From assembly GCA_013178125.1 (NCBI GenBank), contig JABLXJ010000001.1, forward strand, positions 390,538 to 435,065: DNA of 44,528 nucleotides. Direction: 5' to 3'. Numbering within the stretch: the stretch's first letter is position 1; each line of letters begins with the position of its first letter. The stretch is from Bacillota bacterium. GTDB lineage: Bacteria; Bacillota; SHA-98; Ch115; JABLXJ01. The notes below the pieces were generated by a model. That model saw nothing but the letters and a program-made list of their open reading frames with translations. It searched no databases and had not been told where the DNA came from. The position numbers and the translations under genes were made by a program. Below, piece by piece: positions 1-44,528 of the stretch.

Positions 1-359
1 CTCTCCAGGTTGCTCCCGGGCGATGGCCCGCGGATAAGCTCCTCCAGTGCCCTCCTCGGGAGATCGGCAGCCTCCCCTGCAGCCCCTACCCCTATCTTGC
101 GCCTCTCGGTGCCGAGATAGAAGTCTGTAGGGGTGCTCCGGGCAAAGTATAATACGACCTCCCTCGAGGATAGGGCTTTCAGCCTTTCGTCGAGCCGTCT
201 TGCCGCCTCCGTAGCGGCCCGGGTCTCATTCTCGAGCCTGCCGACGGTCACCCTCAGGGTGGCCAGTTCTCTCTGGAGCCCTCCGAGCCTCGCGAGGGTA
301 TAGCCTGAAAGAATAAGGGAAGCTAAAACAAGGAGAAATAGCACTCTGTGGCCTTTCAT
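1..359 (-). CDS. GerMN-domain (GerM-like) protein, 3' end outside window
   Basis: The frame runs open from an ATG at 359 to the window edge, about 119 codons. An AGGAGG-type ribosome binding site sits 11 nt upstream of the ATG. The N-terminus is a single hydrophobic signal-anchor (about residues 5-18), followed by a heptad-like Leu/Arg/Glu coiled-coil stretch (25-65). A segment containing VVLYFA, then YLGTERRKI and ALEELIRGPSPGS, matches the start of a GerMN domain. GerM of Bacillus subtilis is an envelope protein needed for sporulation and germination. This protein probably sits on the outer face of the membrane. The C-terminal part is missing, so a second GerMN copy cannot be assessed. It is divergent from the DUF3866 gene. 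The family call rests on the short GerMN signature. Confidence 0.7.
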   Translation of the reverse strand, partial: MKGHRVLFLLVLASLILSGYTLARLGGLQRELATLRVTVGRLENETRAATEAARRLDERLKALSSREVVLYFARSTPTDFYLGTERRKIGVGAAGEAADLPRRALEELIRGPSPGSNLE

Positions 360-495
360 ACGGGTAATCGCCTCCTCTGTCGCACGATGGGGCCATTTTA
401 CGGGATAGGGCACCGAGACTACTATAGGGTATGATAAAATCGGGCGCCGGGTGTTTCCAGGACTTTTGCAGGACTAGGTTAACCTGGCAGTGGGC

Positions 496-524
496 AATCT
501 ATGCAGGAGAAATCAGGTTTATAT
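496..524 (-). promoter_or_regulatory. Possible sigma-E-type promoter for the GerMN gene
   Basis: On the minus strand an ATA triplet (520-522) lies 16 nt upstream of CATAGATT (496-503), which matches 6 of 8 positions of the sigma-E -10 element CATACAnT. Transcription would leave a leader of about 130 nt before the ATG at 359. Mother-cell expression of gerM is known in B. subtilis. The match is partial and the leader long, so this is tentative. Confidence 0.3.
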
Positions 525-559
525 GGAATTAGGGGAATTACGGGAAGGGGGTGAAGACC

Positions 560-1672
560 GTGATCCGCGTGCGCACCGGCATCGTAAAGGCGATTAAGGC
601 GAGCTACGATAGCGTAACTGAGGTCGTAGTTGAAGTCGAAGGGCTCCAGGAGCTCGCCGTGAACTACGACCCCCTGACCGGGCCGGTCAAGCCGGGGGAT
701 CGCGTTATCCTCAACACCACAGCCACCAGGCTTGCCCTCGGGAGCGGCGGGCACCATTTCGTCATGCATGTTGTCGGTAATGATGACCTTGACCCGCCTT
801 CCCCTGGACATATTATAAAGCTTCGCTATACGCCGTGGCAAGTAAAGTGCCTCTCGGCTGAGGAGGAATCCAGCCCGGTCCGCAAGGAGCTTGAGGCGTT
901 TGAAGGTCTGGATGCCATGCCGGTTGTGGTGGGAGAGCTCCACAGCATGGTGCCTGCGGCGTGCGCCGGCATAAGGGCTGCGGTCGCCCGGAGATTGCGA
1001 GTCGCCTACTTGATGACCGATGGCGGGGCCCTGCCAATAGCCTATAGCAAACTGGTAAGGGCTTTGAAGGATGCCGGTTTTCTCGACGTCACGATTACGG
1101 CGGGTAATGCCTTCGGCGGCGATTATGAAGTGATCAATATCTACTCTGGCCTTGCCGTCGCTAAAGCTGTCGGTGCCGATGTGGTCGTTGTTGCAATGGG
1201 GCCAGGCATCGCGGGGACGGGCACGAAATATGGTTTCAGCGGCATAGAGCAGGGGCAGGCAATAAACGCCGTGAATAGCCTGGGCGGGACGCCTGTTTTC
1301 ATCCCCCGCATAAGCTTCGCAGACCCGCGCCCACGCCACAGGGGCCTCAGCCACCATACCCTGACCAACCTTCGCGAGGTGGCTGTGACGCCGGCTGTGG
1401 TGTGCCTGCCTGACCTCCCCCGCGAGAGGTGGCTGGTCCTGCGTTCCCAGCTTGATGACGGGGTCATCAGGAAGAAGCACGTGATCGTCACCGAGGACGG
1501 GGCCCCGGGTGTGAGCCTCCTCAAGGAGAGCGGGATTCCTGTGAGGACAATGGGCCGGGGCCTTGATGATGACCCCGAATTCTTCCTGGCTGCAGCAGCC
1601 GCAGGGAGCTTCGCCGCCAGGGTGGTTATGGGCTGCCGGTTTCGCATCCTCGGCGATGGAGAAACGCCTTAA
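560..1672 (+). CDS. DUF3866 family protein
   Basis: This 370-residue protein resembles the DUF3866 family, whose function is unknown. The N-terminal 70 residues look like a small beta-rich domain (VKPGDRVILNTTATRLALG). The rest is alpha/beta with Gly-rich segments such as MGPGIAGTGTKYGFSG and DPRPRHRGLSHHT. I place the start at GTG 560 because an AAGGGGG site (545-551) then has an 8-nt spacing; the in-frame GTG at 551 would abut the Shine-Dalgarno. There is no signal peptide or membrane segment, so it should be cytosolic. It lies upstream of the NUDIX-SpoIIM-XerD group. A 400-codon frame on the opposite strand is a shadow caused by high G+C. Confidence 0.75.
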   Translation: MIRVRTGIVKAIKASYDSVTEVVVEVEGLQELAVNYDPLTGPVKPGDRVILNTTATRLALGSGGHHFVMHVVGNDDLDPPSPGHIIKLRYTPWQVKCLSAEEESSPVRKELEAFEGLDAMPVVVGELHSMVPAACAGIRAAVARRLRVAYLMTDGGALPIAYSKLVRALKDAGFLDVTITAGNAFGGDYEVINIYSGLAVAKAVGADVVVVAMGPGIAGTGTKYGFSGIEQGQAINAVNSLGGTPVFIPRISFADPRPRHRGLSHHTLTNLREVAVTPAVVCLPDLPRERWLVLRSQLDDGVIRKKHVIVTEDGAPGVSLLKESGIPVRTMGRGLDDDPEFFLAAAAAGSFAARVVMGCRFRILGDGETP

Positions 1673-1817
1673 GGGTTTCACCTGAGGATGATGATAGCAG
1701 GCGCTGGAGGATTATTCTTACATCCCCAGCTCGCCCTATGGCATATAGGGCGTCTTCCTTGAATACCAACTTGACCGCGGCGGCGGACGAGAACAGGGGG
1801 CTCAGCGCTGGTCGCAT
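1626..1817 (-). CDS. MciZ-like small protein (candidate FtsZ inhibitor)
   Basis: This 63-residue frame reads from ATG 1817, with a GAAAGGA site about 10 nt upstream, and its tail overlaps the end of the DUF3866 gene by 47 bp in convergent orientation. Residues about 15-55 contain KLVFKEDALYAIGRAGDVR followed by IILQRLL and LKAFLHRR. B. subtilis MciZ, a 40-residue mother-cell peptide that caps FtsZ, has the pattern V-G-K-A-x-E-I-R-x-x-L-K followed by YVKDWI. The G-R-A-x-D-V-R-x-x-L-Q core and the trailing hydrophobic-basic segment align without gaps in the core. A sigma-E-like promoter lies upstream. The extra 14 N-terminal residues are unlike MciZ, and the match is short, so this remains a candidate rather than a firm call. 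Confidence 0.5.
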   Translation of the reverse strand: MRPALSPLFSSAAAVKLVFKEDALYAIGRAGDVRIILQRLLSSSSGETLKAFLHRRGCETGSP

Positions 1818-1878
1818 CAGCAGCACATCCTTTCGGAGTAATTTGGGTGCGCTATCATGTGAGTGCATCATATCTGGT

Positions 1879-1907
1879 GTTATATGCACCGATAGCGGGA
1901 TTTATAC
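1879..1907 (-). promoter_or_regulatory. Sigma-E-like promoter for the MciZ-like gene
   Basis: On the minus strand GTATAAA (1901-1907) supplies the -35 ATA, followed after 16 nt by CATATAAC (1879-1886), 6 of 8 matches to the sigma-E -10 consensus. The start would fall near 1872, about 55 nt before the ATG. The -10 overlaps an inverted repeat, GTGCAT and ATGCAC (about 1863-1889), that could also act as an operator. Confidence 0.4.
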
Positions 1908-1981
1908 ATGTTTACCTAATATTACCTATATACACAATTATGTACAACAATGTAGAGGGATCCTGGAGGGATTTAGGCAAA

Positions 1982-2554
1982 ATGAATGATAACATGCTAT
2001 TCGAAGAGGCAAAAAGCACCAGCCCGATTTTCGCAGGCAAGATCATCAAGCTCAGGGTTGACACTGTGATACTACCGAACGGCAAGGAGGCCACGCGCGA
2101 GGTGATCGAGCACGCCCCCGCCGTCGCTATCGTCCCCATCACGGATGATGGGCAGGTGGTGTTTGTGCGCCAGTATCGCTACCCTGTTGGCGAGGTGCTT
2201 CTTGAGGTGCCCGCGGGGAAGCTGGATGATGGTGAGCCCCCCTCCGAGTGCGCGCTGAGGGAGCTTGAAGAGGAGACGGGGTTCACGGCGCGCAGCCTGG
2301 AGGAGGTTGGGGCCTTTTATACAACCCCCGGCTTCTCTAATGAACTGATGCACCTGTTTATTGCGCGGGATCTTTCGCGTCAGGCGCCCAGGCCGGACGA
2401 GGATGAATTTATCAGCACCGAGCTTATTCCCATTGAGCGCGCGCTCGCCATGGCCAAATCGGGTCAGATCCGCGACGCTAAGACCCTAGCGGGCCTGCTG
2501 ATGCTCGATTGCACGCGAAATCAGGCGCCAGGTTGCGGGCAAAATCAGGGGTAA
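1982..2554 (+). CDS. nudF: ADP-ribose pyrophosphatase, NUDIX family
   Basis: This is a 190-residue NUDIX hydrolase expected to cleave ADP-ribose to AMP and ribose 5-phosphate. The Nudix box is complete at about residues 79-101 (GKLDDGE, then RELEEETGF), and upstream VRQYRYPVG and EVPAGK are typical of the ADP-ribose pyrophosphatase branch. I choose ATG 1982 because GGAGGG lies 11 nt upstream; the longer frame from 1847 would add an unrelated hydrophobic segment. The protein is cytosolic. NudF next to spoIIM and xerD is a recurrent arrangement in spore-forming Firmicutes, although the enzyme is probably a housekeeping one. Confidence 0.9.
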   Translation: MNDNMLFEEAKSTSPIFAGKIIKLRVDTVILPNGKEATREVIEHAPAVAIVPITDDGQVVFVRQYRYPVGEVLLEVPAGKLDDGEPPSECALRELEEETGFTARSLEEVGAFYTTPGFSNELMHLFIARDLSRQAPRPDEDEFISTELIPIERALAMAKSGQIRDAKTLAGLLMLDCTRNQAPGCGQNQG

Positions 2555-2580
2555 TAACCGTTGCCCGTCCAACATAAACA
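2552..2580 (+). promoter_or_regulatory. Possible sigma-E-type promoter for spoIIM
   Basis: AATA (2553-2556) at the end of the NUDIX gene is followed after 16 nt by CATAAACA (2573-2580), about 5 of 8 matches to the sigma-E -10 element. It lies 80 nt before the spoIIM start. spoIIM is sigma-E controlled in B. subtilis, which makes the site plausible, but the match is modest. Confidence 0.3.
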
Positions 2581-2660
2581 TGTAGGGAGTTACATCCCCG
2601 GTCGATGAGTCGCATATGAGTCAACTCGCATATAAGTCACATTGTGAGGAGCGGTCGGAC

Positions 2661-3302
2661 ATGTTCCTTGTTGGCGGGCTACCTGACGTTATCGATACGC
2701 ACTTTCGCACGCACGTGCGCGTGTATGTGCTTGCCATCGTCATATTCATCATAGGGGTGGTTTTCGGCTCCCTGGCAATAAGAATCCTGACCCCTGCCCA
2801 GAAGACCGATCTCGCCCAGTACCTGACGGGCTTCTGCAAGAGCTTCGGCAGCGTCAACCCCATGACCAGGGCTGTCACGGCGAGGGAATCTTTTATAGGG
2901 AATACAAAGACCATGCTTATCGCGTGGTTGCTCGGGCTATCCATTGTGGGAGCGCCGTTCATACTCGTGATCCTCTTCATGCGGGGCTTCATGATAGGAT
3001 TCACTGTAGGGTTCTTCGTCAACGAGTTGATGCTCAAGGGGGTGCTGTTCTCCCTTGCCTCTTTGTTCCCGCACAGCGTCATCGCTGTTCCCGCCATAAT
3101 CATAGGGTGCGCAGGGGGCATGACGTTCGCCTTCTCCCTGGTGCGGGAGCATTACTCGAGTGAGCGGGCTGGTATGCGCTCTATCTTTGGATACTTCCCA
3201 GCGTTTATTATTCCAACCCTGGCGCTCATCCTCGCCGCGGCCCTGGTCGAAGCCTATATAACGCCGGTCTTCATCGCCGCGGCAACGAAATACCTTTTTT
3301 AA
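2661..3302 (+). CDS. spoIIM: Stage II sporulation protein M
   Basis: SpoIIM is a polytopic mother-cell membrane protein that recruits SpoIIP and SpoIID to the septum for peptidoglycan remodelling during engulfment. The 213-residue product has about five hydrophobic helices (near residues 22-42, 85-105, 110-130, 140-160 and 180-205) in the SpoIIM-type arrangement with the FMRGFMIGFTVGF segment. I start at ATG 2661, preceded by AGGAG at 9 nt, which gives the family's usual length; ATG 2616 would add 15 polar residues without support. It sits between nudF and xerD. Its partner spoIIP is also in the window (29010-30119), but spoIID is not. Confidence 0.92.
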   Translation: MFLVGGLPDVIDTHFRTHVRVYVLAIVIFIIGVVFGSLAIRILTPAQKTDLAQYLTGFCKSFGSVNPMTRAVTARESFIGNTKTMLIAWLLGLSIVGAPFILVILFMRGFMIGFTVGFFVNELMLKGVLFSLASLFPHSVIAVPAIIIGCAGGMTFAFSLVREHYSSERAGMRSIFGYFPAFIIPTLALILAAALVEAYITPVFIAAATKYLF

Positions 3303-3398
3303 CTCTCTTCGAATATGCCTGCCATTTGGAGGAATTCTAGTATAGGTATAGAAGTTAATGTAGAAGTTGATTATCTTCCATCCGGAGGGGTGGAATCT

Positions 3399-4286
3399 TT
3401 GAGCGCTCTCATCAAGGAGTTCCTCGCTTACCTGGCAGTTGAGAAAGGCCTCGCCGGAAATACGCTTGAGTCGTATGGTCGAGATCTCCGGCAGTTTGTC
3501 TCGTTTATCCAGGAGCGCAAGGGCATCGCCCCCGAGGAGGCCACGCAAGCCACGGTCGTCTCCTACCTTGCTGACCTCCGCCTTCGTGGGCGCGCGCCTG
3601 CGACGCTCTCGAGGACCCTCGCCGCCCTCAAAGCTTTTTATCAATACCTGGTCAGGGAACACGGGTTGACGCGGGACCCCACAAGCAACCTCGAGTCCCC
3701 GCGCCAGGAGAAAAGGTTGCCGCGCGTCCTGACGGTCCAGGAGGTGACGGCTCTCTTGAATGCGCCCGTGCCGCGCGATGCCGCCGGCATCCGGGACAGG
3801 GCCATGCTCGAACTCCTTTACGCCACGGGGATAAGGGTATCGGAGCTGGTGAATCTCAAGATTGACGATGTAAACCTCACCCTGGGCTACGTTCGCTGTT
3901 TTGGCAAGGGTTCCAAGGAGAGGATCGTTCCGCTTGGCCGGATCGCCGCAGAGTGCACTGAGCGGTACATCAGGGATGGGAGGAGCAAATTGTCGAGGGA
4001 GAGCAGTGGCTCATGGTTATTCTTAAATCAACATGGCCATAGACTCACGCGGCAGGGTTTCTGGAAGATATTGAAGAAGTATGCGGCGCAAATTGGAATA
4101 AAGAAGGAGATAACCCCGCATACGCTGCGTCATTCCTTTGCCACGCACCTGTTGGAGCGGGGGGCGGATTTGAGGTCCGTCCAGGAGATGCTGGGGCATG
4201 CTGACATCTCCACGACGCAGATATATACCCACCTGACCAAGGGAAAGCTAAAGGAGGTATATAACAAGACCCACCCGAGGGCATAG
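3399..4286 (+). CDS. xerD: Site-specific tyrosine recombinase XerD
   Basis: XerD resolves chromosome dimers at dif with XerC. The 295-residue protein has the N-terminal SAM-like core-binding domain (about 1-85) and the catalytic domain (about 105-295). The catalytic set is present: Arg146 in ATGIRVSEL, the Lys in GKGSKERIVP, His241 and Arg244 in HTLRHSF, His267 in LGHAD, and Tyr276 in TQIYTHL. I choose TTG 3399 with GGAGG 10 nt upstream, which gives the typical family length; the frame also extends to 3315 without a better signal. It follows spoIIM by about 96 nt and is followed by deoB, an order common in this group of bacteria. XerC cannot be fully excluded, but context favours XerD. Confidence 0.9.
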   Translation: MSALIKEFLAYLAVEKGLAGNTLESYGRDLRQFVSFIQERKGIAPEEATQATVVSYLADLRLRGRAPATLSRTLAALKAFYQYLVREHGLTRDPTSNLESPRQEKRLPRVLTVQEVTALLNAPVPRDAAGIRDRAMLELLYATGIRVSELVNLKIDDVNLTLGYVRCFGKGSKERIVPLGRIAAECTERYIRDGRSKLSRESSGSWLFLNQHGHRLTRQGFWKILKKYAAQIGIKKEITPHTLRHSFATHLLERGADLRSVQEMLGHADISTTQIYTHLTKGKLKEVYNKTHPRA

Positions 4287-4366
4287 ATAGCGGGCATGGA
4301 TATAACAGAGGAACGGTAACTTCAGGAAATTGAGCGCCAAGGGGGTGAGCGACTCTGGGGAATCGG

Positions 4367-5605
4367 GTGATTTCTCGCGTTGTGCTCCTAGTCCTCGACG
4401 GCGTTGGGATCGGGGAGCTGCCCGATGCTGCCGGGTACGGGGATGAAGGCAGCAATACCATAATTAACACAGCAAGATCTTTTGGGGGTTTGAATCTTCC
4501 AAACCTCAGGTTGATGGGGCTCGGCAATATCGCCTCGGAGCTCGTGGGGAGCCAGATACCGGGGACAGCGCCTGTCCAGTCTCCCCGGGCCTCCTACGGG
4601 AGAATGGCCGAGCGATCGCCGGGCAAGGATACGGTGACCGGGCACTGGGAGCTCTGCGGGGTGATCCTGGACCGGCCGTTTCCTCTTTACCCTCATGGTT
4701 TCCCCCCGGAGGTCATAGAGCCTTTCGAACGCGCCATAGGCAGGAAGGTGCTCGGCAACAAGGCGGCATCGGGGACGGAGATAATCAAGGAACTGGGCGA
4801 GGAGCATATGGCGACGGGGAGGCCGATTATCTACACATCGGCCGACAGCGTCTTTCAGATCGCTTGTCATGAGAGCATCGTCCCTGTGGAAGAACTCTAC
4901 CGGATGTGCGAGATCGCGCGGGGGATGCTCACCGGCGACCACGGCGTGGGGAGGGTGATAGCGCGCCCGTTTGCCGGCGAGCCCGGCAACTTCTGGAGGA
5001 CCGAAAGGCGCAGGGATTATTCTATAGCCCCGCCAAGGAAAACCCTCCTGGATTTCGCAGCCGGGCAGGACCTGGATGTCATCGCAGTGGGCAAGATCGA
5101 GGATATCTTCTCGATGAGGGGTATAACCAGGTCCCTGCACACGACGAATAATCATGACACCCTTGACGCCATCGCGAGGTTCCTATCTAAAGATTGGCAT
5201 GGCATTCTCTTCGCAAACTGCATAGATTTTGATATGCTCTACGGGCATAGAAATGATGTCCCGGGATTCGCTAGGGCGCTCGAGGAGGTTGACGCGAGGA
5301 TCGGGGACCTGGCGCCGAGACTGCGAGATTCCGACGTGCTGGTTATAACCGCCGATCATGGCTGCGATCCCACCACCCCCAGCACGGATCACTCGAGGGA
5401 GCACGTGCCCTTGCTCATTTACGGCAAGCCCATTCGACCGGGCGTATCAGTGGGAACGCGCGGGACCTTCGCCGACCTGGGCGCCACTATAGCCGATATG
5501 CTGGGCGTGAACGCGGCAATAGACGGGACAAGCTGCGCGCATCTTTTCCTCCGGGCCGCCCGGCCGGGCGAAACAGAGCTGCAGAGCCGGGCCGGTGTGC
5601 GGTAG
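4367..5605 (+). CDS. deoB: Phosphopentomutase
   Basis: DeoB interconverts ribose or deoxyribose 1-phosphate and 5-phosphate in nucleoside salvage. The 412-residue protein belongs to the alkaline-phosphatase-like metalloenzyme superfamily. The metal-binding [14 protein letters not shown] is at the N-terminus, KDTVTGHWE carries the phosphorylated Thr, and the C-terminal metal sites are [16 protein letters not shown] followed by REHVPLL. The start is GTG 4367; its ribosome binding site is weak (GGGGA). The protein is slightly longer than many homologues because of a C-terminal tail after LFLRAA. No purine nucleoside phosphorylase gene adjoins it. Confidence 0.95.
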
Positions 5606-5618
5606 CCGCCCGGTCCGG

Positions 5619-5647
5619 GCATATTCACGTCGTCCCTGGAATATCTT
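5619..5647 (+). promoter_or_regulatory. Weak sigma-F-like promoter candidate before dacF
   Basis: GCATA (5619-5623) is followed after 14 nt by GGAATATCTT (5638-5647), a partial match to the sigma-F pattern GYATA, N15-16, GGnRAnAnTw. dacF is a sigma-F gene in B. subtilis. Spacing is one base short and two -10 positions disagree. Confidence 0.25.
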
Positions 5648-5679
5648 TTTTAGAGAAAATGGGAGAGGGGGACGACGTT

Positions 5680-6939
5680 GTGCTCAGGAGCTTCTTTATC
5701 CCTCCCCGCGCTGGGAGGAACGCCGCATGGACTGTCTCTTTGCTGTTTATGCTGGTATGTTTTGCTGTCATTCCGGTGGTAACGGCGCCTCCGTGTTACG
5801 CGGAACAACCACCCGCGCAGTCGCAGCCGCAGTCTCAGCCGCAGCCGCAGTCACAACCGCGCCTTGAGATATCGGCTCCGTCCGCCATTCTAATGGAGGC
5901 AAGCTCGGGCAGGGTTCTTTACGAGAAGGATGCTCACAAGCGGATGCCGCCGGCGAGCATCACCAAGATCATGACGATGCTCATGGTGATGGAGGCGCTT
6001 GAGGCAGGCAAGATAAGCCTGAATGACAAGGTTATTGCGAGCGAACACGCTTGTAGCATGGGGGGGTCGCAGGTTTGGCTTGAGCCCGGGGAAGAGATGC
6101 TGCTATCAGATATGTTGAAGGCCATAGCGATAGTATCAGCCAACGACTGTTCAGTTGCTGTGGCGGAGCATATAGCAGGGGCCGAGGAGATATTCGTGGA
6201 TATGATGAACGCCCGGGCCAGGGAGCTCGGTATGAAGGATACCCATTTCGTCAACGCCACAGGGCTTCCTCACCCGGACCATTACACGAGCGCATATGAT
6301 ATCGCGCTTATGTCCCGGGAGCTCTTGAAACACCCCATGGTTCACGAATGGTTCACCACCTGGATCGATTACTTGCGGGATGGGAAGAACATCCTTGTGA
6401 ATACTAACCGGCTCATAAAGGATTATAAGGGTGCAGATGGGCTGAAGACAGGGTACACGGAGGAGGCGAAGTATTGTCTTGCGGCGACTGCGAAGCGGGA
6501 TGGGCTCAGACTGATCTCGGTCGTTCTGGGTGTCGAGGATTCAAAGACGCGGTTCAATGAGGCTGCCCGGCTGCTGGATTACGGGTTCAGATACTATGTC
6601 GGCGTCGAGGTCGCCCGGGCAGGGGATATCGTAACTCAGAGCCCGGTCCGGCGCGGCGTGGCCGAAACAGTCTCGGCCGTGGCAAAGGGTTCTCTCACGG
6701 CGCTTGCCCCCCGCGGTGAAGAGAAGAAGATCAAGACGGAGATCCGGCTGGAGGAGAAGATCACGGCGCCTGTAACGAAAGGTCAGAAGGTCGGCGAACT
6801 CGTAGCCCTGCTGGATGGGGAGGAGGTCGCCCGGATTGACTTGGTGGCTGGCGAGGATGTCAGGAAGGCGAATATCTTCCAGATGTTCATCCGCATGATA
6901 CGAGACCTCTTCAGGACGCTGTTTGGCCGGGGTAAATGA
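5680..6939 (+). CDS. dacF: Serine-type D-Ala-D-Ala carboxypeptidase
   Basis: This low-molecular-weight penicillin-binding protein trims the terminal D-Ala of peptidoglycan stem peptides and so controls cross-linking. With the GTG 5680 start it has 419 residues. A signal peptide (hydrophobic core about 16-35) ends near CYAEQ, followed by a 20-residue linker of Gln, Pro and Ser. The catalytic motifs are SITK (Ser93), SAN (153-155) and KTG (256-258). A PBP5-type C-terminal beta domain follows (about 300-395), then an amphipathic membrane-association helix (MFIRMIRDLFRTLFGRGK). GAGAGGGGG lies 9 nt before GTG 5680; ATG 5659 is an alternative. Its position before spoIIAA is the classic dacF-spoIIA arrangement. 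Confidence 0.93.
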   Translation: MLRSFFIPPRAGRNAAWTVSLLFMLVCFAVIPVVTAPPCYAEQPPAQSQPQSQPQPQSQPRLEISAPSAILMEASSGRVLYEKDAHKRMPPASITKIMTMLMVMEALEAGKISLNDKVIASEHACSMGGSQVWLEPGEEMLLSDMLKAIAIVSANDCSVAVAEHIAGAEEIFVDMMNARARELGMKDTHFVNATGLPHPDHYTSAYDIALMSRELLKHPMVHEWFTTWIDYLRDGKNILVNTNRLIKDYKGADGLKTGYTEEAKYCLAATAKRDGLRLISVVLGVEDSKTRFNEAARLLDYGFRYYVGVEVARAGDIVTQSPVRRGVAETVSAVAKGSLTALAPRGEEKKIKTEIRLEEKITAPVTKGQKVGELVALLDGEEVARIDLVAGEDVRKANIFQMFIRMIRDLFRTLFGRGK

Positions 6940-7056
6940 AGGCGAGACAGTATGAAAGACACCATAAAAGACACCATACTCGAAGGGTATAGAAGGGTAT
7001 AAAGGTTATGTATAAAGGTTATATGGGTTATTTATATAGGTGATGATGATGATATA

Positions 7057-7084
7057 GAAGGAAAACACCTGTGCGTTGACGAAT
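7057..7084 (+). promoter_or_regulatory. Sigma-H promoter with overlapping Spo0A box for spoIIA
   Basis: GAAGGAAAA (7057-7065) and GACGAAT (7078-7084) are separated by 12 nt, fitting the sigma-H consensus RnAGGAwWW, N11-12, RnnGAAT at every constrained position. TGACGAA (7078-7084, opposite edge of the -10) also matches the Spo0A box TGnCGAA. The spoIIAA start is about 80 nt downstream. This is how spoIIA is controlled in B. subtilis, so match and context agree. Confidence 0.75.
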
Positions 7085-7165
7085 AGGGAAAATAGCGGCA
7101 ACAGAGGCAACAAAGGAAAGCTGCAAGGAAACAAAGGAAGGTTGCCGCAGCAAGGGGGTATGGGC

Positions 7166-7504
7166 GTGAGGCTTGAAACGTACAGGTGTGGAAGGAGCCT
7201 GGTGGTGCGGCTCGGGGGCGAGCTTGACTTGAAGACAGCGGGGGAGTTCCGGGATGCTGTTGATCACGAGCTTGACCGTCACGGGCAAATTCAAAATATT
7301 GTGCTCATTTTCAACGAGGTGACGTTCATAGATAGTTCCGGGCTGGGCGCGATTCTGGGGCGCTACAAGCGGGCAAGTCAGATGGGAGGCAAGCTGGTGG
7401 CCGCGGGGCTCACACCGCAAATCAGGAAGATATTTGAGCTATCTGGCCTCCTGAAGATAATACCTGTATGCGATTCGGAGAGCCAGGCTCTGGGGCTCGT
7501 TTAG
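7166..7504 (+). CDS. spoIIAA: Anti-sigma F factor antagonist SpoIIAA
   Basis: SpoIIAA is the STAS-domain protein that, when unphosphorylated, displaces SpoIIAB from sigma-F in the forespore. The 112-residue product has VVRLGGELDLKTA at the N-terminus and the phosphorylation motif FIDSSGLG, with Ser57/Ser58 at the position of the Ser phosphorylated by SpoIIAB. I choose GTG 7166, with AAGGGGG 7 nt upstream; ATG 7160 is too close to that site. The frame also extends upstream to 7076, but that part is a low-complexity Gly/Asn/Lys run inside the promoter leader. It is the first gene of the spoIIAA-spoIIAB-sigF operon and ends 12 nt before spoIIAB. Confidence 0.95.
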   Translation: MRLETYRCGRSLVVRLGGELDLKTAGEFRDAVDHELDRHGQIQNIVLIFNEVTFIDSSGLGAILGRYKRASQMGGKLVAAGLTPQIRKIFELSGLLKIIPVCDSESQALGLV

Positions 7505-7516
7505 GGGGGCCGGACA

Positions 7517-8002
7517 GTGGGGGGCAGGAACGCATTTAAGCTCGAGTTTCCCGGGATACCGGAAAATGTGGAATTTGCACGGGTCACCGTTGCTTGCTTT
7601 GCATCGCAGCTCGGGGGCTTCACCCTTGAGGAGCTTGACGACATCCGGCTCGTAACCTCCGAGGCCGTCTCCAACGCTATCATCCATGGCTATCATGAAC
7701 ATGCGGGACCGGTGTACATCAGCGGGAGCATTTGCGATGGCGCTCTAGAGGTCATTGTCGAGGACAAGGGCAGGGGAATCGAGGACATTGAAAAGGCCAG
7801 GCAGCCTGCATATACTACAAGCCCCGACAGGCTGGGGATGGGGCTTACGATCATAGAAGCTCTCGTGGACGAGCTTATAATCCTCTCAGAGCCCGGGAAC
7901 GGGACCAGGCTCATCATGCGCAAGCAACCGGCTCATGAAGCCCATGATGGTTCGCACGCGAAGAGATGCGGGGAAGGCTCGGGGAAGGCTTATGAATTCT
8001 AA
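7517..8002 (+). CDS. spoIIAB: Anti-sigma F factor and SpoIIAA kinase SpoIIAB
   Basis: SpoIIAB holds sigma-F inactive and phosphorylates SpoIIAA. The 161-residue protein is a GHKL ATPase: N box EAVSNAIIHGY, G1 box EDKGRGIED, and G2 region DRLGMGLTIIEAL. It starts at GTG 7517 with AGGGGGG about 7 nt upstream. The C-terminus (after LIMRKQP) carries a His/Gly/Lys tail of about 24 residues that most SpoIIAB proteins lack. The sigF start lies inside this tail, so the extension may reflect gene overlap rather than function. Second gene of the spoIIA operon. Confidence 0.95.
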   Translation: MGGRNAFKLEFPGIPENVEFARVTVACFASQLGGFTLEELDDIRLVTSEAVSNAIIHGYHEHAGPVYISGSICDGALEVIVEDKGRGIEDIEKARQPAYTTSPDRLGMGLTIIEALVDELIILSEPGNGTRLIMRKQPAHEAHDGSHAKRCGEGSGKAYEF

Positions 8003-8777
8003 CAGGCAGGGCTGCGGGTTCAAGCTGCCGGTCCCGATGGTGGATGTGTTGCCCCATGATAAGCTCATCGAGTCTATCGCCAGAGTGAGGGCGGGCGATA
8101 AGGGGGCGCGGGAGCTCGTCGCGAGGTCGAACCTCAAGCTGGTGATGAGCCTTGTCCAGCGATTCCAGGGCAGGGGGATAGACGCAGACGAGCTCTTTCA
8201 GGTTGGCTGCGTTGGCCTTATGAAGGCAATAGACAAATTTGACCCGGCCTATGGTGTACAATTCTCGACCTACGCTGTCCCGGTGATCCTGGGGGAGATA
8301 AAGCGGTACCTGAGGGATAACGGGCCGGTAAAAGTGAGCCGGGCGACCAGAGAGCTAGCCTCCTGCGTAGCCCGGACCCGGGGGGAGCTCGCCGCATCCC
8401 TGGGGAGGGAACCCACCATAGATGAGATCGCCTCCGCGCTTGATATATCGAGGGAGCAAATTATCGAATCCATAGAGGCTATGCGTCCCGTGATCCATAT
8501 GTTCGACGTGGTGGCGGACGATGGTGAGGATGATAAGCTCCGGGTTATAGACCAGGTTGGGTCCGGCGACGACTTTGATGCAGAGAGCGTCGAGCTGCTG
8601 GCGCTGAAAGATGCTTTAGCTAAATTAGACGAAATAGAAAGAAGCGTTGTTCTAATGAGATACTTTAGGGATATGAACCAGGTGGACGTGGCGAGGAGGC
8701 TTGGAATATCCCAGGCGCAGGTTTCACGGCTGGAGAAGCGTGCTCTGAAACGCATGAGGGATTGCATGGCGGTGTGA
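7992..8777 (+). CDS. sigF: RNA polymerase sporulation sigma factor F
   Basis: Sigma-F is the first forespore-specific sigma factor. The 261-residue protein has sigma-70 region 2 (ELVARSNLKLVMSLVQRF, then DADELFQVGCVGLMKAIDKF and FSTYAVPVILGEIKRYLRD), region 3 (about 125-180) and region 4 with the helix-turn-helix MNQVDVARRLGISQAQVSRLE. I choose ATG 7992, overlapping spoIIAB by 11 bp, because it gives the usual size; ATG 7935 would add 19 residues encoded within spoIIAB. The gene is followed by a terminator at 8848. Sigma-G is very similar, but the spoIIAA-spoIIAB context identifies this copy as sigma-F. Confidence 0.95.
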   Translation: MNSNRQGCGFKLPVPMVDVLPHDKLIESIARVRAGDKGARELVARSNLKLVMSLVQRFQGRGIDADELFQVGCVGLMKAIDKFDPAYGVQFSTYAVPVILGEIKRYLRDNGPVKVSRATRELASCVARTRGELAASLGREPTIDEIASALDISREQIIESIEAMRPVIHMFDVVADDGEDDKLRVIDQVGSGDDFDAESVELLALKDALAKLDEIERSVVLMRYFRDMNQVDVARRLGISQAQVSRLEKRALKRMRDCMAV

Positions 8778-8847
8778 AGTTAAAGGGCAGCGATCTGGAA
8801 AGTCGGGGAAGGCTAGAAAAGCGTCACGGTAAACGGGTGAACAGGTG

Positions 8848-8875
8848 AAAGGGAGGTGATTCCTCTCTTTTTTAT
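8848..8875 (+). terminator. Intrinsic terminator after the spoIIA operon
   Basis: AAAGGGAGG (8848-8856), a 5-nt loop, and CCTCTCTTT (8862-8870) form a 9-bp stem with one G-T pair, followed by more T residues. It closes the spoIIA operon 70 nt after sigF. The left arm resembles a Shine-Dalgarno sequence, but no start codon is suitably placed. Confidence 0.7.
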
Positions 8876-8955
8876 CTCTTTCAATATCCATCTTATATTT
8901 CGCCGGGTGGGCACGGTTATGGGATTCCTGTGGAAATGTTGCAGGGGATTTAACC

Positions 8956-8985
8956 GAATTAAAGCGTGATATGGTGAACATACTA
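8956..8985 (+). promoter_or_regulatory. Sigma-G-type forespore promoter
   Basis: GAATT (8956-8960) is followed after 18 nt by CATACTA (8979-8985). The -10 is a full match to the sigma-G element CATnMTA and the spacing is canonical; the -35 differs from GnATR at its last base. It drives the dodecin gene after a leader of about 115 nt and probably the spoVA operon. The rest of the gap 8778-9107 holds the sigF terminator and this leader, with no gene that I can see. Confidence 0.7.
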
Positions 8986-9107
8986 AGCCCGAAACATCCT
9001 GAGGCTGAAGCACCGGCTGGGATCAGCCAGATGGATCAGCCGGGTGCAACTCGGCTTGGTGCAACGCTATTCTGACTTGGGCTTGATTGCGAAAGGGGTG
9101 AACAGAT

Positions 9108-9314
9108 ATGACCGTTGTGAAGGTTATTGAATTGCTCGGTGAATCCCAGACTAGCTGGGATGACGCTGTGAGGAGCGCAGTAAGAGAGGCGTCGAAGACT
9201 GTCCGGAATATCTCCGGTGTCGAGGTTACAAATATGACGGCGAGCGTGGAAAACGGCAACATCACCAAGTATAAGGCAAACGTCCAGGTCGCTTTTGCAG
9301 TGAACGGGACCTAA
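9108..9314 (+). CDS. Dodecin family flavin-binding protein
   Basis: Dodecins are small proteins that form hollow dodecamers and store or buffer flavins. The 68-residue product has the family pattern: VVKVIELLGESQTSWDDAV, a helix with AVREASKTVRNI, then three beta strands (VEVTNMTASVENGNITKYK, ANVQVAFAV). The start ATG has AAAGGGGTG 7-10 nt upstream. It is unusual that the gene lies behind a sigma-G-like promoter and directly before spoVAC, which implies forespore synthesis. The aromatic flavin-stacking Trp common in archaeal dodecins could correspond to Trp17 here, but I cannot confirm that. Confidence 0.85.
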   Translation: MTVVKVIELLGESQTSWDDAVRSAVREASKTVRNISGVEVTNMTASVENGNITKYKANVQVAFAVNGT

Positions 9315-9376
9315 GTTCTGGTTCCTTAATTTGTACGAATTTGTCAGCAATTTCCAGGACTTACGGTATTACGTCA

Positions 9377-9496
9377 CAGGGGTTGCCGGTGCTTGCGTGA
9401 CGGGGCCTTTGAAATTTGGCAAGGCCCTCGCGCCAGATTTCAACGGAGGCGCGCCGCAAGCGCGCCGTCCCCGGAGCGCAACACCGGCAACCCCTG
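9377..9496. repeat. 120-nt cloverleaf-like palindromic element
   Basis: A perfect 15-bp inverted repeat (9377-9391 with 9482-9496) continues inward, after a bulged C, through TTGCGT/GCGCAA and GGGG/CCCC pairs (to 9405 and 9469), giving about 26 bp. Enclosed are two further hairpins: 9411-9420 with 9432-9441 (10 bp, one G-T) and GGCGCGC/GCGCGCC (9448-9454 with 9460-9466, loop CGCAA). It lies between dodecin and spoVAC and ends 35 nt before the spoVAC start. It could be a folded leader RNA, a processing or attenuation site, or a palindromic repeat of the REP/MITE kind. No second copy is evident in this window. Confidence 0.75.
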
Positions 9497-9531
9497 GATG
9501 ATGCCGAGCTGCGGGCTGAGGAGGTATCTAG

Positions 9532-9999
9532 ATGGCTAGCAAGCAAGATGAGGAGCAGCGAAAGAAGGCCGCATATCAGAAGCTGGTTGCTCAAAAGAAG
9601 CCCAAACCACGATCATTGCGTAATTTCGTGGTGGCATTTACCGTCGGCGGGCTGATATGCCTCGTCGGGCAGGTCATCCTCTCGCTCTTTATCTCCCGGG
9701 GAATGAGCCAGGACCAGGCCAGTGCGCCAACCCTGGCCGTGATGATATTCCTTGGGGCACTGGCCACAGGGCTGGGCATTTACGATAATCTCGGTGAGTT
9801 TGCAGGAGCGGGTGCTGCAGTGCCTATAACGGGCTTCTCCAATACAATCGTCGCAGCAGCCATGGATTTCAAGCGAGAGGGTTACGTGCTCGGCATGGGC
9901 GCCAAGATGTTCCTAATAGCGGGCCCGGTGATTGTATTCGGGATCATAACCGCGATCATTGTTGGAGCGGTCCGCATGATTGCCCTGATCGCCAGATGA
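9532..9999 (+). CDS. spoVAC: Stage V sporulation protein AC
   Basis: SpoVAC is an inner forespore membrane protein of the SpoVA channel, which takes up dipicolinic acid in sporulation and releases it in germination. The 155-residue protein has a charged N-terminus (about 1-30), then helices in FVVAFTVGGLICLVGQVIL and further hydrophobic stretches with the conserved GAGAAVPITGFSNTIVAAAMDFKREG motif. The start ATG has GAGGAGG 7-10 nt upstream. It begins a spoVAC-spoVAD-spoVAE set. The spoVAA, spoVAB and spoVAF genes of Bacilli are not here, as is usual in Clostridia. Confidence 0.95.
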   Translation: MASKQDEEQRKKAAYQKLVAQKKPKPRSLRNFVVAFTVGGLICLVGQVILSLFISRGMSQDQASAPTLAVMIFLGALATGLGIYDNLGEFAGAGAAVPITGFSNTIVAAAMDFKREGYVLGMGAKMFLIAGPVIVFGIITAIIVGAVRMIALIAR

Positions 10000-10135
10000 C
10001 CGCTAGCAACTGAGACGTGGGCGGATTACAGATGCGGGTCCGGATGCAGGTTATGCCGGTATTGTAGGCTAATTGTAGACTAATTATGGGCACGGAGCAT
10101 AGACAAATTTAGACAATAATGTGGGGGGTGAAAGG

Positions 10136-11143
10136 GTGGCCTCGAAGAGGGTAGGAAAAAGGACGATCAGGTTACAGAATCCACCTTTTATTATAGCCGC
10201 GGGGACCGTAGTCGGGCCACAGGAAGGCAAGGGCCCCCTGGCGGGCGAGTTCGACGTTGTGTCCCCGAATTGCACCCTTGGCCAGAAAACGCCTGAGCAG
10301 GCAGAAAGCCGGTTCCTCCAGGAGGCTGCGAAAATAGCCCTTGACAAGGCTGGGTTGCAGCCTCACCAGGTTGATTACATGCTGGCCGGGGACCTTTTGA
10401 ATCAGATAATCTCATCAAGCTTTGCCGCGAGGCAACTGGCCATGCCTTACCTGGGCCTTTACGGCGCCTGTTCAACCTTTGCGGAGGGGCTTGGGCTGGG
10501 GAGCATGATAGTAGATGGGGGATTTGCTGATAAGGTGCTGGTAGCGGTCTCCAGTCATTACCAGGGCGCGGAACGACAGTACCGGTACCCGATAGAGCTG
10601 AATATCCAGAGGAAGTTGACGGCAAGCTATACCGTAACCGGCGCAGGGGCAGCCCTGCTCTCAAACCAGGGATCGGGCACGAGGGTCACCCTCGTGACCA
10701 TAGGTGCAGTTATGGATATGGGGATCAAGGATCCCAATGATATGGGTTCAGCCATGGCTCCAGCAGCAGCTGACACGTTGTTCTGGCATTTCTCTGATAC
10801 TGGAACAAGGCCCGAGGATTATGATATGATCCTTACAGGGGACCTTGGCCGGGTCGGTAGGATTATGCTGCTTGAGGTCTTAAAGGATAAGGGTATTATG
10901 CTGGGGGACAACTACAATGACTGCGGCCTTATGATCTACTCCGACAAGCAAAACGTCGGAGCCGGCGGGAGCGGGTGCGCATGTTCGGCCGTTGTCACAC
11001 TCGGCCATATCATGAGGCGCATGCAAAATGGAGAGCTGCACAAGGTCCTGCTCGCCTCAACGGGAGCCCTCTTGAGTCCCCTTTCATCCCAACAGGGTGA
11101 ATCCGTGCCGGGGATTGCACACGCTATTGTCCTGGAAAGGTAG
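10136..11143 (+). CDS. spoVAD: Stage V sporulation protein AD
   Basis: SpoVAD is the soluble, membrane-associated SpoVA subunit that binds dipicolinic acid; its fold resembles thiolase/ketosynthase enzymes. The 335-residue product has the family start TIRLQNPPFIIAAGTVVGPQEGKGPL and motifs GDLLNQIISSSFAARQL, YGACSTFAEGL (in the active-Cys position of ketosynthases), and GCACSAVVTLGH. I choose GTG 10136 with a GGGGGG tract 7 nt upstream; GTG 10121 lies within that tract. It follows spoVAC by 136 nt and ends 10 nt before spoVAE. Confidence 0.95.
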   Translation: MASKRVGKRTIRLQNPPFIIAAGTVVGPQEGKGPLAGEFDVVSPNCTLGQKTPEQAESRFLQEAAKIALDKAGLQPHQVDYMLAGDLLNQIISSSFAARQLAMPYLGLYGACSTFAEGLGLGSMIVDGGFADKVLVAVSSHYQGAERQYRYPIELNIQRKLTASYTVTGAGAALLSNQGSGTRVTLVTIGAVMDMGIKDPNDMGSAMAPAAADTLFWHFSDTGTRPEDYDMILTGDLGRVGRIMLLEVLKDKGIMLGDNYNDCGLMIYSDKQNVGAGGSGCACSAVVTLGHIMRRMQNGELHKVLLASTGALLSPLSSQQGESVPGIAHAIVLER

Positions 11144-11153
11144 GAGGAATCTC

Positions 11154-11504
11154 ATGACATATCTCATGGCATTTCTGATAGGCGGGTTGATCTGTGGAAT
11201 CGGCCAGGTGATTCTCGATCATACCAAGCTGACGCCCGGGCACATGCTTGTGGCGTTTACAATGGCCGGGGCCCTGCTGGGCGGCCTTGGCGTGTATGAG
11301 CGGCTCCTCAAGATAGCCGGTGCCGGCGCCCTGGTCCCTGTTTCAGGGTTCGGGGCCTCACTCGTGAGGGGGGCCCTGGTCGAGGCGGGCAGGCTTGGGT
11401 GGATAGGGCTCTTCACAGGCGTCTTCGAGTTTACTGGCCTCGGGCTTGCCTCTGCGATTTTTTTCGGGTTCCTGATAGCTCTGATCTTTAACCCGAGATC
11501 ATAG
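11154..11504 (+). CDS. spoVAE: Stage V sporulation protein AE (AEb type)
   Basis: This 116-residue hydrophobic protein is the SpoVAEb-type membrane subunit of the dipicolinic acid channel. It has about four transmembrane helices: residues 2-20, 32-50, 55-75 (with the conserved GAGALVPVSGFG), and 85-113. TAGGAGGAAT precedes the ATG at 11154. It resembles SpoVAC in its first helix (IGGLICGIGQVIL against VGGLICLVGQVIL), as expected for paralogous subunits. Last gene of the spoVA set. Confidence 0.95.
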   Translation: MTYLMAFLIGGLICGIGQVILDHTKLTPGHMLVAFTMAGALLGGLGVYERLLKIAGAGALVPVSGFGASLVRGALVEAGRLGWIGLFTGVFEFTGLGLASAIFFGFLIALIFNPRS

Positions 11505-11643
11505 GGGTTGCCATAGGGGTTACGCCAGAAGGAATACCGGGAGGGATGAAGGAGTTTTTGTTTTAAGAAAGAATATGTACAGGCGGTCGAGTTTGTGGAA
11601 TTAAATTCCATAACAGGATCGCGGTTTACGAGGTGAGCGTTAC

Positions 11644-12678
11644 ATGGGCGTGACAGTAGGAATTCCCCGCGCCCTTCTCTATTATCTCTACTATCCCATG
11701 TGGAATACCTTTTTTGAAGAGCTGGGGGCCAACGTCGTAATTTCAAAGGCTACAAACAAGCGCATAATGGACCTCGGGGTCAAAGCCACAGTTGACGAGG
11801 CGTGCCTGCCTGTAAAGGTATTCCACGGTCACGTTCTTGACCTCGCCGAGCCAGGGAATGTTGATTTCATTTTCATCCCGCGAATCGTCAGCGTCGAGAG
11901 AAGGGCCTATATCTGTCCAAAGTTCATGGGCCTGCCGGATATGGTCAGGAACAGTATAAGGTCGCTGCCGCCGGTTCTGGATACCTGTATCGATCTGAGC
12001 AAGGGCGACAGGGGATATGAAAGGGCGATCCTCGACCTCGGGAGGCGGCTTGGGGCGCGGTCCTCGCGTATCCGGAGGGCTTATGAGCTGGCTACTTCGA
12101 GGTTGAAGGAGTTCGAGAAAACCCTGCAGGCAGGCAAGCTCCCTGATGAAGCCTTGCGTCTCATCGGGCTCGGGGTTGGCGGTGGGCCGGCCGGCGAGCT
12201 CGCTGGGGCGAGTGGATGCAGCGAGGCGGCGGCAGCCGAGGGCGACGATGGCGTCCTCTCCATCGCTGTGCTCGGCCATCCGTATAATATCTACGACAAT
12301 TATATAAGCATGTCCATTATTCCCAGGCTCCAGAAGATGGGCGTGAGGGTAGTAACAGCGGAGATGATACCTGAGGAGGTCACCGAGGCTGCGAGCCAGA
12401 AGCTACAAAAGAAGCGGCTCTTCTGGACCCTCGGGCGGCGTCTCCTGGGAGCGGCTGTTCATCTCATCGAGAGCGGCGGGATTGATGGATGTCTCTATGT
12501 GAGCTCTTTCGGATGCGGCCCGGATTCGCTTGTTGGGGAGCTAATTGAAAGGGGGGTAAAGCGCGAAGGGGCGTTTCCATTTATGATGGTTACTATCGAT
12601 GAGCAGACAGGTGAGGCCGGGGTGGTGACGCGCCTCGAGGCCTTTATCGATATGATCCGTCGAAGGCAGGCCGGCTGA
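11644..12678 (+). CDS. Acyl-CoA dehydratase activase-related protein (DUF2229)
   Basis: This 344-residue protein matches the DUF2229 family, a module normally fused to or beside the ATPase activators of 2-hydroxyacyl-CoA dehydratases. Recognisable segments are VGIPRALLYYLYYPMW at the N-terminus, DEACLPVKVFHGHV with a conserved Cys, IFIPRIVSVERRAYICPKFMGLPD, and the C-terminal GCLYVSSFGCGPDSL and TIDEQTGEAGVVTRLEAFID. The conserved Cys residues may bind an iron-sulfur cluster. GAGGTGA precedes the start. A Gly/Ala-rich linker (about 180-200) divides two halves. It forms an operon with the next two genes. The substrate is unknown. Confidence 0.8.
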   Translation: MGVTVGIPRALLYYLYYPMWNTFFEELGANVVISKATNKRIMDLGVKATVDEACLPVKVFHGHVLDLAEPGNVDFIFIPRIVSVERRAYICPKFMGLPDMVRNSIRSLPPVLDTCIDLSKGDRGYERAILDLGRRLGARSSRIRRAYELATSRLKEFEKTLQAGKLPDEALRLIGLGVGGGPAGELAGASGCSEAAAAEGDDGVLSIAVLGHPYNIYDNYISMSIIPRLQKMGVRVVTAEMIPEEVTEAASQKLQKKRLFWTLGRRLLGAAVHLIESGGIDGCLYVSSFGCGPDSLVGELIERGVKREGAFPFMMVTIDEQTGEAGVVTRLEAFIDMIRRRQAG

Positions 12679-12680
12679 AG

Positions 12681-13814
12681 ATGAAAGTTACGTTTCCTCA
12701 TATGGGCAACCTTTATATACCGCTGAGAGCCCTTTTCGAAAACCTTGGTCTCACGGTGATAGTCCCTCCAAGATCGAGCAAGAGAACTCTGACCCTCGGC
12801 ACGCTACACTCCCCGGAATTTGCGTGCCTTCCGCTCAAGGTCAACGTGGGGAACTTCATTGAAGCATTCGAGCTCGGCGCTGACGCCGTGATAATGGCAG
12901 GTGGTGTCGGCCCCTGCCGTTTCGGGTATTATGGCGAGGTCGAGAAGGAGATTCTCGAGGACCTCGGCTACGATTTTGAGATGTTCATCATAGAGCCGCC
13001 GCAGGGGAGGTTTCGTGAGGTTCTGCATGAGCTGGGGCGGCTTGTAGGGAGGGTCACAGCGCGCCAGGTCATCCATGCGGTGCGCATCGCCTGGGAAAAG
13101 CTTTCAGCCGTGGAGGCGCTGGAGAAGCTGGCGGCCAGGGTGAGGGCCAGGGAGATACAGAAGGGGAGCACGACGAGGGCGTTGACTCAGGCTCTCAAGG
13201 ATATCGATGAGGCCGCGAAGCTGAGCGAGGTGAGGACGGCACGTCTCGACGGCCTCTCAACCATCAACAACGTGCCGCAACGAGAGGACTACGACCCGCT
13301 GCGCGTCGGCATTGTTGGTGAAATATATGTGGTGCTCGAGCCATTCGTGAACCTCGATGTCGAGCGGGAACTCGGGGAGATGGGGGTTGAGGTCGACCGG
13401 TCGATATACCTTGGCGACTGGATAGGCGTCCATGTAATCAGGGATGCTTTGCGTTTCGGGAAGGGGAGCCTGAACAAGGTCAGGGAGCTTGCCAGACCCT
13501 ACCTGCGGCACTTTGTCGGCGGGCACGGGATCGAGAGCGTGGGACATTCGGTTGAGTATGCGAGAAGGGGCTTTGATGGGGTAGTCCACCTTGCGCCTTT
13601 CACATGCATGCCCGAGATTGTTGCCGAGAGCATCTTGCCCAGGGTGAGCAAGGATCTGGACATCCCCATAATGACACTGGTATTTGATGAGCACTCAGCA
13701 GACGCCGGGGTCGTTACGCGTCTTGAGGCCTTTGTCGACCTCATAGCCAGGCGACGAAGCCGCCTAGCTAAGAACCTGGGGGAGGAGAAACATGCGGGGA
13801 TATATCGGAGTTGA
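12681..13814 (+). CDS. Acyl-CoA dehydratase activase-related protein (HgdB-like fold)
   Basis: This 377-residue protein starts 2 nt after the preceding stop and resembles that gene's product: FPHMGNLYIPLRALFENLG, SPEFACLPLKVNVGNFIEA, MAGGVGPCRFGYYGE, then HLAPFTCMPEIVAESILP and VFDEHSADAGVVTRLEAFVD. These Cys motifs (FACLP, GPCRFG, FTCMP) are the ones that position a [4Fe-4S] cluster in the 2-hydroxyglutaryl-CoA dehydratase component family. The two genes share their C-terminal EAGVVTRLEAF-type ending, so they are probably paralogues. A helical insert (about 130-190) separates the two Rossmann-like lobes. Its 3' end overlaps the activase gene by 23 bp. Confidence 0.78.
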   Translation: MKVTFPHMGNLYIPLRALFENLGLTVIVPPRSSKRTLTLGTLHSPEFACLPLKVNVGNFIEAFELGADAVIMAGGVGPCRFGYYGEVEKEILEDLGYDFEMFIIEPPQGRFREVLHELGRLVGRVTARQVIHAVRIAWEKLSAVEALEKLAARVRAREIQKGSTTRALTQALKDIDEAAKLSEVRTARLDGLSTINNVPQREDYDPLRVGIVGEIYVVLEPFVNLDVERELGEMGVEVDRSIYLGDWIGVHVIRDALRFGKGSLNKVRELARPYLRHFVGGHGIESVGHSVEYARRGFDGVVHLAPFTCMPEIVAESILPRVSKDLDIPIMTLVFDEHSADAGVVTRLEAFVDLIARRRSRLAKNLGEEKHAGIYRS

Positions 13815-14745
13815 CGTGGGATCTGTTAGCACTAATGTTGTTGCCATAGATGACGAGGTGAATGTAATCGAGAAGGTTTACCTGAGAACCCAGGGACAGC
13901 CCATCAAGGTCGTGCAGGAGGGCTTGAAGGCCATCGCAGAGAAGTGTGGCGATATTGAGATCGCCGGGGCCGGGACCACAGGCAGCGGCCGGAGGCTGGC
14001 CAGCGTCATCGTGGGTGCTGATTGCGTCAAGAATGAAATAACAGCCCACGCGATTGCGGCCTCGCACGCAGTGCCTGGCGTCCAGACCGTGTTCGAGATC
14101 GGCGGCCAGGATTCGAAGATCATCATCCTGAGAAACGGGGTAGTTATCGATTTCGCCATGAATACGGTCTGCGCCGCAGGGACCGGGTCATTCCTCGACC
14201 ACCAGGCGATGAGGCTCAATATACCGATAGAGCAATTCGGGGACCTGGCGCTGAAGGCCGAGGTCCCCGTCAGGATCGCCGGCAGGTGTGCCGTCTTTGC
14301 CGAGTCGGATATGATTCACAAGCAACAGATGGGCCACAGGATCGAGGATATCGTCTGCGGGCTATGTGAAGCGCTGGTCAGGAACTACCTGAACAACGTA
14401 GGAAAGGGCAAGGATATCTTACCCCCTGTAGTATTCCAGGGGGGCGTCGCGGCCAACGCCGGGATGAAGAGGGCATTCGAAAAGGCTCTCGGCGAGGCTG
14501 TCATTGTGCCGGAGCATTATAATGTCATGGGTGCGATTGGCGCTGCTATCCTGGCAGCGGAAGAGGTAAAACGCAGGGGAACCAAGACCCTATTTCGCGG
14601 GTTCGAGGTTGTGGATGATGACTTCGAGGCCCGGAGCTTTGAGTGTAAAGGCTGCCCCAACCGGTGCGAGGTAATCAATATCATTAGGGATGGGGATACG
14701 ATAGCCCGCTGGGGCGATAGGTGCGGGAAGTGGGAGGCTCTTTGA
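13792..14745 (+). CDS. Acyl-CoA dehydratase activase (BadF/BadG/BcrA/BcrD ATPase)
   Basis: This 317-residue ASKHA-fold ATPase matches HgdC-type activators, which use ATP to inject an electron into a 2-hydroxyacyl-CoA dehydratase. It shows phosphate-binding GVDVGSVSTNVV, the adenosine-side GAGTTGSGR and EIGGQDSK, and Cys127 (NTVCAAGTGS) and Cys166 (AGRCAVFAESD), the two cluster ligands of the dimeric activator. It has an extra C-terminal Cys segment (FECKGCPNRCEV and DRCGKW), a possible metal site. GGAGGAG precedes the ATG, and the start lies inside the preceding gene, suggesting coupling. No dehydratase A/B pair is adjacent, so the target is unknown. Confidence 0.88.
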   Translation: MRGYIGVDVGSVSTNVVAIDDEVNVIEKVYLRTQGQPIKVVQEGLKAIAEKCGDIEIAGAGTTGSGRRLASVIVGADCVKNEITAHAIAASHAVPGVQTVFEIGGQDSKIIILRNGVVIDFAMNTVCAAGTGSFLDHQAMRLNIPIEQFGDLALKAEVPVRIAGRCAVFAESDMIHKQQMGHRIEDIVCGLCEALVRNYLNNVGKGKDILPPVVFQGGVAANAGMKRAFEKALGEAVIVPEHYNVMGAIGAAILAAEEVKRRGTKTLFRGFEVVDDDFEARSFECKGCPNRCEVINIIRDGDTIARWGDRCGKWEAL

Positions 14746-14751
14746 AATTCC

Positions 14752-14783
14752 TTGACGCTGGCTGTTTTCCATGTTAGTATAAT
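14752..14783 (+). promoter_or_regulatory. Sigma-A promoter upstream of lysA
   Basis: TTGACG (14752-14757) is followed by TATAAT (14778-14783) at 20 nt, or by TAGTAT (14775-14780) at an ideal 17 nt. The segment follows directly on the activase stop codon, so it separates lysA from the activase operon. Confidence 0.6.
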
Positions 14784-14837
14784 ATAGAAAATGGTGGCTT
14801 CGATCTCGAGCTAAGCGGGGCGTGCGCACGGTCGATG

Positions 14838-14871
14838 GGTCGATGGGACAGTACCCGTTGATCGTTTTTTT
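14838..14871 (+). terminator. Terminator-like hairpin in the lysA leader (possible attenuator)
   Basis: GGTCGATGGG (14838-14847), loop ACAGTA, and CCCGTTGATC (14854-14863) form a 10-bp stem with three wobble pairs, followed by a run of seven T (14865-14871). It lies between the promoter at 14752 and lysA at 14955. A repeated GTCGATGG (14831 and about 14839) offers an alternative pairing. The leader is too short for a lysine riboswitch and lacks the T-box motif. Confidence 0.6.
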
Positions 14872-14954
14872 ATAGCGCAGGAATTGTCACGAAGTTAAGT
14901 GATGACGCAGGAAGAGTGATAACGCAGGAAAAAGGAAGGGGCTTGGACTTCCAG

Positions 14955-16328
14955 ATGGATTTCTACGGTACAATGCGAATAAACGATAAGGGACATCTCG
15001 AAATAGGGGGATGCGATACCATCGATCTGGCCGGGGAATACGGGACGCCGCTTTACGTAATGGACGAGAAGGCCATTCGCGGGGAGTGCCGGGCATTCCG
15101 CAGGGCACTGGAAACCCGGCATGCCAACAGCGAGGTGATATACGCGGGCAAGGCGTTCTCGACGATGGCCATGTGCAGGATCGTCGATGAGGAAGGGCTC
15201 GGCCTGGATGTTGCCTCGGGGGGAGAGATTATCACAGCCCTCAAAGCCGGCTTCCCAGCCGGTAGGATATACTTCCACGGGAACAATAAGAGCAGGTCCG
15301 ATCTGGAGATGGCCCTGCGGGCCCGGATAGGCCGGTTTATGGTGGATAACCTCTATGAGCTCGAGATGCTCCATGACCTCGCCAGGCAGCTCAGGATCAG
15401 GGCTCACGTGGATTTCCGGGTGACGCCGGGGGTTGAGGCGCATACACACGAATACATCCGGACGGGACAGCTCGATTCCAAATTTGGGCTGGGCCTGCAA
15501 AACGGCCAGGCCATGATGGCGATCGAGAAGGCCCTAGCCATGGAGGGCATAGTGGTACACGGGCTTCACTGCCATATCGGCTCTCAGATATTTGAACTCG
15601 AGTCCTTCAAAGTGGCCTGTGAGCTAATGGTGGACTTCATGGCAAGGGTCAGGCGGGAAACGGGCTTCACATGTGAGGAGCTCAACCTGGGGGGCGGCCT
15701 TGGCGTGCGCTATGTGGAGGGTGATGTAAGGGCGAGTGTTGAGGATTACGCCGACCTGGTTGTAAGCACCCTCTACAGGAAGGCAGGAGAACACAACCTG
15801 CCGGTTCCGAAGCTCCTGGTTGAACCCGGTCGCTATATCGTGGGGCAGGCAGGCACGACGCTTTATACTGTCGGGTCAATAAAGGATATACCCGGCATCC
15901 GGAAGTATATCGCCGTGGACGGGGGTTATACTGACAACCCCCGGGTGGCGCTCTATGGCGCGAAGTACCAGGTTATAGTTGCAAACAAGGCCAACTGCGA
16001 CCCTGTGGAGACCGTGACGATAGCCGGGAGATGCTGCGAGTCCGGGGATATGCTGGCCTGGGATGTCCGGCTGCCCAAACTCGAGCCCGGTGATATCCTG
16101 GCCTTCCTCACCACCGGGGCCTATCAATACTCGATGTCGAGCAATTACAACCGGTTCGCCCGGCCCGCGGTGGTATTTGTGCGGGACGGCGAGGTTGGCC
16201 TGGTGGTGGAGCGAGAGAGCTATGAGGATGTCATCACCCATGACAGGATCCCGCAGAGGTTGCTGAAGGGGGCTTTTAAGGAGCCAGAACTCGAGGCAAG
16301 GACTGACGCGATGGTATCGCGGGTCTAG
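14955..16328 (+). CDS. lysA: Diaminopimelate decarboxylase
   Basis: LysA converts meso-diaminopimelate to L-lysine with pyridoxal phosphate. The 457-residue protein has the alanine-racemase-like barrel (about 35-290) with the PLP Lys66 in IYAGKAFST, the HCHIGSQI strand, LGGGLGVRY for phosphate binding, and EPGRYIVG. The C-terminal beta domain has the substrate motif CCESGDML and TTGAYQYSMSSNYN. I choose ATG 14955, which gives the family start (MDFYGTMRINDKGHLEIGG); GTG 14916 is an upstream in-frame alternative. AAGGAAGGGG lies 13 nt before ATG 14955. Confidence 0.93.
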   Translation: MDFYGTMRINDKGHLEIGGCDTIDLAGEYGTPLYVMDEKAIRGECRAFRRALETRHANSEVIYAGKAFSTMAMCRIVDEEGLGLDVASGGEIITALKAGFPAGRIYFHGNNKSRSDLEMALRARIGRFMVDNLYELEMLHDLARQLRIRAHVDFRVTPGVEAHTHEYIRTGQLDSKFGLGLQNGQAMMAIEKALAMEGIVVHGLHCHIGSQIFELESFKVACELMVDFMARVRRETGFTCEELNLGGGLGVRYVEGDVRASVEDYADLVVSTLYRKAGEHNLPVPKLLVEPGRYIVGQAGTTLYTVGSIKDIPGIRKYIAVDGGYTDNPRVALYGAKYQVIVANKANCDPVETVTIAGRCCESGDMLAWDVRLPKLEPGDILAFLTTGAYQYSMSSNYNRFARPAVVFVRDGEVGLVVERESYEDVITHDRIPQRLLKGAFKEPELEARTDAMVSRV

Positions 16329-16413
16329 GAAGCCCGGGAGGCGCGGGTGTGAGAGAATCGGGCGGATGAAGTGGGAATCGGGCAAATCAGGAAGAGGAGG
16401 ATGGCGAGACTAG

Positions 16414-17010
16414 GTGCAAAGTATTGCTTCGATACTGATAACTCTCCCAATAATCCTTTTCGCGCTCACGGTGCATGAGTATGCCCATGGCATGGTCGCG
16501 AACGGCCTCGGCGATCCAACGGCGCGGATGCAGGGGAGGCTGACGCTGAACCCCCTGGCTCACCTGGACGTGATCGGCACCTTGATGCTCATTGTAACGC
16601 AGAGGTTTGGATGGGCCAAACCGGTGCCTATAAACCCGGCCTACTTCAAGGATTGGCGCAGGGGGATCATGCTGGTTGGCCTTGCGGGGCCCCTGGCCAA
16701 CGTCACGCTCGCCTTCATAGCGGCCCTGCCCTTGAGATTTGGGGCGCCTCTGACGCCGGTTATAAGGTTTCTCCTGGAGATGACTGTTTATATCAACCTG
16801 GGACTCGCCGCCTTCAACCTTATACCGCTCCCCCCCCTTGACGGGTCCAGGGTGGTCATGGGGCTCTTGAGGGGCCGTTACTCTTACAGTTATGCCCAAC
16901 TTGAGGCGTATGGCCCGTTTATCTTGATGTTGCTCATCCTCACGGGGGCCACAGGCTATATCATTATGCCCATATGGTTTCTCTTGAGGAGAATCGTGCT
17001 GGGATGGTAG
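16414..17010 (+). CDS. Site-2 protease family protein (peptidase M50)
   Basis: This 198-residue polytopic membrane metalloprotease has the zinc motif HEYAH in the first helix (about residues 21-25) and LPPLDGSRV near 143-151, which supplies the third ligand Asp. About five transmembrane helices are present. It is of the short PDZ-less group, related in size to the SpoIVFB-like and ywhC-type proteases. The start is GTG 16414; the GAGGAGG site is 13 nt upstream. The gene precedes trpS and the scpAB genes, a conserved order in Clostridia. The substrate is unknown; a role in sporulation is possible but not shown. Confidence 0.88.
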   Translation: MQSIASILITLPIILFALTVHEYAHGMVANGLGDPTARMQGRLTLNPLAHLDVIGTLMLIVTQRFGWAKPVPINPAYFKDWRRGIMLVGLAGPLANVTLAFIAALPLRFGAPLTPVIRFLLEMTVYINLGLAAFNLIPLPPLDGSRVVMGLLRGRYSYSYAQLEAYGPFILMLLILTGATGYIIMPIWFLLRRIVLGW

Positions 17011-17064
17011 GCCCGGGGTTAGATATTTAGAGATGTCCGCCATGCAGTGAGGGGGAAGGAATGG

Positions 17065-18048
17065 ATGGGAAAGCCACGAGTCTTCAGCGGGATGAGGCCG
17101 ACAGGCAGGCTTCAATTAGGAAACTACTTCGGCGCGCTCAAAAACTGGGTAGATATGCAGGACGACTATGAATGCTATTTCGGGGTCGTCGACTGGCACG
17201 CCCTCACTACAGGATATGAGGATACCAGCGAGATAAGGGATAATACGAGGGAAATGGTTGTTGACTGGCTGGCTGCCGGGCTCGATCCTGAGAAAAGCGT
17301 TATAATCCGCCAGTCTGATATAAAGGAGCATGCTGAGCTCCAGTTGCTTTTTTCCATGATAACCCCCCTGGGCTGGCTGGAGCGGTGCCCGACTTACAAG
17401 GAACAGCTTCACCAGCTTGAAGGCCGGGATATCATGACCTACGGCTTCCTCGGTTACCCGGTTTTGATGGCTGCCGATATCCTGGCATATAAAGCAGAGG
17501 CCGTCCCGGTGGGTGAGGACCAGCTCCCTCATGTGGAGCTGACGCGCGAGATAGCCCGGCGTTTCAATTTCCTTTATAAACCTGTTTTCCCTGAGCCCCA
17601 GGCGCTATTAAACAGGGACGTCACCCTGCTGCCCGGGATCGACGGGAGGAAGATGAGCAAGAGCTACGGGAATTACATCCTTATGTCCGCGGAGCCTGGG
17701 GAGGTTGAGGAGAGGGTCGGGATGATGGTGACAGATCCTGAGCGCATAAGGCGCACAGATCCAGGACATCCAGGCGTGTGTACGGTTTATGCCTTCCACA
17801 AGGTGTTCTCAGGCGAGGAGCTCCCCCAGATAGAGGCTGACTGCATAGGCGCCAGGATCGGGTGCGTGGAATGCAAGAAACGCCTGGGCCAAGCCCTTAA
17901 CCGGGCTCTCGAGCCGGTCAGGGAGAAGCGCCGCGCCCTGGTGGCCAATCCCGAACTGGTTGAGGATATCCTCAGGGATGGGGCGAAAAGGGCGAGGGCC
18001 GTGGCTGGCAGGACGCTCGAAGAGGTCCGGAGCGCCATGAGAATATAA
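17065..18048 (+). CDS. trpS: Tryptophanyl-tRNA synthetase
   Basis: TrpS charges tRNA-Trp. The 327-residue class I synthetase shows the HIGH-equivalent segment PTGRLQLGNYFGAL at the N-terminus, the tryptophan-binding region (GVDWHALTT, SDIKEHAELQ), GEDQLPHVELTREIARRFN, and the signature GRKMSKSYGNYI. I choose ATG 17065, with GGGGGAAGGA 5-13 nt upstream, rather than GTG 17047. The cognate tRNA-Trp gene is also in this window, about 27 kb away on the other strand. No T-box leader is visible before trpS, as expected if it is cotranscribed with the protease gene. Confidence 0.96.
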   Translation: MGKPRVFSGMRPTGRLQLGNYFGALKNWVDMQDDYECYFGVVDWHALTTGYEDTSEIRDNTREMVVDWLAAGLDPEKSVIIRQSDIKEHAELQLLFSMITPLGWLERCPTYKEQLHQLEGRDIMTYGFLGYPVLMAADILAYKAEAVPVGEDQLPHVELTREIARRFNFLYKPVFPEPQALLNRDVTLLPGIDGRKMSKSYGNYILMSAEPGEVEERVGMMVTDPERIRRTDPGHPGVCTVYAFHKVFSGEELPQIEADCIGARIGCVECKKRLGQALNRALEPVREKRRALVANPELVEDILRDGAKRARAVAGRTLEEVRSAMRI

Positions 18049-18140
18049 CAATACCGGGCAACACCGCGCCAGCGGCGATGGATGCGCTGGACCGGGAGGC
18101 CGGGATCGGCGAATGGCGATTGATTGGAGGACGGCGATCT

Positions 18141-19007
18141 ATGCCAGCACCTCTCAGGAAACTGCAGCGCGGGACCGGCGGCGTTGCCGGCGACGAGCTC
18201 ACGGATCTTCTTTCCAAAATTGAAGCGCGGGAAGTCGATATCGTCGAGGTATCCATCTCCGATATCGCAAGCCGCATTCTCGACCGGGCGTTCCCGCCGG
18301 GCGGCCAGGGCCAGGGGCAGGGGAGCGGTAGTGAAATTGATATAGACTCATTGAGCGAGGTGCTTGTCAAGCTCTCCGAGTTGGTGCAGCTAAAGGTGCG
18401 AAAGATCCTGCCACCCGATCCGCCGGCGGCGCTTGACGATGCCGCTTCAATCGGGTTGTTCCAGGACGGCCTGGAGCAGGACGCGGACCCGGGCGGTGAG
18501 GACGACCGCAGCGGTAGCGGTGAGCTTTTGGCCCGCCTCATGCAGTACCGGGTCTTCAGGGACGCCGCGGTGGAGCTTGAGAGACGCGAGGAATTGTGGA
18601 GGAATGTGTATACCCGCACGGATTTAGCTGGTCCGTGCCTGGCTCCGGCTGAGAATAGAGGGGTGAACCCCGGCGGTCCCGGAGCCGCGGACGCCGGTGA
18701 GGGGGTCCTCAATAAGGATGTTCTCCGGCAGCTTCTTGATGAACTGCGTGAGGTGCTGGACGCCGACCCCGAGGAAGCCTTGCGCCATATCCCGCTTGAG
18801 GAGATGCCCATAGTCGATAAAATGGAGGAAGTGATGGCGCAGGTCGAGAAAAAGGGGGTCACAACGTTCAGGGATTTGTTTTCCCCGCGTTCAACCCGCG
18901 TCGAGATCATCGCCACGTTTCTGGCCATTCTGGAGCTTATACGCCTTATGAAGCTTACCGTCTCCCAGGAGGGGCGCTTCGGAAAGATCGTAATCAGCAA
19001 GGCGTAG
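18141..19007 (+). CDS. scpA: Segregation and condensation protein A, divergent
   Basis: ScpA is the kleisin subunit bridging SMC heads. The 288-residue product keeps the C-terminal winged-helix signature (TTFRDLFSPRSTRVEIIATFLAILELIRLMKLTV, cited here by its ends) and a middle helix (GELLARLMQYRVFRDAAVEL) typical of the family. The N-terminus is unusual: the canonical FEGPLDLLLHLI is reduced to GDELTDLLSKIEAREVDI, and two Gly/Gln/Ser-rich inserts are present (about 58-70 and 115-135). GGAGG lies 10 nt before ATG 18141; a longer in-frame start at 18078 has no ribosome binding site. It precedes scpB, its partner, by 69 nt. Confidence 0.85.
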   Translation: MPAPLRKLQRGTGGVAGDELTDLLSKIEAREVDIVEVSISDIASRILDRAFPPGGQGQGQGSGSEIDIDSLSEVLVKLSELVQLKVRKILPPDPPAALDDAASIGLFQDGLEQDADPGGEDDRSGSGELLARLMQYRVFRDAAVELERREELWRNVYTRTDLAGPCLAPAENRGVNPGGPGAADAGEGVLNKDVLRQLLDELREVLDADPEEALRHIPLEEMPIVDKMEEVMAQVEKKGVTTFRDLFSPRSTRVEIIATFLAILELIRLMKLTVSQEGRFGKIVISKA

Positions 19008-19076
19008 TATGTAGTATTGTCTGATAGCTCTAGCTACCCAATTGCTGCCTGAGAAAGTACAGGGGTGTATGTTGCT

Positions 19077-19619
19077 ATGGATGTCGATGAGGCAAGGAGA
19101 GTAGTAGAGGCTCTTATTTTTGCCTCGACCCGACCGCTCAGGGCGGAGGAGATAGCCCAGGTTATCGGGTTTGATGTCGAGCCCACAATTGCTTTAATCC
19201 ACCAGATTAAATCCGAATATGATTCAACGCACCGCGGCATCCAGGTGGTAGAGGTCGCCGGGGGCTACCAGATGGCAACCCGGCCCGATCTGGCCCCTTA
19301 TATTGAGAAAATCGAAAGGGCCCCGAGGGGACAGGGCCTTTCTCGCGCCGCTCTCGAAACGCTGGCTGTGATCGCGTATAAGCAGCCCATCACCCGCAGC
19401 GAGATAGAGGCCTTACGGGGAGTGCGCGTTGATGCGGTGCTTGCGACCCTCCTTGAGCGTGGCCTCATCCGCGAGGTCGGGCGGAAGGAGACTCTAGGGA
19501 GGCCGATCCTTTACGGCACCACACCCGAGTTCCTCCGTTATTTTGGGATGAAATCCCTCTCCGAGCTTCCCGAATTGAAGACTCCAGGCAGGTCGAATAC
19601 CCAACCACAAACTGGTTAA
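19077..19619 (+). CDS. scpB: Segregation and condensation protein B
   Basis: ScpB is the KITE-type subunit that binds ScpA in the SMC condensin. The 180-residue protein contains two winged-helix domains: RRVVEALIFASTRPLRAEEIA at the N-terminus, and LSRAALETLAVIAYKQPITRSEIEALRGV (described by its ends) followed by LLERGLIREVGRKETLGRPILYGTT. I choose ATG 19077, about 11 nt after AGGGG; GTG 19065 is in frame but lacks a site. A Pro/Thr/Gln tail follows the second domain. Confidence 0.94.
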   Translation: MDVDEARRVVEALIFASTRPLRAEEIAQVIGFDVEPTIALIHQIKSEYDSTHRGIQVVEVAGGYQMATRPDLAPYIEKIERAPRGQGLSRAALETLAVIAYKQPITRSEIEALRGVRVDAVLATLLERGLIREVGRKETLGRPILYGTTPEFLRYFGMKSLSELPELKTPGRSNTQPQTG

Positions 19620-19695
19620 ACTAATTTTAAACTAATTATAGGGCATGACCGGGAAGGCATGACGAAGGGACTATGCCAGAAGGGAGCTCGCCGTT

Positions 19696-20373
19696 TTGCA
19701 TGTGGAGCGTGCGCTTTATATCATTTTTGCGCTCCTGGGCTTCATCATCATTCTTTCCTTTGTCCCAATTGAGCTTACCATAATCTACGCGCGCGAGCAG
19801 GGGAAGGATCACCTTGATCTGCTTCTCGGCTTCTTCAACGGCGTGTTCAGATTTCGCGCGCTAAGCCTCCGGCACCCCGCCCGGCTCCTCGTCGATCGAA
19901 TCCTACAACGTTTTGGACTGGCGGGCCTTTCAGGGCAAATACCACCAGGGGATACAAAAGGTCAAAGACGGCCAAAAGCAAAAGGGACGCTGGTGACCCG
20001 CGTGGGGTGGAGAGCTAAAAGCCTTATATTGGATTTTTTCAAGATGGAGCTGGCCAGAGATGGCCTGCCTTGCAGGGACTTCGAGGTTAGCCTGAATGTC
20101 GGCGCGGGCGATGCGGCGCTCACGGGGATGCTCGTCGGGGGCTTGTGGGCCGCGACTTCACCTGCCATCTTTAGTCTTGGGAAATTCATTAAATTTGGGA
20201 AGCGAAGGCCCAGGATCAGCATCAAACCCGACTTCTCCGCGCGCCGGCTCGACGTGAGGTTTCGCTGTATATTAGTGCTAAACGTCGGTTATATTATCTT
20301 GCGAAGTATTGTTCGTCGTGCAGGTGTTCTTCTCAAGAAGGGGGTTCAATTATATGGCAGCTCACCCTATTGA
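19696..20373 (+). CDS. DUF2953 domain protein (YtfI-like)
   Basis: This 225-residue protein starts with a transmembrane anchor (residues about 6-25), followed by a cytoplasmic or membrane-peripheral alpha/beta domain with GWRAKSLILDFF, the GAGDAALTGMLVGGLWA segment, and a strand pattern ending RCILVLNVGYIIL. These fit DUF2953, the YtfI family always found before ytfJ in spore formers. The start is TTG 19696, with AAGGGAG 10 nt upstream. Its end overlaps ytfJ by 20 bp, and a sigma-F-like promoter for ytfJ lies inside it. The function is unknown. Confidence 0.8.
   Translation: MHVERALYIIFALLGFIIILSFVPIELTIIYAREQGKDHLDLLLGFFNGVFRFRALSLRHPARLLVDRILQRFGLAGLSGQIPPGDTKGQRRPKAKGTLVTRVGWRAKSLILDFFKMELARDGLPCRDFEVSLNVGAGDAALTGMLVGGLWAATSPAIFSLGKFIKFGKRRPRISIKPDFSARRLDVRFRCILVLNVGYIILRSIVRRAGVLLKKGVQLYGSSPY
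20267..20296 (+). promoter_or_regulatory. Sigma-F-like promoter inside DUF2953 gene, for ytfJ
   Basis: GTATA (20267-20271) is followed after 15 nt by GGTTATATTA (20287-20296), matching the sigma-F pattern GYATA, N15-16, GGnRAnAnTw except at one -10 position. The start would be near 20303, about 50 nt before the ytfJ ATG. ytfJ is a sigma-F gene in B. subtilis. Confidence 0.5.
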
Positions 20374-20839
20374 GGGTCTGATGAAGACCGCTATGGAGAG
20401 CATAAAGGAAATGGTTGATGTAAATACAATTCTGGGTGATCCAGTTGAGACGCCGGATGGCAGCGTTATACTCCCGGTCTCCCGGGTGAGCTTCGGGTTT
20501 GCGGCGGGCGGCAGTGAGTTCGTCGAGACAGGACCTGTCATGGCTGCGACGGGAGCGTCCCAGGGTCAGGAGGAACAGGGGGCGCCTGAGGACATGATGG
20601 CGGCCGCGCACCCGTTCGGTGGTGGGAGCGGTGCTGGAATATCCGTACAGCCGGTCGCGTTTCTCGTGGTGGGCCATGGTCAGGTGCGTTGCCTGCCTGT
20701 CGATGGCGGTGCAATACTGGACCGCATTATCGACCTGGCTCCACAGCTCCTTGGGCAACTCCAGGGCCAGGGCGGGCTCGGGCGCCCGGGTCGCAGGGAG
20801 GCTATAGCGAGTCCAAATGTCCAGGGAGGGGTGCAGTAG
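20354..20839 (+). CDS. ytfJ: Sporulation protein YtfJ (GerW family)
   Basis: YtfJ, also called GerW, is a forespore protein required for normal spore germination. The 161-residue product has the family core HPIEGLMKTAMESIKEM, VNTILGDPVETPDGSVILPV, SRVSFGFAAGGSEF, then a variable Ala/Gly-rich middle and the strand GISVQPVAFLVVGHGQVR. I choose ATG 20354, with GGGGGT 8 nt upstream, which gives the family start. It overlaps the DUF2953 gene by 20 bp and probably also has its own sigma-F-type promoter. Confidence 0.95.
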   Translation: MAAHPIEGLMKTAMESIKEMVDVNTILGDPVETPDGSVILPVSRVSFGFAAGGSEFVETGPVMAATGASQGQEEQGAPEDMMAAAHPFGGGSGAGISVQPVAFLVVGHGQVRCLPVDGGAILDRIIDLAPQLLGQLQGQGGLGRPGRREAIASPNVQGGVQ

Positions 20840-20906
20840 GGCGGCAGGGCGCAGTAGCGGCAGGCAATAGGCCGGCCTGGCAACCTGCGAGGCTCCTAAA
20901 ACCGTT

Positions 20907-20935
20907 TTGACAGCCATTCCCCGTTGTAGTATATT
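20907..20935 (+). promoter_or_regulatory. Strong sigma-A promoter for ktrA
   Basis: TTGACA (20907-20912) and TATATT (20930-20935) are separated by 17 nt, a near-consensus housekeeping promoter. It lies 45 nt before the ktrA start and isolates ktrA from ytfJ. Confidence 0.7.
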
Positions 20936-20980
20936 AAACTCGTTGAGGACCGACTAGGAGAATATACCAGGGGGATGGTT

Positions 20981-21634
20981 ATGGTAAAGCAGTTTGCTGT
21001 CATAGGTCTCGGGCGTTTCGGGGTCAGTGTCGGGAAGACGCTCGCGAAGCTTGGGCATGAGGTGCTCGCTATAGATAAGAACCAGGACACCGTGCAGCAT
21101 GTGGCAAATATTTTTACACATGCGGTCCAGGCTGATGCCACAGACGAGGAGGCCCTGAAGGCTCTCGGGATTCGAAACGTGGATGTCGCCATAGTTGCGA
21201 TCGCCCAGGATATCCAGTCGAGCATTCTCGCTACCCTGGCGCTGAAAAGCCTTGGGGTCAAGTATGTTGTTGCCAAGGCTCACGATGAGTTACATGGCAA
21301 AGTACTCGAGAAGGTCGGGGCGGATAGGGTCATTTACCCTGAGCGCGATATGGGCATAAGGGTGGCAAATAATCTCGTTTCCTCAAATATCCTGGATTAT
21401 ATTGAGCTGTCTCCTGACTACAGTATTATCGAGGTCGTTGCAACGGATGAGTTTGCGGATAGGTCCCTGCGCGAGCTCAACCTGCGGGCAAAGTATGGTA
21501 TAACTGTCGTAGCTATCAAGAGCGGCACCGAAATCAAGGTTTCCCCTGGGGCCGATGATAAGATTCACAGGGGCGATATCCTAGTAGTGCTGGGTAGAAA
21601 CGAGAATCTCGACCGGCTGCAAAAGCTCTGGTAA
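20981..21634 (+). CDS. KtrA-type potassium channel regulatory (RCK) protein
   Basis: This 217-residue cytosolic protein has an N-terminal RCK/Rossmann domain (QFAVIGLGRFGVSVG nucleotide loop; VQADATDEEAL after strand 3) and a C-terminal TrkA_C domain (about 135-217; SIIEVVATDEFADRSLRELN, GDILVVLGRNENLDRLQ). Such proteins gate K+ transporters of the KtrAB type in response to ATP, ADP or c-di-AMP. I choose ATG 20981, with AGGGGG 7 nt upstream, rather than ATG 20975. The membrane subunit KtrB is not adjacent, so the partner must be encoded elsewhere. Confidence 0.88.
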   Translation: MVKQFAVIGLGRFGVSVGKTLAKLGHEVLAIDKNQDTVQHVANIFTHAVQADATDEEALKALGIRNVDVAIVAIAQDIQSSILATLALKSLGVKYVVAKAHDELHGKVLEKVGADRVIYPERDMGIRVANNLVSSNILDYIELSPDYSIIEVVATDEFADRSLRELNLRAKYGITVVAIKSGTEIKVSPGADDKIHRGDILVVLGRNENLDRLQKLW

Positions 21635-21668
21635 AAGCTCTGGGAGTGGCCAGGTGGTTTGAAGCTAT

Positions 21669-22430
21669 ATGGAACGCCTCCAGAAAGCGCTCGCCAAGGC
21701 AGGGGTTGCTTCGCGTCGCCGGGCTGAGGAATTGATACTTGAGGGAAGGGTAAGGGTTAATGGTGAGGTTGTGACGGCCCTTGGCACCAGGGTAGAGCCT
21801 GGCGTGGATGAAATAAGGGTCGACGGGCGCGTCATCGCCTGCCATGTCCCGAGGGTGTATCTTGCCCTGAATAAGCCCCGGGGGTATGTCACGACAACCC
21901 GCGATCCCCAGGGGCGGCCTACAGTCCTTGACCTGATCCCGGATGTCAGGATGCGCGTTTTCCCCGTAGGAAGGCTCGACTCTGATACAGAGGGTCTTCT
22001 TATTTTGACCAATGATGGTGATTTCGCCTATGCGCTTACCCACCCGAAGCATGAGGTCCCAAGGACTTATATAGCGTGGGTTTCAGGTCTCCCGGCAGAG
22101 GCCAGCCTCGAAGCGCTCCGGAATGGGGTCATACTTGAGGATGGCCCGACCGCCCCAGCCGATGTCAGGGTGCTGGGCCGGCATAGGAGGGGCGTCGTCC
22201 TGCAGCTCAGGATTCACGAGGGCCGCAAGAGGCAGGTGCGGCGCATGTGCAAGGCTGTGGGGCACCCCGTCCTGGCATTGAGGCGCGTTGCGATAGGCCC
22301 GCTTCGCCTCGATGACCTGGGGATCGATGTCGGCGGCTACCGGTTTCTGACCCCTGACGAGGTCAGGCCCTTGCTTGATGTCGCGCATGCTGTGCGCGCT
22401 GTAGCGCGTGATGCAGGTATAGCGCGGTGA
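21669..22430 (+). CDS. RsuA/RluB-family pseudouridine synthase
   Basis: The 253-residue enzyme has an N-terminal S4 RNA-binding domain (ERLQKALAKAGVASRRRAEELI) and a catalytic domain with the RsuA-family active-site motif GRLDSDTEGLLILTNDGDF, whose Asp forms the covalent intermediate with uridine. TYIAWVSG and HEGRKRQVRRMCKAVGHPV are typical downstream blocks. It most likely modifies 23S rRNA helix 69-80 region as RluB, the usual Firmicute family member; RsuA or RluE/F specificity cannot be excluded. The start ATG 21669 has only a weak site. The tail after VRPLLD is Ala/Val/Arg-rich. Confidence 0.9.
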   Translation: MERLQKALAKAGVASRRRAEELILEGRVRVNGEVVTALGTRVEPGVDEIRVDGRVIACHVPRVYLALNKPRGYVTTTRDPQGRPTVLDLIPDVRMRVFPVGRLDSDTEGLLILTNDGDFAYALTHPKHEVPRTYIAWVSGLPAEASLEALRNGVILEDGPTAPADVRVLGRHRRGVVLQLRIHEGRKRQVRRMCKAVGHPVLALRRVAIGPLRLDDLGIDVGGYRFLTPDEVRPLLDVAHAVRAVARDAGIAR

Positions 22431-22521
22431 CGCAAGTGCAGTGCGATGATGTGTTAAGTTGATGATGTGTCAACTCGCGGCGATGTAAGTAAAAGTAAGT
22501 TAAGTAATGCGGGTGATATAG

Positions 22522-22734
22522 GTGAATGTCAGGGGCATCCTCACCATCCTGGGAACATGGTTTCTGAGGGCGTCGATCCTGGCTTTTATTTTGTTGGTTC
22601 TATCCCAGGGCGCGCTGACATTTGAGGCTGCGAGGGTTTTTCTTTGCAGGGTCGAGAGATTCGAGGGGAGACCTGCACTGCGCGGGGCTCCGCCGGACCC
22701 GGGCTGGATCACCCCGCGTGGTTCACACAAATAA
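22522..22734 (+). CDS. Small membrane protein, YpfB/DUF5359-like position
   Basis: This 70-residue protein has one hydrophobic segment (about 13-30) and a Pro/Arg tail. The start GTG 22522 is preceded by GGGTGAT. B. subtilis YpfB (DUF5359) is a similar single-helix protein encoded just before cmk, and here the gene precedes hisC-cmk; the pattern of a hydrophobic helix followed by a segment ending FEG is shared. The match is too short to be firm, so I leave it as an uncharacterised membrane protein. Confidence 0.5.
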   Translation: MNVRGILTILGTWFLRASILAFILLVLSQGALTFEAARVFLCRVERFEGRPALRGAPPDPGWITPRGSHK

Positions 22735-22828
22735 AAGTATAGAACCTCTTGGAAACGTGAGCATTAATCCCTTGCGAACCAGGTAAATCTGTGTTAGACT
22801 AATTTTTGTCGGGAGCTTTGCTTATAAT

Positions 22829-23014
22829 CGGGTAAAGAGGTTTACACAGGGTTTATCAGACGTGGTGCTGAATGACAGCTGCAAGTGCAGGGAGCTGGCG
22901 TGTACCGCATGACAAGAGTGGTAGGGCGGTACCGGTTAGTGGATCTGATCTGATAGGTCTAACCTAACCTGAATAGATTTTAAGAGGAGACACTCCCGCG
23001 CGAGTGTCTTTTTT
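22829..23014 (+). ncRNA. Possible structured RNA or hisC leader, unassigned
   Basis: The 389-nt gap between the small membrane gene and hisC has no ORF with a good start. TATAAT (22823-22828) begins it and a strong terminator ends at 23014. In between are hairpins: CTGC/GCAG inside CAGCT/AGCTG (about 22874-22900) and GTACCGC/GCGGTAC (about 22902-22933). No known riboswitch or T-box consensus is recognised. It could be a regulatory leader or an independent small RNA. Confidence 0.35.
22988..23014 (+). terminator. Intrinsic terminator upstream of hisC
   Basis: AGACACTC (22988-22995) and GAGTGTCT (23002-23009) form a perfect 8-bp stem with loop CCGCGC, then a T-run to 23014. It lies 110 nt before hisC, so it ends either a small RNA or an attenuated hisC leader. 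Confidence 0.8.
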
Positions 23015-23123
23015 ACCATAGGGAACCTGCGGGTGAGGAGCTGGTGTGAGAGTGGGTCAGCGCGAGTCTGGGCAATGGATATCCGGGTGCGAGTCGGGGG
23101 GCAGGCCCGGGTGCAAGGTTGAG

Positions 23124-24245
23124 ATGAGAAAAACCCTGGAGCGGATCGAGCCGTATTCCCCGGGCAAGCCGATCGAAGAGGTTCAACGGGAGTTCGGAAT
23201 TCAGGAGGTAATAAAGCTTGCCTCCAATGAGAACCCCCTCGGCCCGTCACCGAGGGCCATCGAGGCTGCTATTTCAGCATTGAGGCGCGTGAGCCTTTAC
23301 CCGGACGCCGGAGGACGCGACCTCAAGGACGCCATTGCTCGCAGGTATTCGCTGTCGCCTGAGAATGTGTGTCTCGGAAACGGGGCCGACGAGATAATAC
23401 GGATGCTCGCGGAGGCCTTCCTAGAGGAGGGCGATACAGTTCTCTCTGTGGAGCCGACATTTACGCAATATAAGTTTGCAGCCGATCTCATGGGACAGTC
23501 GTACGCATCCGTGCCTCTCATCAATATGCAATTTGACCTGGAAGGCTTAAGGAAGGCCATTACCCCACGGACGAAGCTCATCTTTATCTCTAATCCAAAT
23601 AATCCGACCGGGTCCATCCTGCGGGGAGATCAGCTTGCCACCCTCATTTCCTTTACTCCGGAAAGGGCTATTCTGGTCCTTGATGAGGCCTATGCTGATT
23701 ATGTAACAAACGGGGATTTTCGGAGCGGTTTCATGTATATTGGACCAGCCTCTGCCGCCCCGAACGTTGTCGTCGTCAGGACCTTCTCGAAAATTTACGG
23801 ACTCGCCGGGTTAAGGGTCGGTTACTGCCTCGGCCACAGCAGGGTTATAACCGCTCTTGAACGCGTCAGGAGCCCGTTTAATGTGAACCTCGTGGCTCAG
23901 GCCGCGGCCATTGCCGCCCTCGATGACCACGAACACGTCAAGAGGACTGTTGCGCTCAACGAATCAGGGAAGGCCTTTCTTTACGGAGAATTTGAAAGAC
24001 TCGGCCTGGACTACGTGCCTACAGAGGCCAACTTCATCCTGGTGAGGCTTGGAGCGCATGCAAGGGAGGTATGTCATCGCCTCCTCCTGGCCGGGGTTAT
24101 TATCCGCTCTGCACATATCTTCGGGCTAGATGAGTATGCGAGGATAACGATTGGGACGGCCGGGGAGAACAGGAGATTGATATCCGCTCTTGAGGATGCC
24201 CTGCCGGCGGTTACGGAGGCAATCAGGGAGAATGACAAAGCTTAA
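23124..24245 (+). CDS. hisC: Histidinol-phosphate aminotransferase
   Basis: HisC is the PLP enzyme converting imidazole-acetol phosphate to histidinol phosphate; members of this subfamily may also act on aromatic 2-oxo acids. The 373-residue protein has KLASNENPLGPSPRA, GADEIIRML, the substrate Tyr region, NPNNPTG, DEAYADY, and the PLP Lys in RTFSKIYGLAGLRVGY. I choose ATG 23124 with AAGG 5-8 nt upstream. The remaining his genes are absent nearby; hisC beside cmk and aromatic genes is common in Clostridia, so a role in tyrosine or phenylalanine synthesis is possible. It overlaps cmk by 14 bp. Confidence 0.88.
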   Translation: MRKTLERIEPYSPGKPIEEVQREFGIQEVIKLASNENPLGPSPRAIEAAISALRRVSLYPDAGGRDLKDAIARRYSLSPENVCLGNGADEIIRMLAEAFLEEGDTVLSVEPTFTQYKFAADLMGQSYASVPLINMQFDLEGLRKAITPRTKLIFISNPNNPTGSILRGDQLATLISFTPERAILVLDEAYADYVTNGDFRSGFMYIGPASAAPNVVVVRTFSKIYGLAGLRVGYCLGHSRVITALERVRSPFNVNLVAQAAAIAALDDHEHVKRTVALNESGKAFLYGEFERLGLDYVPTEANFILVRLGAHAREVCHRLLLAGVIIRSAHIFGLDEYARITIGTAGENRRLISALEDALPAVTEAIRENDKA

Positions 24246-24924
24246 GAAACGCCTTGTAATAGCGATCGACGGCCCTGCCGGAGCCGGCAAGAGCACGATC
24301 GCAAGGCTGGTAGCCGAGCGGCTGGGGTATATCCATATAAGCACGGGCTTGATGTACCGGGCTCTCACCCTGAAGGCCCTGCGTCTTAATATAGACGTAG
24401 AGGACGCAGAGCGACTCGCGGACCTGGCGCGAAATACCAGCATAGACATTGTGCGTGACCCCAACGGTGAGATGCGGGCGATCCTGGATGGAGAGGATGT
24501 CACCAACGAGCTCACCAGCCCTCAGGTCAATGGCAGTGTCTCCCCCATATCAAAGGTCGCGGGGGTCAGGACCGTCCTCACGGCCCAGCAGCGCAGGATG
24601 GCATGCAGCGGCGGCGTCGTGATGGACGGGCGGGATATAGGGACCGTGGTCCTTCCCGGTGCCGACATCAAGATATTCCTTACAGCCTCTCTCGAAGAGC
24701 GGGCTGCGAGGCGGCTTGCCCAGCTGAGGGAGGAGGGCCGCGCCGCTGAATGGGATGCGGTTTACCGGGAACTCCTGATGAGAGATGAGATTGACTCAGG
24801 GAGGGCCATCGCTCCGCTCATGCCAGCCGGGGATGCCGTTATAGTTGATACGACCGGTAAGTCCATAGATGAGGTGCTGGCTGAGGTGCTCGGCCTGATT
24901 GATGGCCTGAGCAAATGTCTGTAG
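24232..24924 (+). CDS. cmk: Cytidylate kinase
   Basis: Cmk phosphorylates CMP and dCMP. The 230-residue protein has the P-loop IAIDGPAGAGKST (about 9-21), the CMP-binding segment ISTGLMYRALTL, GRDIGTVVLPGADIKIFLTAS, and the lid segment RAARRLAQLREEG. I choose ATG 24232, 12 nt after GGAGG and overlapping hisC by 14 bp, rather than the in-frame ATG 24190. It precedes plsC and ispH-rpsA, the same order as in many Clostridia, where the cmk-rpsA pair is conserved. Confidence 0.95.
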   Translation: MTKLKKRLVIAIDGPAGAGKSTIARLVAERLGYIHISTGLMYRALTLKALRLNIDVEDAERLADLARNTSIDIVRDPNGEMRAILDGEDVTNELTSPQVNGSVSPISKVAGVRTVLTAQQRRMACSGGVVMDGRDIGTVVLPGADIKIFLTASLEERAARRLAQLREEGRAAEWDAVYRELLMRDEIDSGRAIAPLMPAGDAVIVDTTGKSIDEVLAEVLGLIDGLSKCL

Positions 24925-24950
24925 GGTGGGTAGGGGGGAAGGAGCACCTA

Positions 24951-25619
24951 ATGTTTTACGCGATTATACGGTTTATTTTCCTCGTTATCCTGGTTGTATT
25001 CTTTCGCATGAGGGTTGAAGGCCATGAAAATGTACCCAGGCGTGGCCCAGTCATCCTGGCTGCGAATCACATGAGCCTCCTGGACCCCATAGTTGTCGGG
25101 TGCGCGTTGAAGCGAAGGGTGAAGTTTATGGCCAAAGCCGAGCTCTTCAAGAACAGGGCATTTGGCCTGGTGCTGCGGTGGCTGGGCACCTTCCCCGTCC
25201 GCCGCGGGGAATCGGACCGGGACGCCTTTCACAGGTGCTTCCAAGTGCTTGAAGCAGGGCAGGTCCTGGGGATTTTCCCCGAGGGCACGAGGAGCGTGGA
25301 CGGGAGGCTGGGGCGATTCTCCTCTATAGCGGCAGTGCTCTCTAGCAAGACTGGGGCCCCTGTGGTCCCCGTCGGGATACTGGGAACAGGGCAGATATTG
25401 AGAAGAGGCTCGTTCATTCCCCGTCTCGGTCGCGTCGTGGTGCGAATTGGTCCTCCTGTGGCCGCCGGACAGGCACACGACATCGAGGCTGGAGCCGGAG
25501 ATATGAGCAAGGCCGGGACAGTGGTCAATGTCGATGGTGCAATTAGGAGCGCAAGCAAGGGGAGCATCCAGGATATGACTATTAAAATAGCGAATGAGGT
25601 GAACAGGCTCATCTCCTAG
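24951..25619 (+). CDS. plsC: 1-acyl-sn-glycerol-3-phosphate acyltransferase
   Basis: PlsC adds the second acyl chain to lysophosphatidic acid on the cytosolic face of the membrane. The 222-residue protein has an N-terminal membrane helix (about 3-20), the catalytic NHMSLLDP (His40, Asp45), and the substrate-binding FPEGTRS (about 107-113), followed by GAPVVPVGI. I choose ATG 24951 with AAGGAG 7 nt upstream; a frame from 24915 would overlap cmk. A Ser/Asp/Lys-rich stretch (about 180-205) near the C-terminus is an insertion relative to short homologues. Confidence 0.93.
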   Translation: MFYAIIRFIFLVILVVFFRMRVEGHENVPRRGPVILAANHMSLLDPIVVGCALKRRVKFMAKAELFKNRAFGLVLRWLGTFPVRRGESDRDAFHRCFQVLEAGQVLGIFPEGTRSVDGRLGRFSSIAAVLSSKTGAPVVPVGILGTGQILRRGSFIPRLGRVVVRIGPPVAAGQAHDIEAGAGDMSKAGTVVNVDGAIRSASKGSIQDMTIKIANEVNRLIS

Positions 25620-25724
25620 TACTTTTCCACCAGCACCAGATAATCCTAACAATTGCAGGTCCATTTTGATATTGTTTTATTAGTGTTGATCGGGAATATT
25701 TATATTGAGCGGGGAGATTAGGTA

Positions 25725-27908
25725 TTGGATATCATCCTGTGTGAGCATGCGGGTTTTTGTTATGGGGTCAGGCGGGCTATTGATATAACCCTGGCCGCGG
25801 TCAGGTCGTGTGGTAAGGCGTATACCCTTGGCCCGCTTGTTCACAATCCTCAAGCTGTGAAGTGGCTCGAGGCCAGCGGGATAGGCGTCTGTGACAGCCT
25901 CGAGGCGTGCGGCGACGGAACCCTTGTTATACCTTCGCATGGCCTGCCTCCACGTATCATAGACTCTGCGAAGGAGAAAGGGCTGAGGGTGGTTGACGCT
26001 ACCTGCCCTCACGTCAGGCGCGCGCAGCAGCTTGCCTGGAGGGCGGCCCGCGATGGCTACCAGGTCCTCGTCATCGGCGACAAGGGCCACTCAGAGGTCG
26101 AAGGCCTATTGGGCTGGGCTGGGCCTCAGGCCGTTGTCGCTCAAGATGTTGATGACCTGGGCCGGGCTGAGATATCAAGCAGGGTAGCTATTGTGGTGCA
26201 AACGACACAAAGCCTTGACGTGCTCAGGAGTATTGCCGATGTAATCCTGGGACGAGCCAGGGAGCTGGTTATATATAATACGATTTGCGGCGCTACGGAG
26301 GAGCGGCAGAATGCAGCGCGCGATCTGATGTCGCGGGTTGATGCGATGATAGTTATCGGGGGGCGCGCGAGTGCAAATACAAGAAGGCTCTGGGAGGTGT
26401 GTAATGCTTCTGGAGGTAGGGCTTATTGGATTCAAGATGCTGGCGAGCTGGACGCAGCATTGTTCAGGGATGTAAAGGCCGTGGGGATTACAGCGGGGGC
26501 GTCCACGCCGAATTGGGTTATTGAGGAGGTTGTGCGGAAGATGAAAGACTTGGATCAGGAGAAGCTAGACCAAGAGAAATCCGGGGAGTTTGGGGGGGCC
26601 CAGCTCACAGAGGTGAGCTCTGACGAGGCACCGGGCGATCTGCCGGCCAGCGATGATAGCAGCGAGGGGCGTGCTCAGGCGGGGGAAAAAGAATCCGGCG
26701 GAGGGCCTAATGGAGAGGGGCAGCAGTTTGATGTAACGGACCTGGATAATACCGGGGAAGCGATCGAGAAGGGGCAAATCGTGAGGGGAATCGTGGTCCG
26801 TATGGAGCCGGACCAGGTCCTTGTTGATTTTGGACAAAAGTCTGAGGGCATTATACCCATATCAGAGCTTTCAAACAGGCGCATTAACTCCCCGGCTGAG
26901 GTCGTGAGCATTGGGGATGAGATAGATGCCTATGTCTTGCAGGTTGAGGACGAACAGGGGAATACGATACTATCCAAGCGGCGAGCAGACCAGGAGAAGG
27001 CATGGGAGAGGCTGACTCGGGCCCTTGACACCGGTGAGATCATAGAGGGGGTCGCAACTACTGTAGTCAAGGGAGGCGTCGTGGTGGACGTCGGGACGAG
27101 GGGCTTTGTGCCGGCGTCGCATATCGGCTTGAGGCCTGTCGCCGACCTCTCTTCCGTCGTCGGGACCCATATGCATCTCAAGGTGCTGGAGGCCGACCGG
27201 TCAAAGAATAACGCCGTCCTGTCGCAGAGGCTGGTCCTGGAGCAGGAACAGGCTGAAGCCCGGGAGCGGGCATTCGAGACCCTGAAGGAAGGGGATATCA
27301 AAGAGGGCATCGTAAAGCGGGTGGTGAACTTCGGTGCTTTCGTGGATATCGGTGATGGAGTTGAGGGGCTGCTCCACGTTTCGGACATGTCATGGGGGCG
27401 CGTGAAGGACCCGAAGGACGTCGTCTCCGAGGGTGATCACATAAAGGTTATGGTTCTGGGTCTTGATAAGGAGAAGGGACGAATCTCCCTCGGCCTCAAG
27501 CAGACGCTCCCCGACCCATGGCTCGATATCGAGAAACGTTATCCCGTTGGATCGATTGCGACAGGCAAGGTCACGAAGTTGATGAATTTCGGGGCCTTTG
27601 TGGAGCTCGAGCCAGGGATAGAAGGGCTTGTGCATATCTCACAGCTCGCGGACAGGCATATTGCCAAGCCTGAGGAGGTTGTGCAGCCCGGCCAGGAGGT
27701 TAAGGTCAAGGTCGTAAGCGTCAAGCCCCAGGAGCATCGCATAGGGTTAAGCATGAAAGAGGCAAAGCCCCCTGCGGAAAAGGCAGAAAGGGCTGAAAAG
27801 CAAGAGGGGCGAGGCCCCCGTGACAACTACGTTGCCAAGGATGAAAATGAGCATGGGCCGACCCTTGGCGATGTCTTCGGCGACCTCTTCGAGAGGGAAA
27901 ACGAGTAG
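25725..27908 (+). CDS. ispH-rpsA: 4-hydroxy-3-methylbut-2-enyl diphosphate reductase fused to ribosomal protein S1
   Basis: The 727-residue protein is a fusion. Residues 1 to about 281 are IspH, the final enzyme of the MEP isoprenoid pathway, with cluster ligands Cys12 (HAGFCYGV), Cys94 (DATCPHV) and about Cys188 (NTICGATEERQ), plus PSHGLPP and TTQS. An acidic Ser/Gly/Glu linker (about 282-345) leads to four S1 RNA-binding domains starting near 349, 436, 523 and 608. The S1 part should bind mRNA on the 30S subunit. The start is TTG 25725 with GGGGAG 9 nt upstream. This fusion is known in several Clostridia; the second S1 repeat is the most divergent here. A terminator at 28006 follows. Confidence 0.95.
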   Translation: MDIILCEHAGFCYGVRRAIDITLAAVRSCGKAYTLGPLVHNPQAVKWLEASGIGVCDSLEACGDGTLVIPSHGLPPRIIDSAKEKGLRVVDATCPHVRRAQQLAWRAARDGYQVLVIGDKGHSEVEGLLGWAGPQAVVAQDVDDLGRAEISSRVAIVVQTTQSLDVLRSIADVILGRARELVIYNTICGATEERQNAARDLMSRVDAMIVIGGRASANTRRLWEVCNASGGRAYWIQDAGELDAALFRDVKAVGITAGASTPNWVIEEVVRKMKDLDQEKLDQEKSGEFGGAQLTEVSSDEAPGDLPASDDSSEGRAQAGEKESGGGPNGEGQQFDVTDLDNTGEAIEKGQIVRGIVVRMEPDQVLVDFGQKSEGIIPISELSNRRINSPAEVVSIGDEIDAYVLQVEDEQGNTILSKRRADQEKAWERLTRALDTGEIIEGVATTVVKGGVVVDVGTRGFVPASHIGLRPVADLSSVVGTHMHLKVLEADRSKNNAVLSQRLVLEQEQAEARERAFETLKEGDIKEGIVKRVVNFGAFVDIGDGVEGLLHVSDMSWGRVKDPKDVVSEGDHIKVMVLGLDKEKGRISLGLKQTLPDPWLDIEKRYPVGSIATGKVTKLMNFGAFVELEPGIEGLVHISQLADRHIAKPEEVVQPGQEVKVKVVSVKPQEHRIGLSMKEAKPPAEKAERAEKQEGRGPRDNYVAKDENEHGPTLGDVFGDLFERENE

Positions 27909-28005
27909 AAGAGTAAATAATTAAGCATGTGGAGGGCAATGTAGATAACATACGCCATATAATACGCTATATAGGCTAGAGGGCATAGGAGCAGGGCTAT
28001 TAGAG

Positions 28006-28072
28006 ATGCCCCGGCATAGGGCCGTTAGGCCTGGTGTATCCAGGTCAGCGGAGCTATGGCGGGGCATTTTTT
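28006..28072 (+). terminator. Multi-part terminator hairpin after ispH-rpsA
   Basis: ATGCCCCG (28006-28013) pairs with CGGGGCAT (28060-28067), CATAG (28015-28019) with CTATG (28054-28058), CCG with CGG, and CCTGG/CCAGG (28030-28034 with 28040-28044) closes the apex. A T-run follows to 28072. The rest of the gap 27909-28246 holds an AT-rich direct repeat, ATACGCCATATA and ATACGCTATATA (about 27951-27974), and no gene that I can see. Confidence 0.75.
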
Positions 28073-28246
28073 AGCTATGTAAGTCCCAAGCTGTCTATTA
28101 CTCACCATTGAATGTATATTTTTACGTATCTTTCCGCCGGGCGAATAGAGGCGCACCGCCTACCCAGCTCAGGGTGGACACATAAATACCTATTCGATGA
28201 GGAAAAATAGGCTACGAAACCTGCCGAAAAAGGGGGATAATACGTC

Positions 28247-29023
28247 GTGGCTACCGGAGTTATCTTGCTGCTTGCGGTCAGCGTGCTGATATTTCTCGGT
28301 CTGGCCCACCGGATACTCGACCGGATGCATCTTACAGATAAGCAGGCCCTTCTGATGCTGGGGCTCATGCTCATAGGGGGCTTCATAGATATACCGATTT
28401 CGCGCTATGTGAGGCCTGTAACCATAAACGTCGGGGGAGCGCTCGTGCCCCTCGGGATCGCAATATACGTACTGGTGAAGGCCGACACGCCGGCAGAGAC
28501 GACCCGTGGGATTTTAAGTGCCGTAGTAACCGGCGGGGTGCTCTATGCCGTATCAAAGCTCTTCACCTTCGAGGAAGGGCATACGCTTGTCGAGCCCATA
28601 TATCTCTTCGGCCTGATAGCCGGCGCAGTAGCGTATATTGCAGGCAGGTCCAGGCGTGCTGCATTTGCCGGTGGCATTCTCGGTGTCCTGATAATGGACA
28701 TCGCGCATCTTATAGAGGTCAGCATCCGGGGGATTCCGAGCACCGTCTACCTGGGCGGGGCAGGCATCTTCGATACTACTGTAATAGCAGGCCTGGTCGC
28801 CGTCGCCCTGGCCGAGATTGCCGGGGAGACCTTCGAGAGGATCGGAGGAGGCCCGGCGCCAAATGAGGAGCGGATTTTGCGGGTCGATGACCCGCGGGTG
28901 GCTCTCGAGGCGAGGGGACAAGGTCAGGAGCAGGAAGATCAAGGTAATGAGGCGCATACTGGCACCGGAGGCGGGGGCCGGGAGCAGGAGGCCGGGGAGG
29001 GTTATGGGGATGAGAACAGGTAA
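28247..29023 (+). CDS. DUF1614 family membrane protein
   Basis: This 258-residue protein has about six or seven transmembrane helices and the DUF1614 pattern: HRILDRMHLTDKQALLMLG, GGFIDIPISRY, TINVGGALVPLGIAIYVL, and later FDTTVIAGLVAVALAEI. A hydrophilic tail rich in Gly, Glu and Gln (about 205-258) extends past the last helix and is longer than in the core family. The start is GTG 28247 with AAGGGGG about 10 nt upstream. DUF1614 proteins adjoin spoIIP and the YIEGIA genes in several Clostridia, so a sporulation role is likely but unproven. The tail overlaps spoIIP by 14 bp. Confidence 0.8.
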   Translation: MATGVILLLAVSVLIFLGLAHRILDRMHLTDKQALLMLGLMLIGGFIDIPISRYVRPVTINVGGALVPLGIAIYVLVKADTPAETTRGILSAVVTGGVLYAVSKLFTFEEGHTLVEPIYLFGLIAGAVAYIAGRSRRAAFAGGILGVLIMDIAHLIEVSIRGIPSTVYLGGAGIFDTTVIAGLVAVALAEIAGETFERIGGGPAPNEERILRVDDPRVALEARGQGQEQEDQGNEAHTGTGGGGREQEAGEGYGDENR

Positions 29024-30119
29024 ATCCAGGGCTATAGCATTCCTTGTACCATTCTTCTTAGCATTCCTTGCATCCCTCGCGCTTGCGAGCCAGGAGACAT
29101 GCGCTGAAACCGAACGCGAGAGCGGTTATTACACGTTGATGGATGAGGGTGGCCGGGTTCTCTTCAGGACGGCGCTGGAACTATCGATAGGTGACGTATT
29201 TATAGCCGAGGACAACAGGGCGTACGAGGTGCAGGAGATAAACGGGGATAATGCCAGGGCGAGGTTTCTCGAGGTTGTAAACCTGACCGATTCCGTAGAT
29301 TCTATGGGAACCTTAACCCCCCAGGTGGAAGGGGAGGCCCGGATCGGTCGCGGTGGGCGTGGCCCAATCGCGATCTACCACAGCCACAGCGATGAATCCT
29401 ACCAGCCCACGAGCGGCACATCCAGCAAGCGTTGGGGGGACATCTATGAGGTTGGCAAGGTGCTGGCGGCCAGGTTAAGGCAGAAGGGCTACGAGGTCAT
29501 TCTATCGGAGGCCAATCATAACCCACACGACGGCGCCGCATATGAGAGGTCGCGCAGGACTGCCATGAGCCTTCTCAAGAGGCAGCCTATCGCCATCTTT
29601 GATGTCCACAGGGATGCTGTCCCCCCCGAGGAATATAATGCGCGGATTGCGGGGGAGGACGTAACCAAAGTCACCCTCATTCTCGGGAGGCAGAACCAGA
29701 CGAGAGGGACGAATCTGAAGTTTGCAAAGGCGCTGAAGGCCACCGCAGATCGCCAGCATCCCGGCCTTGTAAAGGGTATATTAATGGCCCAGGGGAATTA
29801 TAACCAGGATTTATTCCCGCGAGCGATGCTTCTGGAATTCGGGGCCAATACTAACACCCTTGACCGTGCCGTCCGGGGCGCCGAGCTTTTTGCCGATAGC
29901 ATAGCCCTCGCCCTTGGCAGGGTGTCAGAGCCAGCGCCCTCCGTCGGGCGTGGTGGGACAGGCAGGTCGTCCCTGTGGATAGCCGGAGCAGTGCTAGCAA
30001 TTGCGGTGTTCTTCATACTTTTAAATGAGGGGGCCCGAGGCCAGCTTCGAAAGCGTCTCTCCCGCCTGAGAGGCTCGGAATTCCTTAACTTTCTCGGACT
30101 GCTGCGCCGCAGGAAGTAG
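29010..30119 (+). CDS. spoIIP: Stage II sporulation protein P
   Basis: SpoIIP is the amidase/endopeptidase that cleaves septal peptidoglycan with SpoIID to drive engulfment. The 369-residue protein has an N-terminal membrane helix (about 8-27), a spacer, and the amidase domain with IAIYHSHSDESYQPT, the segment RRTAMSLLKR, and FDVHRDAVPP, consistent with metal ligation by His residues. I choose ATG 29010, 9 nt after GGGGAGG; ATG 29004 is close by. Unlike many SpoIIP proteins it also has a C-terminal membrane helix (about 322-342, SLWIAGAVLAIAVFFILL) and an Arg-rich tail. Confidence 0.93.
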   Translation: MRTGKSRAIAFLVPFFLAFLASLALASQETCAETERESGYYTLMDEGGRVLFRTALELSIGDVFIAEDNRAYEVQEINGDNARARFLEVVNLTDSVDSMGTLTPQVEGEARIGRGGRGPIAIYHSHSDESYQPTSGTSSKRWGDIYEVGKVLAARLRQKGYEVILSEANHNPHDGAAYERSRRTAMSLLKRQPIAIFDVHRDAVPPEEYNARIAGEDVTKVTLILGRQNQTRGTNLKFAKALKATADRQHPGLVKGILMAQGNYNQDLFPRAMLLEFGANTNTLDRAVRGAELFADSIALALGRVSEPAPSVGRGGTGRSSLWIAGAVLAIAVFFILLNEGARGQLRKRLSRLRGSEFLNFLGLLRRRK

Positions 30120-30129
30120 GGGTGTGCCT

Positions 30130-31038
30130 ATGTTGACCATCCTGGCACGCATCTCCTTTGCCGTTGCCATGGGGGTGCTAGCCAGATATTATATGCTGAG
30201 GGTTGATTACCGGCAATATCCCAGCTATCCCCATGGCTACGTCATCCACATGGGCCTCGGGCTGATTGCGGCGAGCCTCGGAGCTCTCGCTATTCCCGCC
30301 CTCCTGAAAAGGGATTACATGGCAGTCACGATTCTTGCCCTTGCTGCACAGCAGTTTCGAGAGGTCCGCGACATGGAGCGAAGGAGTCTCGAGCGGATTG
30401 AGGAGACGGAGCTCGTGCCACGGGGCGCCGCATATATAGAAGGGATCGCGAAAGTCTTTGAGGCTCGCAATTACCTTGCAATGCTTGTGGGCCTAATCGT
30501 GAGCGGTGTTGTATTTCTGGCTCCGTTCCCCCTGGTGTTCAACCTGCTCCTGGGCGCTATTTCCGGTGTTATATCAATGAACGTATTAAACAAGGGAATG
30601 GTCGGCGACCGCGTGGGGGATATCGCGGTCGTGCGCCAGGCTGAACTGCGTTTTGCGGGGTCCCTGCTTATGGTCGAGGATGTAGTCCTAACGAATATTG
30701 GGCTCAAGGGATCGCGGGAGCTATATCTTTCCAGTGGGCTCGCGGTCGTAATAGAGCCGAAGGATGACAACGCCCGGGCGACCCTGGCCAATCTGGGCCA
30801 GCGCCAGGCTATCGCCCACGACGCAGCGGCGATCATGGGTGTGCGGCTTGACGTCTCCGAGCCGGAGTTTGTTCCGCTTGCCCGGCTGAGCACAAAAACT
30901 GGCAGGGTCGCCTTTGTCATACTCCCCATTGAAAGGGATGTCGAGAGCCTCCTCGAGGCTATAAGGAGGGTTCCAGTCCTGGAGAGCGCCAGGAGATCGC
31001 CATTACGAACCCTTGCGGGCAGGTATGCACAGGATTAA
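30130..31038 (+). CDS. YIEGIA family membrane protein
   Basis: The 302-residue protein carries the family-naming motif AAYIEGIAKVFEARNYLAM (about 100-118). It has N-terminal hydrophobic helices (about 2-20, 38-60), two more around 120-160 (LVGLIVSGVVFLAP, LLLGAISGVISMN), and a C-terminal soluble alpha/beta region ending ILPIERDVESLLEAI. The start is ATG 30130, with AGTAGGGG 7 nt upstream; GTG 30124 is possible. YIEGIA proteins are restricted to endospore formers and are annotated with a partner capping subunit, which follows here. The biochemical role is not known. Confidence 0.88.
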   Translation: MLTILARISFAVAMGVLARYYMLRVDYRQYPSYPHGYVIHMGLGLIAASLGALAIPALLKRDYMAVTILALAAQQFREVRDMERRSLERIEETELVPRGAAYIEGIAKVFEARNYLAMLVGLIVSGVVFLAPFPLVFNLLLGAISGVISMNVLNKGMVGDRVGDIAVVRQAELRFAGSLLMVEDVVLTNIGLKGSRELYLSSGLAVVIEPKDDNARATLANLGQRQAIAHDAAAIMGVRLDVSEPEFVPLARLSTKTGRVAFVILPIERDVESLLEAIRRVPVLESARRSPLRTLAGRYAQD

Positions 31039-31055
31039 AGGGGGGTTGAAGCGCG

Positions 31056-31247
31056 GTGGATGTGAGCATGATCAATTCCGTCCTGGCCGTTGTGACAGTT
31101 AATAAAGAGAAAGTTGCGGGCCAGGCTCCGGTGTTTTATGCAAGCGACGAGGCTGAGATGGAGCGGATAGCCATCTACCTTAGCCGGATAACTGGCGGTA
31201 TAGTCCATGATCTTGAGAATGGCGTCTATATTATCGTAAAGCACTGA
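31056..31247 (+). CDS. Capping complex subunit for YIEGIA
   Basis: This 63-residue protein matches the small partner of YIEGIA proteins: SVLAVVTVNKEKVAGQAPVFYA, then a helix MERIAIYLSRITG and IVHDLENGVYIIVKH. It starts at GTG 31056, downstream of GGGGGG at 10-15 nt; GTG 31062 and ATG 31068 are alternatives within the first strand. It directly follows its partner. No membrane segment is present. Confidence 0.85.
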   Translation: MDVSMINSVLAVVTVNKEKVAGQAPVFYASDEAEMERIAIYLSRITGGIVHDLENGVYIIVKH

Positions 31248-31306
31248 GAATTAGAGATTTGGGATTTGGGATTGGATGCCAGGTTAAATATAGGGAATTG
31301 AGGATC

Positions 31307-31336
31307 AGATCGGAAGAGAATTAGATCGGAAGAGAA
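31307..31336. repeat. Tandem 16-bp repeat containing AGATCGGAAGAG
   Basis: AGATCGGAAGAGAA occurs at 31307-31320 and again at 31323-31336 with a 16-bp period. The 12-mer AGATCGGAAGAG is identical to the common core of the Illumina adapter. It lies in the leader of the DUF3189 gene. Confidence 0.8.
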
Positions 31337-31351
31337 AGAGCTGTTTTGAGC

Positions 31352-31816
31352 ATGAAGATCATATACCACTGTTATGGGAGCGCCCATTCATCAGTGGTCG
31401 CTGCTGCGATTCACATTGGAATTCTTCCCTGCGACCGTATCCCCTCGGCAAGAGAGATCATGAATGTGCCACATTTCGACAGGACCGGCTCAAATGAGAT
31501 CGGGACATGCTTTTTCATGGGTGAAGACGAGTGGGGGAATTCAGTTTATATAATGGGTATGGGGTATGCTAAAGACATTGTCAGGCGGGCTATATACAGC
31601 ATCTTAAAAATATACGGGATACCCGAATCCGATTTATTGCTGGTAAACGCCCTTCCCCATGTGGGCCTTATAACCAGGGTAGGTGGTGTGCTCTCGAGGC
31701 GTATGGGATTGGTCAGGGCAGGGAGGCCGCTCACGGTCTACGGTATTCAGAGATCATATGGGGACTTCGTCCGGATGGTCGACTCGATAAAGCAGGAAAT
31801 AGGTGCCAATTGTTGA
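31352..31816 (+). CDS. DUF3189 family protein
   Basis: The 154-residue product matches DUF3189, a small protein family of spore formers: KIIYHCYGSAHSSVVAAAIHIGILP, then MNVPHFDR, IGTCFFMGEDEWGNSVYIMGMGYA and NALPHVGLITRVGGVLSRR. Conserved His, Cys and Asp residues suggest a metal- or nucleotide-binding site, but none is established. I start at ATG 31352; TTG 31346 also fits. It lies after the YIEGIA pair and before prsA, consistent with its usual sporulation context. The ribosome binding site is weak (AAAGAG). Confidence 0.82.
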   Translation: MKIIYHCYGSAHSSVVAAAIHIGILPCDRIPSAREIMNVPHFDRTGSNEIGTCFFMGEDEWGNSVYIMGMGYAKDIVRRAIYSILKIYGIPESDLLLVNALPHVGLITRVGGVLSRRMGLVRAGRPLTVYGIQRSYGDFVRMVDSIKQEIGANC

Positions 31817-31897
31817 CAGGCTTTTGATGGTATGATACACTGAGCTTGGCGTTTGACGGTAGTGTATGGTAGTGTAAGGAAGGGAGAGGGTTGGGGC

Positions 31898-32803
31898 GTG
31901 AGGCGCAAGACCGGCGTGGTGACTGTAATCGTTCTGGCGGCAGTATTGCTCGTCGCCTGCGGCGCGTGGTATATCTATTCTAACATCAGTGCTGTGGCCA
32001 GGGTAAACGGAAAGGCAATATCCTGGTCTAGCTTCCATAAGGCCCTGGAGGATCAAGGGGGGAAGCAGATCCTGTCCGCGATGATTCGCGAGGAGCTTAT
32101 ACGCCAGGCTGCTGCGCGTGAAGGCATTTCTATCAGCAAGGCCGACGTCGATGAGGAAGTGAATAATCTCGTCAAGCAGTTTGGCTCCAATGAGGCATTT
32201 GAGTCTGTCCTGGGCCAGTATGGGATGACGGAGGGGGACGTCCGGAAGCAGATCGAAGTGAGCCTGCTGCTCAATGCCCTTGCAACGAAGGATATAACGG
32301 TGACGGAAGATGAGTTGCTGAAGTACTATAACGAGCACAAGGCCGATTTTAAAGAGCCTGAAGAGGTAAGGGCCAGGCATATACTGGTAGGCGACGAAAA
32401 GGCGGCAAGGGGCATCCTGGCCCAATTGAAATCGGGTGCTGATTTTGCGGCGATAGCGAAGGAGAAGTCCAGGGATCCGGGAACGAAGGATAAAGGCGGA
32501 GACCTCGGCTATTTTCGGCGTGGCATGATGGACCCGGAGTTCGAGAAGGCCGCTTTTTCACTTGGCGTCGGCCAGACCAGCGGCATCGTCAGGTCCGCCT
32601 ACGGTTATCACATAATAAGGGTGGAGGCGAGAAAGCCCGAGAAGCAGCTGGCGTTTGACGAAGTTAAAACTAGGATCGAGAAGCTAGTCAAAAACGAGAA
32701 AGCGAAGCCGGCAGGTGAGGTCATAGCCGGGCTGGCACATAGTGCCAGGATAGAGATAAACTCCAAGGACCTAAAGAGCGTGCTTGATACCCTAGCATAT
32801 TAG
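31898..32803 (+). CDS. PrsA-like peptidyl-prolyl isomerase lipoprotein
   Basis: The 301-residue product is an extracytoplasmic foldase. The signal peptide ends in the lipobox LVAC, giving lipid attachment at Cys21. A SurA_N-like chaperone region (about 35-150) surrounds a parvulin domain (about 155-245) with ARHILVGDE, GADFAAIAKEKSRDPGTKDKGGDLG (a long conserved block, cited by its ends) and GYHIIRVE. I choose GTG 31898, which follows GGGAGAGGG and gives a proper signal peptide. It should assist folding of exported proteins outside the membrane. It is monocistronic as far as I can see. Confidence 0.9.
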   Translation: MRRKTGVVTVIVLAAVLLVACGAWYIYSNISAVARVNGKAISWSSFHKALEDQGGKQILSAMIREELIRQAAAREGISISKADVDEEVNNLVKQFGSNEAFESVLGQYGMTEGDVRKQIEVSLLLNALATKDITVTEDELLKYYNEHKADFKEPEEVRARHILVGDEKAARGILAQLKSGADFAAIAKEKSRDPGTKDKGGDLGYFRRGMMDPEFEKAAFSLGVGQTSGIVRSAYGYHIIRVEARKPEKQLAFDEVKTRIEKLVKNEKAKPAGEVIAGLAHSARIEINSKDLKSVLDTLAY

Positions 32804-32873
32804 GCATATTTAGGCATATTAGGATTGGCCAGGCCATTCCACCGGGCGTGTCTATCCGCCGCGTCAGGCCTCC

Positions 32874-32920
32874 ATGCCGCCGTGCGGCATCACGAGAGAG
32901 GAGGGGTTACCCCTCCTCTC
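32874..32920. other. Two adjacent perfect hairpins before the DUF512 gene
   Basis: ATGCCGC/GCGGCAT (32874-32890, 3-nt loop) and GAGAGGAGGGG/CCCCTCCTCTC (32896-32920, 11 bp, loop TTA) follow each other. No T-run follows either, so they are not simple terminators. They may be a transcript-end or leader structure. Confidence 0.7.
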
Positions 32921-32982
32921 CCTTTGCAGGGAAGGAGATTCCATCCGGACCGCGAATAATCAAATGGTGAGGCGATCATTGA

Positions 32983-34491
32983 GTGGGGAAGATGAGTGCT
33001 GGAGCGAGAAAGGGGACGGGAGCCAAAGTGGCCGCGGTCAACCCCGGGTCTGCCGCCGGTGAGGCCGGCCTGGAGGGAGGCGATATTGTCCTCAGCATCA
33101 ATGGCTTCCCCCTCGCTGATATTATAGATTACAGGTTCCTTGAGACAGATACGCACCTGGAGCTCGAGGTCATGAAGAAAGATGGGGAGCTTTGGGTGAT
33201 AGATGTGGATAAGGACTATGATGAGGATCTCGGGATAGAGTTCGAGTCTGCAACGTTCGACGGGATCAGGACATGTCGAAATAAGTGTATTTTTTGCTTC
33301 ATCGACCAGTTGCCGGGCGGCCTCAGGGAGAGTCTTTATATCAAGGACGATGATTACCGTCTCTCGTTCCTGCATGGGAACTTCATTACCCTGACAAATG
33401 CGGCTCCTCCTGATCTCGAACGTATCGCCCGGATGAAGCTTTCGCCGCTTTATATTTCGGTTCACGCGACCTCCCCCGAGGTCCGGGCGAGGCTCCTCGG
33501 CAGCCGGCACGCGGGACAAATTATGAATCAGATCAGCTTGCTCGCACGATCCGGCATAGAGATGCATATCCAGATAGTCCTGTGCCCCGACCTGAATGAT
33601 GGGGCAATCCTGGATGCGACAATATCCGACCTCGCTGGTTTCTGGCCGCAGGTGAAATCCGTCGGGGTGGTCCCTGTGGGCCTCACGCGCTACAGGAGCG
33701 GGCTTTATCCCCTGAGACCGGTAACGAAGCCTGATGCCCGGGCCGTGGTTGACCAGATCGAGAGGTGGGCGGCTGAATTCAGACGGAGATTCGGCTATTC
33801 CTTTTGCTTCGCCGCCGACGAGTTCTATCTTACGGCGCGCCGTGAGGTGCCGGCCGCCTTATTTTATGAGGATTTCCCACAGTTCGAAAATGGCATAGGG
33901 CTCATAAGGTCATTCCTTGATGAGCTTGACAGCCTGCGCGAGCGACGCAAGCTGCGCGAGTTGAGTAAGCTCCGCGACATCCGGGCTCGAGGTCGGGCTC
34001 GTGGGGCTGGGATTTTTAAAAACATCCTGGTTGTGACGGGCCTTCTTGCACAAGATATAATCATGGAGGCAGCCGCTTTCATAGAGGAAAGCCTCCCGGG
34101 GCTTAGCGTGGCAGTATGCCCGGTGCGAAACCGTTTCTTCGGCGATAGCATCTCAGTGGCCGGTCTTGTTGTCGGTCGGGATATCATTGAGGCCCTGTCG
34201 GTGTGGGCCGTGGGGCGCTCCTCTGGGGACTGTGCCGGTCATGCCAGGGGCTGTGGCTGCTGCTGTGGCGATCAGATCGCCTGCATAGCCGTCCCGTCGG
34301 TAATGTTGAAATCAGGCGAGGATTTCTTCCTGGACGGGATAAGCACGAGGGATATCGAGGCGGCCCTGAATGCCCCGGTGCGCGTGGTAGAGCCGACGCC
34401 GGAGGCGTTGTTCGAGCTGGCGTGCGATATCATGGGGAAGCGGGCTGGTTCTGATCTCGACCTGGATGACTCGACCTGGATGAATCGATAG
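32983..34491 (+). CDS. DUF512 domain radical SAM-like protein
   Basis: The 502-residue protein combines a PDZ domain (about 14-80, GSAAGEAGLEGGDIVLSINGF), a radical-SAM-like domain with the CX3CX2C set Cys98, Cys102 and Cys105 (CRNKCIFCFID), and a C-terminal DUF512 domain. It is a soluble, probably iron-sulfur protein of unknown function, always found before der in Clostridia, so a role in ribosome assembly or rRNA modification is possible. The start is GTG 32983, about 10 nt after GTGAGG. It has an unusual Cys-rich insert (34231-34283) and a Gly/Arg insert near residue 330. Confidence 0.85.
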   Translation: MGKMSAGARKGTGAKVAAVNPGSAAGEAGLEGGDIVLSINGFPLADIIDYRFLETDTHLELEVMKKDGELWVIDVDKDYDEDLGIEFESATFDGIRTCRNKCIFCFIDQLPGGLRESLYIKDDDYRLSFLHGNFITLTNAAPPDLERIARMKLSPLYISVHATSPEVRARLLGSRHAGQIMNQISLLARSGIEMHIQIVLCPDLNDGAILDATISDLAGFWPQVKSVGVVPVGLTRYRSGLYPLRPVTKPDARAVVDQIERWAAEFRRRFGYSFCFAADEFYLTARREVPAALFYEDFPQFENGIGLIRSFLDELDSLRERRKLRELSKLRDIRARGRARGAGIFKNILVVTGLLAQDIIMEAAAFIEESLPGLSVAVCPVRNRFFGDSISVAGLVVGRDIIEALSVWAVGRSSGDCAGHARGCGCCCGDQIACIAVPSVMLKSGEDFFLDGISTRDIEAALNAPVRVVEPTPEALFELACDIMGKRAGSDLDLDDSTWMNR

Positions 34492-34521
34492 CAGGGTGCG
34501 GTGAAAGGCAGGTTTGAATCG

Positions 34522-35913
34522 GTGACAAATGCGCCGGTTGTGGCTATAGTAGGACGGCCCAATGTGGGAAAATCTACGCTGTTCAACAGGATCATAGGGG
34601 CGAGGGTAGCCATCGTGGAGAAGACGCCCGGCGTGACCAGGGATAGGATATATGAATGGGCGGAATGGAGAGGTAGGCGCTTCTTGCTCGTGGACACCGG
34701 CGGGATCGATGTGATCTCGGGGAAGGCCAGGGCCGGGGCGGGGTCCCGAGCCGAAGATGAACTGGAGATCATGCAGCAGACGCGGCGCCAGGCGGAGATC
34801 GCCATAGCCGAATCGGACATCATTTTGTTCGTCGTCGATGCCAGGGATGGCGTGACACCGGCTGATCATGATATTGCCGGCATCCTCCGTCGCTCGGGCA
34901 AGCCGGTGCTCCTCGTCGCCAACAAACTCGAGGGGAAAATCGGGGGGCATGAGGCCGGGCACATGGACCTTTATGAGCTGGGTCTCGGTGATGCCTTTCC
35001 AATTTCGGCCGTGCATGGCGAGGGCGTAGGTGATCTCCTCGATGCCGTTATAGAGAGTATGGGGCAGCTGCCAGGCGCCGGCGCGGCTGAAGGAGAGACC
35101 GGAGAAGCTGAGACAACCGGATTCGTCATAAAGATCGCCGTGATCGGGCGCCCCAACGTCGGGAAATCCTCCCTCGTCAACAAGATCCTTGGAGAGGAAC
35201 GCTTCATAGTAAGCGATGTGCCCGGGACGACCAGGGATGCTATAGATACACTATTTCGCCATGGCGACCAGGAGTTCAGGATTATCGATACAGCGGGGAT
35301 CAGGCGTAAATCCAGGATCAGGGATCAACTCGAGAGATACTCTGTTCTGAGGGCGCTGCGTGCAATAGATAGATGTGATGTCGCCGTCCTCGTGCTGGAC
35401 GCCCTCGAGGGCCCGACCGAGCAGGAGACGAAGATAGGGGGCTATATTCACGAGGCGGGGCGAGGCTGTATAATTGCGGTCAACAAGTGGGACCTGGTCA
35501 AGGACCGGGAAAACGTCATGACTCAGCTCGAGAGGGATATACGGGATACCCTCGGGTTTCTGGACTATGCTCCGATTGTTTTCATATCAGCTGTTACAGG
35601 GAAGAGAGTGGAGACTCTTCTCCAGATGATAAAGGACGTCTTCGCCAGGTGGAGCTCCAGGATACCGACATCAACCCTGAACCAGGTGATCCAGGAGGCG
35701 GTAGTGCGGGTCGAGCCCCCTTCACATAAGGGGAGGGAGTTGAAGGTGTACTATGGAACGCAGGTCAGGTCCAGGCCGCCCGCGTTTGCGATCTATGTGA
35801 ACGATCCTGATCTAATGCACTTCTCTTATGAGCGGTATCTCGAGAATACGTTACGGGAGGCTTTCGGCTTTGAGGGCACGAGGATAGAGCTGTGGATGCG
35901 CAGGAAGACCTGA
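34522..35913 (+). CDS. der: Ribosome biogenesis GTPase Der
   Basis: Der (EngA) is the two-GTPase-domain factor for 50S assembly. The 463-residue protein has both G1 motifs (GRPNVGKSTLFN near residue 10 and GRPNVGKSSLVN near 205), DTGGI and DTAGI G3 motifs, and G4 as NKLE in the first domain and NKWD in the second. NKxE-type G4 is common in Der domain 1. The KH-like domain is at about 380-463. I choose GTG 34522, 9 nt after AAAGGCAGG; GTG 34501 is the longer alternative. A Gly/Ala insert (about 70-82) lies after DTGGIDV. Confidence 0.95.
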   Translation: MTNAPVVAIVGRPNVGKSTLFNRIIGARVAIVEKTPGVTRDRIYEWAEWRGRRFLLVDTGGIDVISGKARAGAGSRAEDELEIMQQTRRQAEIAIAESDIILFVVDARDGVTPADHDIAGILRRSGKPVLLVANKLEGKIGGHEAGHMDLYELGLGDAFPISAVHGEGVGDLLDAVIESMGQLPGAGAAEGETGEAETTGFVIKIAVIGRPNVGKSSLVNKILGEERFIVSDVPGTTRDAIDTLFRHGDQEFRIIDTAGIRRKSRIRDQLERYSVLRALRAIDRCDVAVLVLDALEGPTEQETKIGGYIHEAGRGCIIAVNKWDLVKDRENVMTQLERDIRDTLGFLDYAPIVFISAVTGKRVETLLQMIKDVFARWSSRIPTSTLNQVIQEAVVRVEPPSHKGRELKVYYGTQVRSRPPAFAIYVNDPDLMHFSYERYLENTLREAFGFEGTRIELWMRRKT

Positions 35914-35985
35914 CAGGTGGCGGCGTGTAGCGGGTGGCGGAGGAGCTCTAGGAAGATGTGAGATGGGATAGGGGGCAGGGGAAGC

Positions 35986-36651
35986 GTGGGGACGGTCAAT
36001 GCTGGTGCAGGGGTAATTGTTTTATCTCTAATTGTGAGCTACCTTATCGGGGCGATCCCCTTCGGTTATGTGGTCGGGAGGTTGCACCGGGGGATTGATG
36101 TGAGAAAGCACGGGAGCGGTAATATCGGCGCAACTAATGTCCTGCGCGTCATGGGACCTCTCCCCGCCTTTCTGGTCCTCCTGGGCGACTTCGCGAAGGG
36201 CGCCATTGCTACGCTCTGGGGGTTTAAGGTGGGCGGGCCCCCCATGGCGGCTGTATGTGGCGTCGCGGCGGTGCTGGGTGGGCATTGGTCGGTCTTTTTG
36301 AGGTTTGGCGGCGGGAAGGGTATAGCCGTAAGCACGGGAGCGGCAACCGTGTTGATGCCCAGGGCGGTCCTCATCCTAGCGGCAATCTGGGCCATCATAG
36401 TGGCCCTCACGCGGTATGTTTCCCTCGGGTCCGTCACCATCGCGGTCCTTTTCCCATTTATCGCGTGGGGCCTGGGCGGGCCTCGAGAGTATCTCCCCGC
36501 AAGCATTTTAATCGCCCTTCTTGTAATTTATAAACACAGGTCGAACATCAGGAGGTTGATTGCCGGAAAAGAATACAAGCTAGGTCAAAAGGTGGATTCG
36601 GCCCCCAGCAGGAATACCAGTGGGAATAACAGTGGGAGGGAGAAGAAGTGA
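35986..36651 (+). CDS. plsY: Acyl-phosphate:glycerol-3-phosphate acyltransferase PlsY
   Basis: PlsY makes lysophosphatidic acid from acyl phosphate and glycerol 3-phosphate, the step before PlsC (also in this window). The 221-residue protein has about five transmembrane helices with the catalytic motifs GSGNIGATNVLR (about 43-54) and GGKGIAVSTGA (about 107-117), and the C-terminal YKHRSNIRRLIAGKE. The tail (PSRNTSGNNSGREKK) is extended. The start is GTG 35986 with AGGGGAAG close upstream. It sits after der, a usual order in Clostridia. Confidence 0.94.
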   Translation: MGTVNAGAGVIVLSLIVSYLIGAIPFGYVVGRLHRGIDVRKHGSGNIGATNVLRVMGPLPAFLVLLGDFAKGAIATLWGFKVGGPPMAAVCGVAAVLGGHWSVFLRFGGGKGIAVSTGAATVLMPRAVLILAAIWAIIVALTRYVSLGSVTIAVLFPFIAWGLGGPREYLPASILIALLVIYKHRSNIRRLIAGKEYKLGQKVDSAPSRNTSGNNSGREKK

Positions 36652-37001
36652 AGGCAAACCTAGTAGTGCTGGGATTGAGCCTGGGCATATCAATACTTGT
36701 TGCGATTTGGGCTTACCGGGATGCCAGGACGCGCGATTCCAACCCGTTTTTATGGAGCGCGGGAGCTATTATTGGCGGTTTGATGATGCCGATCCTAGGC
36801 GCGCTTCTGGTGCCGGCGCTCTATATAATCTTCAGGCCTAAGGGCCATCTCAATACATGCCCGCATTGCAGCAGGAAATACATCAATTATCTGGCGTTTT
36901 GTCCTCATTGCGGCAAGCCGGTGAAGAAAGAATGTCTGAGATGTCACGAGAATATGGAACTCGATGCGACAGAATGCCCGCATTGTCGGATGAAGGCGTA
37001 A
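36648..37001 (+). CDS. Membrane protein with double zinc ribbon
   Basis: The 117-residue protein has two N-terminal transmembrane helices (about 5-22 and 35-62) and a C-terminal region with four CxxC knuckles (CPHC, CPHC, CLRC, CPHC), a double zinc ribbon likely on the cytosolic side. Architecture is similar to zinc-ribbon membrane proteins of unknown function. The start is GTG 36648 with GGAGGGAG 6 nt upstream, overlapping the end of plsY by 4 bp, so the two are probably cotranscribed. Confidence 0.7.
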   Translation: MKANLVVLGLSLGISILVAIWAYRDARTRDSNPFLWSAGAIIGGLMMPILGALLVPALYIIFRPKGHLNTCPHCSRKYINYLAFCPHCGKPVKKECLRCHENMELDATECPHCRMKA

Positions 37002-37125
37002 TCAAACCGTGTCGCCACCCCGGGATGGAGGTACCCGCCTAAAAATGAAGATGGAGGAAGGATTTACTCACCGAGTGTCGAAAAGCTAATTGTGCCATTT
37101 TAAGCTTCTTACGGGGGGAGCGGGG

Positions 37126-38007
37126 GTGCTCGATAAGCGCGGGAGGATAGAGAACCTCATCGAACAGCTTACTGCCTTGGAGAAAGACCTCGAAACCCTC
37201 GATGAGAGAATACGCGACAAGGCGAGCGGCCAGATGGTCCGCGCGCGAGAGGAGATAATCGATCTTCTCCTACTGGCGCTGAAAGAGGGCGATGTTACGG
37301 CGCGCCGCGGGGCTGCATATGGGCTCGGCAAGCTCCGGGACCGGAGAGCTATCCCGGCACTGGTATATGCATTGAATGACGAGGACGATTCGGTTCGCGG
37401 CTGGGCGGCGGAAGCCCTGGGGCTCCTGGGGGATAAGGGCGCGATAGCCCCCCTGATTCAGGCGTTAAAGGATCCGAATCCCTATGTTGGCTACAGCGTA
37501 TCGACCTCCCTGAAGCGCATAATCGATCAGGGTGATATTGCGCCTCTCGTCGAAGCGTTGAAAAATCCTGAGCGAAACATACGCCGGAGGGTGGCGAAGC
37601 TTCTTGGGGAGCTGCGAGATGGTAGGGCTGTCCCGGCCTTGATGTCCTTGGTGGGGGATGAGGACAGAGGGGTCCGGTATGAGGCGGTCGAGGCGCTCAG
37701 GAGGATCGGCGACCACAGGGCCGTCGATTCCTTGATCATGGCCCTTGGTGACGAGTGCCGGGATATTCGCTACAGTGCTATCCAGGCCCTGCGTGGCTTT
37801 GGGAACAGGAGGGCCGTTGAGCCCCTCGTCCGGTTATGTTTCGAGGACGAAGAGTTGCGTTTCCACGCACTCCATGCATTGAGGGCAATATGCGGCGACG
37901 ATGCCGTGCGCCCTGTCGTCAGCGCCCTCGAGGAGGTCCGGAATCTTGTAGGCATCACGGCTGCCCGTGTCCTGGCCCAGGGGGAGCTTCACAGGGCGAG
38001 CGGGTGA
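37126..38007 (+). CDS. HEAT-repeat (PBS lyase-type) protein
   Basis: The 293-residue soluble protein begins with a coiled coil (about 5-45) followed by about seven HEAT repeats of the PBS-lyase type, each near 31 residues, for example RRGAAYGLGKLRDRRAIPALVYAL and SVRGWAAEALGLLGDKGAIAPLIQAL (quoted by their starts). Such repeats form a protein-binding solenoid. The start is GTG 37126 behind GGGGGGAG; a TTG 37090 start is weaker. The binding partner is unknown. Confidence 0.8.
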   Translation: MLDKRGRIENLIEQLTALEKDLETLDERIRDKASGQMVRAREEIIDLLLLALKEGDVTARRGAAYGLGKLRDRRAIPALVYALNDEDDSVRGWAAEALGLLGDKGAIAPLIQALKDPNPYVGYSVSTSLKRIIDQGDIAPLVEALKNPERNIRRRVAKLLGELRDGRAVPALMSLVGDEDRGVRYEAVEALRRIGDHRAVDSLIMALGDECRDIRYSAIQALRGFGNRRAVEPLVRLCFEDEELRFHALHALRAICGDDAVRPVVSALEEVRNLVGITAARVLAQGELHRASG

Positions 38008-38061
38008 GACAGGAGGACCAGAAAAGAGCTCGTCATTGTCCCGTTATCCTGTAGTCTCTCT

Positions 38062-38096
38062 TGCGAAAGATGCGCCGAAAGGCGTCTTTTTTCGCA
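38062..38096 (+). terminator. Terminator after the HEAT-repeat gene
   Basis: TGCGAAA (38062-38068) pairs with TTTCGCA (38090-38096), with an inner CGCC gaaa GGCG hairpin and a TTTTTT run (38087-38092). The loop is GAAA. The gap to mgtC (38097-38254) has no gene that I recognise. Confidence 0.7.
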
Positions 38097-38254
38097 CATG
38101 CGACAATGTAAAATAATAAAACAAGGGGATGCTGGATGGTCTGGGCGTATCTTATGCATAATTATCATTGTGGGAGTATCGCAGCCCCCGGGCTTTGCCC
38201 CATACTGTTAGGGGCGGGTTATTTCTTGGGGGTAAAAGGGGAAGTTGAGCTGTT

Positions 38255-38926
38255 ATGCCTACGGAGATAACGCAGGCGGAAATCATATGGCGGCTTGCCC
38301 TTGCCTGCCTTCTTGGTGGGCTTATAGGACTTGAACGCGAAAGCCACAGGAGGCCGGCCGGGTTTAGAACCCACATCCTGGTCTCGGTGGGCTCCTGCCT
38401 TGTGATGATTCTCTCCATTCATGGCTTCGGCGAGTTTGAAACCGCAACGCGCGACCCTGCGCGGCTTGCGGCCCAGGTGGTGAGCGGCATAGGCTTCCTC
38501 GGCGCGGGCACAATCTTCAGGGAGGGTCTGACAGTAAAGGGCCTGACCACCGCGGCGAGCCTCTGGGTTGTAGCAGGCATAGGGCTCGCGGTCGGCAGCG
38601 GGGCATATCTAGCCGCGACGGTCACCACTGCGATGGTCGTCGTTGTCCTGATAGCTCTGGACAGGGTTGAGAAGTCTCTCATCTACACAAAGCAAAACAC
38701 GCTTTTTGTCGCTGCGTCCGACAAGCCCGGCCAGCTCGGGGCGATCGCGACGGCGCTCGGGCGCTTCGGAGTGGGCATTAAAGGCGTTGATATGGAATTT
38801 GTGGAGCAGGACGATGAGGCTCGCATCCACCTGTCCCTGGAATTACCCGCGAATGTGCCGCGGGAGAAGCTCATCGAGGAGATATCGCACCTCCCCGGCG
38901 TCCACGAGGTAAAATACGGCCACTGA
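38255..38926 (+). CDS. MgtC/SapB family membrane protein
   Basis: The 223-residue protein has five hydrophobic helices in its first 140 residues with the family motifs LLGGLIGLERESHRRPAGFRTH (a long block, cited by its ends) and GIGFLGAGTIFREG. A C-terminal ACT-like domain (about 145-223) follows. MgtC proteins act in Mg2+ limitation and virulence in other bacteria; in spore formers the role is unclear. ATG 38255 has GGGGAAG 9-15 nt upstream. It precedes surE by 15 nt. Confidence 0.9.
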   Translation: MPTEITQAEIIWRLALACLLGGLIGLERESHRRPAGFRTHILVSVGSCLVMILSIHGFGEFETATRDPARLAAQVVSGIGFLGAGTIFREGLTVKGLTTAASLWVVAGIGLAVGSGAYLAATVTTAMVVVVLIALDRVEKSLIYTKQNTLFVAASDKPGQLGAIATALGRFGVGIKGVDMEFVEQDDEARIHLSLELPANVPREKLIEEISHLPGVHEVKYGH

Positions 38927-38941
38927 CAGGTGAGTGAGTTA

Positions 38942-39700
38942 ATGACGGTGCTTGTTACAAATGACGATGGGATATACTCTGATGGACTCCGTGCAGTTGT
39001 TAGAGCTTTAAAGGAAATCTCGAGGGTTATAGTATGCGCTCCTGACAGGGAGAGAAGCGCCACAGGGCACGCCATAACGGTATTCCGTCCTCTGCGTGTC
39101 GAGAGTGTTATCTTATCGGACCTAGATGTCGAGGCGTGGATGGTGGATGGTACACCATCCGACTGCGTTAAGCTCGCGTGTGAGGTCCTGCTGGCGGAAC
39201 CGCCTAATGTAGTAGTATCGGGGATCAACCGGGGTCCGAATCTTGGCATGGACGTATTATACTCCGGAACGGTATCCGCTGCCATCGAGGGGGCCATTAT
39301 GGGGATACCCTCCATGGCCGTCTCCGTCGCTGCCTTTGAGGATTGTAATTATTCGGGGGCTTCAGCGTTCGCCACGCGAATGGTCAAAAAGGTGGTGGAC
39401 GGTATCCTCCCGGCTAATACCCTCCTTAATATCAATGTCCCCTCCATGGAGGACTCGGAGATCGCAGGTGTTGCAGTAACGAAACTCGGGACCCGGAAGT
39501 ACAAGGATGTTTTTGATAAACGAATAGACCCACGGGGGCGCACATATTACTGGCTTGCCGGCGAGATGGTTGAATGCGACAAATGCGATGATGTTGACGC
39601 AGTCGCAATCAAGAATAATATGATCTCGGTAACACCGATCCATTTCGACCTCACCCGGTATGAACTCCTGGATGAGTTGCGGAAGCTCGATCTCAAATAG
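38942..39700 (+). CDS. surE: 5'/3'-nucleotidase SurE
   Basis: SurE is a divalent metal phosphatase acting on nucleoside monophosphates. The 252-residue protein has Asp8-Asp9 in VTNDDGIYS, Ser39 in DRERSATGHA, and Asn95 in SGINRGPNLG, the metal ligands of the family, and GTPSDCVKLA. I choose ATG 38942 with AGGTGAG 7 nt upstream; GTG 38930 is a weaker alternative. It is soluble. Confidence 0.95.
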   Translation: MTVLVTNDDGIYSDGLRAVVRALKEISRVIVCAPDRERSATGHAITVFRPLRVESVILSDLDVEAWMVDGTPSDCVKLACEVLLAEPPNVVVSGINRGPNLGMDVLYSGTVSAAIEGAIMGIPSMAVSVAAFEDCNYSGASAFATRMVKKVVDGILPANTLLNINVPSMEDSEIAGVAVTKLGTRKYKDVFDKRIDPRGRTYYWLAGEMVECDKCDDVDAVAIKNNMISVTPIHFDLTRYELLDELRKLDLK

Positions 39701-39853
39701 GCGATAACTCTGCCATACAGCACACTAACAAGACTGGCACCTGGCGCATATCATATCTATGCGCAGTAAGTGTGGCATATCCCTGTTTGCGCAGCATGTC
39801 TCCTCGAATTACCTGTGCGAACCAACAACAGGGCAAGCTTGGAGGGTGCCGTC

Positions 39854-40087
39854 GTGGAGGGGCATTACCCGGTTTTCTCACTTCTTTTAATTGCAACCTT
39901 CATCTCGTTTGTGTGCATCCTGGAGATCGGGGTCGGGCTTTTTTTCGAGATGGTGGACGGGGTGTCAGATAAGCTCAGGAGAGTATGGGCGAGAATGATC
40001 CTCATCACAAGCTATATATATGCTTTATCGATCTTTCTCATAGCCCTATATATGCTGGTGGAGTTCATAATAAAGCACGCTACTTGA
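39854..40087 (+). CDS. Small two-helix membrane protein, unknown
   Basis: The 77-residue product has two hydrophobic helices (about 8-30 and 48-72) with a charged loop (FFEMVDGVSDKLRRVWARM) between them. GGAGGG lies 7 nt before GTG 39854, which supports a real gene. I recognise no family. It lies between surE and ddl without obvious link to either. Confidence 0.55.
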   Translation: MEGHYPVFSLLLIATFISFVCILEIGVGLFFEMVDGVSDKLRRVWARMILITSYIYALSIFLIALYMLVEFIIKHAT

Positions 40088-40096
40088 TATACTGCT

Positions 40097-40120
40097 ACTT
40101 AAATATTAACTTAAATATTA
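40097..40120. repeat. Tandem 12-bp AT-rich repeat upstream of ddl
   Basis: ACTTAAATATTA occurs at 40097-40108 and directly again at 40109-40120. The surrounding 40088-40251 gap is AT-rich compared with the genes and probably holds the ddl promoter, though no clear -35/-10 pair stands out. Confidence 0.7.
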
Positions 40121-40251
40121 AATGTAATTAGTGTATTAGGGTGATCCTAAAAGGGGCCAGGCGTTAAAAGGTCTTTAGCTTTGATTCGAGAATAGCGCTG
40201 GCAAATATGTGGATTTTCATACAACATATAGTAAAGCTGGGGGATAACAGT

Positions 40252-41238
40252 TTGAGTAAGAGGGTTGCTGTTATCATGGGCGGGCGTTCGAGCGAGCGGG
40301 AAATCTCGCTCAAGACAGGGACACAGGTGGCAAAGGCCCTGGAGATAAAGGGGCATGAGGTGTTAATGTTTGATCTAGACGAACACCTCGTGACGAATCT
40401 ACAGAATAGCAAACCGGATGTAGTATTTATCGCCCTTCATGGGCGCTACGGTGAGGATGGGTGCATCCAGGGGATGCTCGAGATACTCGGGATCCCGTAT
40501 GTTGGATCCGGCGTCTTGGCAAGCGCACTAGCTATGGATAAGGAGATGTCCAAGAAGATATTTCGCCTTGAGGGTATACCAACGCCCGCAAGTTATTGTA
40601 TTCAAAAGCAGGGCTACGAGGTGTTAAAGGAGAATTCAAAGGTTAACGATATTGTGACCACCCTGGAGAAGAAGTTCAAGTATCCCATGGTGGTTAAGCC
40701 AAACAGCCAAGGTTCAACCATCGGTTTGAGCGTCGTGAACGAAAGAGGGGAGTTTCTTGCTGCGCTCGAGAGCGCCTTTGAATATGATTCAAGGGTTCTC
40801 GTCGAGGAGTATATCAAGGGAACGGAGATAACCGTGGGCATAATTGGGAATGAGAATCCTAGGATCCTGCCTGTGATCGAAATAGTCCCGCTCACGGGCT
40901 TCTATGATTACAGGACCAAGTACACCCAGGGATTGAGCGAGCACATTATCCCCGCGAGGATAGGTGAAATGGCAACCAGGAGAGCGAAGGACCTGGCCCT
41001 TCGCGCCCACTGTGCTTTTGGCTGCAGGGGGATGTCGCGGGTTGATATGATAATAAGCTCCGAGGATACGCCGAATGAAATATATGTGCTGGAGGTTAAT
41101 ACGATACCAGGCATGACTGAGACGAGCCTGGTGCCTGATGCCGCTCGAGCGGCGGGCATAGACTTCCCCGAGCTTGTCGACATGCTGGTTGGTTTTACAC
41201 TCGAAGATGATTCGAGGGTTCCCGATAGGACAACCTGA
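40252..41238 (+). CDS. ddl: D-alanine--D-alanine ligase
   Basis: Ddl makes the D-Ala-D-Ala dipeptide of peptidoglycan. The 328-residue ATP-grasp protein has the N-terminal VIMGGRSSEREISL, the ATP-binding VVKPNSQGSTIGLS, and VLEVNTIPGMTETSLVP. I choose TTG 40252, 6 nt after GGGGGAT, which gives a standard Ddl start; an ATG at 40207 would add 15 residues. VanA-type substitutions are not apparent, but that would need alignment. It is convergent with the 3D gene. Confidence 0.93.
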   Translation: MSKRVAVIMGGRSSEREISLKTGTQVAKALEIKGHEVLMFDLDEHLVTNLQNSKPDVVFIALHGRYGEDGCIQGMLEILGIPYVGSGVLASALAMDKEMSKKIFRLEGIPTPASYCIQKQGYEVLKENSKVNDIVTTLEKKFKYPMVVKPNSQGSTIGLSVVNERGEFLAALESAFEYDSRVLVEEYIKGTEITVGIIGNENPRILPVIEIVPLTGFYDYRTKYTQGLSEHIIPARIGEMATRRAKDLALRAHCAFGCRGMSRVDMIISSEDTPNEIYVLEVNTIPGMTETSLVPDAARAAGIDFPELVDMLVGFTLEDDSRVPDRTT

Positions 41239-41276
41239 ACCATAATAAAAAAGCCATGATAAAGAAACAGGACAGG

Positions 41277-41744
41277 CTAGAATGCTGGCCTGACCTGCCA
41301 GATATTTAGCTCCCTGATGCCGAATTTTAATGCTTCCTCATGGGTGGACATAAAGATATCTATCCGGTGACCCTTTATAGCCGATCCTGTATCTTCGGCC
41401 CGGTATATTCCCATTCCCTCTATATATACCCATGTTCCAAGCGGTATCACATCCGGGTCAACCGCAATCGTATGATCGACCCTGGCAAGATGCCCTGCTG
41501 CTGTTACTCCAAAGGCGGGGTGTTCCTCGCCTTTCCCAGTGCATCTTGGACAAGCGTCATATGCCGTGGCTGTAACGCGGACCGGGCTTGCCGCTGGATC
41601 CGCCGGAGCCATGGAGGCCGCAATCGCGGCATGTGCCAGGTTTCAACTTAAAAGGATCACAGGTAATGTACCCAGGGCTACTCCCGCAGTAGTCACAACT
41701 ATCACGGCTCTAAGCGTTCTTGTGAGCCTGTGATGATATCTCAT
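41277..41744 (-). pseudogene. 3D-domain cell-wall protein with in-frame TGA
   Basis: From ATG 41744, with AGGAGG 9 nt upstream, codons 1-33 encode a signal-peptide-like sequence (basic MRYHHRLTRTLR, then a hydrophobic core to LPVILLS). Codon 34 is TGA (41643-41645). The same frame continues NLAHAAIAAS and a 3D domain to 41277. The 3D domain has TATAYDACPRCTGKGEEHP, VDHTIAVDPDVIPLGTWVYI, and AEDTGSAIKGHRIDIF, with the three conserved Asp residues. If TGA were a Trp codon, a normal secreted protein with an AHA cleavage site would result. Translation could instead restart at ATG 41612. 3D proteins are usually peptidoglycan-active; the stop may be a mutation, an error, or recoding. Confidence 0.7.
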
Positions 41745-41894
41745 ATCGCCTGGCCTCCTGGTATTAAAGGATAGTGGTATTAAACAATATTGAGGCTGGG
41801 TAGGCCTCTAGAGTCGTAATTTAGGTTGCCCAATATAGGGCAGGGTTTAATCATTAAAAACATGAGAAACCTGGATGATAGTGGGGGTGGCTGA

Positions 41895-43511
41895 ATGTTC
41901 AGGTTTGACGTGCAGCTGCAGGAAATATCTCAAAATTTAAAAACAATTATTGATAACATCAGCGAGGGAATACATGTAATCGATGGCGACGGGCGGCTAG
42001 TTTTTATAAATGACGTGGCTCGAGGCTTATTTCACACGGAGAACTCCGACATGGCCGGCAAACATATAACGGAGGTATTCGCGGGAAGCCCATCAAGGAG
42101 TGAGGCGCTTCTGGAGGCGATGAGGACCGGCCGGGTCGTGGTCGAGAGGGAGGAGACATTCACCAGGGATGATGGGGGCATCCTGACCGTCGCATCCATA
42201 AATGTCCCGGTCAAACTGGGGAGCCGGATTATCGGCGCGGTCAAAATATCTCGCGATGACGCGGTTGTAGCGGAGCTGACGCGGAGGATTGTCGATCTCC
42301 AGACAAGGCTTTATGAATATAGAGCGGCGGGGACATCGAGAGGTGCGGAAGCAGTGGAGGCATCAGCAGGGGCAAATGAAAATGAGACCAGGATGAAATG
42401 GGAGTCTCCCTCGGCGTCGTCTCCGGCCGGTGTTGAGGAGATTGTAGGGGTGAGCGAGCCGATAATCCGGCTGAAGCATATCCTGCAGGAGATCGCAGGG
42501 GTTGATGAACCCGTGCTGCTTTATGGAGAGCCAGGGGTCGGGCAGGAGCTTGTTGCAAAAGTTATACATGTGCAAAGCAATCAAACCAGGCGTCGCGGCC
42601 CGTTTATCTGCCAGAGTATAAGGGCTATTCCTGGTAGCATGGTCGAGGCGCTTCTTTTTGGCGCATCATCCTCACCGGGGACAGTAGAAACAGGTCGGGA
42701 TGGAGCAGGGGGAGGAGAAGGAGGGCAAGGATGGCGGAGTATAATCGGCCTGGCGGATGGCGGCACGCTTTTTCTCAGGGATATAGACGCCATGCCCGGT
42801 GAGCTCCTGGCCAGGCTTATCACGGTTGCCCGGGAAGGGCGGGTTTTCAGGGCCGGAAGTGCAGGGCCGGAAAGAGTTGATATTAGATTCATATTTGGGA
42901 TTTCTACAACGGGGGAATCTCTACCCCCGGCCCTGGCCGGCGTGGCTGGCACCATTTCCGTTTTCATCCCACCCCTAAGGGACAGGAAAGAGGATATTCC
43001 CAACCTGGTGGCGCATTTTATCTCAGAATTCAATAATAGGTTCGGGAAGCATTGCATGGGTATATCCGGTGCAGTAAGTGCTGTTCTTCAGGATTATGAC
43101 TGGCCGGGAAACGTAAGGGAGCTCAAATGCGCAATCGAGCAAGCCATGATCCTGCTCGAGGATGATTGGATAAGACTTGAGCACCTCCCGCCCAATTTGC
43201 AGCATGTTGCCAGGGAGCTCGGACCCAGGTTGTCAGAGAGTGAGCGTCCCCTGGCCCTGGAGACCGGGCTATTAGCCCTGAGCAAATCCGGGCTGCCAGT
43301 CTCAAACAAACCTGAGGTCTCAACAAATAAACCTACAGGCTCAAATAGACTAGCCCGCCCCCTCAGGCACGCTCTTGAAAACCTCGAGATTGAGATGGTG
43401 AACGAGGCGATGAAAAGGGCTGGCGGTAATATTTCCAGGGCGGCCAGACTCCTTGGCATTCCCCGCCAGACCCTCCAGTACAGGTTGAAGAAATACAACA
43501 CTATATCTTGA
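41895..43511 (+). CDS. PAS / degenerate sigma-54 AAA+ / Fis-type regulator
   Basis: The 538-residue protein has a PAS domain (about 10-120), a linker with a low-complexity stretch (145-180), an AAA+ domain of the sigma-54 activator type (about 183-440), and a C-terminal Fis-type helix-turn-helix (NEAMKRAGGNISRAARLLGI onward, about 500-536). The AAA+ domain appears inactive: Walker A is GEPGVGQE, with Gln217 for the catalytic Lys; Walker B is TLFLRDID rather than LFLDEI; the GAFTGA loop (about 256-282) is a Gly/Ser-rich stretch; and the FRxDLYYRL arginine region is missing. ATG 41895 has GGGGTGG upstream. It may bind DNA without activating sigma-54. Confidence 0.85.
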   Translation: MFRFDVQLQEISQNLKTIIDNISEGIHVIDGDGRLVFINDVARGLFHTENSDMAGKHITEVFAGSPSRSEALLEAMRTGRVVVEREETFTRDDGGILTVASINVPVKLGSRIIGAVKISRDDAVVAELTRRIVDLQTRLYEYRAAGTSRGAEAVEASAGANENETRMKWESPSASSPAGVEEIVGVSEPIIRLKHILQEIAGVDEPVLLYGEPGVGQELVAKVIHVQSNQTRRRGPFICQSIRAIPGSMVEALLFGASSSPGTVETGRDGAGGGEGGQGWRSIIGLADGGTLFLRDIDAMPGELLARLITVAREGRVFRAGSAGPERVDIRFIFGISTTGESLPPALAGVAGTISVFIPPLRDRKEDIPNLVAHFISEFNNRFGKHCMGISGAVSAVLQDYDWPGNVRELKCAIEQAMILLEDDWIRLEHLPPNLQHVARELGPRLSESERPLALETGLLALSKSGLPVSNKPEVSTNKPTGSNRLARPLRHALENLEIEMVNEAMKRAGGNISRAARLLGIPRQTLQYRLKKYNTIS

Positions 43512-43865
43512 ATCTCGAGACCAGGCTCTGCAGGGCTCGAGCCATCTTGGCGAGAGAATCCGCGGAGGCTGACATCTCCTGGATGGTTGTGTGGATACTT
43601 CTGTTTCTATCGTTTTGGTTGCATTTGTTTTGCCACCGGGCCTTCCAGCAGCACATCAGGCCTTATAGGCTTCTTCCCCTATCACACTTAGAAACCGGGG
43701 CACATACTATGTAGTGCGGTAATGCGAGGGGGCAGGGTATATGAAATCTGTCTCCTCGAACCAGCGACCAGATGCGGGTCAGTCCCCACCACGGGCGGGC
43801 CGTGAGCCGATCAGCTGCTGGCTCAACCGCCTGGGGGGCGACGGCTTGCAGGGAGGTGAAATCAT
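43512..43865 (+). other. Non-coding or weakly coding gap after the regulator
   Basis: This 354-nt stretch has one weak frame (ATG 43583, Trp/Leu/His-rich, 43 codons) with a distant GGAGG, which I do not accept as a gene. CATACTA at 43703-43709 matches a sigma-G -10 exactly, but no good -35 lies 18 nt upstream. A stem GAGCC/GGCTC (about 43802-43825) precedes the small membrane ORF. Confidence 0.4.
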
Positions 43866-43979
43866 ATGCCAGATACGAGTGAGGTCAAGGCCTTAGCGAG
43901 CAGCCCTGGTGGATGGTGGATCTGGGTAATCATCCTGGCGGTCTTTACTATAGCAGTCCTCAGCATTTGGGTCTTCTAA
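43866..43979 (+). CDS. 37-residue single-helix membrane peptide
   Basis: ATG 43866 lies 7 nt after a strong GGGAGGTGAA site and opens a 37-codon frame to TAA 43979. The product has a short polar N-terminus (MPDTSEVKALASSPGG) followed by a Trp/Ile/Val-rich helix (WWIWVIILAVFTIAVLSIW). It is likely a small membrane protein. It is followed by a terminator at 44051. I recognise no family; similarly small membrane peptides occur in sporulation. The Shine-Dalgarno and hydrophobic pattern support it. Confidence 0.6.
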   Translation: MPDTSEVKALASSPGGWWIWVIILAVFTIAVLSIWVF

Positions 43980-44050
43980 TCCAGGCTTTGTAGCCGAGAT
44001 CATCCAGGATAACCGCCAACTCCGGTTGACAGAGTAGAGAAAACGCTGAA

Positions 44051-44088
44051 GGCAGGGTATGGTAGATTCCTACCTTACCCTGCTTTTT
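44051..44088 (+). terminator. Intrinsic terminator after the small membrane ORF
   Basis: GCAGGGTATGGTA (44052-44064) and TACCTTACCCTGC (44071-44083) pair at 12 of 13 positions around a 6-nt loop, then TTTTT (44084-44088). It ends the plus-strand transcript that includes the 37-codon ORF. Confidence 0.8.
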
Positions 44089-44123
44089 ACATGCCCTTGA
44101 AAATGATGAAGTGAAACACAGGA

Positions 44124-44195
44124 AAAACCCCTGGCGTGGTGCCTGCCGGGATAGTTTATCCAGCTTCCGGCTCTATCCGGCAGCATTCCCAGGGG
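44124..44195 (-). terminator. Terminator of the tRNA-Trp transcript
   Basis: On the minus strand CCCCTGG (44189-44195) pairs with CCAGGGG (44129-44135); an inner 11-bp stem (44144-44155 with 44173-44183, one bulge) lies within. The minus strand then reads TTTTT (44124-44128). It lies about 37 nt downstream of the tRNA 3' end. Confidence 0.7.
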
Positions 44196-44231
44196 CTATG
44201 AAGAATTAAGAGGGTTATGAATAATAAAAAA

Positions 44232-44307
44232 TGGCAGGGGAGACAGGACTTGAACCCGCAACCTACGGTTTTGGAGACCGCCGCTCTGCCAGTTGAGCTA
44301 CTCCCCT
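44232..44307 (-). tRNA. tRNA-Trp (anticodon CCA)
   Basis: The 76-nt gene folds as a standard tRNA: acceptor AGGGGAG/CTCCCCT, discriminator G, encoded CCA (44232-44234 complement), D-stem GCTC/GAGC, anticodon CCA (44272-44274 complement) in CTCCAAA, and T-loop TTCAAGT. The discriminator and acceptor resemble E. coli tRNA-Trp. It has its own promoter and terminator, so it seems to be transcribed alone rather than with secE-nusG. Confidence 0.95.
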
Positions 44308-44355
44308 GCGCAATCTCTGGTGTATTTTCGAACATATATTTTTGAATACGATTTT

Positions 44356-44384
44356 ATGATATCTAATATCTCGGGATTTGTCAA
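44356..44384 (-). promoter_or_regulatory. Sigma-A promoter for tRNA-Trp
   Basis: On the minus strand TTGACA (44379-44384) and TATCAT (44356-44361) are separated by exactly 17 nt. The tRNA begins about 42 nt after the predicted start. The remaining 44385-44528 to the edge holds no gene I can support. Confidence 0.75.
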
Positions 44385-44528
44385 GAGCAATGCGCGAGCG
44401 CCAGGTCCACGTCAAAGTAATTCTTCTTAGGCACCCTGGGGTTTGGCGGCCTGGCCATGGAGGCGGGTGATCCGCCTAATGAGAGCTTGTGTGGATGCGG
44501 GATTGTGAGAAATGGGGACTGGCGGCGA

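Follow-up and report, generated by a model that had tools for sequence, protein, structure and literature searches.

The gene at positions 41895 to 43511 of the window (the whole stretch of 44,528 nucleotides that was analysed) lies at a conserved ddl locus and probably encodes an ancient, stepwise-degenerated regulator of the PAS type, which would bind DNA independently of sigma-54. This protein cannot plausibly activate sigma-54, and the automatic label 'sigma-54-dependent activator' is very likely wrong for it. The regulator, its domains and the region upstream of it comprise the following features:
41277..41744, minus strand: small 3D-domain (cell-wall) protein, with a signal peptide interrupted by TGA at 41643-41645 (beside the regulator, divergent)
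41823..41872, no strand assigned: candidate operator upstream of the regulator, with the half-sites AGGTTGCCCA-N30-TGAGAAACCT in inverted orientation (same spacing in the sister species G001)
41895..43511, plus strand: regulator of 538 aa, PAS - degenerate AAA+ - Fis-type HTH (ORF, Pfam, syntenic orthologue in the sister species)
41937..42257, plus strand: PAS domain, residues 15-121 (Pfam PAS_9/PAS; dN/dS 0.154 between the sister species)
42435..42977, plus strand: AAA+ core, residues 181-361, with a fold predicted to be intact (Pfam, AlphaFold, Foldseek)
42525..42548, plus strand: Walker A, GEPGVGQE, with Lys replaced by Gln217 (alignment; identical in G001)
42663..42737, plus strand: L1 loop, residues 257-281, with a Gly/Ser-rich insert in place of GAFTGA (alignment; pLDDT below 50 at residues 258-280)
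42768..42785, plus strand: Walker B, LFLRDI, with DE replaced by RD (R295, D296) (alignment)
42906..42953, plus strand: arginine-finger region without any Arg (alignment)
42978..43214, plus strand: AAA+ lid, in which sensor II (WPGNVREL) is intact (Pfam AAA_lid_14, 8e-26; dN/dS 0.13-0.15)
43374..43496, plus strand: Fis-type HTH (HTH_8), residues 494-534 (Pfam, 1.6e-15; dN/dS 0.069-0.096)

The ORF starts with an ATG, and both the start codon and the frame are kept in the sister species. Residues 184-335 match the Sigma54_activat profile of Pfam with 75.9 bits (cut-off 20.2). Aligned to intact orthologues and to the genome's own five intact activators, the regulator has (i) GEPGVGQ217E where the intact proteins have GETGTGKE, (ii) FLR295D296I where they have FLDEI, (iii) no further arginine from R331 until R362, where they have REDLYYRLNV, and (iv) the glycine- and serine-rich insert, at about residues 257-281, at the place of GAFTGA. 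Among the features of a functional bacterial enhancer-binding protein (bEBP), the AAA+ profile, the lid (AAA_lid_14, residues 362-440) and a well-conserved sensor II (residues 403-410) are present, but Walker A GxxxxGK, the Walker B DE pair, GAFTGA and the arginine finger are not. A sequence-only reading of this gene had described these four losses, together with an intact PAS domain, Fis-type domain and frame, and all of this is borne out by the alignment, the Pfam matches and the purifying selection in PAS and HTH. Its wording that every ATPase motif is lost was slightly overstated, because sensor II has stayed intact, as has the lid.

The same reading had proposed a search of the genome for rpoN, and this gene is indeed encoded in both genomes of the genus. 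Since five intact sigma-54 activators are encoded in the same genome as well, sigma-54 itself has not been lost, and its loss is ruled out as the cause of the degeneration. The presence of rpoN and the intact sensor II could speak for a protein that still activates sigma-54, through unconventional contacts with ATP and sigma-54; however, the Walker A lysine, the Walker B DE pair, GAFTGA and the arginine finger are missing together and the gene has no -24/-12 site nearby, which makes such an activator highly improbable. In the search for -24/-12 sites, nothing convincing was found near the regulator or the divergent 3D gene, and likewise nothing beyond weak resemblances at the intact orthologues. 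A scan of the regulator/3D intergenic region for sigma-70 promoters recognised nothing in either species.

The genus sample comprised two genomes (that of the window, G000, and G001), and a scan of GTDB contigs for close relatives returned one match only. The syntenic orthologue in G001 (L010) has the same Gln and the same RD, and it also lacks GAFTGA and the arginine finger; amino acid identity between the two genomes is 0.68 for the regulator and mostly 0.75-0.92 for the neighbouring proteins. Because the other genome of the genus carries the same losses, chance is excluded as their source, and these shared losses also rule out recent decay or an assembly error. An artefact of assembly or frameshift, by which an intact gene would only look degenerate, might be suspected in a draft genome of 54 contigs, but it is already refuted by G001, a different species that was assembled independently and shows these losses too; the reading frame is also unbroken and the substitution pattern is of the coding type, so that this explanation is hardly credible.

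Further from the genus, the gene near ddl in the second family of the order (G002) keeps GSGKE, has KD and TALN in place of YRLN, and is without GAFTGA. In another genome of the same order (G003), the locus still has ddl, kamA and the 3D gene but no regulator. In two sister genera of the same class (g4 and g5), the orthologue is intact in every member except one (G007); in g5 it lies after ddl, and in g4 it and the 3D gene are divergent. These intact orthologues of the ddl/3D locus (L011-L017, L019, L022) are syntenic with the window protein and approximately 37-42% identical to it, but unlike it they have Walker A, Walker B, G[GS]FTGA and the arginine finger all intact. The order of the losses can be read from the tree. 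The ancestral protein at the ddl locus of this Firmicutes class was a bEBP of the PAS-AAA+-Fis type; the ancestor of the order lost its GAFTGA, its arginine finger and the DE pair of Walker B, and in a second step this genus lost the Walker A lysine.

The exception in the sister genera, the orthologue of G007 (L031/L145), is partly degenerate (GEIGTGKK, GFKNG, NE), which is an independent event. Two related PAS-AAA-Fis activators also deviate, one with GREL, RTVSGT and DD (G026, L032) and one with the variant GTALSA (G020, L021). Because these three proteins show further partial or variant sites, degeneration is recurrent in activators of the PAS-AAA-Fis type, and it is complete in this genus.

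Selection was estimated as pairwise Nei-Gojobori dN/dS between G000 and G001, at a dS of about 1 and thus with moderate saturation. The values for the regulator are 0.07-0.10 in the HTH, 0.15 in PAS, 0.13-0.15 in the lid, 0.22 in the AAA core and 0.43-0.56 in the linkers. By comparison, the AAA cores of four intact activators in the same two genomes have dN/dS values of 0.024, 0.028, 0.059 and 0.067 (the fifth pair was left out as too similar). The AAA core of the regulator therefore evolves 3-9 times faster than those of intact activators (0.22 versus 0.02-0.07), at a ratio still well below 1, which indicates that most of its special constraint has been lost and yet that the protein is not drifting freely. 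The comparison of PAS and HTH with the AAA+ domain, proposed in the sequence-only reading, thus finds the two outer domains under the stronger purifying selection, and together with the intact frame this makes a retained DNA-binding role the best reading. It had also been held that intact relatives combined with relaxed selection would indicate recent decay. Intact relatives do exist, and constraint on the AAA core has dropped 3-9 fold; the decay is nevertheless not recent, because the losses are ancient, being common to the genus and in part to the order, and because the AAA core still has a dN/dS of about 0.22.

The faster evolution of the regulator and its outright loss in G003 indicate that this locus is dispensable in the order. 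The gene could accordingly be a slowly decaying relic: its job would have ended in the ancestor of the order, leaving only residual constraint. The long branch to the order, the raised dN/dS of the AAA core, the absence of the gene from G003 beside retained ddl, 3D and kamA genes, and the position of an AAA-vWA operon, which the sister genera carry downstream of an intact regulator but which lies elsewhere here, without its preceding element, are all consistent with such a relic. On the other hand, the frame is open over its full length in both lineages at a dS of about 1, the dN/dS of the HTH is close to the range of functional activators, and the region of the start codon and the inverted upstream half-sites are conserved. 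A relic is consequently considered unlikely, and a degenerated regulator that still binds DNA is preferred.

An AlphaFold model of the regulator, built on an alignment of 15 sequences, has a mean pLDDT of 71.5; the AAA core is mostly at about 75-92 outside the L1 insert, and the insert is below 50. Foldseek matches the model to the folds of FleQ, NtrC1, PspF and VpsR, with TM (target) scores up to 0.84-0.85, and the model of the AAA+ core to FleQ and NtrC1 with a TM (target) of 0.84. According to this model, the ATP module persists as a folded shell. Such a shell could serve a dominant-negative role, in which the regulator, as an inactive partner in mixed oligomers, tunes or poisons an intact activator of the cell; the genome encodes five of these, and the retained AAA+ fold and lid would fit this role. 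However, the regulator has a conserved HTH of its own and half-sites upstream that are distinct, constraint on its AAA core is only weak, and an intact close paralogue of the same PAS-AAA-Fis type is absent from the genome, the closest paralogue being 34% identical over residues 171-535. This role is therefore judged improbable.

In the preferred reading, of a sigma-54-independent DNA-binding regulator, the AAA+ shell would carry dimer or oligomer contacts, the PAS domain would receive the signal and the HTH would contact DNA, so that binding would depend on the signal, without ATP or sigma-54, at ordinary promoters. The gene stands alone and is divergent from the small 3D-domain gene, an adjacency found in G000, G001, G002 and six g4 genomes; since it is conserved, the 3D gene is the best candidate target. 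The half-site pair common to G000 and G001 (two sequences) reads AGGTTGCCCA-N30-TGWGAAACCT and is only suggestive of a binding site of the regulator. A whole-genome search at no more than 2 mismatches found it at one place in the 3.48-Mb genome, and the regulon could not be read off for this reason. The targets would most probably be the promoter of the regulator itself and the divergent 3D gene, through occupation of the half-sites at 41823-41872, and repression seems somewhat likelier than sigma-70 activation.

In the sister genera, a non-coding element of 56 bases (TGGGAAANNAGGGCACN5TNGCGGTATGCGCCNATTNTGGCANGGNCATAATA) is present between the regulator and the AAA-vWA operon (L051-L055, L057, L145). 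It keeps 34-43 of its 44 fixed positions in all seven sister-genus loci examined, whereas upstream of the operon at its other places in this order, where the element is absent, the match is 21-26, which is background. Speculatively, this separation of operon and element may reflect how the sigma-54 job was lost. A gene resembling lysine 2,3-aminomutase by sequence (kamA) directly follows the regulator in G002 (L068) and the empty site in G003 (L144); it is possibly a former or present target of the regulator.

Homologues of sigma-54 activators that have lost GAFTGA are already known. A defective GAFTGA has been described in TyrR and DhaR of E. coli, HupR of R. capsulatus, VpsR of V. cholerae and YplP of B. 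subtilis, and TyrR, DhaR and HupR are reported to be sigma-70 dependent (PMC3162934). The regulator is like these proteins in its bEBP fold with a lost GAFTGA and a kept DNA-binding domain, but it goes beyond them in having also lost the Walker A lysine, the Walker B DE pair and the arginine finger; it is, moreover, a PAS-AAA-Fis protein of Firmicutes. In a comparison of TyrR proteins, Walker A and B were described as present (PMC6375630). NtrC of Rhodobacter capsulatus and of Caulobacter, in which L1/GAFTGA is deleted as in the regulator, controls sigma-70 promoters; the former still binds ATP and the latter needs ATP binding and hydrolysis (PMC10274813). These NtrC proteins are of the two-component receiver type and retain the ATP-site sequence, whereas the regulator is of the PAS type and has lost the ATP-site residues.

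The general domain order of the regulator is that of the PrdR-type PAS-AAA-Fis sigma-54 activators of Clostridia. PrdR (NF041552) is its best named NCBIfam relative, but the match of 223 bits is far below the cut-off of 795 and rules out that the regulator is a PrdR. PrdR itself works as a sigma-54 activator, for the proline reductase genes (PMC6615313). Among 490 Clostridiales proteins of the bEBP kind, 455 have GAFTGA or a working variant, a minority being without it (PMC6615313). The best documented GAFTGA-less activators keep the nucleotide site, and what is new here is that the nucleotide site is lost too. At this locus, syntenic proteins range from an intact activator through partial loss of the ATP machinery to its complete loss, while the cell retains sigma-54. 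A small set of natural proteins thus allows a test of how an AAA+ activator turns into an ordinary DNA-binding regulator.

The signal peptide of the divergent 3D protein, interrupted by UGA, may prove more surprising than the degenerate regulator. The protein is encoded in one frame on the minus strand as M(41744)RYHHRLTRTLRAVIVVTTAGVALGTLPVILLS-TGA(41645-41643)-NLAHAAIAAS...3D, and an in-frame TGA just before the cleavage region is present in 25 of the 28 family members inspected, from many Firmicutes families (family loci: window gene, L078-L090, L114-L138). The interrupting codon of these 25 members is TGA, never TAA or TAG, and the following base is A in 18 of them. Two 3D proteins have uninterrupted signal peptides (G064, G102), and one 3D gene has a TAG further upstream, which may be unrelated (G089). 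In the sister genus, the 3D gene evolves in a coding manner, with dN/dS of 0.09-0.20 on the 5' side of the TGA and 0.36-0.57 on the 3' side up to the domain.

SelB is encoded in seven genomes (G000, G001, G002, G003, G017, G043, G046); in G004-G010 and G014, both SelB and a convincing tRNA-Sec are absent, and six of these (g4) keep the TGA. Selenocysteine as the sole explanation of the TGA is thus unsupported in g4. The amino acid at the TGA would fall in the part of the protein that is cleaved off. A strong hairpin (z -3.8 to -5.0) lies within about 45 bases 3' of the TGA in L119, L120 and L122 (G043, G255, G301) and appears SECIS-like in its position; across nine sequences, the consensus SECIS-like fold downstream of the TGA is weak. 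A 2026 review that covers 119 selenoprotein families (PMC13188914) does not list the 3D family. These sequence features suggest a programmed UGA readthrough that would limit a cell-wall enzyme, or a selenocysteine-gated export in some lineages. It is a tentative and rather doubtful proposal that a nucleotide-free, PAS-gated bEBP controls a 3D gene itself gated by the UGA in its signal peptide, as a two-level module. In this proposal, the bEBP lineage would have abandoned nucleotide use altogether along a natural series, from an intact protein to one with Walker A only, then to one whose ATP site is gone, and finally to loss of the gene.

Downstream of the regulator, a remnant of a convergent methyl-accepting chemotaxis gene is found at 43512-43584 and 43682-43755. 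This gene is intact in G001 (730 aa); in the window it is deleted save for its 3' end, and the far flank resumes about 100 bases on.
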